Shown: positions 1-47,007 of the stretch, piece by piece | Layout of the letters: every line of letters starts with the position of its first letter | How positions within the stretch are numbered: the first letter of the stretch is position 1 | Source: an uncultured Planctomycetales bacterium | GTDB lineage: Bacteria; Planctomycetota; Planctomycetia; Isosphaerales; Isosphaeraceae | DNA: 47,007 nt | NCBI GenBank assembly: GCA_903926465.1 | Contig: CAIYJE010000168.1 | Span: 1 to 47,007 of the forward strand | Reading direction: 5' to 3' | Notes under the pieces: generated by a model | What the model was told of the DNA's origin: nothing | Database searches by the model: none | The model's input: the letters and a program-made list of their open reading frames with translations, nothing else | Program-made: the position numbers and the translations under genes

Positions 1-49
1 ACTGATAGCCGCGAATGCCGAAAGCGTGATACAACAAACTGGTGGACAT
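1..49 (-). CDS. ISL3-family transposase, N-terminal fragment cut by window edge
   Basis: Reading leftwards from the ATG at 49, the sequence encodes MSTSLLYHAFGIRGYQ before the window ends. This matches, from memory, the usual opening of ISL3-type transposases found in planctomycetes (a short lead, then a HAFGIRGY-like segment before the zinc-binding cysteines). A strong ribosome binding site (AGGAGG on the minus strand, about 55-60) sits five to six bases before the ATG, which supports this start. Only 16 codons are visible, so whether the gene is intact cannot be judged. The start codon lies inside one arm of a perfect inverted repeat (separate entry). The family call is recognition of a short N-terminus and would fall if the continuation lacked the ISL3 DDE domain. 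Confidence 0.7.
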   Translation of the reverse strand, partial: MSTSLLYHAFGIRGYQ

Positions 50-107
50 GCGGACCTCCTAACCTGGAGCCTCTTTTTGCAACTCCAATTAGAATCCGCA
101 TGTCCAC
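42..107 (-). promoter_or_regulatory. Inverted repeat covering the transposase start codon
   Basis: GTGGACATGCGGA at 42-54 is exactly complementary to TCCGCATGTCCAC at 95-107, giving a 13-bp stem with a 40-nt loop. In a minus-strand transcript the 3' arm contains the transposase ATG, and the Shine-Dalgarno bases fall at the edge of the loop next to it. A transcript entering from outside the element would fold and hide the start. A transcript beginning within the loop would lack the 5' arm and stay translatable. That logic is known from IS10 and IS50; applying it here is inference. Confidence 0.6.
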
Positions 108-236
108 TACTTGCAAACCGGCGCGTGCTTTAGCCGGATGAACCTAAAAAATATTGTTATTGGTCGGGGCTCCCCAATCCGCCGTACTCTCCGCCGATAC
201 TTCTCTCTCGATCCGCACCGATCTCCGCCTACCCAA

Positions 237-312
237 AACCGCAAATAGGAGCCGGTTTCAGAAATCGGCCTTACAAGCCCTACAGCCGGCCTTTGTAAGA
301 ATTTCAATTATG
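237..312. repeat. Diverged 76-nt direct repeat, copy 1
   Basis: This segment aligns without gaps to 1784-1859. Overall identity is about 70 percent by eye; the last 26 bases (CGGCCTTTGTAAGAATT and onward) match at 24 of 26. Read on the minus strand, both copies begin ATG-(A/C)A(A/G)-TTC-TTA-CAA-AGG-CCG, encoding M(K/Q)FLQRP, and stay open for some distance. I do not recognise a protein family, so I treat them as repeats, not genes. Together they bracket the deaminase-like gene at 657-1412. Confidence 0.6.
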
Positions 313-438
313 GCGATTATCGCGACCCCCCGTTGACCAGATAGTCTCATCCAGAGGCGGTACCAGGCCGGTGGCAATCGGTTTTTTAAAAACGCCATAA
401 CTGTTATTCGATTAAACACTTAGTATCTACGAGGCGAA

Positions 439-504
439 AGGACATGCATTGCGTACCTTTGAATCGTCAGTCGTTGAGTGAATCAATCCTGCGTTGCATG
501 TCCT
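439..504. repeat. Second inverted repeat with the GGACATGC core
   Basis: AGGACATGCA at 439-448 pairs perfectly with TGCATGTCCT at 495-504, a 10-bp stem with a 46-nt loop, followed by GTCTTTTTCG. It shares the octamer GGACATGC with the hairpin at 42-107, and the spacing between the two octamers is almost the same (54 and 56 bases). The T-rich tail could make it a weak terminator for a plus-strand transcript, but no gene ends just before it. Apart from this structure and the repeat at 237-312, I see nothing in 108-656. Confidence 0.5.
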
Positions 505-656
505 GTCTTTTTCGTGTCTTTTCCGGATGACCCGAAGACGGCGTTATCCATGCCATCAGAGCAGGCATTTGTCGGTTGCGTATGGTGTAGTCGGCTCGTG
601 CTGGAGTAAAAGCTCGCCCCACCGCAAGCACGTGTCAATTGAAGTCCAACCCATCG

Positions 657-1412
657 TCACATGAGTCGAAGCTCGGTCCTCACGCCTCGCAGGTCCATCT
701 CGTACTCGATCCCCTCGATCGGGGGTCGGCTGTAGAACCAACGAACGCCGTGGGCAGCGGCTCCCCCAGCCCTCCCCAGGATGATTTCAGGGAGCAACGG
801 CTCGATAGAATGCGCCGTGTAGATGTCAATGGCGGTCACGGCGGGCCAATCGCCTCCGAGGCCACGCAACCGGTTTTCCATGAGGTCCATGACGAACCGT
901 GCTTTGACGGCGATCGCCTCGGCCGAAGTCTCCCCGCCCCGTACGATCGCCTCCGGGGACAGTACGCCCTCGGGCAGTTCCCCAGCCCCGGCGGCCACGA
1001 ATGTGGTTGGAAGCGAAGAGTCACACGGCATTGAATACGTGAACCCATACAGAACAGGCTCCACTGGTGGGACCACAACGGGCGCCACGTTCGTGCGGGC
1101 CACCGGGTTGACGCCTCCGACTGAGAGTTTCCAGTCTTCTAGTATATCAATGTAATCAGCGTTGAACCGGGCGAAGCCGTCGAATGTGAATGGCTGAGGC
1201 GAGCGAATTTCGACACCGCAGAGAGCCGCCCTGGGCCGTCCTATTCTGGCCAGGTGCCTATCGATCAGGTCAAAACCTTGGCGGTAAGGCTGAGGCCGGT
1301 GAAGTGTGACGTGGACAAGCTCGTGCCCAGGTGCCGAGACGACCCCGGCAGAGTACGGTGCAATGCCGGACAGGAAACGGTAGCCGCCCTCGGTGTGGTC
1401 GATCAGGGGCAT
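657..1412 (-). CDS. RidA-superfamily protein, CnbZ-like (2-amino-5-chloromuconate deaminase type)
   Basis: This 251-residue soluble protein resembles, from memory, the CnbZ family: RidA/YjgF-fold deaminases first described for 2-amino-5-chloromuconate hydrolysis in chloronitrobenzene breakdown. Recognisable segments are GGYRFL near residue 10, a CGVEIRSP stretch near 65, GVNPVARTNV near 100, the paired GAGELPEG and RGGETS segments near 140-160, and the C-terminal RPPIEGIEYEMDLRGV. Length matches the family. It starts with ATG; only a weak GGAG precedes it. It stands alone between repeats, with no aromatic-degradation genes nearby, so the substrate is unknown and a general imine/enamine deaminase role is as likely. 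Its setting beside IS sequence and direct repeats fits recent arrival, but that is inference. Confidence 0.65.
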   Translation of the reverse strand: MPLIDHTEGGYRFLSGIAPYSAGVVSAPGHELVHVTLHRPQPYRQGFDLIDRHLARIGRPRAALCGVEIRSPQPFTFDGFARFNADYIDILEDWKLSVGGVNPVARTNVAPVVVPPVEPVLYGFTYSMPCDSSLPTTFVAAGAGELPEGVLSPEAIVRGGETSAEAIAVKARFVMDLMENRLRGLGGDWPAVTAIDIYTAHSIEPLLPEIILGRAGGAAAHGVRWFYSRPPIEGIEYEMDLRGVRTELRLM

Positions 1413-2144
1413 TCAGAGGCTCCATTGAGAGACATCGGCCGACGACACTCGCTTACACAACCGTCGAACACCTGACGGCGATACGGGCCAGTTCATTCTC
1501 ACCGTTTGACCTCGGGTCAACTACTTATAATCCATCGCACGGAGGCAGTCCAACGCCCATCCAAGAACGCTTTACTCCCAGAATCCGTGATGGTTTCTCA
1601 GTGGCTCAGCCAAGCAAGAAGAAAGGACGCCAGAACTCCGCCTACGATCCTCGGAGCTGTTCGAGCACATGCACGTGGAGAGGACTGTTGGCCTCCGGGA
1701 ATGACGGCAGCGGCTTGGACACGGTTGCCAAGTTCGTCGTCCAGCTCATCTGGAGCCGAGGCGCATTGGGGGGCCGGACCTCAAACCCGAATAGACGCCC
1801 ATTTTCAGGCAGTGGCCTTAAAATCGTTATAATCGGCCTTTGTAAGAATTGCAATCATGCCAGGCTGGATCAGCTCCCCATGTATGGACTGTCTTATCTG
1901 AGTAGCGGTGGGGTTTGGGATTTCCGGGTTTTTGAAATAATCCACAAAATGAATTAAAGTAATACCTTGTGTTCAATTAAGCGTGATAATGTTGGTTGGT
2001 TTCGCGGTCCGTTTCTACTCGTGCGCACTAAGAATAGAGCAGCCAATTTCGGCCCAGCGCTGTTGAAAAACAAGTTAACATCGGCAAGCCAGGAAGGAGA
2101 CTGAAAGAAACTTTCCTAAATTCTGCTTTTGTCCAGATTTCCCA
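1413..2144. other. Gene-free stretch
   Basis: No convincing gene is present. Open frames here lack ribosome binding sites and protein-like composition. The only recognisable content is the second copy of the 76-nt direct repeat at 1784-1859. Base composition turns AT-rich from about 1900, as expected upstream of the promoter of the next gene. Confidence 0.5.
1784..1859. repeat. Diverged 76-nt direct repeat, copy 2
   Basis: Gapless partner of 237-312, with the most conserved part at its right end (1834-1859). Its minus-strand reading begins MQFLQRP against MKFLQRP in copy 1. The copies are 1.55 kb apart in direct orientation on either side of the CnbZ-like gene. Confidence 0.6.
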
Positions 2145-2153
2145 TGTTATATT
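2145..2153 (+). promoter_or_regulatory. Possible extended -10 promoter for the YTV gene
   Basis: TGT followed by TATATT fits an extended -10 element (TG-N-TATAAT) in the most AT-rich part of the upstream region. No good -35 hexamer is found at 16-18 bases. It would leave an untranslated leader of about 200 bases before the start at 2363. Confidence 0.3.
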
Positions 2154-2362
2154 CAAGTCAGAGAGTCGAATGACCGGGGCTGCCCCAAGCGTTTTCGAGG
2201 TGGTCTCACCTCAAAAAATGTCACAGCGGTCAGTTTGGTACGTTTTGACAGCAGACACGAGGAGTCTCTCAGGGATGAGGCTCGAATCTCCTCGGATTCT
2301 ATGGTCCGACACCGTTGAGCAGAGACACCACGGAAGTCGCCTTTGCTAACGAGGAGTGAATC

Positions 2363-3907
2363 ATGTCCAGGACTTTGAGATTGGCCTTGGTTTTTGGAGT
2401 GTTTGGGGGCTGGCTTGGCCTGAGCGCCCCGGCCCACGCCACTTACGGTGGTGCGGGAAGCCTGCGGTGTTGCCCCACCCAGGCCGTGGTTGCAGATTGC
2501 AGCACCGTGGCCATGCGGCCTGTGGTGCAAACCGAAATGCGTACCGTCCAGGAAACGGTTTATGACACCGTTCCCGTGACCGTTTACGAAACCCGTTATC
2601 GTCAGGCGTTCCGTACAGAGAGTGTGCAGGTGATGAAGCCTGTCACCGAGACCTCCATTGTTCAGCGGCCGTACACCGTTCAGCGCCCGGTTTACGAAAC
2701 CAGCATGCGGGAGCGGAAGTACACGGTGATGAAGCCCGTCTATCGCACTCAGCGGATGGAACGGAAGTATACGGTGATGAAGCCCGTCTATCAGACCAGC
2801 ATGCGGGAACGACGCTATTCGGTGATGAAACCGGTGATGCGCACCCAGCAACTGGAGCGTCGGTACACGGTGATGAAGCCCGTCTATCAGACCAGCGTCA
2901 AGCAGCGTCGGTACACCGTTCAACGCCCGGTTTACCAGAACACCGTCCAGCAGCGTCGGTACACGGTGATGAAGCCGGTCTACCAGACCAGCGTCACCCA
3001 GCGTCGGTACACGGTGATGAAGCCGGTTGTGCAAACTGTTATGCAGACACAGAGTTACCAGGTCCGCCGGCCGGTGACCACGCAGCGACAGGTGATGAAG
3101 GAATGCGGGTATTACGAAACCCAGCAGATTGAGATGCCTGGCGAAATTCGTGAACGACAGGTTCGCGTGGGTGGTTGTGGTTGCCCGTTGCTCGACAAGC
3201 TTCTGCACAAGGAAACTTGTTACACCACCGTGGCCTACCAGTGCCCCACTCAAACCATCAACAAGCGAGTGTTCGTCTCTCGGCCCGTCGTTCAGACCGT
3301 TTGCGAAACAAAGTACGTTTGCGAAACGATGACTCGCCAGGTTCCCGTTCAGACCTGTTCCTACCAGGCTGAAGAGCGGATCCAGAATATCCCGGTGACC
3401 ACCTGCCAGATGGTTCGCGAGGAGAAGGTTGAAAACATCCCGGTGACCACCTGCCAGATGGTTTGCGAAGAGAAGGTCGAAAACATTCCGGTGACCACCT
3501 GCCAGATGGTGGCCGAACAGCGGGTAGAGCCTTACCAGGTCAAAACCTGCGAGTACGTTAGAGAAGAGAAGGTCGAACAGATTCCTGTGACCACTTGCCA
3601 GATGGTGGCCGAGCAGCACGTGGAACCTTACGAGGTTCGCACCTGTGAGATGGTGGCCGAACAGCGGGTGGAACAGATTCCAGTGAAGACCTGTCGAATG
3701 GTCGAGGAACAGCGGGTGGAACAAATTCCGGTGAAGACCTGTCGGATGGTTGCAGAAACTGTGCAGCGACAGGTTCCCGTAACGGTTTCTGAACGGGTGC
3801 CCGTGACCATTCAGCAGACGGTAGCCCGGCAGGTCACTCGCCAGATTCCGGTCCAGACCTGCACCATGGTTCCAGTTGCTGTGCCTGCTTGCAGCACCTG
3901 TGACTGA
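2363..3907 (+). CDS. YTV-repeat cysteine-rich exported protein, probable cell-surface structural protein
   Basis: This 514-residue protein has a signal peptide (residues 1-26, ending AHA) and an SD of GAGGAG six bases before its ATG. Residues 104-234 hold nine repeats of a unit like RRYTVMKPVYQTSV, with the YTV tyrosine at 104, 120, 136, 152, 168, 184, 200, 216 and 232: an exact 16-residue period. A cysteine-bearing middle follows (residues 248-320). Residues 332-460 form a second array, IPVTTCQMVxEEKVEN-like, with cysteines at 332, 348, 364, 380, 396, 412, 428, 444 and 460, again every 16 residues. YTV proteins (Pfam YTV) were defined in Rhodopirellula baltica and are linked to the cysteine-rich planctomycete wall. 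A structural, disulphide-linked role is therefore likely but not shown. It appears monocistronic, with its own hairpin after the stop. Confidence 0.85.
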   Translation: MSRTLRLALVFGVFGGWLGLSAPAHATYGGAGSLRCCPTQAVVADCSTVAMRPVVQTEMRTVQETVYDTVPVTVYETRYRQAFRTESVQVMKPVTETSIVQRPYTVQRPVYETSMRERKYTVMKPVYRTQRMERKYTVMKPVYQTSMRERRYSVMKPVMRTQQLERRYTVMKPVYQTSVKQRRYTVQRPVYQNTVQQRRYTVMKPVYQTSVTQRRYTVMKPVVQTVMQTQSYQVRRPVTTQRQVMKECGYYETQQIEMPGEIRERQVRVGGCGCPLLDKLLHKETCYTTVAYQCPTQTINKRVFVSRPVVQTVCETKYVCETMTRQVPVQTCSYQAEERIQNIPVTTCQMVREEKVENIPVTTCQMVCEEKVENIPVTTCQMVAEQRVEPYQVKTCEYVREEKVEQIPVTTCQMVAEQHVEPYEVRTCEMVAEQRVEQIPVKTCRMVEEQRVEQIPVKTCRMVAETVQRQVPVTVSERVPVTIQQTVARQVTRQIPVQTCTMVPVAVPACSTCD

Positions 3908-3941
3908 GTGATTTTGGTTCGGCTTTCAAAGATGTTTCCTG

Positions 3942-3970
3942 CGAGCCCGGCACGAAAGTGACCGGGCTCG
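3942..3970 (+). terminator. Stem-loop after the YTV gene
   Basis: CGAGCCCGG (3942-3950) pairs with CCGGGCTCG (3962-3970). The stem continues as CAC/GTG around a GAAA tetraloop with one bulged A. The downstream bases are not a clean T run, so this may be a rho-independent terminator of modest strength or an mRNA 3'-stabilising hairpin. Confidence 0.55.
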
Positions 3971-4068
3971 TTGCGTTCACCCAGGCATGATCTCTTGATC
4001 ATGAAGGTGAAAGACCGGATGCTCAGGGAAGATCCCCTTGATCGAGGGGCTGAAGAGCGGGGCAAGCC

Positions 4069-5409
4069 ATGAGCGAATTGACTGAAGGCCCGAATCGAAC
4101 ACCTGAACGGGAAACGCCTCGGCCCCCTGCACGCGAGAGCAGGAATCGTCGGTTGCAGGTGCTCGGCCTGCTCGCGGTTGCGCTGGTGGCCGGGTTGGCG
4201 ATCTGGGCTTCTGGATTGCTGTCCACGGACCGGAAGCAGACCGAGGCGATTGACCGGTTGATCAGGAACCGTCAGTACGAAGAGGCCCGCATCCAGGCGG
4301 AAAAATGGGTGGACTCGGCACCTGGTTCGGGGTCGGCCCAGTTCCAGAAGGCCAGGGCCTTGCTGGCGGTTAACCAGCCCCAGCAAGCGCTTGAGGCGGC
4401 CGATCTGGCCAGATCGCTGGGGATGGAAGACGCTCAACTGGCTCGCATCCTGGGAATCATTCATGCACGGAGCGGCCGGAACGTAGAGGCCGAGAAGATT
4501 TTGCGTCAGGCGCAGGCGATGGATACCGAGCCAGACTGCCTGGTTGAAGAAACGCTAGCTCAGCTTGACATGGCGGCGTTAAAGTTTGGCCCTGCGCTCA
4601 AGACTATTGAACGCTGGTCGCGGGTGTCGCCAACCGATCCACGGCCGCTTTTCTTCCGCGCAGAGATTGACCGGCAGGTGGGGGCCGACCTTGGTGTTTT
4701 GGTGAACGAATATCGCGCGGCACTTGACCGAGATCCGGATTTTGGTCCGGCCCGGTTGGGTCTGGCGGATATTTTACGGAAACAGGGAGAGCCGGAGCAG
4801 GCACTCGAAGAGTTCAAGCGGTACCTTGAAAAGAATCCAGATGCTGCGGCCGCGCTGGCGGGGGCCGGCCAGTGTGCGCTCGATTTAGGGCTTGAGGATG
4901 AGGCTCGTGACTGGTTTGATCAGGCGATCCAGGTTGATGCCGACCAGGTGACCGCCCTGGAAGGGCGAGTTGCGATTGCGCTTCGGGCAGGGGAGGCGGC
5001 TGATGCTTTGCCGCTGCTCGATCGCCTGGTGAAGCGTGACCCCATTCACGTTGAGCATCATTATCAGCGAGCGGTGGCACTTGAGCGGTTGGGCCGAACG
5101 GACGAGGCGAGGCAGGAGCGTGAGATAACCGATCGGCTCCGTAAAGAGAACACTGAACTGGACCGACTTCGCAAGGCAACTATCAAGAAGCCGCGTGATA
5201 TTGAGGTTCGCGCGGAGCTGACGCATTGGCTGCTGGACCATGACCGGGGCGCTGAGGGGGTGTCACTGGCGCGTCAGATTTTACAGATGCCCGGCGGGCA
5301 CCCGGCCACGGCTGTCAAGCTGTCTGAGTATTACGCCCGCCAGGGGAATACCGGCCTGGCCAATTACTACCGTGCTCAGGCAGGCCAGGGGACGCCCGGT
5401 AAACCTTGA
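4069..5409 (+). CDS. Membrane-anchored TPR-repeat protein
   Basis: 446 residues. A charged, proline-rich N-terminus (1-28) is followed by one membrane segment at about 30-52 (LQVLGLLAVALVAGLAIWAS) and then tetratricopeptide repeats through most of the remainder. Repeat signatures include ARIQAEKWVDSAPGSG near 75, LGLADILRKQGEPEQALEEF near 220 and the following AAALAGAGQCALDLGLEDEA unit. The topology suggests an N-in anchor with the repeats outside the cytoplasm as a protein-binding scaffold. The start has only a weak GCGGGGC upstream. The next gene begins 26 bases after the stop in the same direction and could be cotranscribed. No enzymatic domain is seen. Confidence 0.8.
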   Translation: MSELTEGPNRTPERETPRPPARESRNRRLQVLGLLAVALVAGLAIWASGLLSTDRKQTEAIDRLIRNRQYEEARIQAEKWVDSAPGSGSAQFQKARALLAVNQPQQALEAADLARSLGMEDAQLARILGIIHARSGRNVEAEKILRQAQAMDTEPDCLVEETLAQLDMAALKFGPALKTIERWSRVSPTDPRPLFFRAEIDRQVGADLGVLVNEYRAALDRDPDFGPARLGLADILRKQGEPEQALEEFKRYLEKNPDAAAALAGAGQCALDLGLEDEARDWFDQAIQVDADQVTALEGRVAIALRAGEAADALPLLDRLVKRDPIHVEHHYQRAVALERLGRTDEARQEREITDRLRKENTELDRLRKATIKKPRDIEVRAELTHWLLDHDRGAEGVSLARQILQMPGGHPATAVKLSEYYARQGNTGLANYYRAQAGQGTPGKP

Positions 5410-5435
5410 AGGTTGATCAAGAAAATGAGTGAGAT

Positions 5436-5942
5436 ATGTTGTTAACACGTTTGATCGAATTGATCCATATTCATTGGGCAGGGGTTGAAGCGTGGCCAGT
5501 GGAGTTTATGACATTAGAACGGCACCCAGATGGGGACTGGCGGGACCACGGTCACATCGTGCCGATTACTGGTGTGAAAGTTGATCGAGAGTACGAAGAA
5601 ATCGTGTTGATTCAGGAACCTGGTGCTCAGGCCATGACCGCAGTTGAGATCCAAAGAACGCTTGAAGGTTTGTTGGAACGGCGTTGGCGTTACACAGTTG
5701 AAACTCAAATGCCGCAGGGTAAACTGAACGAAATTCTATCCCATGTTCATGTACCAATTCTCGGTCTTGGTAAATGCTTGAATCGAAGTCGATATTTGCT
5801 GGTGTTTGTATCTACGCCCAAAGCCGAGGTACGCACGCGTTGGCCAAAAAGTTTTCAAGACGTTCCATTCGATGATTTGTGCCACTGGGAAACGGAACAT
5901 GGCTCGGGTGTTGCGATCGACTCCGGCTTTCGGTCGCTCTGA
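5436..5942 (+). CDS. Unrecognised protein, possibly frameshifted near its C-terminus
   Basis: 168 residues, not matched to any family I know. It is soluble and moderately acidic, with no signal peptide or membrane segment. Composition is poorer in GC than the neighbours, and so is the methyltransferase gene that follows. The frame closes with TGA at 5940-5942. The +1 frame is open across this point and continues to a stop at 6064-6066, coding a protein-like tail (EYLFADFTWFIPEAIRV and more). Dropping one base near 5940 would join the frames as GFRSLEYLFADF and give a product of about 209 residues ending 21 bases before the convergent gene at 6088. The gene may therefore be a recent pseudogene or carry a sequence error. 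Its start (ATG at 5436) has GAGTGAG nearby as a possible SD. Confidence 0.55.
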   Translation: MLLTRLIELIHIHWAGVEAWPVEFMTLERHPDGDWRDHGHIVPITGVKVDREYEEIVLIQEPGAQAMTAVEIQRTLEGLLERRWRYTVETQMPQGKLNEILSHVHVPILGLGKCLNRSRYLLVFVSTPKAEVRTRWPKSFQDVPFDDLCHWETEHGSGVAIDSGFRSL

Positions 5943-6087
5943 GTACTTATTCGCCGATTTCACATGGTTTATCCCAGAAGCGATACGTGTTAACAGGTCT
6001 CCTTGTGAGCTTGCCCTCCCAAACTCTCCAATCAAAACCCTGACGGAAGTATTTTTGATTTGGTGAAGGGCCAATCGTTGAGGCGGC

Positions 6088-6807
6088 TCAGGGAATAACG
6101 GTTCGTCCGTAGGTTTTGATGGAACCTTCAACGACCGAGTCGAGCCCAAACTCCCGCTTCCACCTGGCAAGTACTGAGGCCCCGCCAGCCTGCACATCAT
6201 CGAGCAGAATCACGGCCCCGTGGTGAAGGAAGGGCAGGGTCACCGGCAAAACTCCATGGCGGCAACCACGCGTGCCTTCCGGCGGGCCATCGCAAACAAC
6301 AAGCGTGATTTCCTGCTCTTGAAATGTGTTTGCTGGAAGTTTGTACCAGTCATAGTCATCGTAAGAGACGAGCGGACTGAAAAGTAATTCCACGTTCGTC
6401 AGGCCGAACTGATCAAGTGCGTTCTGAACTACGATTGCCCAGTGTTCGGAATGCTCCAAACAGACAACCCGTTGACCCTTGTGTTTGGCGACCAGCCCGA
6501 GAATGAGTGTACTCAGGCCGCTGCCGCATTCCAGGATCGTTCCTTCGGTCTCCCAGGCTTGCTGAGTCATTCCAGCCAGAAGTTCTTCCTTGGCTGACCA
6601 GCCCTTGTTTCCCCAGGTCAGGAACAGTTCGTTCAGTATTTCCACCGGGATGTTTGGTAGCGAGCGTTTGGCCTCTTGCAGGGCCGCAAGAAAACGATCG
6701 GAGGTTTCAGCCGGAGGATATTGTTTTTGTACCGATGTTCCCCAGTTGGTCCATCTTTGTGTGTAGAAAAGCTTTTTCACAAGGTCGCATCGAAGCCGTT
6801 GTAACAT
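6088..6807 (-). CDS. Class I SAM-dependent methyltransferase
   Basis: 239 residues with a Rossmann-type methyltransferase core. Motif I is ILECGSGLSTLIL (residues 91-103), the acidic end of strand 2 is CLEHSEHW (E118), motif IV is LVVCDGPPEGTRG (169-181), and a later acidic loop is VILLDDVQAGG (199-209). The DGPPEG form recalls the Methyltransf_24-type family that acts on sugars or small molecules; the substrate cannot be told. The start ATG has GAGGGAG about 12 bases upstream. The gene is convergent with the unrecognised gene to its left and shares that gene's lower GC, which hints that both arrived together. No glycan-biosynthesis cluster accompanies it here. Confidence 0.75.
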   Translation of the reverse strand: MLQRLRCDLVKKLFYTQRWTNWGTSVQKQYPPAETSDRFLAALQEAKRSLPNIPVEILNELFLTWGNKGWSAKEELLAGMTQQAWETEGTILECGSGLSTLILGLVAKHKGQRVVCLEHSEHWAIVVQNALDQFGLTNVELLFSPLVSYDDYDWYKLPANTFQEQEITLVVCDGPPEGTRGCRHGVLPVTLPFLHHGAVILLDDVQAGGASVLARWKREFGLDSVVEGSIKTYGRTVIP

Positions 6808-6926
6808 CGGCAGACTACTCCCTCTGTAAACCGAAATCGCACGGGCGATACAGGGTTATATTTAACAGATTGTACGAACGGATCCAATGCTTTCATTCTA
6901 ACTTGTAACCGTCATTGGTCATGGCT

Positions 6927-7670
6927 TCACTTACGATTGCTACCTGGTCGGAACACGGCGCGGAGCGTGGAGAGTTGGCCGAAATCGAAGAGGCGTCCCT
7001 CCATGGGGACCACGCATTGGAAGTCGAGTTTTCGAAAGCCACCGGGGAGGCCACTGCCCAGAACGTCGAGCCCGGCCGCGTTGGATGAAAAGGCCGGCAA
7101 GATCACCCAGTTCTCGTGGATCAGAAAGCAGGGCGCGGAAATTTCTTCCACTCGTAACGAGGGATGATGGTGGCCAATAATCCAGCGGCCCCCGTCCAGG
7201 TTCAGATGGCCGTGCGCAATTGACCAGCCTCCAAGCTCAATCTGGAGTGGGAGGAGGGTGGGCCCGTGCCCCTCATGGTTCCCGTGGATATGCACCAGTT
7301 CAATCTTTCGGTCGGCCAGCCATTTCGCCAGGCCTGCAACATCGTGCCTGGTGCGGGGGCAAGGCAAGGCCGACTCGATCAGGTCGCCGGCAACCACAAG
7401 CCTACGCACCGAGAGCCGCTGCGTCAGTTGCGTTAGCTTCTCAAGAGTCTCACGTAGCGTGTGCGCGGGCACCATATCTCCGCCTGATCCGCGGGCCCAC
7501 TCATAACCCAGATGCACGTCGGCAATCACTGCGGTTCCCAGCGCGCGGTGTACCAGAGCGCACTCGGGGGTAAGGGTCCAGCCCTCTGGTTGCGTGGGGT
7601 CAAGCGGCAGGAATTCCAACGGGGCAGAGACGGGCAGATTGGCCGGTGTATTGCCGGGATCGATCAACAT
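6927..7670 (-). CDS. pdeM: Ligase-associated DNA damage response metallophosphoesterase PdeM
   Basis: 247 residues of calcineurin-type metallophosphoesterase. Metal-ligand motifs are IADVHLGYE (D51, H53), VVAGDLIES (D96), HIHGNHEGHG (N131, H132), IAHGH (H153, H155) and IIGHHHP (167-169). This pattern and the physical link to an Lhr-like helicase identify PdeM, a member of the bacterial LigD-like-ligase/exonuclease/helicase/PdeM repair cassette. The helicase stop and this start overlap as TGATG. A GTG one codon upstream (7673) is an alternative, but ATG in the TGATG overlap is typical of translational coupling. Ligase and exonuclease partners are not in the window. Confidence 0.82.
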   Translation of the reverse strand: MLIDPGNTPANLPVSAPLEFLPLDPTQPEGWTLTPECALVHRALGTAVIADVHLGYEWARGSGGDMVPAHTLRETLEKLTQLTQRLSVRRLVVAGDLIESALPCPRTRHDVAGLAKWLADRKIELVHIHGNHEGHGPTLLPLQIELGGWSIAHGHLNLDGGRWIIGHHHPSLRVEEISAPCFLIHENWVILPAFSSNAAGLDVLGSGLPGGFRKLDFQCVVPMEGRLFDFGQLSTLRAVFRPGSNRK

Positions 7671-10312
7671 CACGGCCCCTCCGTGACGGCTGGTTTGTGG
7701 GCCTGGGCTGCCTTGGCGGCGTGGAGCCGCTGGTGCAGCCGCTCTAGTGCGTTCCCCGGCGTTTCAAACGCCAGGGTTTCGGCGGCGGCAGCAGGGTCTA
7801 TCCAGGCTGCGCAAAACGGAGAAGGGGCGGTGAGCCGACGGAACTGGATGACCGGTTCCCGTTCCAGGAATTCGCGAGCGGCCGGCGTGTCCAGGACGTC
7901 TTCAAGCGCCTCGCGCTGGGCTTCCTTGATCAAGGGGTGTTGGGGGCAGGCGGCCTTCACCAGCGGGTACAGCCGTTGGCTGACCCAGCCGTTGCCTCCC
8001 ACCCGGGTTCGGCCCCGGTCTGGGTTGCGCAAAACCATGAGCGCGGTCGATGCTACGTACCGGAACCTGCGCGCAACCAGTTCGCCCCGGTCGAGCCCTT
8101 CCAGGACATCGGGTTCCAGTCGCTCGGCGAGAAAGAGTTCTCGCAAGATACTCTCATCGAACTGGTTGAGGTCGGGGAACCGGATCGTCCAGCCCAGGTC
8201 GGCCACGGTGAGGTGTAGGTTTCTGGCAACTTTGCGGCCCAGGCGTGCTGTAACGGCTCGCCCCAGCGCCTCGCAAGCCGACCGGGCCAGCGGGGCATGA
8301 AACGCCAGTAGGAGCCCGTGCTCGCTGGGAGCCTCTTCGATCAGCAGGCCGCCAGCCGGCGGTATTTCACTGAGTGAGGCCTGAGATTCAAACAGCGTCT
8401 CGATGACCCGTGCGGCCGGTCGATTGAGCTTGTAGGTCTCGCAAAGCCAGTCACGCAAGCGGCTTGGTCCATCGCTGGTCAGCCGGTTTCCAGCCTCTTC
8501 TCGGAAGCAGGCCAGGCGGTGCGCAAGCGCTGGACTCATGGACTGGCGGTCGCTTGTCCAGCGCGGAAGGCCTGGGTCTCCCTGAACGGTCGAGACGCGT
8601 AAGACGCCCCCCTGACGTGACTTCGCTTCCAATACACGGCCATCGAGCAAGAAGCGATCGCCTGGCTGAAGCCGTTCGGCGTAAGCGGCTTCCACGGTCC
8701 CCAGTTCTACGCCTCCGGCTCGAACTCGCACCGACTCTTCGGAAGTGATCGTGCCGATATTGCTCCACAGCCAGCGCATCACTCGGCGGTTGCGAACGTT
8801 GAACAGCCCTCGCGTTTTCCAGATGCGGGCCCCAGACCGTTTCAGGCCGCCTGACTGGTCAGACTCATAGGCACCCGCCGGCGCTGATAGCTCACCGGCC
8901 AGAAACGCAAGGCAGGCCTGAAAGTCTTCTTGTGATAGGGTTGCAAACGCGGCCGACCTGCGGAGCAGGGCCAGGGTCTCGGCTTCGTCGCGTTCGTCGG
9001 CGCAGGCCATGCCTAGCAACTGCTGGCAGAGCACATCGAGCGGGTTGCGGATCGGTTTCACGGGTTCAATGTCGCTGGCCAGTGCCGCATCGGCCGTGAT
9101 CATTGCGCCAGCCACCTCGGCGGGGGTAGAAGCGAGTAGTAGCCCGCGTCTGACCGCGCCCCGACGGTGTCCAGATCGACCGACCCGCTGCAGGCAGCGC
9201 ACCACACTGCCCGGCAAGCCGATAAGGATCGACAGATCGACCGAGCCGATATCGATACCGAGTTCCAGGCTAGTACTACTGACCACGGCCTTGAGCTTGC
9301 CAGACTTGAGGCGTTGCTCCACTTCGCGTCTGCGCGCGGCATCGAGGGCCGAATGGTGCGCGGCAATTGAGTGTTCCGCGCCCGCCTGCGCTTCCAGGGG
9401 CTCGGTCTGGTCGTTGATTTCCCTGGCCTTCTGTTCGGCCGCCCGCAGATCCAGGGTAATCTTCTCGGTCAAGGCGCGGGTGTTGGCAAACACCACGGTG
9501 GTCCGGTTCGCCTGGGTCTCTGCATGGATGCGGCGGATCATCCGCCGGTAGGTCAGTCCGCGGTGGGGCGCTTCGTCGGCCTTGATCAGACTTTCGACCT
9601 CAAGCTCAAGAGGGTCGGCACCGGGGCCGGTGGGGCAATCAATCAATGCGCAAGGGCGAGTGGGGCCTACCAGGAACTCGGCCACGGTTGCCAGTGGGCG
9701 GCAGGTGGCCGATAGGCCAATACGCTGGGGCGGTTTCTTGGTCAGGGCTTCCAGCCGTTCGAGTGAGGCGGTCAGGTCGGCCCCGCGCTTGGTGGGCACC
9801 AGCGCATGCACCTCGTCAATCACCAGATGGTCGACGCTTTGCCAGTGATCGTTCCAGCCCGGTTGGCTAAGCAAAAGGGCCAAACTCTCAGGGGTGGTGA
9901 TCAGAATGTGTGGCGGCGTTTTACGCAAGCGACGTCGATCGCTGGCCGTGGTATCACCGGTGCGCACGCCAACCCGGATCGGAGAGGCGGTTATCTCGCC
10001 ACCGGAGGCAATCTCCAGGAGCGGTTGGTTCAGGTTCCGCTCAATATCGTAGCCCAGGCTCCTGAGCGGCGAGATATAAACGCAGCGCAGCCCTGTGCCA
10101 AGCTGGCCCAGCTCGTGATCACGCAGCAGAAGATCAAGAATGGCCAGAAATGCGGCCAGGGTTTTGCCGGTCCCTGTGGGGGCCGAAAGGGCGGCGTTCT
10201 GGCCGCTGGCAATCACCGGCCATGCGGCAGCCTGGATGGGAGACGGCCCGAGCGGGAAGCTCGATTCGAACCAGTTTCGAACACCGGTATGGCCAAGGGC
10301 ATCCAGGCCCAT
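7670..10312 (-). CDS. Lhr-like DEXH-box ATP-dependent DNA helicase (ligase-associated type)
   Basis: 880 residues with the full superfamily 2 helicase set: Q-motif region SPIQAAAWPVI (24-34), Walker A APTGTGKT (44-51), motif Ib TTPESLALLL (139-148), DEVH box VIDEVHAL (164-171), motif III SAT (201-203), motif V SSTSLELGIDIG (345-356) and motif VI QRVGRSGHR (375-383). A winged-helix and Lhr-type C-terminal region follow. The family unwinds DNA and RNA:DNA structures, and this subtype travels with a repair ligase, a metallo-beta-lactamase exonuclease and PdeM. The ATG is preceded by TAGGAG. Translation is coupled to pdeM through a one-base overlap. The upstream neighbour is a secreted protein unrelated to repair, so the remainder of the cassette must lie elsewhere or be missing. 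Confidence 0.88.
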   Translation of the reverse strand: MGLDALGHTGVRNWFESSFPLGPSPIQAAAWPVIASGQNAALSAPTGTGKTLAAFLAILDLLLRDHELGQLGTGLRCVYISPLRSLGYDIERNLNQPLLEIASGGEITASPIRVGVRTGDTTASDRRRLRKTPPHILITTPESLALLLSQPGWNDHWQSVDHLVIDEVHALVPTKRGADLTASLERLEALTKKPPQRIGLSATCRPLATVAEFLVGPTRPCALIDCPTGPGADPLELEVESLIKADEAPHRGLTYRRMIRRIHAETQANRTTVVFANTRALTEKITLDLRAAEQKAREINDQTEPLEAQAGAEHSIAAHHSALDAARRREVEQRLKSGKLKAVVSSTSLELGIDIGSVDLSILIGLPGSVVRCLQRVGRSGHRRGAVRRGLLLASTPAEVAGAMITADAALASDIEPVKPIRNPLDVLCQQLLGMACADERDEAETLALLRRSAAFATLSQEDFQACLAFLAGELSAPAGAYESDQSGGLKRSGARIWKTRGLFNVRNRRVMRWLWSNIGTITSEESVRVRAGGVELGTVEAAYAERLQPGDRFLLDGRVLEAKSRQGGVLRVSTVQGDPGLPRWTSDRQSMSPALAHRLACFREEAGNRLTSDGPSRLRDWLCETYKLNRPAARVIETLFESQASLSEIPPAGGLLIEEAPSEHGLLLAFHAPLARSACEALGRAVTARLGRKVARNLHLTVADLGWTIRFPDLNQFDESILRELFLAERLEPDVLEGLDRGELVARRFRYVASTALMVLRNPDRGRTRVGGNGWVSQRLYPLVKAACPQHPLIKEAQREALEDVLDTPAAREFLEREPVIQFRRLTAPSPFCAAWIDPAAAAETLAFETPGNALERLHQRLHAAKAAQAHKPAVTEGP

Positions 10313-10488
10313 TGAGATCCTCGCTCCTACAAATGAGCCTCAGGTTGCGCCCGGACGGGTAGCACACTGGGGCGATTCCGGCAAAAAGCCGACGCGAAAT
10401 GAAGATTCTCGATCATAGCCGCCTTCCGGGCACCGGTCGATGGTCTGGCAGTCTTGCATCCCGCTGTACAAAGCCCTGGTCATTGGTT

Positions 10489-11502
10489 TCAGGCTGGTCG
10501 GCCGCCGCCGGGAACAATTCCAGGCGCTTCATCGAAGCTATCCAGGCTCTTGCGCAAGGCTGGGGCGAGTTCGTCGAACCGGTCGGACTCCAGGGTGAAC
10601 TTCACTTCGTAGTCGAACCGGTTGCCCACGAACCGGCGTTCCAGCACGGTCATGGAGAACGGCCCGCGTTTGGTCCGAACCACAGTCTCGAGCGCATCTC
10701 GCTTGCCCTGGGGAACGATCAGACACTGCAGCACCTCGCAGCCGGGTTCCTCGGCGCGGAGTTGGTCAGGAAGTCGTTCCGCTTGTTCTTCGAGAGTGGT
10801 TGGGCGGTGTTCGCGGGCAATCACCAGGCAGTTGTCAGACCAGATGCCGCGTGCCGGGCCATTGGCGTAAAGCAGGGCAATTTCAGATGGGGCGAGTACC
10901 GGCTGCCAGCCGGTCGGGAGATCAATGGTGAACCGAAACTCGCGTTGGAGCCAACGGTTGGCGGGTAAGTCTTGGGGGGAAGCGCCGGTGTCTGGGGGGG
11001 TGAAGGCCAGAGATTCAAGGGCTTTCTCGAATACGGGGACCACCGCGCCGTAGGTTTCTTCTCGGCAGTTCAAGATGAAGGTATAAAGTTGTCGGTTGGC
11101 AATGAAGCGCACCGATCTTTCGATCCAGGTAATGTTGGGCTTTGGCTTGTATTGCCGGATGGTATCCAACCTTGGTCCGTCTGATCTGGCCTTGATCTCG
11201 TTGCGAACGAGGGTGCCCGAGCGTGGGGAACGGCGTTCATTCCCTTCGATGCGGCTGGCGTATTCGTAAAGCGATTCGGGGGCAATCGAGATCTCGCAGG
11301 CAAGCACGCCCGGCCGCTCGGGGTCGTTTTCCTGGGGGATGAGCGCAACGAAGGCGCGGTCTTCTTGCTCTTTCACGGCCACAGGCCAGGCCGCTGGAAT
11401 ACTCAGGGCGATCCCGAACCGTGGAGATTCGAATCGACTGGTAGCGTCATCGGCGGCTTGCGGATTCGTCATGCAGAGAATGATCAGAACAATGCTGTAC
11501 AT
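10489..11502 (-). CDS. Secreted protein with two DcrB/PsbP-like domains
   Basis: 337 residues with a short signal peptide (about 1-17, ending QAA). Two similar halves follow: residues about 24-145 begin FESPRFGIALSIPAAWPV, and about 183-320 begin LQREFRFTIDLPTGWQPV. Each closes with an aromatic strand and a helix ending SLAF or SLDSF. That layout resembles the DcrB/Mog1/PsbP alpha-beta sandwich found in lipoproteins and exported proteins, and the halves look like an internal duplication. Function is unknown. It lies 97 bases downstream of the kinase-sensor gene on the same strand and may be cotranscribed with it. The start has only a distant GAGG. The call rests on pattern and is tentative. 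Confidence 0.55.
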   Translation of the reverse strand: MYSIVLIILCMTNPQAADDATSRFESPRFGIALSIPAAWPVAVKEQEDRAFVALIPQENDPERPGVLACEISIAPESLYEYASRIEGNERRSPRSGTLVRNEIKARSDGPRLDTIRQYKPKPNITWIERSVRFIANRQLYTFILNCREETYGAVVPVFEKALESLAFTPPDTGASPQDLPANRWLQREFRFTIDLPTGWQPVLAPSEIALLYANGPARGIWSDNCLVIAREHRPTTLEEQAERLPDQLRAEEPGCEVLQCLIVPQGKRDALETVVRTKRGPFSMTVLERRFVGNRFDYEVKFTLESDRFDELAPALRKSLDSFDEAPGIVPGGGRPA

Positions 11503-11599
11503 GAGCGTGAATCCAGCCTCATGGGTGGAAGGGTCAAAACACGGGCCAGGTGGGGTTTTTGGCAGGCATGCGAGGTTATCGAGTTCGGAGTCGACCGGT

Positions 11600-14203
11600 T
11601 CATGCAGGAGTATTGCTGGATTCCGCCTGCCAGTTCCCGTTCCAGCCCTGCCTGAGTTGCTTCAAGGTCTGCTCCCAGGCCTCGGGAGTTCGCGACGGCG
11701 GGAAGGGGATTGGCTGGATGAGGTCGCTGGAGCTTTTCAGCACGCGATAGCGACCATCGGAGTCAATCTGGGCCAGCCGGAAGAACCGAGAGCAGTACTG
11801 GGTGCTCGCATCGACCCGGATCGGTCCTTCCGGGGCCGAGATCGATTGGTTGCGAACAGCCTGCCGCACCATGGCTGGATCCAGGGATTGGGCGGCCTCC
11901 ACGGCGGCGGCCCACAGAAGCACGCTGGCATAGGCGGTTTCGGTGCTATCGGTCGGTACCCGGGACGGTCCGTAGGCAGTTCGAAACTCATCAAGGAACG
12001 CAGCGTTTTCTGTCTGGAGCAAGCTCTCGAAGTAACTCCCTGCAAAGTAATCGCCAGCGAGTAGTTCTGGGTCAATGGCGCGTATAGAGCCTGAATTGAG
12101 GCAGAATGAGAGTGATGGTGTGGTCTCGGCTAGAATTCCAGCCTCACGCAGAGATCGGAAGAAGGAAACGTTGGAGTCTCCGTTGATCAGGTTCAGGATC
12201 AGGTCCGGACGGGCCTGACGGATCTGTTCCACCGGAACGGTCATGTCTATCTGCCCGAGCCTGACGAACGCGTCGCCCACCAGTTCGCACCCCAGCCCAG
12301 GCAGTTGATCCTGGATGATGGCCAGCACGGCGCGCGGATAAACGTAGTCGGACCCCACCAGGAATAGCCGCCGTTTCCCCACCTCTCGGCACCATTCCAG
12401 CGCGGGCAGAACCTGCTGGTTGGCCGAGTTGCCCACGTAAACGATCCAGGGCGAAAGTTCCAATCCCTCAAACGGGGTGGGATAAAAGAGCAGGGCCGAT
12501 CGCCGTTCAACCACCTCTTTAACGGCCTTCCTGCAGGCTGAACTCCAGCATCCAAAGAGTGCGTTCACCCCCTCGGCGCTGATCAGCCGATCGGCCTCCT
12601 CGGCAAAAACCTCGGGTCTCGATCGACCATTTCCGGTCACGGCCAGGATCGGCCGTCCCAGCACGCCCCCTTGCTGGTTAATTCGTTTGACCGCAAGCTG
12701 GATTCCCTGGATGGTCCCAGACTCACACGCCATAAGCGTGCCAGACTCGGAGGCCAGCAATCCGATCTTGATGGGACTCTGAGAACCGGCACTCTGGCTG
12801 GCTGTTGCTGCCGGTCCAGTTGTGGATTCGCCGCCCGTCTCCTGCGAGACCATAAGACCCGGCTTGCGGCGGCGGCGTGCCCAGGTAACGCCCGCGCTAC
12901 CGGCCAGAAAACTACCGGCGGCCACGGTGGCGGTTAACCATGCACGCCGCGAACTGATCGACGGGATGCCCCAGCCTGTTGCACCGGTCTGGCCAGAACC
13001 GGAGATCCCCGCGCCGCGTGCGCGCGGCTTTCCTTGGGTGGTCTCGTTCTTGGACCGTTTCAGGACCTTTTGGATGTCGCACCGCATTTCTTCGGCGGTT
13101 TGATATCGCTCTTCGGGCCGCTTGGCCATGGCCTTGAGCACAATGTGAGAGACCTCGGCCGGAAGCTCCGGGTTCCGGGCACGCGGGTCTGGCGTGGGCT
13201 TGTAGCAATGCCCCATCATCACGCCGGTTGAACTGCCCTGGTCATCGTAAGGTGCAACGCCGGTGAGCAGGGCGTAATAGGTTGCTCCCAACGAGTAGAT
13301 ATCGCTCCGAACGTCAAGCGGTTGGGCGTGGCATTGCTCGGGGCTCATGAATGAGGGGGTGCCCAGAGTTTTGTTGTCCTGGGTGAGGTCGACCCCCTTG
13401 AGACCGGTCTCCTTGACCAGCCCGAAATCGGTCAGCTTTACAATGCCATGAGTTGAGCGCAGCAGGTTGGCAGGTTTGAGGTCACGGTGGATCAGTTTTG
13501 CCTTGTGTGCCACCGTGAGTCCGCGGCAGGCCTGCTCAATTTCTCTGGTTGCCTCTCGCCAGGAGATCGGGCCGTCTTTGAGCGCATCGGCCAGGCTACC
13601 GCCATCCACGTATTCAAGCACCAGGTAGCGGTCTGGGGGCGTATCGTTAATCTCGTAAATCGCCACTACGTTGGGGTGGCTCAGGCGTGCAACGGCCCGT
13701 GCTTCACGAAGAAATCTGGCCTGTGCTTCCGGATCTTCGGCTTTTGATTCGGAGAGCAGTTTGATGGCGACCTTGCGGCCCAAGATCGGGTCTTGGGCCT
13801 CATAAACCGTCCCCATGCCACCGCGGCCGAGCAGGCTGGCAATCTTGAGCCGACCAAGCACGGTTCCAATTCGAGAATCTGTCCGCGATCCCGATCGAAA
13901 TTCGCCAGCCGAGCCGCCTCCAGATATGCGGAGCGGAGGCGAACTGGGGTGCGCCACCAGGTCGACGTCTTTCACGGTATCCACGCCCGAGCTTTCCAGC
14001 GACGGCGGAATGAACTCCAGCCGCTCGGTTGGTTCCGGAGAGTGTTCTCCCTGCACGCCTGAAGTGGGTTCTGGTTCGGTGGGGCTGGCCACGATCGAGG
14101 TATACCGACGTCGGGTTGAACGTCGCCTTACGAGCAATCTCTGGATAATGACTTTGGACGAATCCTGATCATACCCGTTGGATTTCGCCGGGTGGGACTC
14201 CAA
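11600..14203 (-). CDS. Membrane Ser/Thr protein kinase fused to a UrtA-like substrate-binding sensor domain
   Basis: 867 residues in three parts. The N-terminal kinase (about 118-382) has glycine loop LGRGGMG (125-131), lysine in VAIK (K148), catalytic loop HRDLKPAN (239-246), DFG (259-261) and GTPSFMSPEQ in the activation segment, so it should be active. A single membrane segment (about 421-440) is preceded by SSRRAWL, resembling a Tat signal. The C-terminal region (about 477-845) is a type I periplasmic binding domain of the UrtA/AmiC class: KIGLLASESGT, INQQGGVLGRPI, FGCWSSACRKAV, LLFYPTPFEGLE and NSANQQVLPA match urea and amide binding proteins. Known families suggest a cytoplasmic kinase controlled by a ligand bound outside; the ligand and targets are inference. 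The start is uncertain (the longest frame begins with TTG and lacks a clear SD), but the kinase domain is unaffected. Confidence 0.85.
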   Translation of the reverse strand: MESHPAKSNGYDQDSSKVIIQRLLVRRRSTRRRYTSIVASPTEPEPTSGVQGEHSPEPTERLEFIPPSLESSGVDTVKDVDLVAHPSSPPLRISGGGSAGEFRSGSRTDSRIGTVLGRLKIASLLGRGGMGTVYEAQDPILGRKVAIKLLSESKAEDPEAQARFLREARAVARLSHPNVVAIYEINDTPPDRYLVLEYVDGGSLADALKDGPISWREATREIEQACRGLTVAHKAKLIHRDLKPANLLRSTHGIVKLTDFGLVKETGLKGVDLTQDNKTLGTPSFMSPEQCHAQPLDVRSDIYSLGATYYALLTGVAPYDDQGSSTGVMMGHCYKPTPDPRARNPELPAEVSHIVLKAMAKRPEERYQTAEEMRCDIQKVLKRSKNETTQGKPRARGAGISGSGQTGATGWGIPSISSRRAWLTATVAAGSFLAGSAGVTWARRRRKPGLMVSQETGGESTTGPAATASQSAGSQSPIKIGLLASESGTLMACESGTIQGIQLAVKRINQQGGVLGRPILAVTGNGRSRPEVFAEEADRLISAEGVNALFGCWSSACRKAVKEVVERRSALLFYPTPFEGLELSPWIVYVGNSANQQVLPALEWCREVGKRRLFLVGSDYVYPRAVLAIIQDQLPGLGCELVGDAFVRLGQIDMTVPVEQIRQARPDLILNLINGDSNVSFFRSLREAGILAETTPSLSFCLNSGSIRAIDPELLAGDYFAGSYFESLLQTENAAFLDEFRTAYGPSRVPTDSTETAYASVLLWAAAVEAAQSLDPAMVRQAVRNQSISAPEGPIRVDASTQYCSRFFRLAQIDSDGRYRVLKSSSDLIQPIPFPPSRTPEAWEQTLKQLRQGWNGNWQAESSNTPA

Positions 14204-14320
14204 TTTTCAGCCGATCGTCAATTCCAACCCAGGAGGGTAACCGGGTCAGGCTGGGACAGGCGGTTTTGGGAGCGGGTTCAGCAAGGCCATTCCTGGCTCG
14301 GCCGCCAAAGATGCGCAACA

Positions 14321-14354
14321 AAAAAGGCCAGGGGAATGATTCCCCTGGCCTTTT
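14321..14354 (-). terminator. Intrinsic terminator of groESL
   Basis: GGCCAGGGGAA (14326-14336) and TTCCCCTGGCC (14340-14350) form an 11-bp perfect stem with a 3-nt loop. The tract of A at 14320-14325 reads as six T on the minus strand, right after the stem, so it terminates groEL transcription. TTTT on the plus side makes it potentially bidirectional. Confidence 0.93.
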
Positions 14355-14384
14355 CGTGAATAGTCGTACCGCAGAAGCGGTCGA

Positions 14385-16016
14385 TCAATACATGTCTTCG
14401 TAGCCACCGTGGCCGCCGCCACCCTTCTTGGAATCACCTTCTGGCATGTCGGCGATCAGGGCATCGCTGGTGAGCAGCAGGGTGGAAACGCTGGCTGCGT
14501 TTTGCAGGGCCGAGCGGGTCACCTTGGTGGGGTCGATGATGCCGGCTTCCACCATGTCACAATACTTGTCGTGGAGAGCGTCGTAGCCGAAGTTCCCCTT
14601 ACCTTCAACCACCTTGGAAGCCACAACGCCGCCGTCTTTGCCAGCGTTCTGGGCGATCTGGGTGATTGGGGCCGAGCAAGCACGCAGGATGATGCCGTAG
14701 CCCGTTCGCTCGTCTTCGGACAGGTCTTTGCCAGCCTGAACGAGGGAAGCGGCACGGATCAGGGCCACGCCACCGCCTGGGAGAATGCCTTCTTCCAGAG
14801 CAGCGCGAGTTGCGTGAAGGGCGTCTTCAACGCGGGCCTTCTTCTCTTTCATTTCACTTTCGGTGGCAGCACCGACGTTGATCTTGGCCACGCCACCGGC
14901 GAGCTTCGCCAGTCGCTCTTCGAGCTTCTCGCGGTCGTAGTCGCTCTTGGTGTCGCCGATCTCGCGGCGGATCTGTTCAATCCGGCCCTTGATGGCATCG
15001 GTCGAACCGGCGCCTTCGATCAGGGTGGTGTTATCCTTGTCAATAATCACCTTCTTGGCGGAGCCCAGGTCGGCCAGGCCCACGTTTTCCAGCTCAATGC
15101 CAAGGGCTTCGAAGATTGGCTTGCCGCCAGAGAGAACGGCAATATCTTCAAGCATGGCCTTGCGGCGGTCACCGTATCCAGGAGCCTTGACAGCAACGCT
15201 CCGGAAGGTGCCACGCAGCTTGTTGATGACCAGGGTGGCCAGAGCCTCACCCTCAACCTCTTCGGCGATGATCAGGAGCGGGCGGCCAGTCTGAGCCACC
15301 TTCTCCAGAACCGGCACCAGGTCCTTCACCACGCTGATCTTCTTCTCATGGATCAGAATGTAAGGATCCTCAAGCACGACTTCCATCGTCTGAGGGTTGG
15401 TGACGAAGTAGGGGGAAAGGAAGCCGCGGTCAAACTGCATCCCCTCAACCCACTCCACCTCGGTCTTGAGGCTCTTGCCTTCTTCGACCGTGATGACGCC
15501 GTCTTTGCCAACCTTCTCGGTGGCTTCGGCAATCATCTTGCCAATCTCGTGGTCAAAGTTTGAAGCAACCGTGGCAACCTGTTCGGTTTCCTTGGTGCTA
15601 GAAACCTTGATGCTGGCCTTCTTGAGCTGGCCAATGATGTCTTCAACCGCACGGTCCATGCCCCGCTTCATCAGCATGGGGTTCACGCCGGCCACAACGG
15701 CCTTGAGGCCTTCGTTGTAGATGGCTTCGGCCATCACGGTGGCGGTGGTGGTGCCGTCGCCGGCCACGTCGGAGGTCTTGCTGGCGACCTCCTTAACCAT
15801 CTTGGCGCCCATGTCTTCATAGCGGTCTTCCAGCTCGATCTCCTTGGCAACGGTCACGCCGTCCTTGGTGACCGTGGGAGAGCCGAACGACTTCTGAATG
15901 ATGACGTTGCGGCCACGTGGGCCGAGGGTCACTTTGACGGCGCGAGCGAGCTTGGTGATGCCCCGCTGCATTGCCTGACGTGCTTCTTGATCAAACGCGA
16001 TCATTTTCGCGGCCAT
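14385..16016 (-). CDS. groEL: Chaperonin GroEL (60 kDa)
   Basis: 543 residues of Hsp60, the ATP-driven protein-folding chamber that works with GroES in the cytoplasm. Visible signatures include [34 protein letters not shown] near the N-terminus, the nucleotide loop [18 protein letters not shown]-like [16 protein letters not shown] near 400, and NAG in the lid region. ATG at 16016 ([10 protein letters not shown]) is preferred over an upstream TTG because GAGGAG lies about ten bases before it. The C-terminus is [12 protein letters not shown], not the usual run of GGM repeats. It lies 130 bases downstream of groES on the same strand and ends 31 bases before the terminator. No CIRCE operator was found upstream of the pair. 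Confidence 0.97.
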
Positions 16017-16146
16017 GGGCAACTATCTCCTCAATCTGAACTATGGATGTGAACGAATCAACTCACGCAGTGGTCGAAAACATGGGGGTCGTGCAGGCCT
16101 GCTCGCTGTGGAGAAAGCCTTGGCCCCGCCGATGTGCCGCTACGGT

Positions 16147-16443
16147 TCAGTGCTGATCAACGACCGCGAGAATGTCATCTTCACGCATCAGAAGAACCTT
16201 CTTACCGCCATCAACCTTGAATTCGTCGCCGGCGTAAGAGGTGAAGATCACGGTGTCGCCCGCCTTCACCTGCAGTTCACGGCGCTTGCCATCCTTGGTA
16301 ATGCGACCTTCGCCAACAGCGATAACCTTGCCCTTCTGGGGCTTGTCCTTGGCTGTCTCGGGCAGCACGATACCGCCCGCCGTCTTGGATTGCGCTTCTT
16401 CACGCTCAACAACAACGCGATCGCCCAAGGGCTGAATTTTCAT
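16147..16443 (-). CDS. groES: Co-chaperonin GroES (10 kDa)
   Basis: 98 residues, normal GroES length. It opens MKIQPLGDRVVVEREEAQ and contains the mobile loop region KTAGGIVLPETAKDKPQKG (residues 21-39), whose I-V-L tripeptide docks onto GroEL, and the conserved VIFTSYAGDEFKVDG segment. It caps the GroEL ring. The ATG at 16443 has GGGAG about 11 bases upstream. It is the first gene of groESL. Upstream bases to 16600 contain no TTAGCACTC-type CIRCE repeat, so heat control, if present, uses another system. Confidence 0.97.
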   Translation of the reverse strand: MKIQPLGDRVVVEREEAQSKTAGGIVLPETAKDKPQKGKVIAVGEGRITKDGKRRELQVKAGDTVIFTSYAGDEFKVDGGKKVLLMREDDILAVVDQH

Positions 16444-16895
16444 CGTAACAAGACTCCCGAACCAGAAACTTGAACGGCATCCGACGGTTCACGTCAACCT
16501 GACGCCCCGACGATGGAGCCTGCCTCAAGGTATGTCTAAAGATGGGATCTTGGTAAGCAAACCGTATGCCTTGACCGTATTAAGTTTGTAAGTGGCTATC
16601 TGGTAAAGGGTTATTGGTTTTGGGCGAATGGCGGACAGGGCGGACCGAGTGCCAGTGTGAGTGAAGGAGTCCAGCTTTGGTGTGCCATATTGGCAGGCTG
16701 CCCCAGAATTAGGGGGTGGATGTCATTGCGGGAATCGGCTTGGTCTCGGGTGCGAGTTCGGGAGCCACCCGCTAGAGAGCGAGGAGGGCCGAACATTGGC
16801 TTGGGGGCCGATGGCCGGGAGGGCTTCCGGCACCCCTTTTGAAGTAGGATGTCGCTCAGGTTGGATCTGGAGTTCTGGGTGGTAACATGCGATTC

Positions 16896-16925
16896 TTGAC
16901 AGTGTTGCCTGGGTTTCTCTAGGAT
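16896..16925 (+). promoter_or_regulatory. Sigma70-type promoter for the plsX-fab cluster
   Basis: A consensus -35 TTGACA (16896-16901) is followed after 18 bases by TAGGAT (16920-16925), four of six matches to the -10 consensus. It lies about 150 bases before plsX in the 634-bp divergent gap between groES and plsX. No gene is seen in the remainder of that gap. Confidence 0.45.
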
Positions 16926-17077
16926 GCCGCAACCGTCCCGCCATTGACCGGGGTTGCTGAGTTCGCGTCTTGCAAGTGAGTAATCTCTCTGGGCATACGC
17001 CTTTTGGACCAGACCGGGAAAGCTCTGGATGGTCACTCAGTTGTTGCATTTTTTCGAGCGGCGAGGGGAGCCAGATC

Positions 17078-18115
17078 ATGCGTATCGCGTTAGACGCCAT
17101 GGGGGGCGACTACGCACCGGGTCCAATAGTCGAAGGGGCCGTGCAGGCAGTCCTGGCTCAGCCCGGGATCCAGGTGGTTCTTGTAGGTGATCAGGCCCGG
17201 ATTGAAGGTGAACTTCATAAGTTTCCCGACGCTCCGCGCGATCGCTTGCCCATCGTTCATTCCAGTCAGTCGATCGAGATGCATGAGAAGCCGGTCGAGG
17301 CGCTTCGGAAGAAGCGTGATAATTCGATTTCCAGGTGCTGGATGCTGCTGGCAACCGGTGACGTCAAGGCGGTGGTCTCTGCGGGCAACACCGGGGCCAT
17401 GGTTGGGGCCGGCCTGTTCAACGCCAAGATGTTTCTGCCAGGCGTACGCCGGCCGGGAATTGCCGCGATTTACCCCACACACAAGGGCCCCGCGGTTGTC
17501 ATTGACGTGGGCGCCAACATGCAGCCCAAGCCTGAAGATCTCTATCAGTACGGGATCATGGGGGCGATCTATGCCGAACACGTGTTGGGGGTGACCCAGG
17601 CCACCATCGGGCTCTTGAATGTTGGAGCCGAGGAAGACAAGGGAAACGACCTGGTTCGAGATGCCCAGGCGATGTTCAGGGCCAGTCGGCACTCCGCCAA
17701 GTTTATCGGGAACGTTGAGGGGCGAGATATTTACGAGGGGAACGCACGCGTGATCGTGTGCGAAGGCTTTACGGGCAACGTCTTGCTGAAATCTGGCGAG
17801 GGGGCCGTAGAGTTCCTGTTCGCCGAACTCAAGCAGGAGCTTGCCAAGTTGCTGCCTCGGTTGTCTCCCGAAGACGCCCGGGCGGTGGGCGGCGGCATCA
17901 AAGAGCTCAAAGCCCGGTTCGAATACGCCGAGTTTGGTGGGGCCCCGCTGCTGGGTATCCGGGGCGCTTGCATCATTTGCCACGGTTCCAGTGATGCACG
18001 TGCCATCAAGAACGCAATTCGGGTGGCTTCAATCATGGGTGAAGACCGCATCAGTGCGGAAATTGTGGCGTCGCTGGCGGATGCGCCACAGGCAGAAGCA
18101 CCCGTTCAGGAGTAA
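17078..18115 (+). CDS. plsX: Phosphate acyltransferase PlsX
   Basis: 345 residues. PlsX converts acyl-ACP to acyl-phosphate, feeding PlsY in phospholipid synthesis at the membrane surface. Signatures are the N-terminal RIALDAMGGDYAP, GDVKAVVSAGNTGAM (near 92-106), VIDVGANMQPKPEDL, LLNVGAEEDKGN and CEGFTGNVLLKSGEG near 230. ATG at 17078 is chosen because GAGGGGAG lies seven bases upstream and PlsX proteins begin MRIALDAMGGD; an upstream in-frame start would add 36 atypical residues. It is the first gene of the fatty-acid cluster. The usual partner rpmF upstream and fabH downstream are both missing here. Confidence 0.95.
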   Translation: MRIALDAMGGDYAPGPIVEGAVQAVLAQPGIQVVLVGDQARIEGELHKFPDAPRDRLPIVHSSQSIEMHEKPVEALRKKRDNSISRCWMLLATGDVKAVVSAGNTGAMVGAGLFNAKMFLPGVRRPGIAAIYPTHKGPAVVIDVGANMQPKPEDLYQYGIMGAIYAEHVLGVTQATIGLLNVGAEEDKGNDLVRDAQAMFRASRHSAKFIGNVEGRDIYEGNARVIVCEGFTGNVLLKSGEGAVEFLFAELKQELAKLLPRLSPEDARAVGGGIKELKARFEYAEFGGAPLLGIRGACIICHGSSDARAIKNAIRVASIMGEDRISAEIVASLADAPQAEAPVQE

Positions 18116-18122
18116 GCCAGAT

Positions 18123-18153
18123 TCGGCCCAAAGCCTGGCGGGTTTTGGGCCGA
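18123..18153 (+). other. Hairpin between plsX and fabD
   Basis: TCGGCCCAAA (18123-18132) pairs perfectly with TTTGGGCCGA (18144-18153) around an 11-base loop. There is no T run after it, so full termination is unlikely. It may attenuate transcription or mark an mRNA end, setting plsX and fabD levels apart. Confidence 0.45.
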
Positions 18154-18214
18154 TCAGCCGTGTCAACACTCGATTCATGGCGCGTGTTCAGGTTCTCTTT
18201 TCACGGATCCTCGC

Positions 18215-19129
18215 ATGTCAAAGATCGGTTTTTTGTTCCCCGGACAGGGGGCCCAAACGGTGGGCATGGCTCGCGAACTGGATAGCCAGTATCCCTCGGT
18301 TCGCTCGCTGTTTGATCGTGCCAATGAAATTCTGGGACTGGACCTGCGGGCCCTTTGTTTCGAGGGGCCTGCAAATTTGCTGGAGGCCACCGATATCAGC
18401 CAGCCGGCCATCTTTGTGGCCAGTCTGGCTGCGCTTGAGGCACTCAAGGCGGAACAGCCAGATGTGGTGAGCCAGTGCCAGGGGGCCGCCGGATTGAGCC
18501 TGGGCGAGTACACCGCCCTGGTGTTTGCGGGCGCTCTGGACTTTGAGGCCGGTCTGCGCGTGGTGCGGCTTCGAGGCCAGGCCATGCAGGCTGCGGCCTT
18601 GGCATCGCCCAGCGGAATGACGAGCGTGCTTGGGCTCGACGAAGCCAAGATCGACGAACTTTGTGAGCGGGTTTCAAGCCATGGCCGGCTCTGGAAGGCC
18701 AACATGCTTTGTCCGGGAAACGTGGTGGTTTCCGGAGATCGCTCTGCACTGGCCGAGGTGGACGCCGTGGCCACCGAACTGGGGGCCATGAAGGTGATCC
18801 CGCTGGCGGTGGCCGGTGCTTTTCATACCCCTTTGATGAAGCCGGCAGACGACCAGCTTGCGGCCGCCCTGGCCGCGGCCGATGTTCAGCTGCCCAGAGT
18901 GCCGGTTTACTCAAATGTTACGGCCGCCCCTCACCCTGCGGATCTTGCGAAGATTCGCCATGCCCTGGCCGAGCAGGTTACGGTTGGGGTTCGCTGGGAC
19001 GAGTCGATGAAGCGCATGATGGCCGACGGATTCGATGCGTTTTACGAAATTGGCCCGGGCCGCGTGCTGACCGGCCTGCTCAAGCGAATTGATCGCAAGA
19101 TGCCCTGCACGAGCATTCCAGCACGCTGA
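18215..19129 (+). CDS. fabD: Malonyl-CoA:ACP transacylase FabD
   Basis: 304 residues. FabD moves malonyl from CoA to acyl carrier protein to supply chain elongation. GQGAQ (10-14) forms the oxyanion region, GLSLGEY carries the nucleophile S95, and AFHTPLM carries H204 of the catalytic pair. The C-terminal EIGPGRVLTGLLKRI is typical. The ATG at 18215 has only a weak GGAT upstream, but the protein begins exactly like other FabD proteins. It is 99 bases after plsX, with a hairpin between. Confidence 0.95.
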   Translation: MSKIGFLFPGQGAQTVGMARELDSQYPSVRSLFDRANEILGLDLRALCFEGPANLLEATDISQPAIFVASLAALEALKAEQPDVVSQCQGAAGLSLGEYTALVFAGALDFEAGLRVVRLRGQAMQAAALASPSGMTSVLGLDEAKIDELCERVSSHGRLWKANMLCPGNVVVSGDRSALAEVDAVATELGAMKVIPLAVAGAFHTPLMKPADDQLAAALAAADVQLPRVPVYSNVTAAPHPADLAKIRHALAEQVTVGVRWDESMKRMMADGFDAFYEIGPGRVLTGLLKRIDRKMPCTSIPAR

Positions 19130-19315
19130 TCCACGTTTCAGACCCTGGAGCTGGCTTCAGGCTTTCCTGGATTCCGAGACCGGTATGAGCCGGGATTGCT
19201 CCGACATTTGATTTTGGCATTCGCCAGGTACGGGCCCGGGGAGCATGGCTTCTGGGGTGTGTGACTGCGATCTTTTTTTATGGTCAAACCACGGCCGAGT
19301 TTGCGGCTTTTGGGG

Positions 19316-19345
19316 TTGATCCGGTTCCGAGCCTCTGTAAATAAT
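19316..19345 (+). promoter_or_regulatory. Weak promoter candidate upstream of fabG
   Basis: TTGATC (19316-19321) and AATAAT (19340-19345) are spaced by 18 bases in the 318-bp gap between fabD and fabG. The gap is unusually long for an operon and holds no gene, so an internal promoter for fabG is plausible. Confidence 0.3.
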
Positions 19346-19447
19346 CCGCTCTTTGCTCTGTGATTTAGGGAGGATCGCGGAGATCAGGTACAGAGGCTTC
19401 TTGCTTTCTGACCCTGGAAACATTGCCTCCTCAATCAGGATGTGAGC

Positions 19448-20227
19448 ATGGCAGATTCCCAGCCCAAGATTGCCGGTTGTACGGTGGACCTCTCTGGCCA
19501 GGTTGCGCTGGTGACGGGTGCATCTCGTGGGATTGGACGGGCAATTGCCTTACGTCTGGCCCACTGTGGTGCCCGTGTTGCGTGTGTGGCCACGTCGCTG
19601 GAAGGTAAGCTGGCGGAAACGGTCCAGATGATCCATGACGCCGGCGGCACGGCCGAAGCCTATGCGGGCGATGTTGGCAAATCGGCCGATGTCAACCGGA
19701 TTGTTGAGGCGGTTGAGACCAAATTTGAGCGGCTCGACGTTCTGGTCAACTGCGCGGGAATTACCCGTGACGGGTTGCTGCTGAGAATGGATGATGCCGA
19801 CTGGGATGCCGTGATTTCAACCAATTTGAACAGCGTCTTTTACTTTTGCCGGGCCGCTGGTGCGGTGATGATGCGGCAGCGATATGGGCGCATCATCAAC
19901 ATCACCAGTACCTCTGCCATCATGGGAAACCCCGGGCAAGCCAATTATTCGGCCAGCAAGGCCGGCGTGATCGGTTTCACAAAAACCGTGGCCAAAGAGC
20001 TGGCCAAGCGGAATATCACGGTGAATGCGGTGGCTCCCGGTTTCACAGTGACCGACATGACCGACGTCCTGCCGGACAAGATCAAAGACATTGCCAAGCA
20101 AATGATTCCTGCCAATAAATTTGGCCAGCCAGAAGATATTGCAGACATTGTTTGCTGTTTATCTGGGCGTGGGGCGGGTTATCTGACAGGCCAGGTTATT
20201 GCCGTAGATGGCGGTATGACGGCCTGA
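19448..20227 (+). CDS. fabG: 3-oxoacyl-ACP reductase FabG
   Basis: 259 residues of short-chain dehydrogenase. It reduces 3-oxoacyl-ACP with NADPH in each elongation cycle. The cofactor motif is TGASRGIG (23-30), the structural motif is NCAG (101-104), and the catalytic set is S154, Y167 and K171 within NITSTSAIMGNPGQANYSASK. The C-terminal YLTGQVIAVDGGMTA is standard. The first visible in-frame start is GTG at 19442, but ATG two codons later, with AGGATG just before it, is preferred. The N-terminus carries about ten extra residues compared with E. coli FabG. Confidence 0.94.
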   Translation: MADSQPKIAGCTVDLSGQVALVTGASRGIGRAIALRLAHCGARVACVATSLEGKLAETVQMIHDAGGTAEAYAGDVGKSADVNRIVEAVETKFERLDVLVNCAGITRDGLLLRMDDADWDAVISTNLNSVFYFCRAAGAVMMRQRYGRIINITSTSAIMGNPGQANYSASKAGVIGFTKTVAKELAKRNITVNAVAPGFTVTDMTDVLPDKIKDIAKQMIPANKFGQPEDIADIVCCLSGRGAGYLTGQVIAVDGGMTA

Positions 20228-20453
20228 GTTGGAGTGGGCAAGTGGTACCGGGTTGGCACTGAACTGGATTTGGCGACTATATCCGTTCTAGACAACCCGC
20301 GCTGGCCCTGTTAACTTGGCCCCAACGAGGAAATTTGATTGGATTCGGTTAATCCCGATTACCAAACGAACCGAACTTTCAGGATAAGTTGACGCACACC
20401 CCGGTTCGGGGAGCTCGATAGATCCTCTAGCATGTCGTTCAGGAGGCCTTGCC

Positions 20454-20690
20454 GTGTCTGTGGAAGAACGCGTGGTCGAGATTGTTAGTGAGCAAATGGG
20501 CGTTGCCAAGGACGCCGTGTCTCGTGAGACTTCTTTCGTCAATGATCTGGGAGCCGATTCCCTGGACACTGTCGAACTGGTCATGGAATTCGAAGAAGAA
20601 TTCGATATCACCATTCCAGATGAAGAAGCCGAGAAGATCCAGACCGTGGGTCAGGCCATTGATTACATCGAGCAGCATAGCACTAAATAA
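20454..20690 (+). CDS. acpP: Acyl carrier protein
   Basis: 78 residues, acidic, the normal ACP length. S36 in [10 protein letters not shown] is the phosphopantetheine attachment site, and the [16 protein letters not shown] helix III region is conserved. It starts with GTG; the start is fixed by a perfect AGGAGG at 20441-20446, seven bases upstream. It lies 226 bases after fabG; that gap holds a small CCCCG/CGGGG hairpin (20399-20411) but no gene. A terminator-like hairpin follows the stop, so acpP may be made in excess over fabF, as in other bacteria. Confidence 0.97.
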
Positions 20691-20701
20691 GCTTTGCCAT
20701 G

Positions 20702-20728
20702 GTCGCGGGGGGCTTTGTCCCCCGCGAC
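20702..20728 (+). terminator. Hairpin after acpP
   Basis: GTCGCGGGGG (20702-20711) pairs perfectly with CCCCCGCGAC (20719-20728), loop GCTTTGT, followed by TGCTTCTGTT. It is 12 bases after the acpP stop. The stem is very stable and the tail only partly T-rich, so partial termination between acpP and fabF is likely. Confidence 0.65.
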
Positions 20729-20906
20729 TGCTTCTGTTGATCGGCCGGCGACTGTGGTTCGACTGGCTGGTCTCTTTCGTTTTTTGGAGCCCGCGAAACG
20801 GGCGGGTCGTTTCCGGTACGGCAGTACTGGCCATCCAGGTTGAGCATTGTCGTGAAACCCTGGAGTGGTGAGGTTCAGCCCTCGATCTGAAGGATCGCGT
20901 GTACGT

Positions 20907-22148
20907 ATGGCACGGCGCGTTGTGATTACCGGCCTGGGTGTAGTGACAGGCCTTGGCTCACGTGTGGATGATTTCTGGACCGGCCTGATCGAGGGACGGA
21001 GTGGCGTTGGTCCGCTCACTCTCTTCGACACGACCCAATTCCGGGTCCATTTTGGTGGCCAGGTTCGAGACTGGAATGGCGAGACGCTCTTCGGCGTGAA
21101 GGAAGCGCGTCGCCTTGATCGGTTCGCTCAGTTTGCCATGGTGGCTGCCGAAAGTGCCGTGGTGGATTCTGGAGTGGACTTTTCGAGCTATGATCCGTAC
21201 CGAGTGGGTGTGCTCATCGGTTCTGGAATTGGCGGATTGAACGAGTTTGAAGAACAACACCGGAACCTGATTGAAAAGGGGCCTTCGCGAATTAGCCCCT
21301 TCACCATCCCCAAGCTGATGGTGAACGCCGCCAGCGGCCAGGTTTCGATCAGGTACGGGCTCAAAGGGCCTGCCTCGGCCGTGGCCACCGCCTGTGCCAG
21401 CGCAACCAACGCCATTGGCGACGCCTTCCGGCTTATTCAGGCCGGCTGGGCCGATGCGATGATTACCGGTGGTAGTGAAGCCGCTATCACCCACATGGGT
21501 CTTGGTGGTTTTGCCTCCATGCGGGCTCTATCCACCCGCAATGACGATCCTCAGCGCGCGAGTCGCCCCTTTGACCGCGATCGCGACGGGTTCGTGTTGT
21601 CTGAAGGGGCAGGAATTCTGCTGATTGAAGAAGAAGGACATGCTCGCGCCCGAGGGGCCCGGATTTATGCCGAGCTGCTGGGCTATGGGATGTCGGCCGA
21701 TGGTTCGCACATCACCTCACCCGATGAAGAAGGGCGTGGTGCCGCGCGGGCCATGCGGAACTGCCTGGACGATGCGAAGTGTCCGGCTGAATCCGTAGGG
21801 TACATCAACGCCCACGGCACCAGCACCAGTCAGGGCGATGTGGCGGAGACGCGGGCGATGAAGTCTGTGTTTGGCAGCCACGCTAAGCAGCTTCAGGTTT
21901 CCAGCACCAAGAGTCAGCTTGGTCACCTGCTCGGGGCCTCGGGTGGGGTAGAACTGGTTGCTTCGGCGCTGGCCATTCACCGCAAGGTGCTTCCACCGAC
22001 CATCAATCTTGAAAATCAAGACCCAGAATGTGATCTGGACTTCATCCCCAACACGGCCCGTGAGGCCCATGTTGATCGTGTGATGTCGAACAGCTTCGGT
22101 TTTGGTGGCCACAATGCTAGCTTGCTGATTGGCCGGCACTCCGGCTGA
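20907..22148 (+). CDS. fabF: 3-oxoacyl-ACP synthase II FabF
   Basis: 413 residues. FabF condenses malonyl-ACP with acyl-ACP. The active site is C163 in ATACASATNAIG, H303 in NAHGTST, K335, and H340 in QLGHLLGASG, numbering that coincides with E. coli FabF. ATG at 20907 (MARRVVITGLGVVT) is chosen over a GTG 42 bases upstream because KAS II proteins begin this way. The ribosome site AAGGA is somewhat distant. It is the last gene of the cluster and is followed by a strong terminator. FabF cannot start chains; the missing FabH (KAS III) must be encoded elsewhere. Confidence 0.96.
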   Translation: MARRVVITGLGVVTGLGSRVDDFWTGLIEGRSGVGPLTLFDTTQFRVHFGGQVRDWNGETLFGVKEARRLDRFAQFAMVAAESAVVDSGVDFSSYDPYRVGVLIGSGIGGLNEFEEQHRNLIEKGPSRISPFTIPKLMVNAASGQVSIRYGLKGPASAVATACASATNAIGDAFRLIQAGWADAMITGGSEAAITHMGLGGFASMRALSTRNDDPQRASRPFDRDRDGFVLSEGAGILLIEEEGHARARGARIYAELLGYGMSADGSHITSPDEEGRGAARAMRNCLDDAKCPAESVGYINAHGTSTSQGDVAETRAMKSVFGSHAKQLQVSSTKSQLGHLLGASGGVELVASALAIHRKVLPPTINLENQDPECDLDFIPNTAREAHVDRVMSNSFGFGGHNASLLIGRHSG

Positions 22149-22183
22149 TCTCTTGGGCCTGCCAACCGACCTATGATTCAGAG

Positions 22184-22217
22184 TGGCCGATCTCACACCG
22201 TGGGGTCGGCCATTTCT
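22184..22217 (+). terminator. Intrinsic terminator of the fab cluster
   Basis: TGGCCGA plus TCTCAC (22184-22196) pairs with GTGGGG plus TCGGCCA (22200-22212), a 13-bp stem with two G-T pairs and a 3-nt ACC loop, followed by TTTCT. It lies 35 bases after the fabF stop. Confidence 0.85.
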
Positions 22218-22290
22218 ATTGAGCCCGGCTAAGTCACGCTCTTCGAGCAGGGCCAAGTTGGGCCGCCATCCGTTCTGGTGTCTGATACCA

Positions 22291-22356
22291 GCCCGACTCG
22301 CCAGCGCGTGGATCGCTTATGGCTTTTCCTGATCGCCCGACTCGCCAGCGCGTGGA
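22291..22356. repeat. Tandem direct repeat of a 22-nt unit, 44-bp period
   Basis: GCCCGACTCGCCAGCGCGTG plus GA occurs at 22291-22312 and again at 22335-22356. A related form, GCCCGAAGCGTGAGCGAGTG plus G, is at 28414-28434, so this is a dispersed intergenic element of the genome. The 490-bp gap 22149-22638 holds otherwise only the fab terminator and the ribosome site for the next gene. Confidence 0.65.
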
Positions 22357-22638
22357 GTTCTTACCGCCTGGATTTCCGCTTAACCGCCTGGCCAGATTGT
22401 GTGAAACCTCATGATAAACCGTGATGAGGACCCTGGTTCAGGGGCGGGCAGGCCATTGAATGATGAGCAGACCCGATGCGAAGAAAGGAGCGTTCCACTC
22501 GGCTTTTTGATAACCGAGCTTGAGTGAAACTGGAAGGTCTGCTAAGAATCAGCGACTTGGCTTCGGGTCCGGTCGAATTCGATCGGTTTGAGGTCTGCTT
22601 TCGCACCTTTGCGCCAGATCGGCAGGGAGGCCCCTGGC

Positions 22639-24024
22639 ATGAATCGCCGTATGGCCCTGATGCTTGGATTTTTGACGGGTGGTTTGGCTCCATCGCTTTC
22701 GCGAGGTCAGGACGACCTCGAGGATCCGTTGCCAAAGTCCAAGCCCAAGAAGACCACCAGGCCTGTTTCGAATAGCGACAGTGATGTTTTTGACGATGGA
22801 GCCGCGGGGTCCAGGGAGCCGTTACAGGACTCGCCCCCCGATTTTCGGCCCGAGGTCGGTCATAGCTGGAAAAACTTTGATATCGCGAATTACGCCAGCC
22901 TGGGTTATTCGCCTGAAAACCCCAAGCCACAAAACGCGATTGTTGAATGGATCTTCAGGCGGACCGGTTCGGCGGTCTGGCATGGTGAAAAGATTGCGGT
23001 CCTGAGCGCGGGCAAGGCTCAACTGCGGGCTTACCATAATGCAAAGGTCTTGAAGGTCGTTCAGGAATATGTGGAGCGATTCACCAGGGCTACGGCCGAC
23101 GTGCTGTCGGTGCGGGTCCGGTTTGTGGCTGCGCAAGACACGCGATGGCGATATTCGGTGTACAACCGACTGAAGCGGATTGGTACTGGCCCGCAAGGGC
23201 AGCAACTGTGGACGATTTCGGCCGACGATGCCAACCTGGTCCGAACCCAGATGATGCTCTATCAGGGGTTCAAGTTGCTGGCGGATAAGACGGTGAAGGT
23301 CCTTAACGGTCAGACGCTGTTGATTGAAACGGCCGATGATCTCAACTTTGTTTCAAGCACACAAAGTGAGGGGGCCTCGGGCGTGGGTGCTCAGCCCAAG
23401 ACCGATCAGCTCAAGGAAGGGGCTTTCCTCAGGTTCAGCCCGCTGTTGACCTATGACGGTGATGCCGTGGATGCGGCGGTCGATTTTCGGGCCACCACGG
23501 TGAAGCGGTTGATCCGTACCAAGGTTCTGGCCAAGAAAGATGTTGGGCCAACCGATGTCACAATTGACGTTCCCGAAGTGGTTGAGACCCGGTTGAACCG
23601 AACCGTGGAAAACTGGACACTGGGCCAGACGCTGTTGATTTCCGCTGGCATCACGCCGGGAATTCTTCAGTCAAAGACCGGGTTTATGAATATGCGGCTA
23701 CCGGGCACGGTGCCGACCGATACGGAAATGCTGGTATTCATTGATATTGAGCCGGATCGCAAGTCGAACCGGTCCAAGTCGAAACGTGACCCGGCGATGG
23801 ATGACAGCACGTTTGATGATCCACCACCACGCTCGTCAACCAAGCGGCCCTCGAATCCCACACCCAAAGATGAGGGGGAGTTCGATGATCCGCCACCAAG
23901 ATCGAGCCGTCAGCCGGCCCCAAGGTCTGAGCCAAGCCCATTCGATGAGGAAGATCCGTTCACGAACGACTCCCCCGCGCCAGAGCAGGTGACACGGAGC
24001 CGAACGTCTCGCGACGACTTCTAA
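22639..24024 (+). CDS. Exported protein resembling part of a secretin domain
   Basis: 461 residues from ATG 22639, which has GGGAGG eight bases upstream. The signal peptide is MNRRMALMLGFLTGGLAPSL and onward, with a twin arginine at residues 3-4. Residues about 150-370 look like the beta-rich core of type II/III secretins: a VRVRFVAAQD strand, VLNGQTLLIET, LRFSPLLTYDGDAVDAAVDF, and the closing LGQTLLISAGITPG, the position where secretins have GQTvviGGL. The N-domains and a ring-forming membrane region are not evident. The tail (about 375-461) is low-complexity, with FDDPPPRSS twice. It is probably a periplasmic or outer-membrane-associated planctomycete protein. Secretin kinship is inference from pattern; function is unknown. 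It is monocistronic, with its own strong terminator. Confidence 0.55.
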   Translation: MNRRMALMLGFLTGGLAPSLSRGQDDLEDPLPKSKPKKTTRPVSNSDSDVFDDGAAGSREPLQDSPPDFRPEVGHSWKNFDIANYASLGYSPENPKPQNAIVEWIFRRTGSAVWHGEKIAVLSAGKAQLRAYHNAKVLKVVQEYVERFTRATADVLSVRVRFVAAQDTRWRYSVYNRLKRIGTGPQGQQLWTISADDANLVRTQMMLYQGFKLLADKTVKVLNGQTLLIETADDLNFVSSTQSEGASGVGAQPKTDQLKEGAFLRFSPLLTYDGDAVDAAVDFRATTVKRLIRTKVLAKKDVGPTDVTIDVPEVVETRLNRTVENWTLGQTLLISAGITPGILQSKTGFMNMRLPGTVPTDTEMLVFIDIEPDRKSNRSKSKRDPAMDDSTFDDPPPRSSTKRPSNPTPKDEGEFDDPPPRSSRQPAPRSEPSPFDEEDPFTNDSPAPEQVTRSRTSRDDF

Positions 24025-24054
24025 TCGGTACAGAAAACAAGTGCTCAGGATTGA

Positions 24055-24116
24055 AATGGACTTGATGAACGGACACGGATTCCATCCGTCCTACTTCATT
24101 CTGGTCCATTTTTTTT
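24055..24116 (+). terminator. Long imperfect hairpin plus T8, strong terminator
   Basis: Nested arms AATGGAC (24055-24061)/GTCCATT (24104-24110), ATGAA (24065-24069)/TTCAT (24095-24099), and GGAC..GGAT (24071-24080)/ATCCGTCC (24084-24091) form one extended stem. Eight T residues at 24109-24116 follow. It is 30 bases after the stop of the secretin-like gene. Confidence 0.85.
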
Positions 24117-24396
24117 CGTCTCCGTAGATCTGTGATTCGCAGCCAAATCAGTCGGCTTCAGGATGATGTCTTCTTGATCGTGTTGACTGCGGGTGGATCC
24201 GTCTTGCTTGTCGCTTTGATCGAAGCAGGGGCATGACCGGCGAGAAGGGCAAGAATCGCGTGCGGGCCCCGCTCTTGAAGAATGGCCCGGTACAGGTTCC
24301 CCGCCGAGATTAATTCAGGGCGTTGGCATTCGCTCTCATCATTCCGGCCTCAAATGCCTACCCTCAATCGCCCGGCGATGGTGATCGCAAAGCTGA

Positions 24397-24710
24397 GACA
24401 GCCAAGAGTTCACCCGACCGAGAGGCGTTCTTTACATCGAGCAAGACGGCAAGCGCACAGTCGTGGGAGTCTTCTCGAATCATCCCGGGGGCGAATCAAT
24501 GTGAGTTGTCTCTCTGACGTTGAAGTCATGGAGTATGTCGATTTCTCAAAACAATTAGCCGAAACCTCGAAAGAGCTTGGGGTGAATCGTCAAGGCCCGG
24601 CGACAACATGGGATGTCCTTGCCACGATTGACTTGATTCAACTTGCATCGCGTATCTTATTCAATGCTCGTCTTATTCTTAGAGCGAAGAGTATCCAAGG
24701 TCGAATTTGA
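24397..24710 (+). pseudogene. Gene debris, copy A of a small VEV-EYVDF coding unit
   Basis: Frame fragments encode VLYIEQDGKRTVVGVFSNHP and a short tail, ending at TGA 24502-24504. A different frame then gives DVEVMEYVDFSKQLAETSKE and a few more residues (from 24516). The second part matches copy B at 24864-25012. The first part is probably the end of an adjoining small gene that would overlap the next start. No intact start or ribosome site is seen. I do not recognise the family. The surrounding 24117-25290 is lower in GC than the flanks and contains nothing else I can support. Confidence 0.45.
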
Positions 24711-24863
24711 AGATACAGATAACTCGATGAGATTCTATCAAAGCGGTAACCGTAGCTCCATCCTGGTCCGAATCCTGCGGATAAGTAGGCTTTTCGCTGA
24801 GCCCGCAAGGCTGCAATTTCACTCTCATGAACCGTTGCTTTGACCCTGCTGAACCGAATCGAC

Positions 24864-25012
24864 ATGAACGAACTGCAGGATGTTGAGGTCATCGAGTACG
24901 TTGATTTTCCAAGAGGTATGCCGAAGTCGCTGAAAAACTGGGTGTTTCTCGCACCGCCGACCCTAACGCATTGATTTCCTTCCACATGAAATCAACTAGT
25001 TTGAGCTTTTGA
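24864..25012 (+). pseudogene. Gene debris, copy B of the VEV-EYVDF unit, one-base frameshift
   Basis: From ATG 24864 the reading is MNELQDVEVIEYVDF. One base is missing near 24906-24910 (a TTTTCC run), after which the next frame continues KRYAEVAEKLGVSRTADPNA and on to TGA at 25010-25012. Restoring the base would give a protein of about 50 residues aligned to copy A (VEVMEYVDFSKQLAETSKEL). Both copies therefore derive from one small gene family, and this copy is inactivated by the shift. Function is unknown. Confidence 0.45.
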
Positions 25013-25289
25013 ATCAAGTCAAGAATGAGCCGAACTGGCCCAGAGAGCCGACATGATCCGGCAGCCTCTCCCTCGTTACCAGGAACTCGACAAGATTTTG
25101 GTTCAGTGTTACGGGCAGTGATAGCGGTCGAGAAGCGATTCTCGTGGTATCGAGTTTTGTGCCGTAACTTGCGTGGATTCCAAGAAAAGAAACCATTTAT
25201 TCCATGATCGGAATGAATCCAATCGACTTCATGGACGGGTCATGACAGTACGGATCAGATCCTTCCCGTCGATTCTTCTGTATCGTTCA

Positions 25290-25320
25290 TAAAAAAAACC
25301 CCGGAGGAGACTCCGGGGCT
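25290..25320 (-). terminator. Intrinsic terminator of the HEAT-repeat gene
   Basis: CCCCGGAG (25299-25306) and CTCCGGGG (25311-25318) form a perfect 8-bp stem with a 4-nt loop. The A8 run at 25291-25298 reads as T8 after the stem on the minus strand. It is 31 bases past the stop of the gene at 25350-26555. Confidence 0.93.
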
Positions 25321-25349
25321 TTGTCTGCATCATGGGTGAATGCCGCGTA

Positions 25350-26555
25350 TCAGTTCGCCTTGGGATACAGGGCAGGTGAGCCCGGTAGCGTGGGCAGAGA
25401 GGCTGTCGTTTCTGCATCGCCTGGAGCGACGCGTGCGGCGGCCTGGCGGATATCGTCGGAGGGGTCGTTGGTGGCCATCTCAGAGAGCCGTTTCCGGGCT
25501 TCGGGACGCTCATTTTTGGAGAGTGCGTCAAGGGCTCTGGCTCTCACGGTTTCACTTCGATCGCGTGAGAGGAAGATCAGCCAGAGCGTTCCGTCAATAT
25601 CCACACGCTCGTTCACAATGTCGATGGCAGACAGTCGCATCGCTTCCGTGGGGTGGCTGACCAGATGGGCCAGGCCCAGTTGCGTTTCGGTCAGGCCCCG
25701 GTCTCTCAAGATCCGATCGGCGGTTGCAGCCATGCCGGGAGACGGGTCGCAGAGGAACGGAATAATGGCTTCTTCGTCCAGCAACGTGCGACGATTGGCA
25801 AATGCGGCGAGCACCTGAAGTCGGACTTCCGGGCTTGGGTCGTCAAGTTTTGCAATGGCTGGACTGGCCTGATCGTCCAAGGGGAGCGCGGCCAAGGTGG
25901 CCACGGCGGCAGCTCGAACCTGGGGAGCCGAGTCCTTGAGACCTCGGTTGGCCAGCGAAAGTAGCCCCTCTTTCCAGGCGGCCACGTGCTCAACCTGGCC
26001 AGGATGCATGTCTCTCCCGGGGGCCCAGTTCCAGAGCCTGGACACCTGTTGTAGGGCCGCAATGCGAACCCCAACGTCGGAGTCGGCCAGGCCGGTGGCC
26101 GCAAGTTCCGAGAACGGAACCAGCACCGCCGACCAATCGGCCGGGGCAGGGTCCGCACCATATTGCTCAACAATCCGTCCCGCCAAAGTCACAACATTAA
26201 TACGGCCGTAGGCAGTGTACTTCTGGTTCCCCTTCAGGAGCGAAGTCAGCACGGTTTGCCAGGCAATAGATCGCTCGGTCGAAACGGCGGCGGCCGGAAC
26301 AGACTCGGGGGACAGAAGCTGCTTCTGCAAGAGAGCGAGCGCCATCCCTTCACCCTTCTGAATCCCTTCGGCAATCTGGCCGAGTTCTGAGGAATCATCA
26401 AGGCTGGCCACGGCCGAAGCCGTTCCCGCGGCCGGCACTACCTGGCGTGTGGGCCCGTTCCAAGATTTCCATCCAATGCCACCGGCGGCGATCAGGCCTG
26501 CGAGTCCTACGCTGCCGGTGATCCATTTGCTTCGTGTGTCAAAACGTTCCGGCAT
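25350..26555 (-). CDS. Membrane-anchored HEAT-repeat protein
   Basis: 401 residues. A single membrane segment at about 11-28 (WITGSVGLAGLIAAGGIG) is followed by a linker, then alpha-helical HEAT/Armadillo-like repeats from about 150: DSDVGVRIAALQQVSRL, DSAPQVRAAAVATLAALP, DPSPEVRLQVLAAFANR, HPTEAMRLSAIDIVNER, RSETVRARALDALSKNE and DPSDDIRQAAARVA. Such proteins act as binding scaffolds; no partner can be inferred. The ATG has a clear GGAGG five to six bases upstream. It is divergent from the gene at 26879 across a 323-bp gap in which I see no gene or clear promoter. It ends in a strong terminator, so it is probably monocistronic. Confidence 0.75.
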   Translation of the reverse strand: MPERFDTRSKWITGSVGLAGLIAAGGIGWKSWNGPTRQVVPAAGTASAVASLDDSSELGQIAEGIQKGEGMALALLQKQLLSPESVPAAAVSTERSIAWQTVLTSLLKGNQKYTAYGRINVVTLAGRIVEQYGADPAPADWSAVLVPFSELAATGLADSDVGVRIAALQQVSRLWNWAPGRDMHPGQVEHVAAWKEGLLSLANRGLKDSAPQVRAAAVATLAALPLDDQASPAIAKLDDPSPEVRLQVLAAFANRRTLLDEEAIIPFLCDPSPGMAATADRILRDRGLTETQLGLAHLVSHPTEAMRLSAIDIVNERVDIDGTLWLIFLSRDRSETVRARALDALSKNERPEARKRLSEMATNDPSDDIRQAAARVAPGDAETTASLPTLPGSPALYPKAN

Positions 26556-26878
26556 CTTCGCCTCCGTGCTTATCAGGTCTTACCCAGAATTCGGAATTGT
26601 GTACCGAGTTCTCGGATTTTCTGCATCCAGTACCCCAGGGTTGCCGAAGTATAAAAGTTGTCCCCATCCCGGCAAGGCCAATCTGCCTGCTTCCCAGGGT
26701 TCGCCATCTGGTCTACCTTTTATATGTTCTCCAGTTTCGCTGATTTCTCTAGGGGTCGCGATTCTTCCGATTCTTTTCAGGTTACCTTGGCTTCCTTGCC
26801 GATCTAAAGGGTGACAAGTTCGTGAGACCACACCTGGCGTTCAGGAAGCACTCTCCTCTGCCTGGTGGGCCCGACCTC

Positions 26879-27724
26879 ATGAAACCCAAGAAAACCGATA
26901 TGTTCAATTCAGCGCGAACCGTGATGGCGTTTCTGATTCTGCTGGTGCCGGGCCTTCCGCTCGTCCAGGCAGGGTCCAAGAAAACCGACGTAGCCGAAAC
27001 GGTCCCCTTGAATTTGATTCCCACGCAATACCGAGAATCGGTGAGCGAGGTCATTCGTGGGGCGAGCTTCCACAAGAAAAGCCAGGCTGAAACGTTTCCC
27101 GCCAATCCCCGGGTCTACCTTCGCCTGTTGAACGAGCCCACCCTCACGCTCTCACTCTGGCAAGATCTGGGTGAAACACCGGCCAAGCTCGAACAGATTG
27201 GCCCTAGCCAATTTCGTGGCACCGACGGAAGTGGAACGAGCGCGGTGTGGGAATATGTCGTACGCTCTCCCAAACTGCACGTGATGATGTGTGATCTCGA
27301 ATACGTGAGTCCGCGTGGAGCCGCGCGTTTGAACGGGCGCATCGTTTTGATTGTGCGGTCCGGCTTCTTCCAGGAAGTGAATGGCGATCCCTGGGTCCAG
27401 CAGCAAGTCGAGATCTTTGTCAAAGTGGATTCTCGTGGCTGGAAGGCTGTAGCGGCAACCTTGCGGCCCGTAATCGAAAAGATTCTCGACGAGCAAGTGC
27501 AGGAGGCAGGCTGGTTTGTCTCTCTGATGACGCGGTTGGTTGAGATGTACCCAGACTGGGCCACCTCCGTGGTGGAAAAGCAGACCGCAATTCCTGCAGA
27601 GACGCGTACCGCGTTTGTGGATGTTGTCAGCCAAACGCGCAAGGCAGGGGCGTCAACCGGTCGTCCGGTCATGATTGATCCCCAGGCCCAACAGGCGTCA
27701 CTCGCTGGACCGCAGCGTCGCTGA
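26879..27724 (+). CDS. Exported protein of unknown function
   Basis: 281 residues from ATG 26879 (a GTG 57 bases upstream is also in frame). The signal peptide runs to about residue 31 (ARTVMAFLILLVPGLPLVQA). The mature part is mixed alpha/beta with an aromatic strand pattern: PRVYLRLLNEPTLTLSLWQDLG, WEYVVRSPKLHVMMCDLEYV, GRIVLIVRSGFF and IFVKVDSRGWKAVAATLRPVI. No enzymatic motif is visible. Several segments read like a conserved planctomycete family, but I cannot name it. GGTGGG about eight bases before the ATG could serve as ribosome site. Confidence 0.6.
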   Translation: MKPKKTDMFNSARTVMAFLILLVPGLPLVQAGSKKTDVAETVPLNLIPTQYRESVSEVIRGASFHKKSQAETFPANPRVYLRLLNEPTLTLSLWQDLGETPAKLEQIGPSQFRGTDGSGTSAVWEYVVRSPKLHVMMCDLEYVSPRGAARLNGRIVLIVRSGFFQEVNGDPWVQQQVEIFVKVDSRGWKAVAATLRPVIEKILDEQVQEAGWFVSLMTRLVEMYPDWATSVVEKQTAIPAETRTAFVDVVSQTRKAGASTGRPVMIDPQAQQASLAGPQRR

Positions 27725-28180
27725 GCGAAGACCGGTTGTTGCGATGGTTAAAAACATTCAGCGGTTTTCGTAATGGTTGGGTGCGGTGTAGGGTTCTCTG
27801 TCGTGCGGAAACTCCCCGTATTTTACAGGGGTGAACGGGCGTTAAGACTACCCAGGTTGTAACCGTTGTTGTTACCAGGTCCGTCGCATTCGCGCAGGGG
27901 TTTTGAACTGAACCGAGCTATCAGCTTTGAGTTTGCACGTTTGAAGCCAGAAACCATGCCAGTCGCCATAGACGCTGCACTCTTGACAGTTCAATGTGTC
28001 ACGGTTGGTTTCTTCGTGAGTGGCTGTTTGTCAGGGGTTTTGGTTCGATCAAAGAGAAGTCGTAAGAGGTTCTCTCGTTAACGCTTCGGGCTCGTATCAG
28101 GCCTCAGTGCTCAAGTCGAATCAACATCGCGATAGACCTAACCACCCCGTTCCTGAACATGGTTTTGCGTTAGGTCCCCA

Positions 28181-28428
28181 TGGCCTGGCCAAGCGGTTGA
28201 GAGGAAATCCAAGCACGAAGCGTTAGCTTTGAAATTGCGTTTTTTGTTCAGCCCGCAAAATCGCGATGGACGCGGTACTCCTGATAGCCCGACGCGTGAG
28301 CTTTAAAGTTGCGCTTTTGAGCCCCGAGTCCCCAAAGTAGCAGCGGTCGATTCTGATTATGGTTGAGCGATGTGTTGCACGTGGCCTGGCCAAGCGTTTG
28401 AGTGGAAATACAAGCCCGAAGCGTGAGC
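28181..28428. repeat. 47-nt direct repeat pair
   Basis: 28181-28227 and 28382-28428 align without gaps at 42 of 47 positions, starting TGGCCTGGCCAAGCG and ending CGAAGCGT(T/G)AGC. They lie in the 1.47-kb gene-free region 27725-29199. The 3' part joins the related GCCCGAAGCGTGAGCGAGTG element. Confidence 0.7.
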
Positions 28429-29113
28429 GAGTGGATTTCTTATCGAATGACCGGTTCGTGACGAATTTAGCCTCGTTTGACGTAGCGCCCTTCTTGGAGA
28501 ACAGCAAGAGATCCACTCGCTCCCGCGTCGGGCTCGTATTCGGAGAAGAATCCCTCGCTCGCGCTCTTTGAAGTTGCGCTTTTCTGGGGCCTACTCACGC
28601 ACTACCCCTGAAAAATAGATATTCACATATCAATTGAGCCACATCCAGAATCATGGAGATCCGACAGTTTCCGTACTGTAACGACAGTACTGTCAGCCTA
28701 GAACTGCGTACTCCTGATAAAGTCTCACGGCTCTTGCGAGCCGTGAATTGTATTCACAACGGCCTATGCTTGAGGGAGTAAAAACTCGACTCGGAGAGTC
28801 GAGCGACTTTGCCAGAACCGCCCCTTCAGGGGCGTGTCGAACCGGGCCTTCAGCCCGAATAACAGCCAAGTGCCGATTGTTTGAGTGACTTCCCTAACGA
28901 TTTATATTTTCACAAACAATCTCACTCCCTCAAGAGTAGGACTGTGAGGAGGGAGCCCTGCTCAACTCCTGAGACGGTACCTGGCTCCAAAAAACGCAAC
29001 TTCAAAGCTCGGGCGTCGGGCTCGTATTCGGAGAAGAATCCCTCGCTTACGCGTCGGGCTCATATTTCCGGCGTATTGCCCAGCAAAACCCCAAAACGCC
29101 TAACTTCAAAGCT
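28226..29113. repeat. Dispersed intergenic repeats: TTTGAAGTTGCG motif and 35-nt exact repeat
   Basis: A motif like AGCTTTGAAGTTGCGTTTT occurs about five times: near 28226, 28298 and 28565 on the plus strand, and near 28991 and 29092 inverted. A 35-nt segment beginning GCGTCGGGCTCGTATTCGGA is exact at 28525-28559 and 29013-29047. These behave as a mosaic of short intergenic elements, not a gene. No reading frame here is credible. Confidence 0.65.
28673..28857. repeat. Array of five perfect hairpins
   Basis: Consecutive palindromes are GTACTGT/ACAGTAC (28673-28690), TCACGGCTC/GAGCCGTGA (28725-28746), CTCGACTC/GAGTCGAG (28785-28803), CGCCCC/GGGGCG around TTCA (28819-28834) and CGGGC/GCCCG around CTTCA (28843-28857). 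Stems are 5 to 9 bp with loops of 3 to 5 nt and unrelated sequences. The TTCA-loop type recurs near 44281. Confidence 0.7.
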
Positions 29114-29199
29114 CGCGATGCTGGTTCGGATCGCGGGCTGCGCCAGCCCCGATCCTCACCAAATTGTGCCGTATGGGCACCACCTTGAGCGGCAAAGCG

Positions 29200-32100
29200 T
29201 TATTCGCCGACGGTTGCAGCCGTGACCACAGGTTGATGAAGTGTTGCGCCATTGGTTGAAGGATCGGTGTCAACCACGGCGGTGCCCTTGTGTGGGCCTC
29301 GGCCGACAAACCGCCGGGCTCGCCGCCAGCCGCCGGCTAGCTGGTCGAGCAGGGTGTAAAACACCGGGGTCACCAGCAGGGCCAGGATCAAAGAGAGCAT
29401 CTGACCGCCGATGATCACCTTGGCCATGCTGGCACGAGCTCCAGCCCCAGGCCCCTGGCCGAGTGCAATCGGTACCATCGCGGCCACGAGCATGACCGTG
29501 GTCATCAAGATTGGGCGAAGGCGGGTTTTGTTAGCTTCAAGAATAGCGTGCAGGCGGTCCATTCCCTTTTCGCGAAGCTGGTTGGTGGCGTCGACCTGAA
29601 GAATCCCGTTCTTCTTGACAATGCCCACCAGCATGAAAAGCCCAAACATGGCGTAAAGGTCCATGGGGGTCTTGAAAAGCACCAGCGAGAGCATGCCGAA
29701 TGGAACGGTGACCGGCAGCGCCATCAGGATGGCAATCGGCTGCATCCAGCTCTCGAACTGGGCGGCCAGAATCAGGTACATGAACACAATCGACATGGCG
29801 AATGCGATCAAGAAGTACTTGCCGGTTTCGCCCAGAGTTTTGGCCTGACCGCTGACCTCGTAACCGTAACCTGGCGGCAAATCAATTTGTTTCAAGATCG
29901 CTTCGGAACGACTCACGGCTTCACCCAGGGCAATTCCCTCGGGGTTGCCCAGTACGGTCACAATGCGCTGGCGGCCGAGCCGTTCGATCTCGGTTGGCCC
30001 GCGCTCTTCTTTCAGTCGGGCGACGCTGGCGATTTTGACAAGTTCGCCGGTGATGGAAGGGACGGTCATATTCTCGATATCTTCCATCGAGGCTCGTTCC
30101 GACTGAGCTGCGCGAAGCCAGACGTCGTATTGCTGGCCAGAGTCGCGGAAGTTGGTGATGGCCATGCCGCCAACCAGGGTTCGCAGCGTGTCGGCAATGC
30201 TGGCAACCTGAATACCCAGGTCACTGGCAGCCTCACGGAGAATGGTCACCTGGAGTTCGGGCTTTCTGAGTGACAGGGTGGTGTCGAGGTCGGTCATGCC
30301 GCCGGCCTTCGCCAGACCGTCTTTGAGCTGGTCGGCGTAATCCGAAAGTTTGGTGAGGTCCGGGCCAGAGAGGTTCATCTGGAAGATCTGGGGTCTCCGG
30401 CCGCCCTGGAAGGCGGAGACGTCGTTCACGCTGGCGCGAAGGTCTGGATAATCGGCCAGAAGATCACGGGCCTGTTGCTGAACGGTGAACTGGCTGAAAT
30501 CTCGATGTTCCAGGTCTTTCATCCGGACGTAAACGGTGGCGCGGGTCACGTCTCCTTGCCCCTTCACCTGCCGGGCGCCGGTTGCCCCGATGGTGGAGAG
30601 CAAATTGTTGGTGCCTGGAAGGCTGCGGAGCCGGTTTTCGAGGTCTCGGACCACCTTGTCCGTCTGGTCGAGCGTGTAACCCTCGGGCGTGATCAGGTTC
30701 ACTTCGTATTCGCTTTGGTCGTCTCGTGGAATGAGCGAAAGGCCCATGATCTTGCCAATGGGCACGGTGCTGCCAATCACGCCCAGGGTCAGCAAAACCA
30801 CCACGAATTTGAATCGGAGTGCGCCTTTGAGCAGGCCCCCGTAGCTACCGTCGATGATCCGCCAGATCAGCCCGGACTTGCTGCCCTTGTTCGCGCCATG
30901 GTTTGGTTCGAGCTTGAGGAACCGGCTGCAAAGCATGGGGGTCAGGGTGAACGAGACGAACAAGCTCATGGCCACGGCAAACGCCACGGTAAGCCCGAAG
31001 CTTGAGAAGAACCGGCCGACAATTCCACCCATGAAAGCAATGGGCAAGAAGATGACGATGAGCGAGAGGCTAGTGGCCAGCACGGCGAGGGCTATTTCAT
31101 TGGTGCCAACTCGGGCCGCGGTCATGGCGTCTATGCCGTCTTCTTCCATGTGCCTGAAGATGTTTTCATGAACAACCACGGCGTCGTCGATCACAATGCC
31201 GATCGCCAGGATCAGGGCGAGCATGGTGATGTTGTTGAGCGTGAACCCCATGATGCTCATGAAGGCAAACGTGGGGATGATCGATGTGGGAATGGCCAGG
31301 GTGGCAATGAGCGTGGTACGCCAGTCTCTGATGAACAGCAAGATGGTGATAGACACCAGCACGCCTGCCAGAAGCAAGTGAAACTTCACTTCCTCGATCG
31401 ACTTCTTGATGAAGCGCGATTGGTCTTTGATAATTTCATATTTCACGTCTGCCGGCAGAGATTTCTTGATCTCGGCCAGACGCTCCTGGATCCGTTCTGA
31501 GACCTCCACGGTATTGGTGCCCGACTGCTTCTGCACCACCAGACTGACGGCATTCTGGCCATCGAGCCGAGCCAGCGACCGCGGTTCTTCATAAGAATCT
31601 TCCGCGCGACCGATATCGCGAATTCGCACCAGATAACCACCACGGTTGGCAATGATCAGGTTGTCAAATTCCTGCGCGGTATTCAGACGCCCCAGGGTGC
31701 GAAGCACGACCTCGCGTGGGCCCTGGTCGAGTCTGCCGCCGGGCACTTCCAGGTTCTGGCGTCTGAGGGCGTTGGCCACATCGGTGACCGAGAGCGAAAA
31801 CGAGTTCAAACGGGTGGTGTCGATCACCACATTAATGGACCGGGTCCGGCCGCCCACCAGGCTAACCGCGCCCACGCCATCGACCGTTTCAAGCCGCTCT
31901 TTGATCTGCCGGCGCGCCAGTTCGGTCACTTCCCGAAAGTCTCGGCGTCCAGAGATGGCAACGGTCATGACCGGCATCCCGTCGGTCTCAAACTTGTCCA
32001 CAATCGGCGCCTGGGTACCCTCTGGAAGTTCGGCCAGGATACTGTTGATCTTGTCGCGAACTTCCTGAGTGCCCACGTCTCCATTTTTGGAGAGCTGGAA

Positions 32101-32382
32101 CTGAACGGTGACCACCGCCACACCTTCGTTAGTGGTCGAGCGTACTTCCTCGATACCACTGATGGTGTTGATGATATCTTCAATTGGCTTGGTGACCGAG
32201 GTCTCCATCTCTTCAACGCTGGCTCCCGGCAGCGCGGTTGTGACGGCACATACGGGGAAATCGACGTTCGGAAACAGGTCGACCCCCAGCCGCCCGTACG
32301 ATGCAATTCCCAGCACAACCGGGATCATCACGAGCACCCATGTGAAGACGGGTCGTCGAATACAGACTTCGGAGACGGTCAT
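29200..32382 (-). CDS. RND-family efflux permease (AcrB/MdtB type)
   Basis: 1060 residues, the usual length for a HAE1-type RND pump driven by proton import. The N-terminus VCIRRPVFTWVLVMIPVVLG is the first membrane helix. The large periplasmic loop follows with PGASVEEMETSVTKPIEDII. The proton-relay helix 4 region is ILAIGIVIDDAVVVHENI, carrying the essential paired aspartates. The second half repeats the layout, and VGIVKKNGILQVD lies in helix 10. It would export drugs, lipophiles or metals depending on the family; the substrate cannot be read. It is last in the tetR-MFP-RND operon, 54 bases after the adaptor gene. No outer-membrane channel gene is nearby. Confidence 0.93.
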   Translation of the reverse strand: MTVSEVCIRRPVFTWVLVMIPVVLGIASYGRLGVDLFPNVDFPVCAVTTALPGASVEEMETSVTKPIEDIINTISGIEEVRSTTNEGVAVVTVQFQLSKNGDVGTQEVRDKINSILAELPEGTQAPIVDKFETDGMPVMTVAISGRRDFREVTELARRQIKERLETVDGVGAVSLVGGRTRSINVVIDTTRLNSFSLSVTDVANALRRQNLEVPGGRLDQGPREVVLRTLGRLNTAQEFDNLIIANRGGYLVRIRDIGRAEDSYEEPRSLARLDGQNAVSLVVQKQSGTNTVEVSERIQERLAEIKKSLPADVKYEIIKDQSRFIKKSIEEVKFHLLLAGVLVSITILLFIRDWRTTLIATLAIPTSIIPTFAFMSIMGFTLNNITMLALILAIGIVIDDAVVVHENIFRHMEEDGIDAMTAARVGTNEIALAVLATSLSLIVIFLPIAFMGGIVGRFFSSFGLTVAFAVAMSLFVSFTLTPMLCSRFLKLEPNHGANKGSKSGLIWRIIDGSYGGLLKGALRFKFVVVLLTLGVIGSTVPIGKIMGLSLIPRDDQSEYEVNLITPEGYTLDQTDKVVRDLENRLRSLPGTNNLLSTIGATGARQVKGQGDVTRATVYVRMKDLEHRDFSQFTVQQQARDLLADYPDLRASVNDVSAFQGGRRPQIFQMNLSGPDLTKLSDYADQLKDGLAKAGGMTDLDTTLSLRKPELQVTILREAASDLGIQVASIADTLRTLVGGMAITNFRDSGQQYDVWLRAAQSERASMEDIENMTVPSITGELVKIASVARLKEERGPTEIERLGRQRIVTVLGNPEGIALGEAVSRSEAILKQIDLPPGYGYEVSGQAKTLGETGKYFLIAFAMSIVFMYLILAAQFESWMQPIAILMALPVTVPFGMLSLVLFKTPMDLYAMFGLFMLVGIVKKNGILQVDATNQLREKGMDRLHAILEANKTRLRPILMTTVMLVAAMVPIALGQGPGAGARASMAKVIIGGQMLSLILALLVTPVFYTLLDQLAGGWRRARRFVGRGPHKGTAVVDTDPSTNGATLHQPVVTAATVGE

Positions 32383-32436
32383 GAGTGCGAAGATCCTGAG
32401 AGAAGCTTGTGAGGAGTGGGAATCAGCGAGAGTTCA

Positions 32437-33900
32437 TCAAGACGCGGGAGTTGTAGCCGGCTGAGGCGATACGGTTGCGGGAGCGGTTTCCGCCCCAGCG
32501 CTGGCCTTGGGTGCGGCAACTGGGGCAGTTGTTGCCGGTTCAGCACCACCGGTACCGGCTTCGCGCACAATCACCGGGCTGCCTTCAGCCAGCTTGGCCA
32601 GCACACTCTGGCCGGTATCCACAACCTGGCCATCGCGTGGTAGCGGTTCATCCGTGCCAATGACTTCGATATCAGGGCCATACTGCCGGCCAGGGCGAAC
32701 CGAATAGCCCCGCGCCTTGCCATCCTCGACCAGAAAGATCTTGGTCACGCCGGCAAAGCTGTAAATGGCCTGAAGGGGCACGACAACCGCTTCTTCGGAC
32801 CGCGCGGTGATGATCTCACCCTTGGCGAATCCACCGGGAGGCAGCATACCCTCGGAGTTGGAAATGATGGCTTCCACCTGAAAGGTACGGCTGGTGGCAT
32901 CGACCGACGGGTTAATGCGGGCCACTCGCCCTTCAAAGGTTTCGTCCGGGTGAGATTGAGCCTTGAGACGCACAAACGCGTCGGGTGGCACCAAGCCGCG
33001 ATATCGCTCGGGAACGTTGGCCCAAAGCCTGATCGGGTTGTCGATCACCATCTCAAAAATGGCTTCTCCATCCTTGATTCGCTGGCCCTCATGGATCATC
33101 CGTTTGGTGATCGCATACGTCATGGCCGATTTGTCTTCCAGTCCTGGTGGGGAAGACGAAGGCTCAGGCGCACGAATGGTCATGTCTGTACGATCTTGCT
33201 GGGCAATTTTCAATGCAACCCAGCTTGAGAGCGCGGCCGCGATGGTGTTCTTGGCGGTCAGAACGGTGTTATCGAGCGCGGCTTCCGCCTGCTTGACCTC
33301 GTTTTCGGTGTTTTGAAGGTCTTGTAGGGTGCCCGCATTCTTGCGGTACATGTTGTCCTGACGCGCGAAGTCGAGCTTGGCTTTCTCAAGCTTGGTCTTC
33401 GCTTGAAGGACTCCGGGCAGAGTATCGATGTGCTTGGCAACATCGTCGGCGTTGTACAGAGATTCATTGATCCCGTACTTATCCACAAATGCCACGGCCT
33501 GTTCCCGAGTCAGGCCCAGCTTCGACAGTTCGCTAAGGAACTTGGCTTCAGCCTGGAGAACGGCCAAGTCGGCATCTACCGGATCAAGCTCAAGCAGGGG
33601 GGTGCCAGGTTTGAGCTTGTCTCCCATATCATGGAAAACCTTGAGAACTTTGCCCCCCTTCTTGGAACTGACGGTGACCTGCTCCCAGGCTCTCAGAGAG
33701 CCTTCAATTTCAACCCGCCGTTCCACGGCCCTGTGCGTGAGCGGAGAGACCGTCACCACCACGGGCCGGTTTTCGGTTTCTGCTGCGGCTTTTGCGCCTG
33801 GTTCTTCCTTGTGCCCACATCCCGTCGCCAGGATCGGGAAGGTCAGCAATATCGGGAGCCAGGCGGACCTTCGAGCAACACGATCCCGAGCATCAGACAT
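32437..33900 (-). CDS. RND efflux periplasmic adaptor (membrane fusion lipoprotein)
   Basis: 487 residues from ATG 33900 (MSDARDRVARRSAW), which has GGGAG seven bases upstream and overlaps the tetR stop as ATGTCTGA. The lipoprotein signal peptide ends ATGC at about residue 28. The biotinyl-lipoyl region comprises VEIEGSLRAWEQVTVSSKKGGKVLKV and LLELDPVDADLAVLQ around a long helical hairpin (about 110-215), with the beta-barrel region VRLKAQSHPDETFEGRVARI near 310-330. It bridges the pump and an outer-membrane channel. The C-terminal 30 residues are Ala/Pro-rich. Translational coupling to tetR puts pump level under the same transcript. Confidence 0.9.
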   Translation of the reverse strand: MSDARDRVARRSAWLPILLTFPILATGCGHKEEPGAKAAAETENRPVVVTVSPLTHRAVERRVEIEGSLRAWEQVTVSSKKGGKVLKVFHDMGDKLKPGTPLLELDPVDADLAVLQAEAKFLSELSKLGLTREQAVAFVDKYGINESLYNADDVAKHIDTLPGVLQAKTKLEKAKLDFARQDNMYRKNAGTLQDLQNTENEVKQAEAALDNTVLTAKNTIAAALSSWVALKIAQQDRTDMTIRAPEPSSSPPGLEDKSAMTYAITKRMIHEGQRIKDGEAIFEMVIDNPIRLWANVPERYRGLVPPDAFVRLKAQSHPDETFEGRVARINPSVDATSRTFQVEAIISNSEGMLPPGGFAKGEIITARSEEAVVVPLQAIYSFAGVTKIFLVEDGKARGYSVRPGRQYGPDIEVIGTDEPLPRDGQVVDTGQSVLAKLAEGSPVIVREAGTGGAEPATTAPVAAPKASAGAETAPATVSPQPATTPAS

Positions 33901-34597
33901 GCTTGACTCCCGATTCCTGCGGTGGAGGCTCATGAGAGATGGAAAACCCCTGAAGCAACTGGGCCACAAGTCTTGTGGGCAGGTCTTCAGGTAAAGGGTG
34001 ATTGCGGTAGAGGTAATCCACGGTCTGGATAACCACCAGGCCGCGAACCGCGGTGGTGAAGCCACTGCGGGACTTGTCGTCGCCTGGAATCAACTGGCTT
34101 GCGACCAGCCGATCAACGGCCTGTTCCAGAAGCTGGTCGAATCGCTCGGCATACGGGCCAAGCATTCCGGCAAGGCTGGAGCTCAACGGACCGAACATCA
34201 CGGCATAGGCCAGTCGAGCCCGGTCGGGAGCTTCGCAGCAAAAGCGGAAATGGGCCTCAATCAGGCGGGCCACAGCGTGAAGCGGGTCGGGTTCTTCGTT
34301 CACAATGGCGCTGATGGTGGTCGCCAGGGTTTCCAGAGGACGGCTCAGAAGTGCCTCGGCTAGCCCCATTTTGCTCCCGAAGTGGTAGTACAGGGTGGGC
34401 TTGGTCACCTCCGCAGCTTCAACGATCTCGCGCACCGACGTGGCGTCAAACCCCTGACGAGCGAACAGGCTCGCGGCCACGCGAGCGATGTGCTGGGCCA
34501 CAGATTCGTGGACCAAGGCACCCGCAACTCCACCCGCTTCAGGGGCGGGGGGCAGGGTCGTTCCAGAAACTGGGTTGGAACTGGTCGAACTGGACAT
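33893..34597 (-). CDS. TetR/AcrR-family transcriptional regulator, probable repressor of the efflux operon
   Basis: 234 residues from ATG 34597 (a TTG two codons upstream is also in frame). After a flexible N-terminus the HTH spans about 33-80: IARVAASLFARQGFDATSVREIVEAAEVTKPTLYYHFGSKMGL, with the usual TLYYHF recognition end. The C-terminal ligand domain is helical. It is first in the operon, overlapping the adaptor gene by eight bases, and a palindrome sits just upstream at its own promoter. Autorepression relieved by a pump substrate is the expected mode; this is inferred from family and layout. Confidence 0.9.
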   Translation of the reverse strand: MSSSTSSNPVSGTTLPPAPEAGGVAGALVHESVAQHIARVAASLFARQGFDATSVREIVEAAEVTKPTLYYHFGSKMGLAEALLSRPLETLATTISAIVNEEPDPLHAVARLIEAHFRFCCEAPDRARLAYAVMFGPLSSSLAGMLGPYAERFDQLLEQAVDRLVASQLIPGDDKSRSGFTTAVRGLVVIQTVDYLYRNHPLPEDLPTRLVAQLLQGFSISHEPPPQESGVKHV

Positions 34598-34628
34598 CGA
34601 CAATCCCGATTGGGCCGGCTGGGTTGTT

Positions 34629-34671
34629 TACCGAACGGTAGGTATTATGCTTAGTGTAGCCAGACCGGCAA
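34629..34671 (-). promoter_or_regulatory. Promoter and operator of the tetR-efflux operon
   Basis: On the minus strand, -35 TTGCCG (34666-34671) and -10 CATAAT (34644-34649) are 16 bases apart. Immediately downstream, at the expected transcription start, lies the palindrome TACCGAACGGTA (34629-34640), arms TACCG/CGGTA around AA. ACCG-NN-CGGT palindromes are common TetR-family operators. A regulator bound here would block initiation or clearance. Confidence 0.55.
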
Positions 34672-34852
34672 GACCGACTCGGTGACGACGGGGTAAGCGA
34701 TGCTCCAAAACCACGTGGTCCATCCTCAAAACCGCTTCCGAAAACATCCGGTCGGTTCTGGAGGTTCGTGCTTTGGGGGAGTAGTCTATGGCTGCTTTGC
34801 TGAGGAAAGCCGACTTTGACGATCATTCCTCGCCCCAGAGGTTTCTCCTATT

Positions 34853-35308
34853 ATGCGTGCTCGCAATGTGACTCAAGAAATTCAGGTGGCCGATCAGCCT
34901 GATCTTTCAGACTTCCAGGCGCTGGTTTCAACCGGTTTCCGTGGGGTTGTGAATCTTCGACAAGATGGCGAGCCTGAACAGCCGCTTGGTCCCGAACGTG
35001 AGGGAGAAGAGGTCCGGGCGCTTGGGCTTGGTTACCTGCATTGCCCGATGGGCGGAACGCCTCTGACCAGAGAGATGGTTGAAGGGGTCTCCGAGTTCAT
35101 TGAGGGATGCAGCAAGGATGGTGGTCGGGTGCTGGTTCACTGCCGCAAAGGGGGCCGGGCCATTGCCATGGTTCTACTGGCGCTGGCCAGGCAAGAGAAG
35201 TGGAATCCGGGCGAGGTGATTGCGGAAGGCCAGGAACTCGGACTGGTGGTCGATGGCCCGCTCCGGATGATTGTAGAAGACTACCTTCAGCGCGAAGGTA
35301 CAGCATAA
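34853..35308 (+). CDS. DUF442/BLH-type sulfurtransferase or phosphatase-like protein
   Basis: 151 residues, single domain. The pattern QPDLSDFQALVSTGFRGVVNLRQDGE near the N-terminus, YLHCPM in the middle, and VLVHCRKGGRAIAM (93-106) match the beta-lactamase-hydrolase-like/DUF442 family (TIGR01244). The catalytic loop C97-R-K-G-G-R102 has the six-residue length of rhodanese CRxGxR loops, not the seven-residue C-X5-R loop of tyrosine phosphatases, so persulfide chemistry is more likely. In other bacteria such domains pair with persulfide dioxygenases; none is seen here. AGAGG lies about 11 bases before the start. Confidence 0.72.
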   Translation: MRARNVTQEIQVADQPDLSDFQALVSTGFRGVVNLRQDGEPEQPLGPEREGEEVRALGLGYLHCPMGGTPLTREMVEGVSEFIEGCSKDGGRVLVHCRKGGRAIAMVLLALARQEKWNPGEVIAEGQELGLVVDGPLRMIVEDYLQREGTA

Positions 35309-35421
35309 AGGGCGGTTGCAGAACTGCGACTGGCTGGGAGTTGGCGAAGAGCGGGCCCCAGTTTTTTGGAAGCTGCCCCCAGGTTATGAGGCCGTTTTTT
35401 TCATTTTCGGGAGTTGAGTCG

Positions 35422-35736
35422 ATGATGCTGGCGCACATGGTGTATTTCACGTTGAAGGACCGTTCGGCAGAGAGCAAAACCAAGCTGATCGAGGCTTGCA
35501 AGCTCCACCTGAGCGGGCACCCTGGCATGGTCTTCTTCGCATGCGGAACGCTTTGCGAAGAGCTGAACCGGGAAGTCAATGACATGGATTTTGATGTGGC
35601 TTTGCACCTGGTCTTCCAGACCCAGGCCGACCACGACGTGTACCAGGTGGCCCCGAGGCACAACACGTTCGTTGCAGAGAATAAGGAAGGCTGGGCCAAG
35701 GTCCGGGTATTTGACTCGGTTGTGCAAGGGGCCTGA
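35422..35736 (+). CDS. Dabb (stress-responsive alpha/beta barrel) family protein
   Basis: 104 residues, single ferredoxin-like Dabb domain. The opening LAHMVYFTLKDRSAESKTKL, central FDVALHLVFQTQADHDVYQ and ending NKEGWAKVRVFDSVV are typical of this dimeric small-protein family, whose members range from stress proteins to polyketide cyclases. Function here is unknown. ATG 35422 is chosen for GGGAG eight bases upstream. The last codons and the following intergenic bases recur at 36954-37038 through a tandem duplication. Confidence 0.78.
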   Translation: MMLAHMVYFTLKDRSAESKTKLIEACKLHLSGHPGMVFFACGTLCEELNREVNDMDFDVALHLVFQTQADHDVYQVAPRHNTFVAENKEGWAKVRVFDSVVQGA

Positions 35737-35786
35737 ACTGCCTGATGCCCGGATCTTCGCGGGTGATTTTCTCGGAGGTTGATGGA

Positions 35787-36887
35787 ATGAAGCGGATCCC
35801 TGAGCTCGATGGCTTACGTGCCTTTGCAGCCGCCGTGATCCTTGCTTTTCACCTTTCGCCCCAGAGTTTGCCGGCCGGGTGGACGGGTGTCGATCTTTTC
35901 TTTGTGATCTCGGGATACCTGATCACCTCGATCTTGATCAGCCGCCCACTTACCGGCCGGGTGCTCTTTTCGTTTTATGTTCGGCGCGCGCTTAGAATCT
36001 GGCCCATTTATTACCTGGGCCTGGCCTTTGTGGTGCTGGTGAACCCATGGATTCCCTGGCCTTATTCGCTCGTGGCTTTGCCTTACTACCTGACGTATAC
36101 ACAGAACGTCTGGTTTTACTGGGGCGCAAAGCCGGTCCCTTTCAATCCGGCGTTTGACCATACCTGGACGCTGGCCCTCGAAGAGCAGTATTACCTGGTC
36201 TGGCCGTTGTTTCTGGCCGTGGTATCCAGACGTTTTTTACCTGTGCTCTGTCTGGCGACCGCCGGCGTTGCCTATCTGGGCAGGAGCGGCTTCGTCCTCG
36301 ATTTCCCGTATCCCTTGGTTATGAAGGAGCTACCCGACTGCGTACTGCTGTCTCGCTGCGACGGTTTCGCGCTTGGCGGCCTGCTGGCCTGGATTCTGGG
36401 CACATCGGCTATTCCCAGGCGATACGCTGGCGGGTTGCTCTGGGCGGCGCTCGGGGGAGCGAGCCTGTATCTAGGCACTGGCTTGTCACAGGAAGGGCTT
36501 CGGTTTTTTGGTGTGCCAAAGCCTGCTAAACCAGGCCCTACCATCTTGATGGTCGAAGTTTTCTACCTGGGTGTTGTGGGCCTGGTGGTGTTGCACTCGG
36601 GCAAACCGGTTCTTGCCTGGTTACGGCAGGGTTGGCTTTGCTGGTTAGGCATGATCAGCTATGGAATATACCTGTATCATTATTTGATTTACTGGATCGT
36701 GGATGGCTGCGCCTGGAACTACGATAGGGCTTATCAGCAATCCTGGTCGGTTGGGTTCTGGAAAGTCGTGATAACGCTGGCCGTGGCCACGATCTCCTGG
36801 TATGCGATTGAGCGTCCATTACTGGGGCTGAAGGATCGGTTCCCTTATGAGTCCAGTAAGGGGGCTTCTCCAGAGTCCGGACCATGA
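35787..36887 (+). CDS. Acyltransferase-3 family membrane protein, copy 1
   Basis: 366 residues with about ten membrane segments. Family landmarks are RIPELDGLRAFAAAVILAFH (catalytic H22 region), GWTGVDLFFVISGYLIT (31-47), FYVRRALRIWPIYYLGL and HTWTLALEEQYYLVWPLF, as in OafA/YrhL-type O-acyltransferases that acetylate sugars, peptidoglycan or lipids using cytoplasmic acyl-CoA. No SGNH domain is attached. CGGAGG eight bases before ATG 35787 fixes the start. It is one of two tandem paralogues; in the first 60 residues 50 are identical to copy 2. The substrate is unknown. Confidence 0.88.
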   Translation: MKRIPELDGLRAFAAAVILAFHLSPQSLPAGWTGVDLFFVISGYLITSILISRPLTGRVLFSFYVRRALRIWPIYYLGLAFVVLVNPWIPWPYSLVALPYYLTYTQNVWFYWGAKPVPFNPAFDHTWTLALEEQYYLVWPLFLAVVSRRFLPVLCLATAGVAYLGRSGFVLDFPYPLVMKELPDCVLLSRCDGFALGGLLAWILGTSAIPRRYAGGLLWAALGGASLYLGTGLSQEGLRFFGVPKPAKPGPTILMVEVFYLGVVGLVVLHSGKPVLAWLRQGWLCWLGMISYGIYLYHYLIYWIVDGCAWNYDRAYQQSWSVGFWKVVITLAVATISWYAIERPLLGLKDRFPYESSKGASPESGP

Positions 36888-36955
36888 AGTTGCTTCCAGA
36901 GCGCGCCGTAGGCTTCCTTGTCGAACGGTGGGCAGCCGGTAGGGTACTGGCCCAA
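36885..36955 (-). pseudogene. Remnant of the 3' end of the Old Yellow Enzyme gene
   Basis: This matches 38146-38216 at about 88 percent over 60 compared bases. Its minus-strand reading is GQYPTGCPPFDKEAYGALWK against GQYPTGCPPFDKEAYGPIWK in the intact gene. It is the cut-off tail of that gene, carried along when the acyltransferase unit was duplicated. Confidence 0.85.
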
Positions 36956-36995
36956 GGTTCGGGTGTTTGACTCCGTCGTGCAGGGGTCTGAACCG
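36954..36995 (+). pseudogene. Remnant of the 3' end of the Dabb gene
   Basis: AAGGTTCGGGTGTTTGACTC reads KVRVFDSVVQGSE, against KVRVFDSVVQGA-stop at the end of the intact Dabb gene (35698-35736). The following bases up to copy 2's start also resemble 35737-35786. It joins directly to the Old Yellow Enzyme remnant at GGCCCAAGG. Confidence 0.85.
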
Positions 36996-37038
36996 GCTTC
37001 GCCCTGGGCATGGTCCGGATCTTCGGGAGCAGAGATTG

Positions 37039-38148
37039 ATGAAGAGGATCACCGAGCTCGATGGATTGCGTGCGATTGCAGCTTCGGTGATTCTTGCGTT
37101 TCATCTATCGCCCGCGAGTTTTCCGCCTGGTTGGACTGGGGTTGACCTTTTTTTTGTGATCTCGGGGTACCTGATCACCAGCATTTTGATCAGTCGCCCG
37201 GTCACCAGCCAGGCGTTGTATTCATTCTATGCCCGGCGAGCACTCAGGATCTGGCCCATTTATTACCTGGGGCTCGCTTTCATGGTGCTGTTGAATCCCT
37301 GGGTTCCCAGGCCGTATTCGCTGGCCGCCTTTCCTTATTATTTGACGTATACGCAGAACTGCTGGTTCTACTGGTCGTCGCAGGTGGTTCCGTTCAATCC
37401 GGCGTTTGACCATACCTGGACGCTGGCACTCGAAGAGCAGTACTACCTGATCTGGCCGCTTCTGGTTGCGCTGGTCCCCAGGCGGTACTTGCCGCTGCTT
37501 TGCTTACTTGTGGTGAGTATTGCGTACCTGGGGCGGAGTGGAATGGAACTGTACTTTGTGGTTCCGGTGGTTCTCTCTCCGTTGCCGGAGCGGGTGCTGC
37601 TTTCCCGTTGCGATGGGTTTGCGCTCGGTGGGTTACTGGCGTGGCTTCTGGGCCAGTCGGGATGGCAGCGGCAGAAGATTTCGTGGTTGCTTTGGTCTGC
37701 ACTGGGGGCGGCCAGTCTGTATCTTGCCTCCGGGTTTTACGAGGGAGGGCCCGCATTCCTTGGCCTGCCTACCCCTTCCAAACCCGCCCCAACAATTCTG
37801 ATGGTCGAGCTTTTCTACTTCGGTGTGGTTGGCCTGGTGGTATTTCACGCAGGGCACCGAGCCCTGGGCGTGTTGCGGATTCGCTGGCTTTGCTGGCTGG
37901 GTATGATTAGTTATGGTATTTATTTATATCATTATATGATTTATTGGATGGTTGATGGCTGCGCCTGGACGGAGGTCAAGCCGTACGTGCAGCCCTGGTC
38001 AACACGGGCCCTGAAAGTGGCTATCACTTTGGTGGTTGCGGTCATTTCCTGGTACGCCCTGGAGCGTCCGCTTCTGAGGCTCAAAGACCGATTCCCTTAT
38101 CAATCCGGTAGGAAAGACAGCGGTCAGGCGTCTGGTTCTGCCGCCTGA
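37039..38148 (+). CDS. Acyltransferase-3 family membrane protein, copy 2
   Basis: 369 residues, the closely related partner of 35787-36887, with the same landmarks: RITELDGLRAIAASVILAFH, GWTGVDLFFVISGYLIT, RRALRIWPIYYLGL and DHTWTLALEEQYYLIWP. ATG 37039 has GGGAG nine bases upstream. Differences are concentrated after residue 55 and in the extracytoplasmic loops near 170-190 and 235-260, which could change substrate choice. Its 3' end overlaps the convergent Old Yellow Enzyme gene by 25 bases (38124-38148). Apparently functional. Confidence 0.88.
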   Translation: MKRITELDGLRAIAASVILAFHLSPASFPPGWTGVDLFFVISGYLITSILISRPVTSQALYSFYARRALRIWPIYYLGLAFMVLLNPWVPRPYSLAAFPYYLTYTQNCWFYWSSQVVPFNPAFDHTWTLALEEQYYLIWPLLVALVPRRYLPLLCLLVVSIAYLGRSGMELYFVVPVVLSPLPERVLLSRCDGFALGGLLAWLLGQSGWQRQKISWLLWSALGAASLYLASGFYEGGPAFLGLPTPSKPAPTILMVELFYFGVVGLVVFHAGHRALGVLRIRWLCWLGMISYGIYLYHYMIYWMVDGCAWTEVKPYVQPWSTRALKVAITLVVAVISWYALERPLLRLKDRFPYQSGRKDSGQASGSAA

Positions 38149-39548
38149 AGCGTTTTCCAGATCGGTCCGTAGGCTTCCTTGTCAAACGGTGGGCAACCGG
38201 TGGGATACTGGCCCAGGGGATGGCTTTTGGACCGCATGAGCGTGGTGCAGTAGCTGAACGTGCGACAGATCCGTTTCTGGTCGAGTCCCTCGTCAGACTG
38301 AAGCCGGCGAGCGAAGTCGGGTTGAGAGAGTGAGGCCCGGCCCATGCCGACCGCCGTCACGCCTCCGGCACGCACTTCGGCGGCCGCGGCCGAGAATGCG
38401 AATTGCTGGAGCCAGCTATAGCCCGAGCCAATCACCACCAGGTCAGGAAAGGCGCGCTGGATGACCCGGGTGCAGTGGATGTGCCGGGCAACACCAATGA
38501 GCGGATGTTCGGGAGAAAGGTACCCTTCGCTGGGAGCATATTCGAAGGGGCGCAGCAGGTGAGGGCTGGCATAGGGGTTCCCCAGTGATACGTTAACCAT
38601 GGCCACGCCCAGTGCCTGAAGTTCTCCAATGAGTTGGAGCGGTTCCGTAAGATCGGGTTCCAGCGGGTTTTCGGGATTGGTGCCCCAGCAGGTCTCCACG
38701 GGGGTCTGAAATGGGACCGGCGCCCCGGTTCCGCCTTCACCCTTCAAAAATGGAACACCGTCGAACAGGTTCAAGCGGCTGCCGACGATCAGGTTCGGGT
38801 ACTGCTCGCGAGTTCGGGAGACAATGGCGCGGATGAAGCGGGTCCGGTTTTCGTAGGATCCGCCGTACCGGCCTGGCCGGCGCCTGGCGGCAAGCAGTTC
38901 GTTCAGCAGATAGCGATGGCACTGTTTCAGATCGACAAAGTCAAAACCTGCCTGGTAGGCCAGTCCTGCGGCTCGAACGTAGTCATCCTGTAGTCGGTCG
39001 AGTTCGTCGTCGGAGATCAAGTGTGCATGGGCTGTGGGCCCGCTGGGTCCTTCCCGCTTTGGCAGTCGAGAATCGAGCAGGGGGTCTGCCTGGGCAATGA
39101 TCGGTTGCTGGTAACTCCAGCGCCCTGAATGGGTGAGCTGAACTCCAATGAGCAGGTCCGAGTCATCTCCCAGGGCCTTGCGATGGGCCGTTCGCGTTCG
39201 TTCGACCAGTTCCTGGAGGTTGGACAGCGTTGAGGCATGGATGATCAGTTGCCTGCAATTAGCCCGGGCCTCTGGCACCACTGCGCAGGCTTCGCCCCAA
39301 ATCAGCTTGGCCCCGCCCGAGCCAAACCGCTCGAAACGGCGGAACGTGAGTTCTCCAGGCTGGCCATCCGGGGTGGCATCGCAACCTTCCATCGGCTGGA
39401 TTGCCAGCCGATTGCCGACCCGGCGCCCATGGACATGAAACGGGGACCAGAGCGGATCCAGGGCCGTGTCGAACTCCAGGCGGAGGTTCAACTGGGCGGC
39501 GGCATCGCGGATCGACTCGATCGTCTTGAATTTGAAGAATCGAGACAT
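38124..39548 (-). CDS. NADH:flavin oxidoreductase / Old Yellow Enzyme family protein
   Basis: 474 residues from ATG 39548. The FMN-binding TIM barrel shows NRLAIQPMEGCDA (strand 1), GVQLTHSGRWS (strand 4, FMN/substrate His), and GFDFVDLKQCHRYLLNELLA followed by RYGGSYENRTRFIRAIV, the hallmark of this family. VIGSGYSW and VGMGRASLSQPDF hold the FMN phosphate. The C-terminus has CRTFSYC and later GCPPF, a partial version of the cysteine set that binds 4Fe-4S in 2,4-dienoyl-CoA reductase relatives. It is longer than plain OYEs (about 360) and lacks the second dinucleotide domain. It likely reduces an activated C=C bond; substrate unknown. A truncated copy of its 3' end lies at 36885-36955. Confidence 0.85.
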   Translation of the reverse strand: MSRFFKFKTIESIRDAAAQLNLRLEFDTALDPLWSPFHVHGRRVGNRLAIQPMEGCDATPDGQPGELTFRRFERFGSGGAKLIWGEACAVVPEARANCRQLIIHASTLSNLQELVERTRTAHRKALGDDSDLLIGVQLTHSGRWSYQQPIIAQADPLLDSRLPKREGPSGPTAHAHLISDDELDRLQDDYVRAAGLAYQAGFDFVDLKQCHRYLLNELLAARRRPGRYGGSYENRTRFIRAIVSRTREQYPNLIVGSRLNLFDGVPFLKGEGGTGAPVPFQTPVETCWGTNPENPLEPDLTEPLQLIGELQALGVAMVNVSLGNPYASPHLLRPFEYAPSEGYLSPEHPLIGVARHIHCTRVIQRAFPDLVVIGSGYSWLQQFAFSAAAAEVRAGGVTAVGMGRASLSQPDFARRLQSDEGLDQKRICRTFSYCTTLMRSKSHPLGQYPTGCPPFDKEAYGPIWKTLQAAEPDA

Positions 39549-39753
39549 CAATCAGGCTTCCGAAAGGCCTGGGTTCGTTGCGTGTGGGCGGGCACTTTCA
39601 ACCCCCGGCCTGGACATGTTCCGGTTGCTTGACGCTCCATGCGCAAGGGTCGTAACATGATTCTAGCGAGCAACCTCGAAACTTTCGCTCAATACCGCAT
39701 TGCATGCTCGGATGGGGCCGGCAATCAAGCGGCACCTCTCTGGAGAGCGATTC

Positions 39754-42606
39754 ATGATATCTGGTCGTTTTCGGCCTGCCCGGGCTGTTGTGCTGGCCTG
39801 CATGGCCTTGGTTTGTCTTCTGCCGGTTGTCCATGGTCAGGCACCAGGCCCCGAAGCGGCAAGTGCCGGCGAAGTTGAGGCCGAGCGAAAATTCCTGCAG
39901 GGATTACGCGATCGTGGTTATTTCGATCTCGCCCAGGAGTACTCGGAATCGCGGCTGGCCCTGAAAGATCTTTCTGCCGGTCTGCGTTCCGCGCTTGCTT
40001 ATGAAGCGGGGCGTGGCCTGATCGAGCAGTCAAGCATCACCGCCGACCTCGACCGGCGTCAGGCGTTGCTGGAACAGGCACGCACCAGGCTCACCGAGTT
40101 CACGCAGACCTACCCCAATGATGGTCTGTTGCCGGAAGCACTCGTCCAGCTTGCTCGCGTTTACATTGAGAAGGGGCACACCGCTCTGCTTCAGGCGAAC
40201 GACGTCAAGGCCGAGGATGACCAGGGCAAGCCGATCCCAGCAGGCAAGGCCGAGCGTGAGGCCAGGCTGGCTGCGGCTCGGGCTTCGTTTGGTGAAGGGC
40301 GCAAGGCGTACGACCAGGCGCACACGCGATTGAAGGCCGATTTTGACGCACTTCCCAAGATCATTCCGGATGGTGATCCCCGGCGACTGATTCGCGACCG
40401 GGCGCATACGGCGCTGATGAACCAGGAACTGCAACGGGCGATTGCTGACTACGAAGAGGCTCAGACCTACAACCCCGGCAGTAAAGAACGTGACAAGCTG
40501 CTGCATGAGGCGTCTCGGCAGTTCAAGGATTTGCTCGATCGCTACCGGGGGCAGATGGCGGGCCTTTATGCCCAGATGCTACGCGGGAAAAGCCTGGAGG
40601 AAAAAGGGGAACTGGGCGCGGCCATGGCCGACTATGACGAGTTGATGTCTCACTCCGATCCCGCGATCAGACCGCTCCAGCGCAAGGTGGGTCACTTCCG
40701 GATCATCATTCTGGGGAAGCGGAAGGAGTATCCGCTGGCCGTTGATGAGTCTGCCAAGTGGCTAGCCGCTTACCCCAAAGAGCGAAACTCAGAGGAAGGG
40801 CTGGGGGTTCAACTGGAAATGGCCAGGAATCTGCTGGCTCAGGTTCCAAGCATTGAGGACGACGACGAGAAGGACCAGGCCACGCGCAAGGCGGTGGAAC
40901 GCTTGTCGGAAGTGGTTCGATTGCCGTCGGCCTATAAAGCCGAAGCGCTGACGCTATTGCAGCAAAATCAGACCAAGGTCACCAAAAAGGCCAGCCAGGT
41001 TGCGAACCTCTCGTTCGACGATGCCATGTCTCAGGCAGACACGGCAATCAGCACTCAAGACTGGCTGCTTGCGGAAACCTTGCTCAAACAGGCAATCCGG
41101 AAGGCCGACCTGGCGCGTGATAGTGAGAAACTGAATCGTGCCCGGTACTTCCTGGCATACGTTAACTACGCCACCGAACGGTACTACGAGGCGGCCGCTC
41201 TGGCCGATCATCTGGCTAAGCGGTATCCCGAGGCCGAACTCTCGGTCAAGGCCGCGGACCTTGGGCTGGCCTCGATGTACCAGGCCTACAACAAGTACAC
41301 CGAGGTGGATCGCCAGAGCGACCTGGATCGGCTGAATGAACTGGGCGGCTACACGATCAAGACCTGGCCTGAAACCGAACAGGCCGATACGGCCCGGCTG
41401 ACTCTGGGCGAGATCGCGCTCGGGCGCGGTCAGTTCAGTGAGGCTGCGACCTGGCTGGAAAGCCTGCGAGCGAGTTCTCCCAAGCGTCAGGATGCTCTGG
41501 TCAAAGCAGGTGATGCCCACTACCGGCTTGCCCGCAAGTTGAAAGAGCAGGGGGATGCCGCCGGGTCCGATCGGGAATCTAAGGCCGCGCTGGAGCTGGT
41601 GGAAACCGCCTTGAAGCAGCGGGAAGAGGCTGGCGCTTTGCCAACCGACGCGGGTCGACTGGCCAACATCAATGCGCTGGCGGAAATCTATCGGACCAGC
41701 GGTCGGCCGGCCGAGGCGGTGGCGTTGCTGGCCCCTGTGGCCCAGGGTGTGGAAACGGCAATTCCTTCCAAGGAGACCGCGCCGCTGTATTCGGCCGGAC
41801 TCTCGATCTTGCTGCGATCGTATCTGGCGGCCGGCGAGCCGTCCAAGGCTACGGCCGTCATGACCAGTCTTGAGAAGATCGCTCCGTCCAAATCGGCACT
41901 AACCCAGCTTTATTTTGAACTCGGGCGCAGTCTGAAGGCCGAACTAGATACGCTCCAGAAGGCCAATAATACCGAGGGTTACAAGAAAAACCTGGACGCG
42001 TACCAGCAATTCTTGCAGGCCCTGGCATCGAGCCAGGTGGGCCAGAGTTTTGACTCTCTGCTTTGGGCCGGCGAATCTTTGCTTGAGCTGAAGATGGCCA
42101 AGCCGGCCGCTGAGATCCTTGAGAAAGCGATCCAGACCTATTCCAAGGACGAGGCGTTTCTCAAGCAGGAAGAGAGCACCAACCGGTTGCTCAGGGCACG
42201 ATTGAAGCTGGTGGGCGCATTGCGACAGAGTGGCGATGTGGCGGGCGCTCGGAAGCTGGTGGATGAGCTGATCAAGGCGAACGAAAAGGTTCTGGAGCTG
42301 GTCATTGAGAAGGGGTTGGTCATTGAGGAACAGGCCAAGGCCGCCAAGGGGATCCAGGATCAGCAGAAGTTCTGGAAAGAGGGTGAAAGTCATTGGCTCA
42401 AGCTTGCCAAGCAGCTCAGCAATTCCAAGCAGCGCAAGCTGGAAAGCTTTGATGCCTGGTACCACGTGGCGGTGGCGCAACAAGGGCTGGGTGAACAGAA
42501 AAAGGCAATTGCAAGCCTCAAGGGAATCATTACGGTGAGCCCTTCGGTGGGTAGCCCAGACATGAAAAAGAAGTATGAAGATCTGATCAAGCGGCTGGGG
42601 AATTGA
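39754..42606 (+). CDS. Large exported TPR-repeat protein
   Basis: 950 residues from ATG 39754 with TGGAGAG about eight bases upstream. The signal peptide is about 1-28 (RAVVLACMALVCLLPVVHG). The mature protein is almost wholly helical TPR and TPR-like repeats, for example GYFDLAQEYSESRLALKDLS, YPNDGLLPEALVQLARVYIEKG, YFLAYVNYATERYYEAAALADHLAKRYPEAE, ADTARLTLGEIALGRGQFSEAATWLE and WYHVAVAQQGLGEQKKAIASLKGI. This size and style resemble tol-pal-type or outer-membrane assembly scaffolds in planctomycetes. The next TPR gene begins 53 bases after the stop, so the two probably form an operon. No catalytic domain is seen; partners are unknown. Confidence 0.8.
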   Translation: MISGRFRPARAVVLACMALVCLLPVVHGQAPGPEAASAGEVEAERKFLQGLRDRGYFDLAQEYSESRLALKDLSAGLRSALAYEAGRGLIEQSSITADLDRRQALLEQARTRLTEFTQTYPNDGLLPEALVQLARVYIEKGHTALLQANDVKAEDDQGKPIPAGKAEREARLAAARASFGEGRKAYDQAHTRLKADFDALPKIIPDGDPRRLIRDRAHTALMNQELQRAIADYEEAQTYNPGSKERDKLLHEASRQFKDLLDRYRGQMAGLYAQMLRGKSLEEKGELGAAMADYDELMSHSDPAIRPLQRKVGHFRIIILGKRKEYPLAVDESAKWLAAYPKERNSEEGLGVQLEMARNLLAQVPSIEDDDEKDQATRKAVERLSEVVRLPSAYKAEALTLLQQNQTKVTKKASQVANLSFDDAMSQADTAISTQDWLLAETLLKQAIRKADLARDSEKLNRARYFLAYVNYATERYYEAAALADHLAKRYPEAELSVKAADLGLASMYQAYNKYTEVDRQSDLDRLNELGGYTIKTWPETEQADTARLTLGEIALGRGQFSEAATWLESLRASSPKRQDALVKAGDAHYRLARKLKEQGDAAGSDRESKAALELVETALKQREEAGALPTDAGRLANINALAEIYRTSGRPAEAVALLAPVAQGVETAIPSKETAPLYSAGLSILLRSYLAAGEPSKATAVMTSLEKIAPSKSALTQLYFELGRSLKAELDTLQKANNTEGYKKNLDAYQQFLQALASSQVGQSFDSLLWAGESLLELKMAKPAAEILEKAIQTYSKDEAFLKQEESTNRLLRARLKLVGALRQSGDVAGARKLVDELIKANEKVLELVIEKGLVIEEQAKAAKGIQDQQKFWKEGESHWLKLAKQLSNSKQRKLESFDAWYHVAVAQQGLGEQKKAIASLKGIITVSPSVGSPDMKKKYEDLIKRLGN

Positions 42607-42659
42607 TTGATCCGGACATCCGCACCTTGCCTCGAACATTCGTTTTGCGGGGATGACTC

Positions 42660-43793
42660 ATGAAAAATCTCAGGTCTAGGGATCGGAATTGTTCCAAGAG
42701 CGGTTGTGTTTGGGGTAGGCGGATCCGTACCGGCCTCCTGACTGGCTCCACGATGGCGGCAACGGTCTTGTTCTCGGTGCTGGCAAGCGGAGACACCATC
42801 AAGTTGCTGCCCGACCGGGCGGAGAAGGCGGGAGCCAAACAATTCAGCGGACAGATCACTGCGGAGTCTCCAACCGAGGTCAAGATCAAGCTGAACTCCG
42901 GTAAAGAGGAAACCGTCCCGGTTTCCAGCATCGACACGGTGACCTATGACGGAACCTCGCCCAGCTTTCTGCTGGCGGAATCTCGCTTGAACTCCGGCTC
43001 GATTGCGGAAGCCGCCGACTTATTCCAGAAGGCAACCGGCGAGGCCAAGGGGAAGGTTTCTCTGGAACGGGCCGCCATGTACGGCCGAGCCCGCGCTCTG
43101 ATGGAACTGGCCTTGGTGGATCAGGCCAAGGGGGCCGAAGCGGCCGATGCCCTGGAAGCGTTTGCCAAGGCGCACCCCACCAGCCGTCAGGTTGGCCCTG
43201 CGCTCTCGGCTTTGGTTCGTCTGCGGCTGAACCAGGGCGATGTAGCCAAGGCTGAGAAAGCCGTGAATGATCTCAAGGCCAAGGTTAAGCTGAGCCCGGA
43301 CCTGGCCAAGGATCTGGACCTGGCATCGGTTTATCTGGCCAAGATTCAAGCCAAGAAGGGTGAGAACGAGGCTGCCATCTCTGCGCTTGATGCAATTGTG
43401 GCCGAGGCCGGCAAAGGCTCTCCACGCTCACGCGAAGCCTTGCTCGCCAAGGCGGAATGCCTGGCCGCCCTCCAGAAATATCCAGAGGCCGAAGCCGCCG
43501 TGCGTGAGGTGATCTCACAATCTCTACCAGAAGACACACTGGTGCAGGCAGAGGCTTACAATACGCTGGGCGATTGCCTGAAAGCCGCGGGCCGGCCGAA
43601 GGATGCGCTGATGGCGTACCTCAAAACCGACATTCTTTATGAGGGGTCTAAAGAGCAGCACGCCCGGGCGCTTGCACAAATTGTTGAACTCTGGCGCACC
43701 CTCAAGCAAGATGGCCGTGCCAACGAGGTGCAGGAACGATTACGTTTGCTCTATCCCCTGAGCCCGTACGCCAAGACCAAGGCTGCTCGCTAG
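42660..43793 (+). CDS. Exported TPR-repeat protein with N-terminal beta domain
   Basis: 377 residues. An Arg-rich start and membrane segment (about 24-43) act as signal or anchor. A small beta-strand region follows (about 60-97: FSGQITAESPTEVKIKLNSG and the VPVSSIDTVTYDG segment), similar in style to the SH3-like pieces that precede TPRs in other planctomycete exported proteins. TPRs fill 100-370: AEAADLFQKATGEAKGK, GENEAAISALDAIVAEAG, LQKYPEAEAAVREVI and AEAYNTLGDCLKAAGRPKDA. Immediately downstream of the larger TPR gene; likely cotranscribed and perhaps in one complex. Confidence 0.75.
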   Translation: MKNLRSRDRNCSKSGCVWGRRIRTGLLTGSTMAATVLFSVLASGDTIKLLPDRAEKAGAKQFSGQITAESPTEVKIKLNSGKEETVPVSSIDTVTYDGTSPSFLLAESRLNSGSIAEAADLFQKATGEAKGKVSLERAAMYGRARALMELALVDQAKGAEAADALEAFAKAHPTSRQVGPALSALVRLRLNQGDVAKAEKAVNDLKAKVKLSPDLAKDLDLASVYLAKIQAKKGENEAAISALDAIVAEAGKGSPRSREALLAKAECLAALQKYPEAEAAVREVISQSLPEDTLVQAEAYNTLGDCLKAAGRPKDALMAYLKTDILYEGSKEQHARALAQIVELWRTLKQDGRANEVQERLRLLYPLSPYAKTKAAR

Positions 43794-43860
43794 CCGAAGA
43801 TGGGGCGATGCTGCGGGATTCCCTGATCGTTCCTGGCACCGGGCCAGCTCTGCGGTTTTG

Positions 43861-43897
43861 GTCTGATCCGAATTTCCATTTGGGTTACGGATCAGAC
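43861..43897 (+). other. Perfect 10-bp hairpin after the TPR operon
   Basis: GTCTGATCCG (43861-43870) pairs with CGGATCAGAC (43888-43897), loop 17 nt. It is 67 bases past the stop of the second TPR gene. Lacking a T run, it may be a transcript-end stabiliser or a factor-dependent terminator. Confidence 0.5.
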
Positions 43898-44113
43898 GAA
43901 TCAACACAAAAACCGACCTCGGAATGTAGTTCAGCCCCACAACTGTCATTCTTTTCGGGTTCAAGAGATCCGTGGCAACCGGGTGCGGCTGTCTTGCATT
44001 GGCGATCGCTTCGTGAGTCGGCTCAGGTGATTCGCGGATTTGTAACTATTCAGCCGAGATCTGTGAATCAAGGAAAAGGTCTGGTTTTGAAGGCTGAAAG
44101 CCCGATTCAAGGT

Positions 44114-44291
44114 AGCCCAGCCCAACGGGCTGGGTTAAGAATGCCCGCGAAAAAAATAGGCCGTCCCAGGGCGGTTTAGGTTCCATTGAAGCGCCCCTAC
44201 AGGGCTCGGAACTCTAAAAACAAGGGGTATTTCGTGGGTTTTTGGTTATCCAGGGCTGCGCCCTGGGCTCTCTTGAAACACCCCTTCAGGG
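44114..44291. repeat. Palindromic intergenic repeats in a gene-free gap
   Basis: Hairpins AGCCCAGCCC/GGGCTGGGTT (44114-44136, loop AAC; one G-T pair) and CCAGGGC/GCCCTGG (44250-44266, loop TGC), plus CCCTACAGGG near 44195 and CCCTTCAGGG at 44282-44291. The 594-bp gap 43794-44387 holds no gene. The CCCTTCAGGG type matches the hairpin at 28819-28834, so these are copies of a dispersed short palindrome family. Confidence 0.6.
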
Positions 44292-44387
44292 CTTCAGGCA
44301 ATCCGTCCCAAAGGCTTTTCCTGAATTCGGCTGAATCGGTACGCGGATTTTTGAGAAGCGGGAATGGAATCTTGTAGAGATAACGAC

Positions 44388-44624
44388 TCAGATTTCCAGT
44401 TCCAGATTGGCTGCCCGTGACCGTTTGGAGCGTCTTGTTAACCAGAGGCCAGCCAGAACAAATACCAACCCGAGCACCAGGCCAAACAGGCCGATCTGGC
44501 GGATGGGTAGCCCCAGGTAACTTTTGCGATTCTCGGGATCGTCCAGGAACAACATCAGGCCAAGAATTTCAATCAGCGGCCCGAGCAGTCTGAGTGTCAG
44601 GCCGATCTGCTGGCGTTTCAACAC
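44388..44624 (-). CDS. Small two-helix membrane protein
   Basis: 78 residues from GTG 44624, chosen because GGAG lies eight bases upstream; the frame is open further (TTG at 44708) but those 28 residues look non-coding. Two membrane helices lie at about 9-27 (LTLRLLGPLIEILGLMLFL) and 43-63 (QIGLFGLVLGLVFVLAGLWL), joined by a short DDPENRKSYLGLP loop, with a basic tail TRRSKRSR. Function unknown. It stands alone, with repeats on its left and 250 bases of gene-free DNA on its right. Confidence 0.55.
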   Translation of the reverse strand: MLKRQQIGLTLRLLGPLIEILGLMLFLDDPENRKSYLGLPIRQIGLFGLVLGLVFVLAGLWLTRRSKRSRAANLELEI

Positions 44625-44851
44625 GGGCGAAGCTCCGGCCCAACTTTGACTCTGGTAAGATCCAAGGGGCAGGATCAAACCGGTGTGTTTCCAAGGGGAT
44701 TTTACCAAACCAGGCGCACTCCACTCCAGAGTTTTGGTGGAAACCCTTTCAATGTAGTCAGATTAGTATATTCATAAATTATAAGTGATCTCTGGATAGG
44801 CCGTGTTCCGCTGTCGACACACGGCTGCTGTACTGCGGGGCATGGCCCGGC

Positions 44852-44873
44852 TGTGTGTGTGTGGGGGGGGGGG
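44852..44873. repeat. Microsatellite: TG repeat followed by G11
   Basis: An alternating TG run from 44852 runs into eleven G residues (44863-44873), ending five bases from the GTPase stop codon (44879-44881). On the minus strand this is C11 then CA repeats just after the gene. It is a slippage-prone tract. Confidence 0.85.
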
Positions 44874-44878
44874 CCAAC

Positions 44879-46459
44879 TTAGGCCTGTTGCTCGTGGGCT
44901 GGAGGATTCGGGGACTTGGTTTTTTTCCAGGATGCCAGTGGTGCCTGGTTCCAGAGCTTCTGGCCCTGTTTGCCCACTTGTTTCAAGAATCGACCTGCTT
45001 TGGAGCGTGAGGCATGCTCATGGAAATGGCGAATGAGTGCGCCTCGCGCGCTCTGAGAGACGAGCGAAGCGAGCGCAGGGAAGAGAACTTCATCCAGCTC
45101 TTCGGGCTGGGGGTTTGCCAGGTTCAAGGTTACCACCTTGGCGTTGAGTTCCTGTGGGATTGCTTCCAGGAACTGAGTGATTTGCTGGCGAACCTTGGCA
45201 GGGTCGGCAATGGTTTCCGATCTTTGCGGAACCTCAGTGGTGTTCAGGCGATCGATCCCGGTCATGACCACCAGGGCAGGAGGCCGCTGCAGGCCCGGCT
45301 TCTTCTTGTAATAGTCCAACCATTCCTGGACAAACCGGGCGTCGGCCTGAAATTCGGCCCTGCTGGCATCCACAACCAGAACCAGCAAATCCGCATGAGA
45401 GGCATGGCTCAAGGCTCGCTGTCGTGCCAGGCGATCCAGGAACGAATTCCGATCTCCGCGCGTTCCGTAACTCTCGGTTTCCGTGAACGTCGTTCTAGAT
45501 AGAGGCAAAGCCAAACCTGGGTCCAGGCGGTGCTTGGTCAGTCGTTCTTCCAGCACGCGGGTTTTGGTAGACCGAAGACCTTCCAGAACCGTGAGCAGAG
45601 TGGTTTTGCCCGCGCCTCTGGCTCCACAAATTGCCAGGCTTACGCCGGGATCTTGCTCTGAGGCTCCGGGGGCGCCTGAGCTGCCGGTGGCTCGGCCGGT
45701 GAGGCGTCGATATTCGGTTGCCCCAATCGACAAGCGGCCACTGTACATCTCAATGAGATGAATTCCAACCCGCTGGACGTAGGCCTTATAAAACCAGCGT
45801 AAGACGTTCTGTTGCATGTTGCGCCAGGCAGGCTGAGTCATCAGCTTGCTGGTGCCCAGCCTCAAGATTCCCTGGACCGGCTGAAAGAGAGGCAGCAGGT
45901 AGTTGTAGTATTCATTGGCCTTGGCCACCACGTTGGCCGCTTGCACGGCGGCCTTGCCGTGCGCGAATGTCGCCAGGTCGCCGCCGGGTATCTCGCGGAT
46001 CATGAGGTTGAGATCCTCGGCCGCAAGTTCAAACGCCGTCAGCAGTTCCGCAATCGGGACGTGTTCGAGTGGAGTTTCTGCGCCTGGGTCGTACGTTTCG
46101 CTCAGGCGTCTGGCAATCTGTAGCCCTGTTCGAATGTAGAGATCGCTTGAGGTCAGTTCGGTGATCGAAACGCGATCGGCTTCCTCAGCCTCTTCCTGAA
46201 CAATGGCCCAGGCTTGGTGGTCTCGCGGGGCAAAGGTTTCCGGTGCGTTCCAGTCAAGGGGAGCGATGGAGGGGGTGCGTGTCGATTTTGTCCATCGAAC
46301 CGAGAGAAAGCTGAACGCCAGCGCAGATGCCGTCCACGTCAGGAACCCCACCAGTAACCAGCCGTGCATGGCCAGCCAGGCCGCACCCAGGGCAATATAG
46401 ATGGCGGGCGGAACGATCATCAGTGCCGTAAGCACCCAGAATCGCCAGTTTTGAAGCAC
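44879..46459 (-). CDS. Membrane-anchored GTPase-like P-loop protein
   Basis: 526 residues from a GTG start preceded by GCGGAG about nine bases upstream. Two membrane helices at about 8-28 and 33-55 anchor the N-terminus. A helical region (about 75-245) follows, then a P-loop GTPase domain: Walker A GARGAGKT (279-286), a DxxG-like region after the T-rich RTTFTETESYGTRGD switch segment (322-336), LLVLVVDASRAEF (358-370), and VVMTGIDRLNTTE (397-409) in place of the NKxD base-recognition motif. The layout recalls YcjX/DUF697-neighbour and dynamin-like membrane GTPases. The weak G4 motif leaves nucleotide specificity open. Divergent from the small lipoprotein gene at 46782. Confidence 0.68.
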   Translation of the reverse strand: MLQNWRFWVLTALMIVPPAIYIALGAAWLAMHGWLLVGFLTWTASALAFSFLSVRWTKSTRTPSIAPLDWNAPETFAPRDHQAWAIVQEEAEEADRVSITELTSSDLYIRTGLQIARRLSETYDPGAETPLEHVPIAELLTAFELAAEDLNLMIREIPGGDLATFAHGKAAVQAANVVAKANEYYNYLLPLFQPVQGILRLGTSKLMTQPAWRNMQQNVLRWFYKAYVQRVGIHLIEMYSGRLSIGATEYRRLTGRATGSSGAPGASEQDPGVSLAICGARGAGKTTLLTVLEGLRSTKTRVLEERLTKHRLDPGLALPLSRTTFTETESYGTRGDRNSFLDRLARQRALSHASHADLLVLVVDASRAEFQADARFVQEWLDYYKKKPGLQRPPALVVMTGIDRLNTTEVPQRSETIADPAKVRQQITQFLEAIPQELNAKVVTLNLANPQPEELDEVLFPALASLVSQSARGALIRHFHEHASRSKAGRFLKQVGKQGQKLWNQAPLASWKKTKSPNPPAHEQQA

Positions 46460-46781
46460 GGCCAGTTCTCCGCGACAACCTGGAGGCTGCGGAACCTCCG
46501 AACGGGAGCGATCTCAAAGAATCGGACGCAATCGGCCGGCTCTCTCGCCATCGTAACGATTCCGAGGAATCTCGTCTGAGATCCCCAGGCCAAAACGCCG
46601 AGCGATGTTGCCAGATGATGAAGGTTAGCAGAGCCTGGACGGTGTGCGTGAGTACGCTTCAGTTTCAGGGTCTGGTGAATCTTCAGACACTTACGATATA
46701 ACCATAGCGGAGATGGTCTTAATAAGGACCAATCTTTGTTACGTTTTGGACCTCCGCTTCACTTACTCAAGGATACTGACG

Positions 46782-46871
46782 ATGAAGCGTATGCTTTCCC
46801 TGGCTCTCCTGTTCGGTCTGGTAGCCAGTTTTGTAGGTTGTGGCGAGGAAGCGAAGAAAGAAGCTCCGTAA
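46782..46871 (+). CDS. 29-residue lipoprotein
   Basis: MKRMLSLALLFGLVASFVGC followed by GEEAKKEAP and a stop. A basic n-region, a hydrophobic core and a lipobox FVGC with the cysteine at residue 20 make a full lipoprotein signal. The mature product would be a lipid-modified peptide of only ten residues. AAGGA at 46769-46773 lies eight bases before the ATG. Small lipoproteins of this form are common in planctomycetes and are usually missed by gene callers; their role is unknown. It is possibly processed as a membrane-associated peptide. The 322-bp gap upstream (46460-46781) holds no other gene; TATAAC at 46697-46702 may be its -10. Confidence 0.7.
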   Translation: MKRMLSLALLFGLVASFVGCGEEAKKEAP

Positions 46872-46880
46872 GCGTCCGAT

Positions 46881-46929
46881 GAACCGCATTCTTGTATAAG
46901 GTTGACAAGGGTGATCCTTGTCGCGGTTC
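46881..46929 (+). terminator. Nested hairpin after the small lipoprotein gene
   Basis: The inner stem GACAAGG/CCTTGTC (46904-46910/46916-46922) is followed directly by GCGGTTC (46923-46929), which is complementary to GAACCGC at 46881-46887. This gives two coaxial 7-bp stems with a 16-nt one-sided bulge. No T run follows, so it is termination by structure or an mRNA end stabiliser. Nothing further is seen up to 47007. Confidence 0.45.
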
Positions 46930-47007
46930 CGTCGTCACGATTATTCCGGCTTAGCTGGGTCCGGCTTCCAGGCATCCGGGAGTAACTCCGCGATCCTGCT
47001 ATGCGGA

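Follow-up and report, generated by a model that had tools for sequence, protein, structure and literature searches.

A planctomycete Ser/Thr kinase fused to a UrtA/AmiC-type binding domain: a family of candidate receptor kinases for amide- or urea-type ligands

For most bacterial Hanks-type kinases, the natural signal is, to our knowledge, unknown. In the GlnH-GlnX-PknG system of Actinobacteria, as described in PMC11032199, a binding protein outside the cell passes its signal to a Ser/Thr kinase; that system, however, is composed of three separate proteins and senses amino acids, whereas the family described here combines both parts in one protein. GlnH-GlnX-PknG is the nearest working analogue of the fused kinase. 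For the membrane Ser/Thr kinases of planctomycetes, the same source gives 105 accessory domains, spread over 307 architectures, and the surveyed enzymes resemble the protein described here in being single-span kinases with periplasmic accessory domains. The terms ‘substrate-binding’, ‘binding protein’ and ‘urea’ are absent from its main text, and its supplementary tables may list the domain. Among the matches listed for the open-licence PMC literature, no title deals with a fusion of a Ser/Thr kinase and a UrtA-type domain. Steering of a kinase by a binding protein is already known; the one-protein family, its conserved urea pocket, the absence of a urease link and the placement beside PrkA and SpoVR genes were not found in the open-licence literature searched.

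Two well-described binding proteins can be compared to the other half of the fused protein. AmiC of Pseudomonas (PDB 1pea) belongs to the same family and serves as an amide sensor; it is a soluble regulator of AmiR, unlike the protein described here with its predicted membrane anchor. The second is UrtA (PDB 8hic and 7s6e; NCBI model TIGR03407). In the UrtA-urea crystal structure, as given in PMC10392092, Trp120, Ser122, Tyr141, Gln144, Glu146, Tyr190, Phe192, Asn246 and Ser274 are close to urea. According to the same source, Gln144 forms hydrogen bonds to urea through both its side chain and its main chain, and mutating this residue strongly weakened binding or eliminated it, whereas mutation of F192 had little effect.

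The window, that is, the whole stretch of 47,007 nucleotides that was analysed, contains one reading frame that joins the two parts (Table 1). It opens with a TTG codon, an uncertain start given that the best Pfam and NCBIfam matches do not reach further towards the N terminus than about residue 111. Pkinase was matched at residues 121–370 with 167.7 bits, compared to a cut-off of 31.7, and the VAIK Lys, HRD Asp and DFG Asp of a Hanks-type kinase are present; including K148, E167, D241 (in HRDLKPAN), D259 (in DFG) and E289, the catalytic residues are all in place. Peripla_BP_5 was matched at residues 477–836, covering positions 1–360 of the 363-position profile. The hydrophobic stretch between the two domains is flanked by SRR on one side and by TWA and then RRRRK on the other side. 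The original prediction, which had been made from the letters alone, had described a frame at these coordinates, with an apparently active kinase, one membrane segment and a near full-length type I binding domain in this order; the coordinates, the catalytic residues, the hydrophobic segment and the order of the domains were confirmed, and the Pfam search that it had proposed matched both domains. The matches to most of the fused relatives extend into the C-terminal tail past the Pfam domain, and those to the transporter-type standalone proteins (L125–L131) end at query position 374.

Table 1. Positions of the fused gene and of its parts in the window
Feature	Residues	Position	Strand	Basis or remark
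Whole fused gene: Ser/Thr kinase, anchor, UrtA/AmiC-type binding domain	867 aa	11600..14203	(-)	ORF; start uncertain
Hanks-type kinase domain (K148, E167, D241, D259, E289)	~115-385	13049..13861	(-)	Pfam Pkinase, E 4.4e-49
Single hydrophobic anchor	421-439	12887..12943	(-)	Mean Kyte-Doolittle 1.29 (69 fused proteins: median 2.29)
Tat-like SRRAWL	418-423	12935..12952	(-)	Putative Tat signal
Basic cluster RRRRK after anchor	443-447	12863..12877	(-)	
Peripla_BP_5 binding domain	476-836	11696..12778	(-)	Pfam, E 5.3e-111; solved relatives 8tg1, UrtA, AmiC
Pocket stretch	W553, S555, Y574, T576, P577, E579	12467..12547	(-)	UrtA W120, S122, Y141, I143, Q144, E146
Pocket residues	Y620, Y622	12338..12346	(-)	UrtA Y190, F192
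Pocket residue	N674	12182..12184	(-)	UrtA N246
Pocket residue	C701	12101..12103	(-)	UrtA S274
C-terminal tail	837-867	11603..11695	(-)	Past the Pfam domain

Among the solved relatives, 8tg1 scores highest with the window binding domain (302 bits; residues 467–836, E 7.4e-89), followed by UrtA (~220 bits) and AmiC (168 bits); the 8tg1 molecule bears no more specific name than ‘extracellular ligand-binding receptor’. Owing to this sequence match to a solved chain, the C-terminal half very likely adopts the bilobed type I binding fold. A single-sequence AlphaFold model of the domain was uninformative, with a mean pLDDT of 38. The domain is full-length and 36–40% identical to the UrtA references compared; identity to AmiC is 31.7%. 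Different from UrtA, it is joined to a kinase, and its TIGR03407 score (350 bits for the whole protein, 353 bits for the domain alone) is below the curated cut-off of 492.75. Six fused relatives that were scanned with this model are likewise below it, with 454–483 bits, whereas the two controls, Deinococcus UrtA (562 bits) and the planctomycete-type standalone protein L126 (509 bits), are above it.

The fusion is not confined to the window. A binding-domain search matched 140 of 297 genomes of the class; 100 regions fetched among the matches listed, together with the window, contain 109 domain-bearing reading frames; the kinase is present in 69 of them as well. Five further fusions were confirmed on short contigs; they are counted in the total of 74 and left out of the 69 that were scored. 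At least 74 such proteins are thus present in at least 64 of the 297 sampled class genomes, about a fifth. Three of the frames classed as unfused (L099, which is probably fused, L102 and L119) are cut by contig ends. The VAIK Lys, the helix-C Glu, the HRD motif and its Lys and Asn are kept in 68 of the 69 fused proteins (one has a gap), and the DFG Asp is kept in all 69 aligned. A sequencing error near residue 445, which the original prediction had considered as a threat to its own claim, is rejected, as is the joining of neighbouring genes, by 73 further proteins in the same domain order. Fusion of kinase and binding domain is real and a family trait. In the taxonomic family of the window genome, at least three of 45 genomes, from three genera, contain a long match with an E value of 1e-120 or lower (21 candidates were scored per genome). 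In a sample of 294 genomes of the phylum, the binding domain was matched in 25 that lie outside the class, none of them with an open frame of 760–1130 aa, a count that does not take in a frame of 1642 aa in G550. Among plasmid records, none covers as much as 80% of the fused protein. The related-locus search identified one kinase-only relative in genome contigs and no relative in viral contigs.

With a probability of about 0.6, we consider the window protein an outward-facing one-protein receptor kinase for a ligand of amide or urea type; this overlaps with the narrower possibility, discussed below, that its ligand is urea. The kinase would be cytoplasmic and the anchor a single membrane span; the bilobed UrtA/AmiC-type domain would be located outside the cytoplasm and close on a small amide-type molecule. 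Closure would be passed through the anchor and alter the pairing or the activity of the kinase. The ligand, or its absence, would then be signalled through phosphorylation of cell proteins on Ser/Thr, with no import by the fused protein, and the output would probably be a nitrogen-status or starvation response. We infer the membrane side, the ligand, the coupling, the targets and the physiological role from what could be read in the sequences, namely the domains, catalytic residues, hydrophobic segment, pocket letters, conservation, gene context of the relatives and the lack of called genes for urea uptake or breakdown in the window genome. This reading is favoured because of the domains themselves, the family-wide fusion with its kept catalytic residues, the anchor and its charge bias, and the pocket letters; because of the PrkA-DUF444-SpoVR context, the chemosensory and histidine-kinase wiring of related domains, the placement of the fused domains outside the transporter-UrtA clade and the weakly agreeing trees; and because of the single Peripla_BP_5 match and the partial FmdA_AmdA match in the window genome. 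Counted against it were the weak and charge-reversed anchor of the window protein, the absence of urease enrichment, the scarcity of UrtB and urea carboxylase in the class, the uninformative structure model, the 35 of 69 fused proteins without the exact pocket, the PrkA-SpoVR context, which is confined to one branch and absent from the window, and the bestrophin context.

At the nine urea-contacting positions, the pocket of the window protein reads WSYPEYYNC, compared to WSYQEYFNS in UrtA and YSYPEYYVT in AmiC. Three positions differ from UrtA: Gln144 is replaced by Pro and Phe192 by Tyr, both of which are AmiC letters, and Ser274 is replaced by Cys; the Thr before the Pro is also the AmiC letter. 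Six of the nine letters are those of UrtA and six are those of AmiC, which itself lacks the letters of Trp120 and Asn246; by its letters, the window pocket appears to be part UrtA and part AmiC. The motif FYPTPFEG (YPTPFEG), which had been taken for a UrtA hallmark in the original prediction, turned out to have the AmiC form (YPTP) at UrtA position 144, so a short aliphatic amide seems likelier than urea as the ligand of the window protein. The situation of its relatives is different. The exact WSYQEYFNS is present in 34 of the 69 fused proteins and in nine of the 40 other domain-bearing frames; for these 34 relatives, urea or a close analogue would be the likelier ligand, and urea appears less likely for the window protein than for them. 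Since these 34 members have the pocket of a homologue whose ligand is known from a crystal structure, the ligand of a kinase becomes directly testable with cheap reagents. Some of the other 35 fused proteins lack most of the pocket. L032, the nearest relative of the window binding domain (48.5% identity), has the exact pocket; L088, the sister of the window kinase, also has Pro at 144, and the rest of its pocket is very different. An annotated urtA beside urtB in Paracoccus departs from the nine-residue signature as well; therefore, the pocket letters by themselves are not decisive for the ligand.

Divergence of the binding half after fusion, to a new ligand that is neither urea nor a short amide, is possible but doubtful. 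Strongly altered pockets occur in many fused relatives, including the kinase sister L088, and the window protein has a long branch in the binding-domain tree (1.23) compared to its branch in the kinase tree (0.62), as such divergence would predict. However, the window protein keeps 58 of the 68 positions shared by 33 or all 34 of the signature-bearing proteins, and its changes are not significantly concentrated in the pocket (three of nine sites, compared to seven of the 59 other conserved sites; P 0.12). Moreover, two of the altered pocket letters, like the Thr before the Pro, are those of AmiC.

That the window protein tolerates its three pocket changes and still senses urea, as the signature-bearing relatives may, is unlikely. 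The six urea-contact letters that are kept include those of W120, S122, Y190 and N246, and the change at 192 could be harmless: the annotated Deinococcus UrtA also has Tyr there, and mutation of F192 was mild in UrtA according to PMC10392092. By the same source, however, the residue replaced by Pro is the urea-bonding and mutation-sensitive Gln144. Ser274 is Cys, and in the genome, which is 99.66% complete, neither urease nor UrtB nor urea carboxylase was found over the cut-offs, the best UrtB match reaching 52 bits compared to a cut-off of 250.3. The fused protein is the single Peripla_BP_5 match in this genome. One partial match to the formamidase/acetamidase family FmdA_AmdA (80 bits) is weak evidence that fits an amide ligand.

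Over the cut-offs, the 297 class genomes contain urease alpha in 41 cases, UrtB in six and urea carboxylase in none. Urease was found in four of the 64 genomes with fusions among the matches listed and in 37 of the 233 others (Fisher p 0.064), that is, in fewer rather than more; a urease correlation as support for urea sensing was rejected, since the trend is opposite. Should urea or amides prove to be the ligands, it would have to be explained why bacteria without urease watch for them. The window has 60 reading frames of at least 150 aa, many of which overlap; no ABC importer is present among the 26 distinct ones that were scanned, in agreement with the earlier remark that no ABC transporter genes are nearby. 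Neither the genome searches nor the window frames support membership of the gene in a urea transport or urease locus. The original idea of a one-protein nitrogen-compound receptor thus holds as far as a UrtA-family domain on a membrane Ser/Thr kinase is concerned, as a family trait and with no matching transporter protein found in the genome by the Peripla_BP_5 and UrtB searches; it gains nothing from the urease counts, and its further claim of a captured transporter part is taken up with the trees below.

A hydrophobic segment separates the two domains in 68 of the 69 fused proteins (L075 has no anchor), and in 60 of the 69 the flank towards the kinase carries the more positive net charge; for the family, this argues for the kinase inside and the receptor outside. 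The window anchor is weak in hydropathy (Table 1) and its charges are reversed, +2 before and +5 after, a sign found in two of the 69 proteins, the other being L075. These features would agree with a binding domain that is cytoplasmic as in AmiC and senses an internal ligand, the segment not crossing the membrane. So would L075 itself and the four hybrid histidine kinases L079, L081, L089 and L092, in which the domain is at the N terminus, begins within the first 24 residues and is preceded by no signal peptide recognizable by eye. Against the kept segment and the receptor-outside charge bias of the fused proteins, such an arrangement is improbable, and we retain the outward-facing receptor.

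RR motifs, weak hydrophobicity and basic residues behind the segment are marks of Tat signals. A [STN]RRx-hydrophobic motif is located at the segment start in 21 of the 69 fused proteins, and the segments bearing it are less hydrophobic than the others (median 1.75 compared to 2.40; Mann-Whitney p 0.0002), with hydropathy below 1.6 in eight of the 21 with the motif compared to two of the 48 without it. In the loosely supported binding-domain group of the window protein, five of six members combine the motif with hydropathy below 1.6. Transporter-type standalone proteins of the class resemble Tat lipoproteins by eye (e.g. L126 and L131), and TatC is over the cut-off in the window genome. It is reasonable to propose that an internal Tat signal is kept as the anchor in the window's group. 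The predicted Tat-like SRR start is plausible for the window protein and its nearest binding-domain relatives, but it is no rule for the family. If the Tat anchor is real, receptor kinases would join the membrane proteins with an internal Tat signal, of which we know only a few.

A role of the binding domain in structure or pairing only, with no ligand, is very improbable: most pocket letters are gone in several fused relatives and no ligand is known for any family member, but half of the fused proteins scored have the exact nine-residue ligand pocket.

We also built trees of the domains; the binding-domain tree contains 116 domains and is rooted on AmiC, and these are quick trees with long branches. 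Six reference UrtA-type proteins, seven standalone proteins of the class and the four hybrid histidine kinases form a supported clade that contains no fused Ser/Thr kinase. The fused domains fall outside this clade of the transporter UrtAs, as does a second set of 26 standalone domains. Around 38 loci with unfused domains, a chemotaxis-receptor family was found nearby in 24, CheR in 21, CheW in 21 and CheA in 19, compared to none of 63 fused loci. The fused label needs five changes on the tree, compared to 36.5 after shuffling, which fits one origin or several. Between the kinase tree and the binding-domain tree, agreement is weak (Mantel rho 0.22; one of 999 permutations was as high). The original prediction had the domain captured from a transporter; this we infer at most, as the tree shows only that the fused domains are outside the transporter-UrtA clade.

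Genes around the 63 fused loci were grouped by BLAST clusters, and Pfam was run on ten examples. Five neighbour families overlap the receptor gene; the SpoVR, DUF444, PrkA and bestrophin families do not. In 11 of the 63 loci (L052, L057, L060, L063, L066, L068, L071–L074 and L077), one to three fused genes are located directly before SpoVR. DUF444 precedes the fused genes in 10 of the 11 and PrkA is further upstream in seven, all on one strand; in each of the 11, the gene after SpoVR is small and has no Pfam match. Some of these contigs end early. Pfam confirmed PrkA, DUF444 and SpoVR in L060, PrkA in L066 and DUF444 in L052. These loci belong to one branch of the binding-domain tree, and their proteins mostly have the exact pocket or one change, the exceptions being second copies in L057, L060 and L063. 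We know of no input signal for the PrkA-DUF444-SpoVR genes, to which these eleven loci tie such receptors. We take YeaG, YeaH and YcgB to be the PrkA, DUF444 and SpoVR proteins, respectively. In E. coli, according to PMC4664914, adaptation to sustained nitrogen starvation requires the kinase YeaG, and the yeaGH promoter is bound by NtrC. Some support for a link to nitrogen stress comes from this gene context, which belongs to another branch of the family than the window protein.

Taken together, these observations could be joined in a more tentative picture, which we regard as possible rather than probable. The urea/amide-binding domain may be a general receptor module of the class, mostly in species without urease, and would feed into three kinds of output: membrane Ser/Thr kinases, hybrid histidine kinases that are probably cytoplasmic, and chemosensory arrays. 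In one branch, the receptor kinases would be part of the PrkA-DUF444-SpoVR starvation cluster and inform it directly of the external nitrogen source. In the window branch, an internal Tat signal would export the receptor half and remain as the membrane anchor, with the ligand shifted from urea to a short amide.

In 10 of the 63 loci, a bestrophin gene adjoins the fused gene on the same strand; this context does not speak for a nitrogen role. The window locus has neither the bestrophin nor the PrkA-DUF444-SpoVR context, none of its neighbours is among the 60 neighbour families listed for the fused loci, and no SpoVR match was found in the window genome. The fused gene follows a groEL-like gene, and the window also contains an RND efflux pair.

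At loci L052, L057, L060, L063, L066, L068, L071–L074 and L077, in genomes of the window's class, SpoVR is preceded by one to three fused kinases (Hanks-type Ser/Thr kinases carrying a UrtA/AmiC-type binding domain), and DUF444 and PrkA lie upstream of the kinases in most of these loci; a putative receptor kinase is placed here within a starvation gene cluster. At loci L036, L048, L065, L067, L082, L083 and L094–L097, the fused kinase is adjoined by a bestrophin channel gene on the same strand. In each of L057, L060, L063, L084 and L086, fused kinases lie close together in twos or threes and differ in their pockets, and the 787-residue frame of L075 encodes a fused kinase without the hydrophobic anchor.

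UrtA-type domains are also found at the N-termini of four proteins from other loci, which are listed below together with two features of the window. All four domains contain the urea pocket, position 192 being Phe or Tyr. Since no signal peptide is visible in these proteins, they are possibly cytoplasmic sensors.

Genes of the window and proteins with an N-terminal UrtA-type domain
Feature	Location	Remark
groEL-like chaperonin gene	window 14385-16022	same strand as kinase gene, upstream, 181 bases off
RND efflux pair (permease and adaptor)	window 29200-34065	
N-terminal UrtA-type domain protein	L079:7914-10799	hybrid histidine kinase by Pfam
N-terminal UrtA-type domain protein	L081:5898-9137	hybrid histidine kinase by Pfam
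N-terminal UrtA-type domain protein	L089:6129-8999	hybrid histidine kinase by Pfam
N-terminal UrtA-type domain protein	L092	outside the Pfam scan that covered L079, L081 and L089

CheA, CheR, CheW and a chemotaxis receptor are encoded near standalone UrtA-like proteins at L100, L101, L102 and about 20 related loci. These proteins bear an N-terminal hydrophobic segment, and their most frequent pocket is WSYAEYWVS.

The comparison protein L134, encoded on a Paracoccus plasmid, is annotated as urtA and adjoins urtB. Its ligand annotation may be wrong, because its pocket departs from the urea signature WSYQEYFNS, with Phe at position 144, Trp at 192 and Val at 246.
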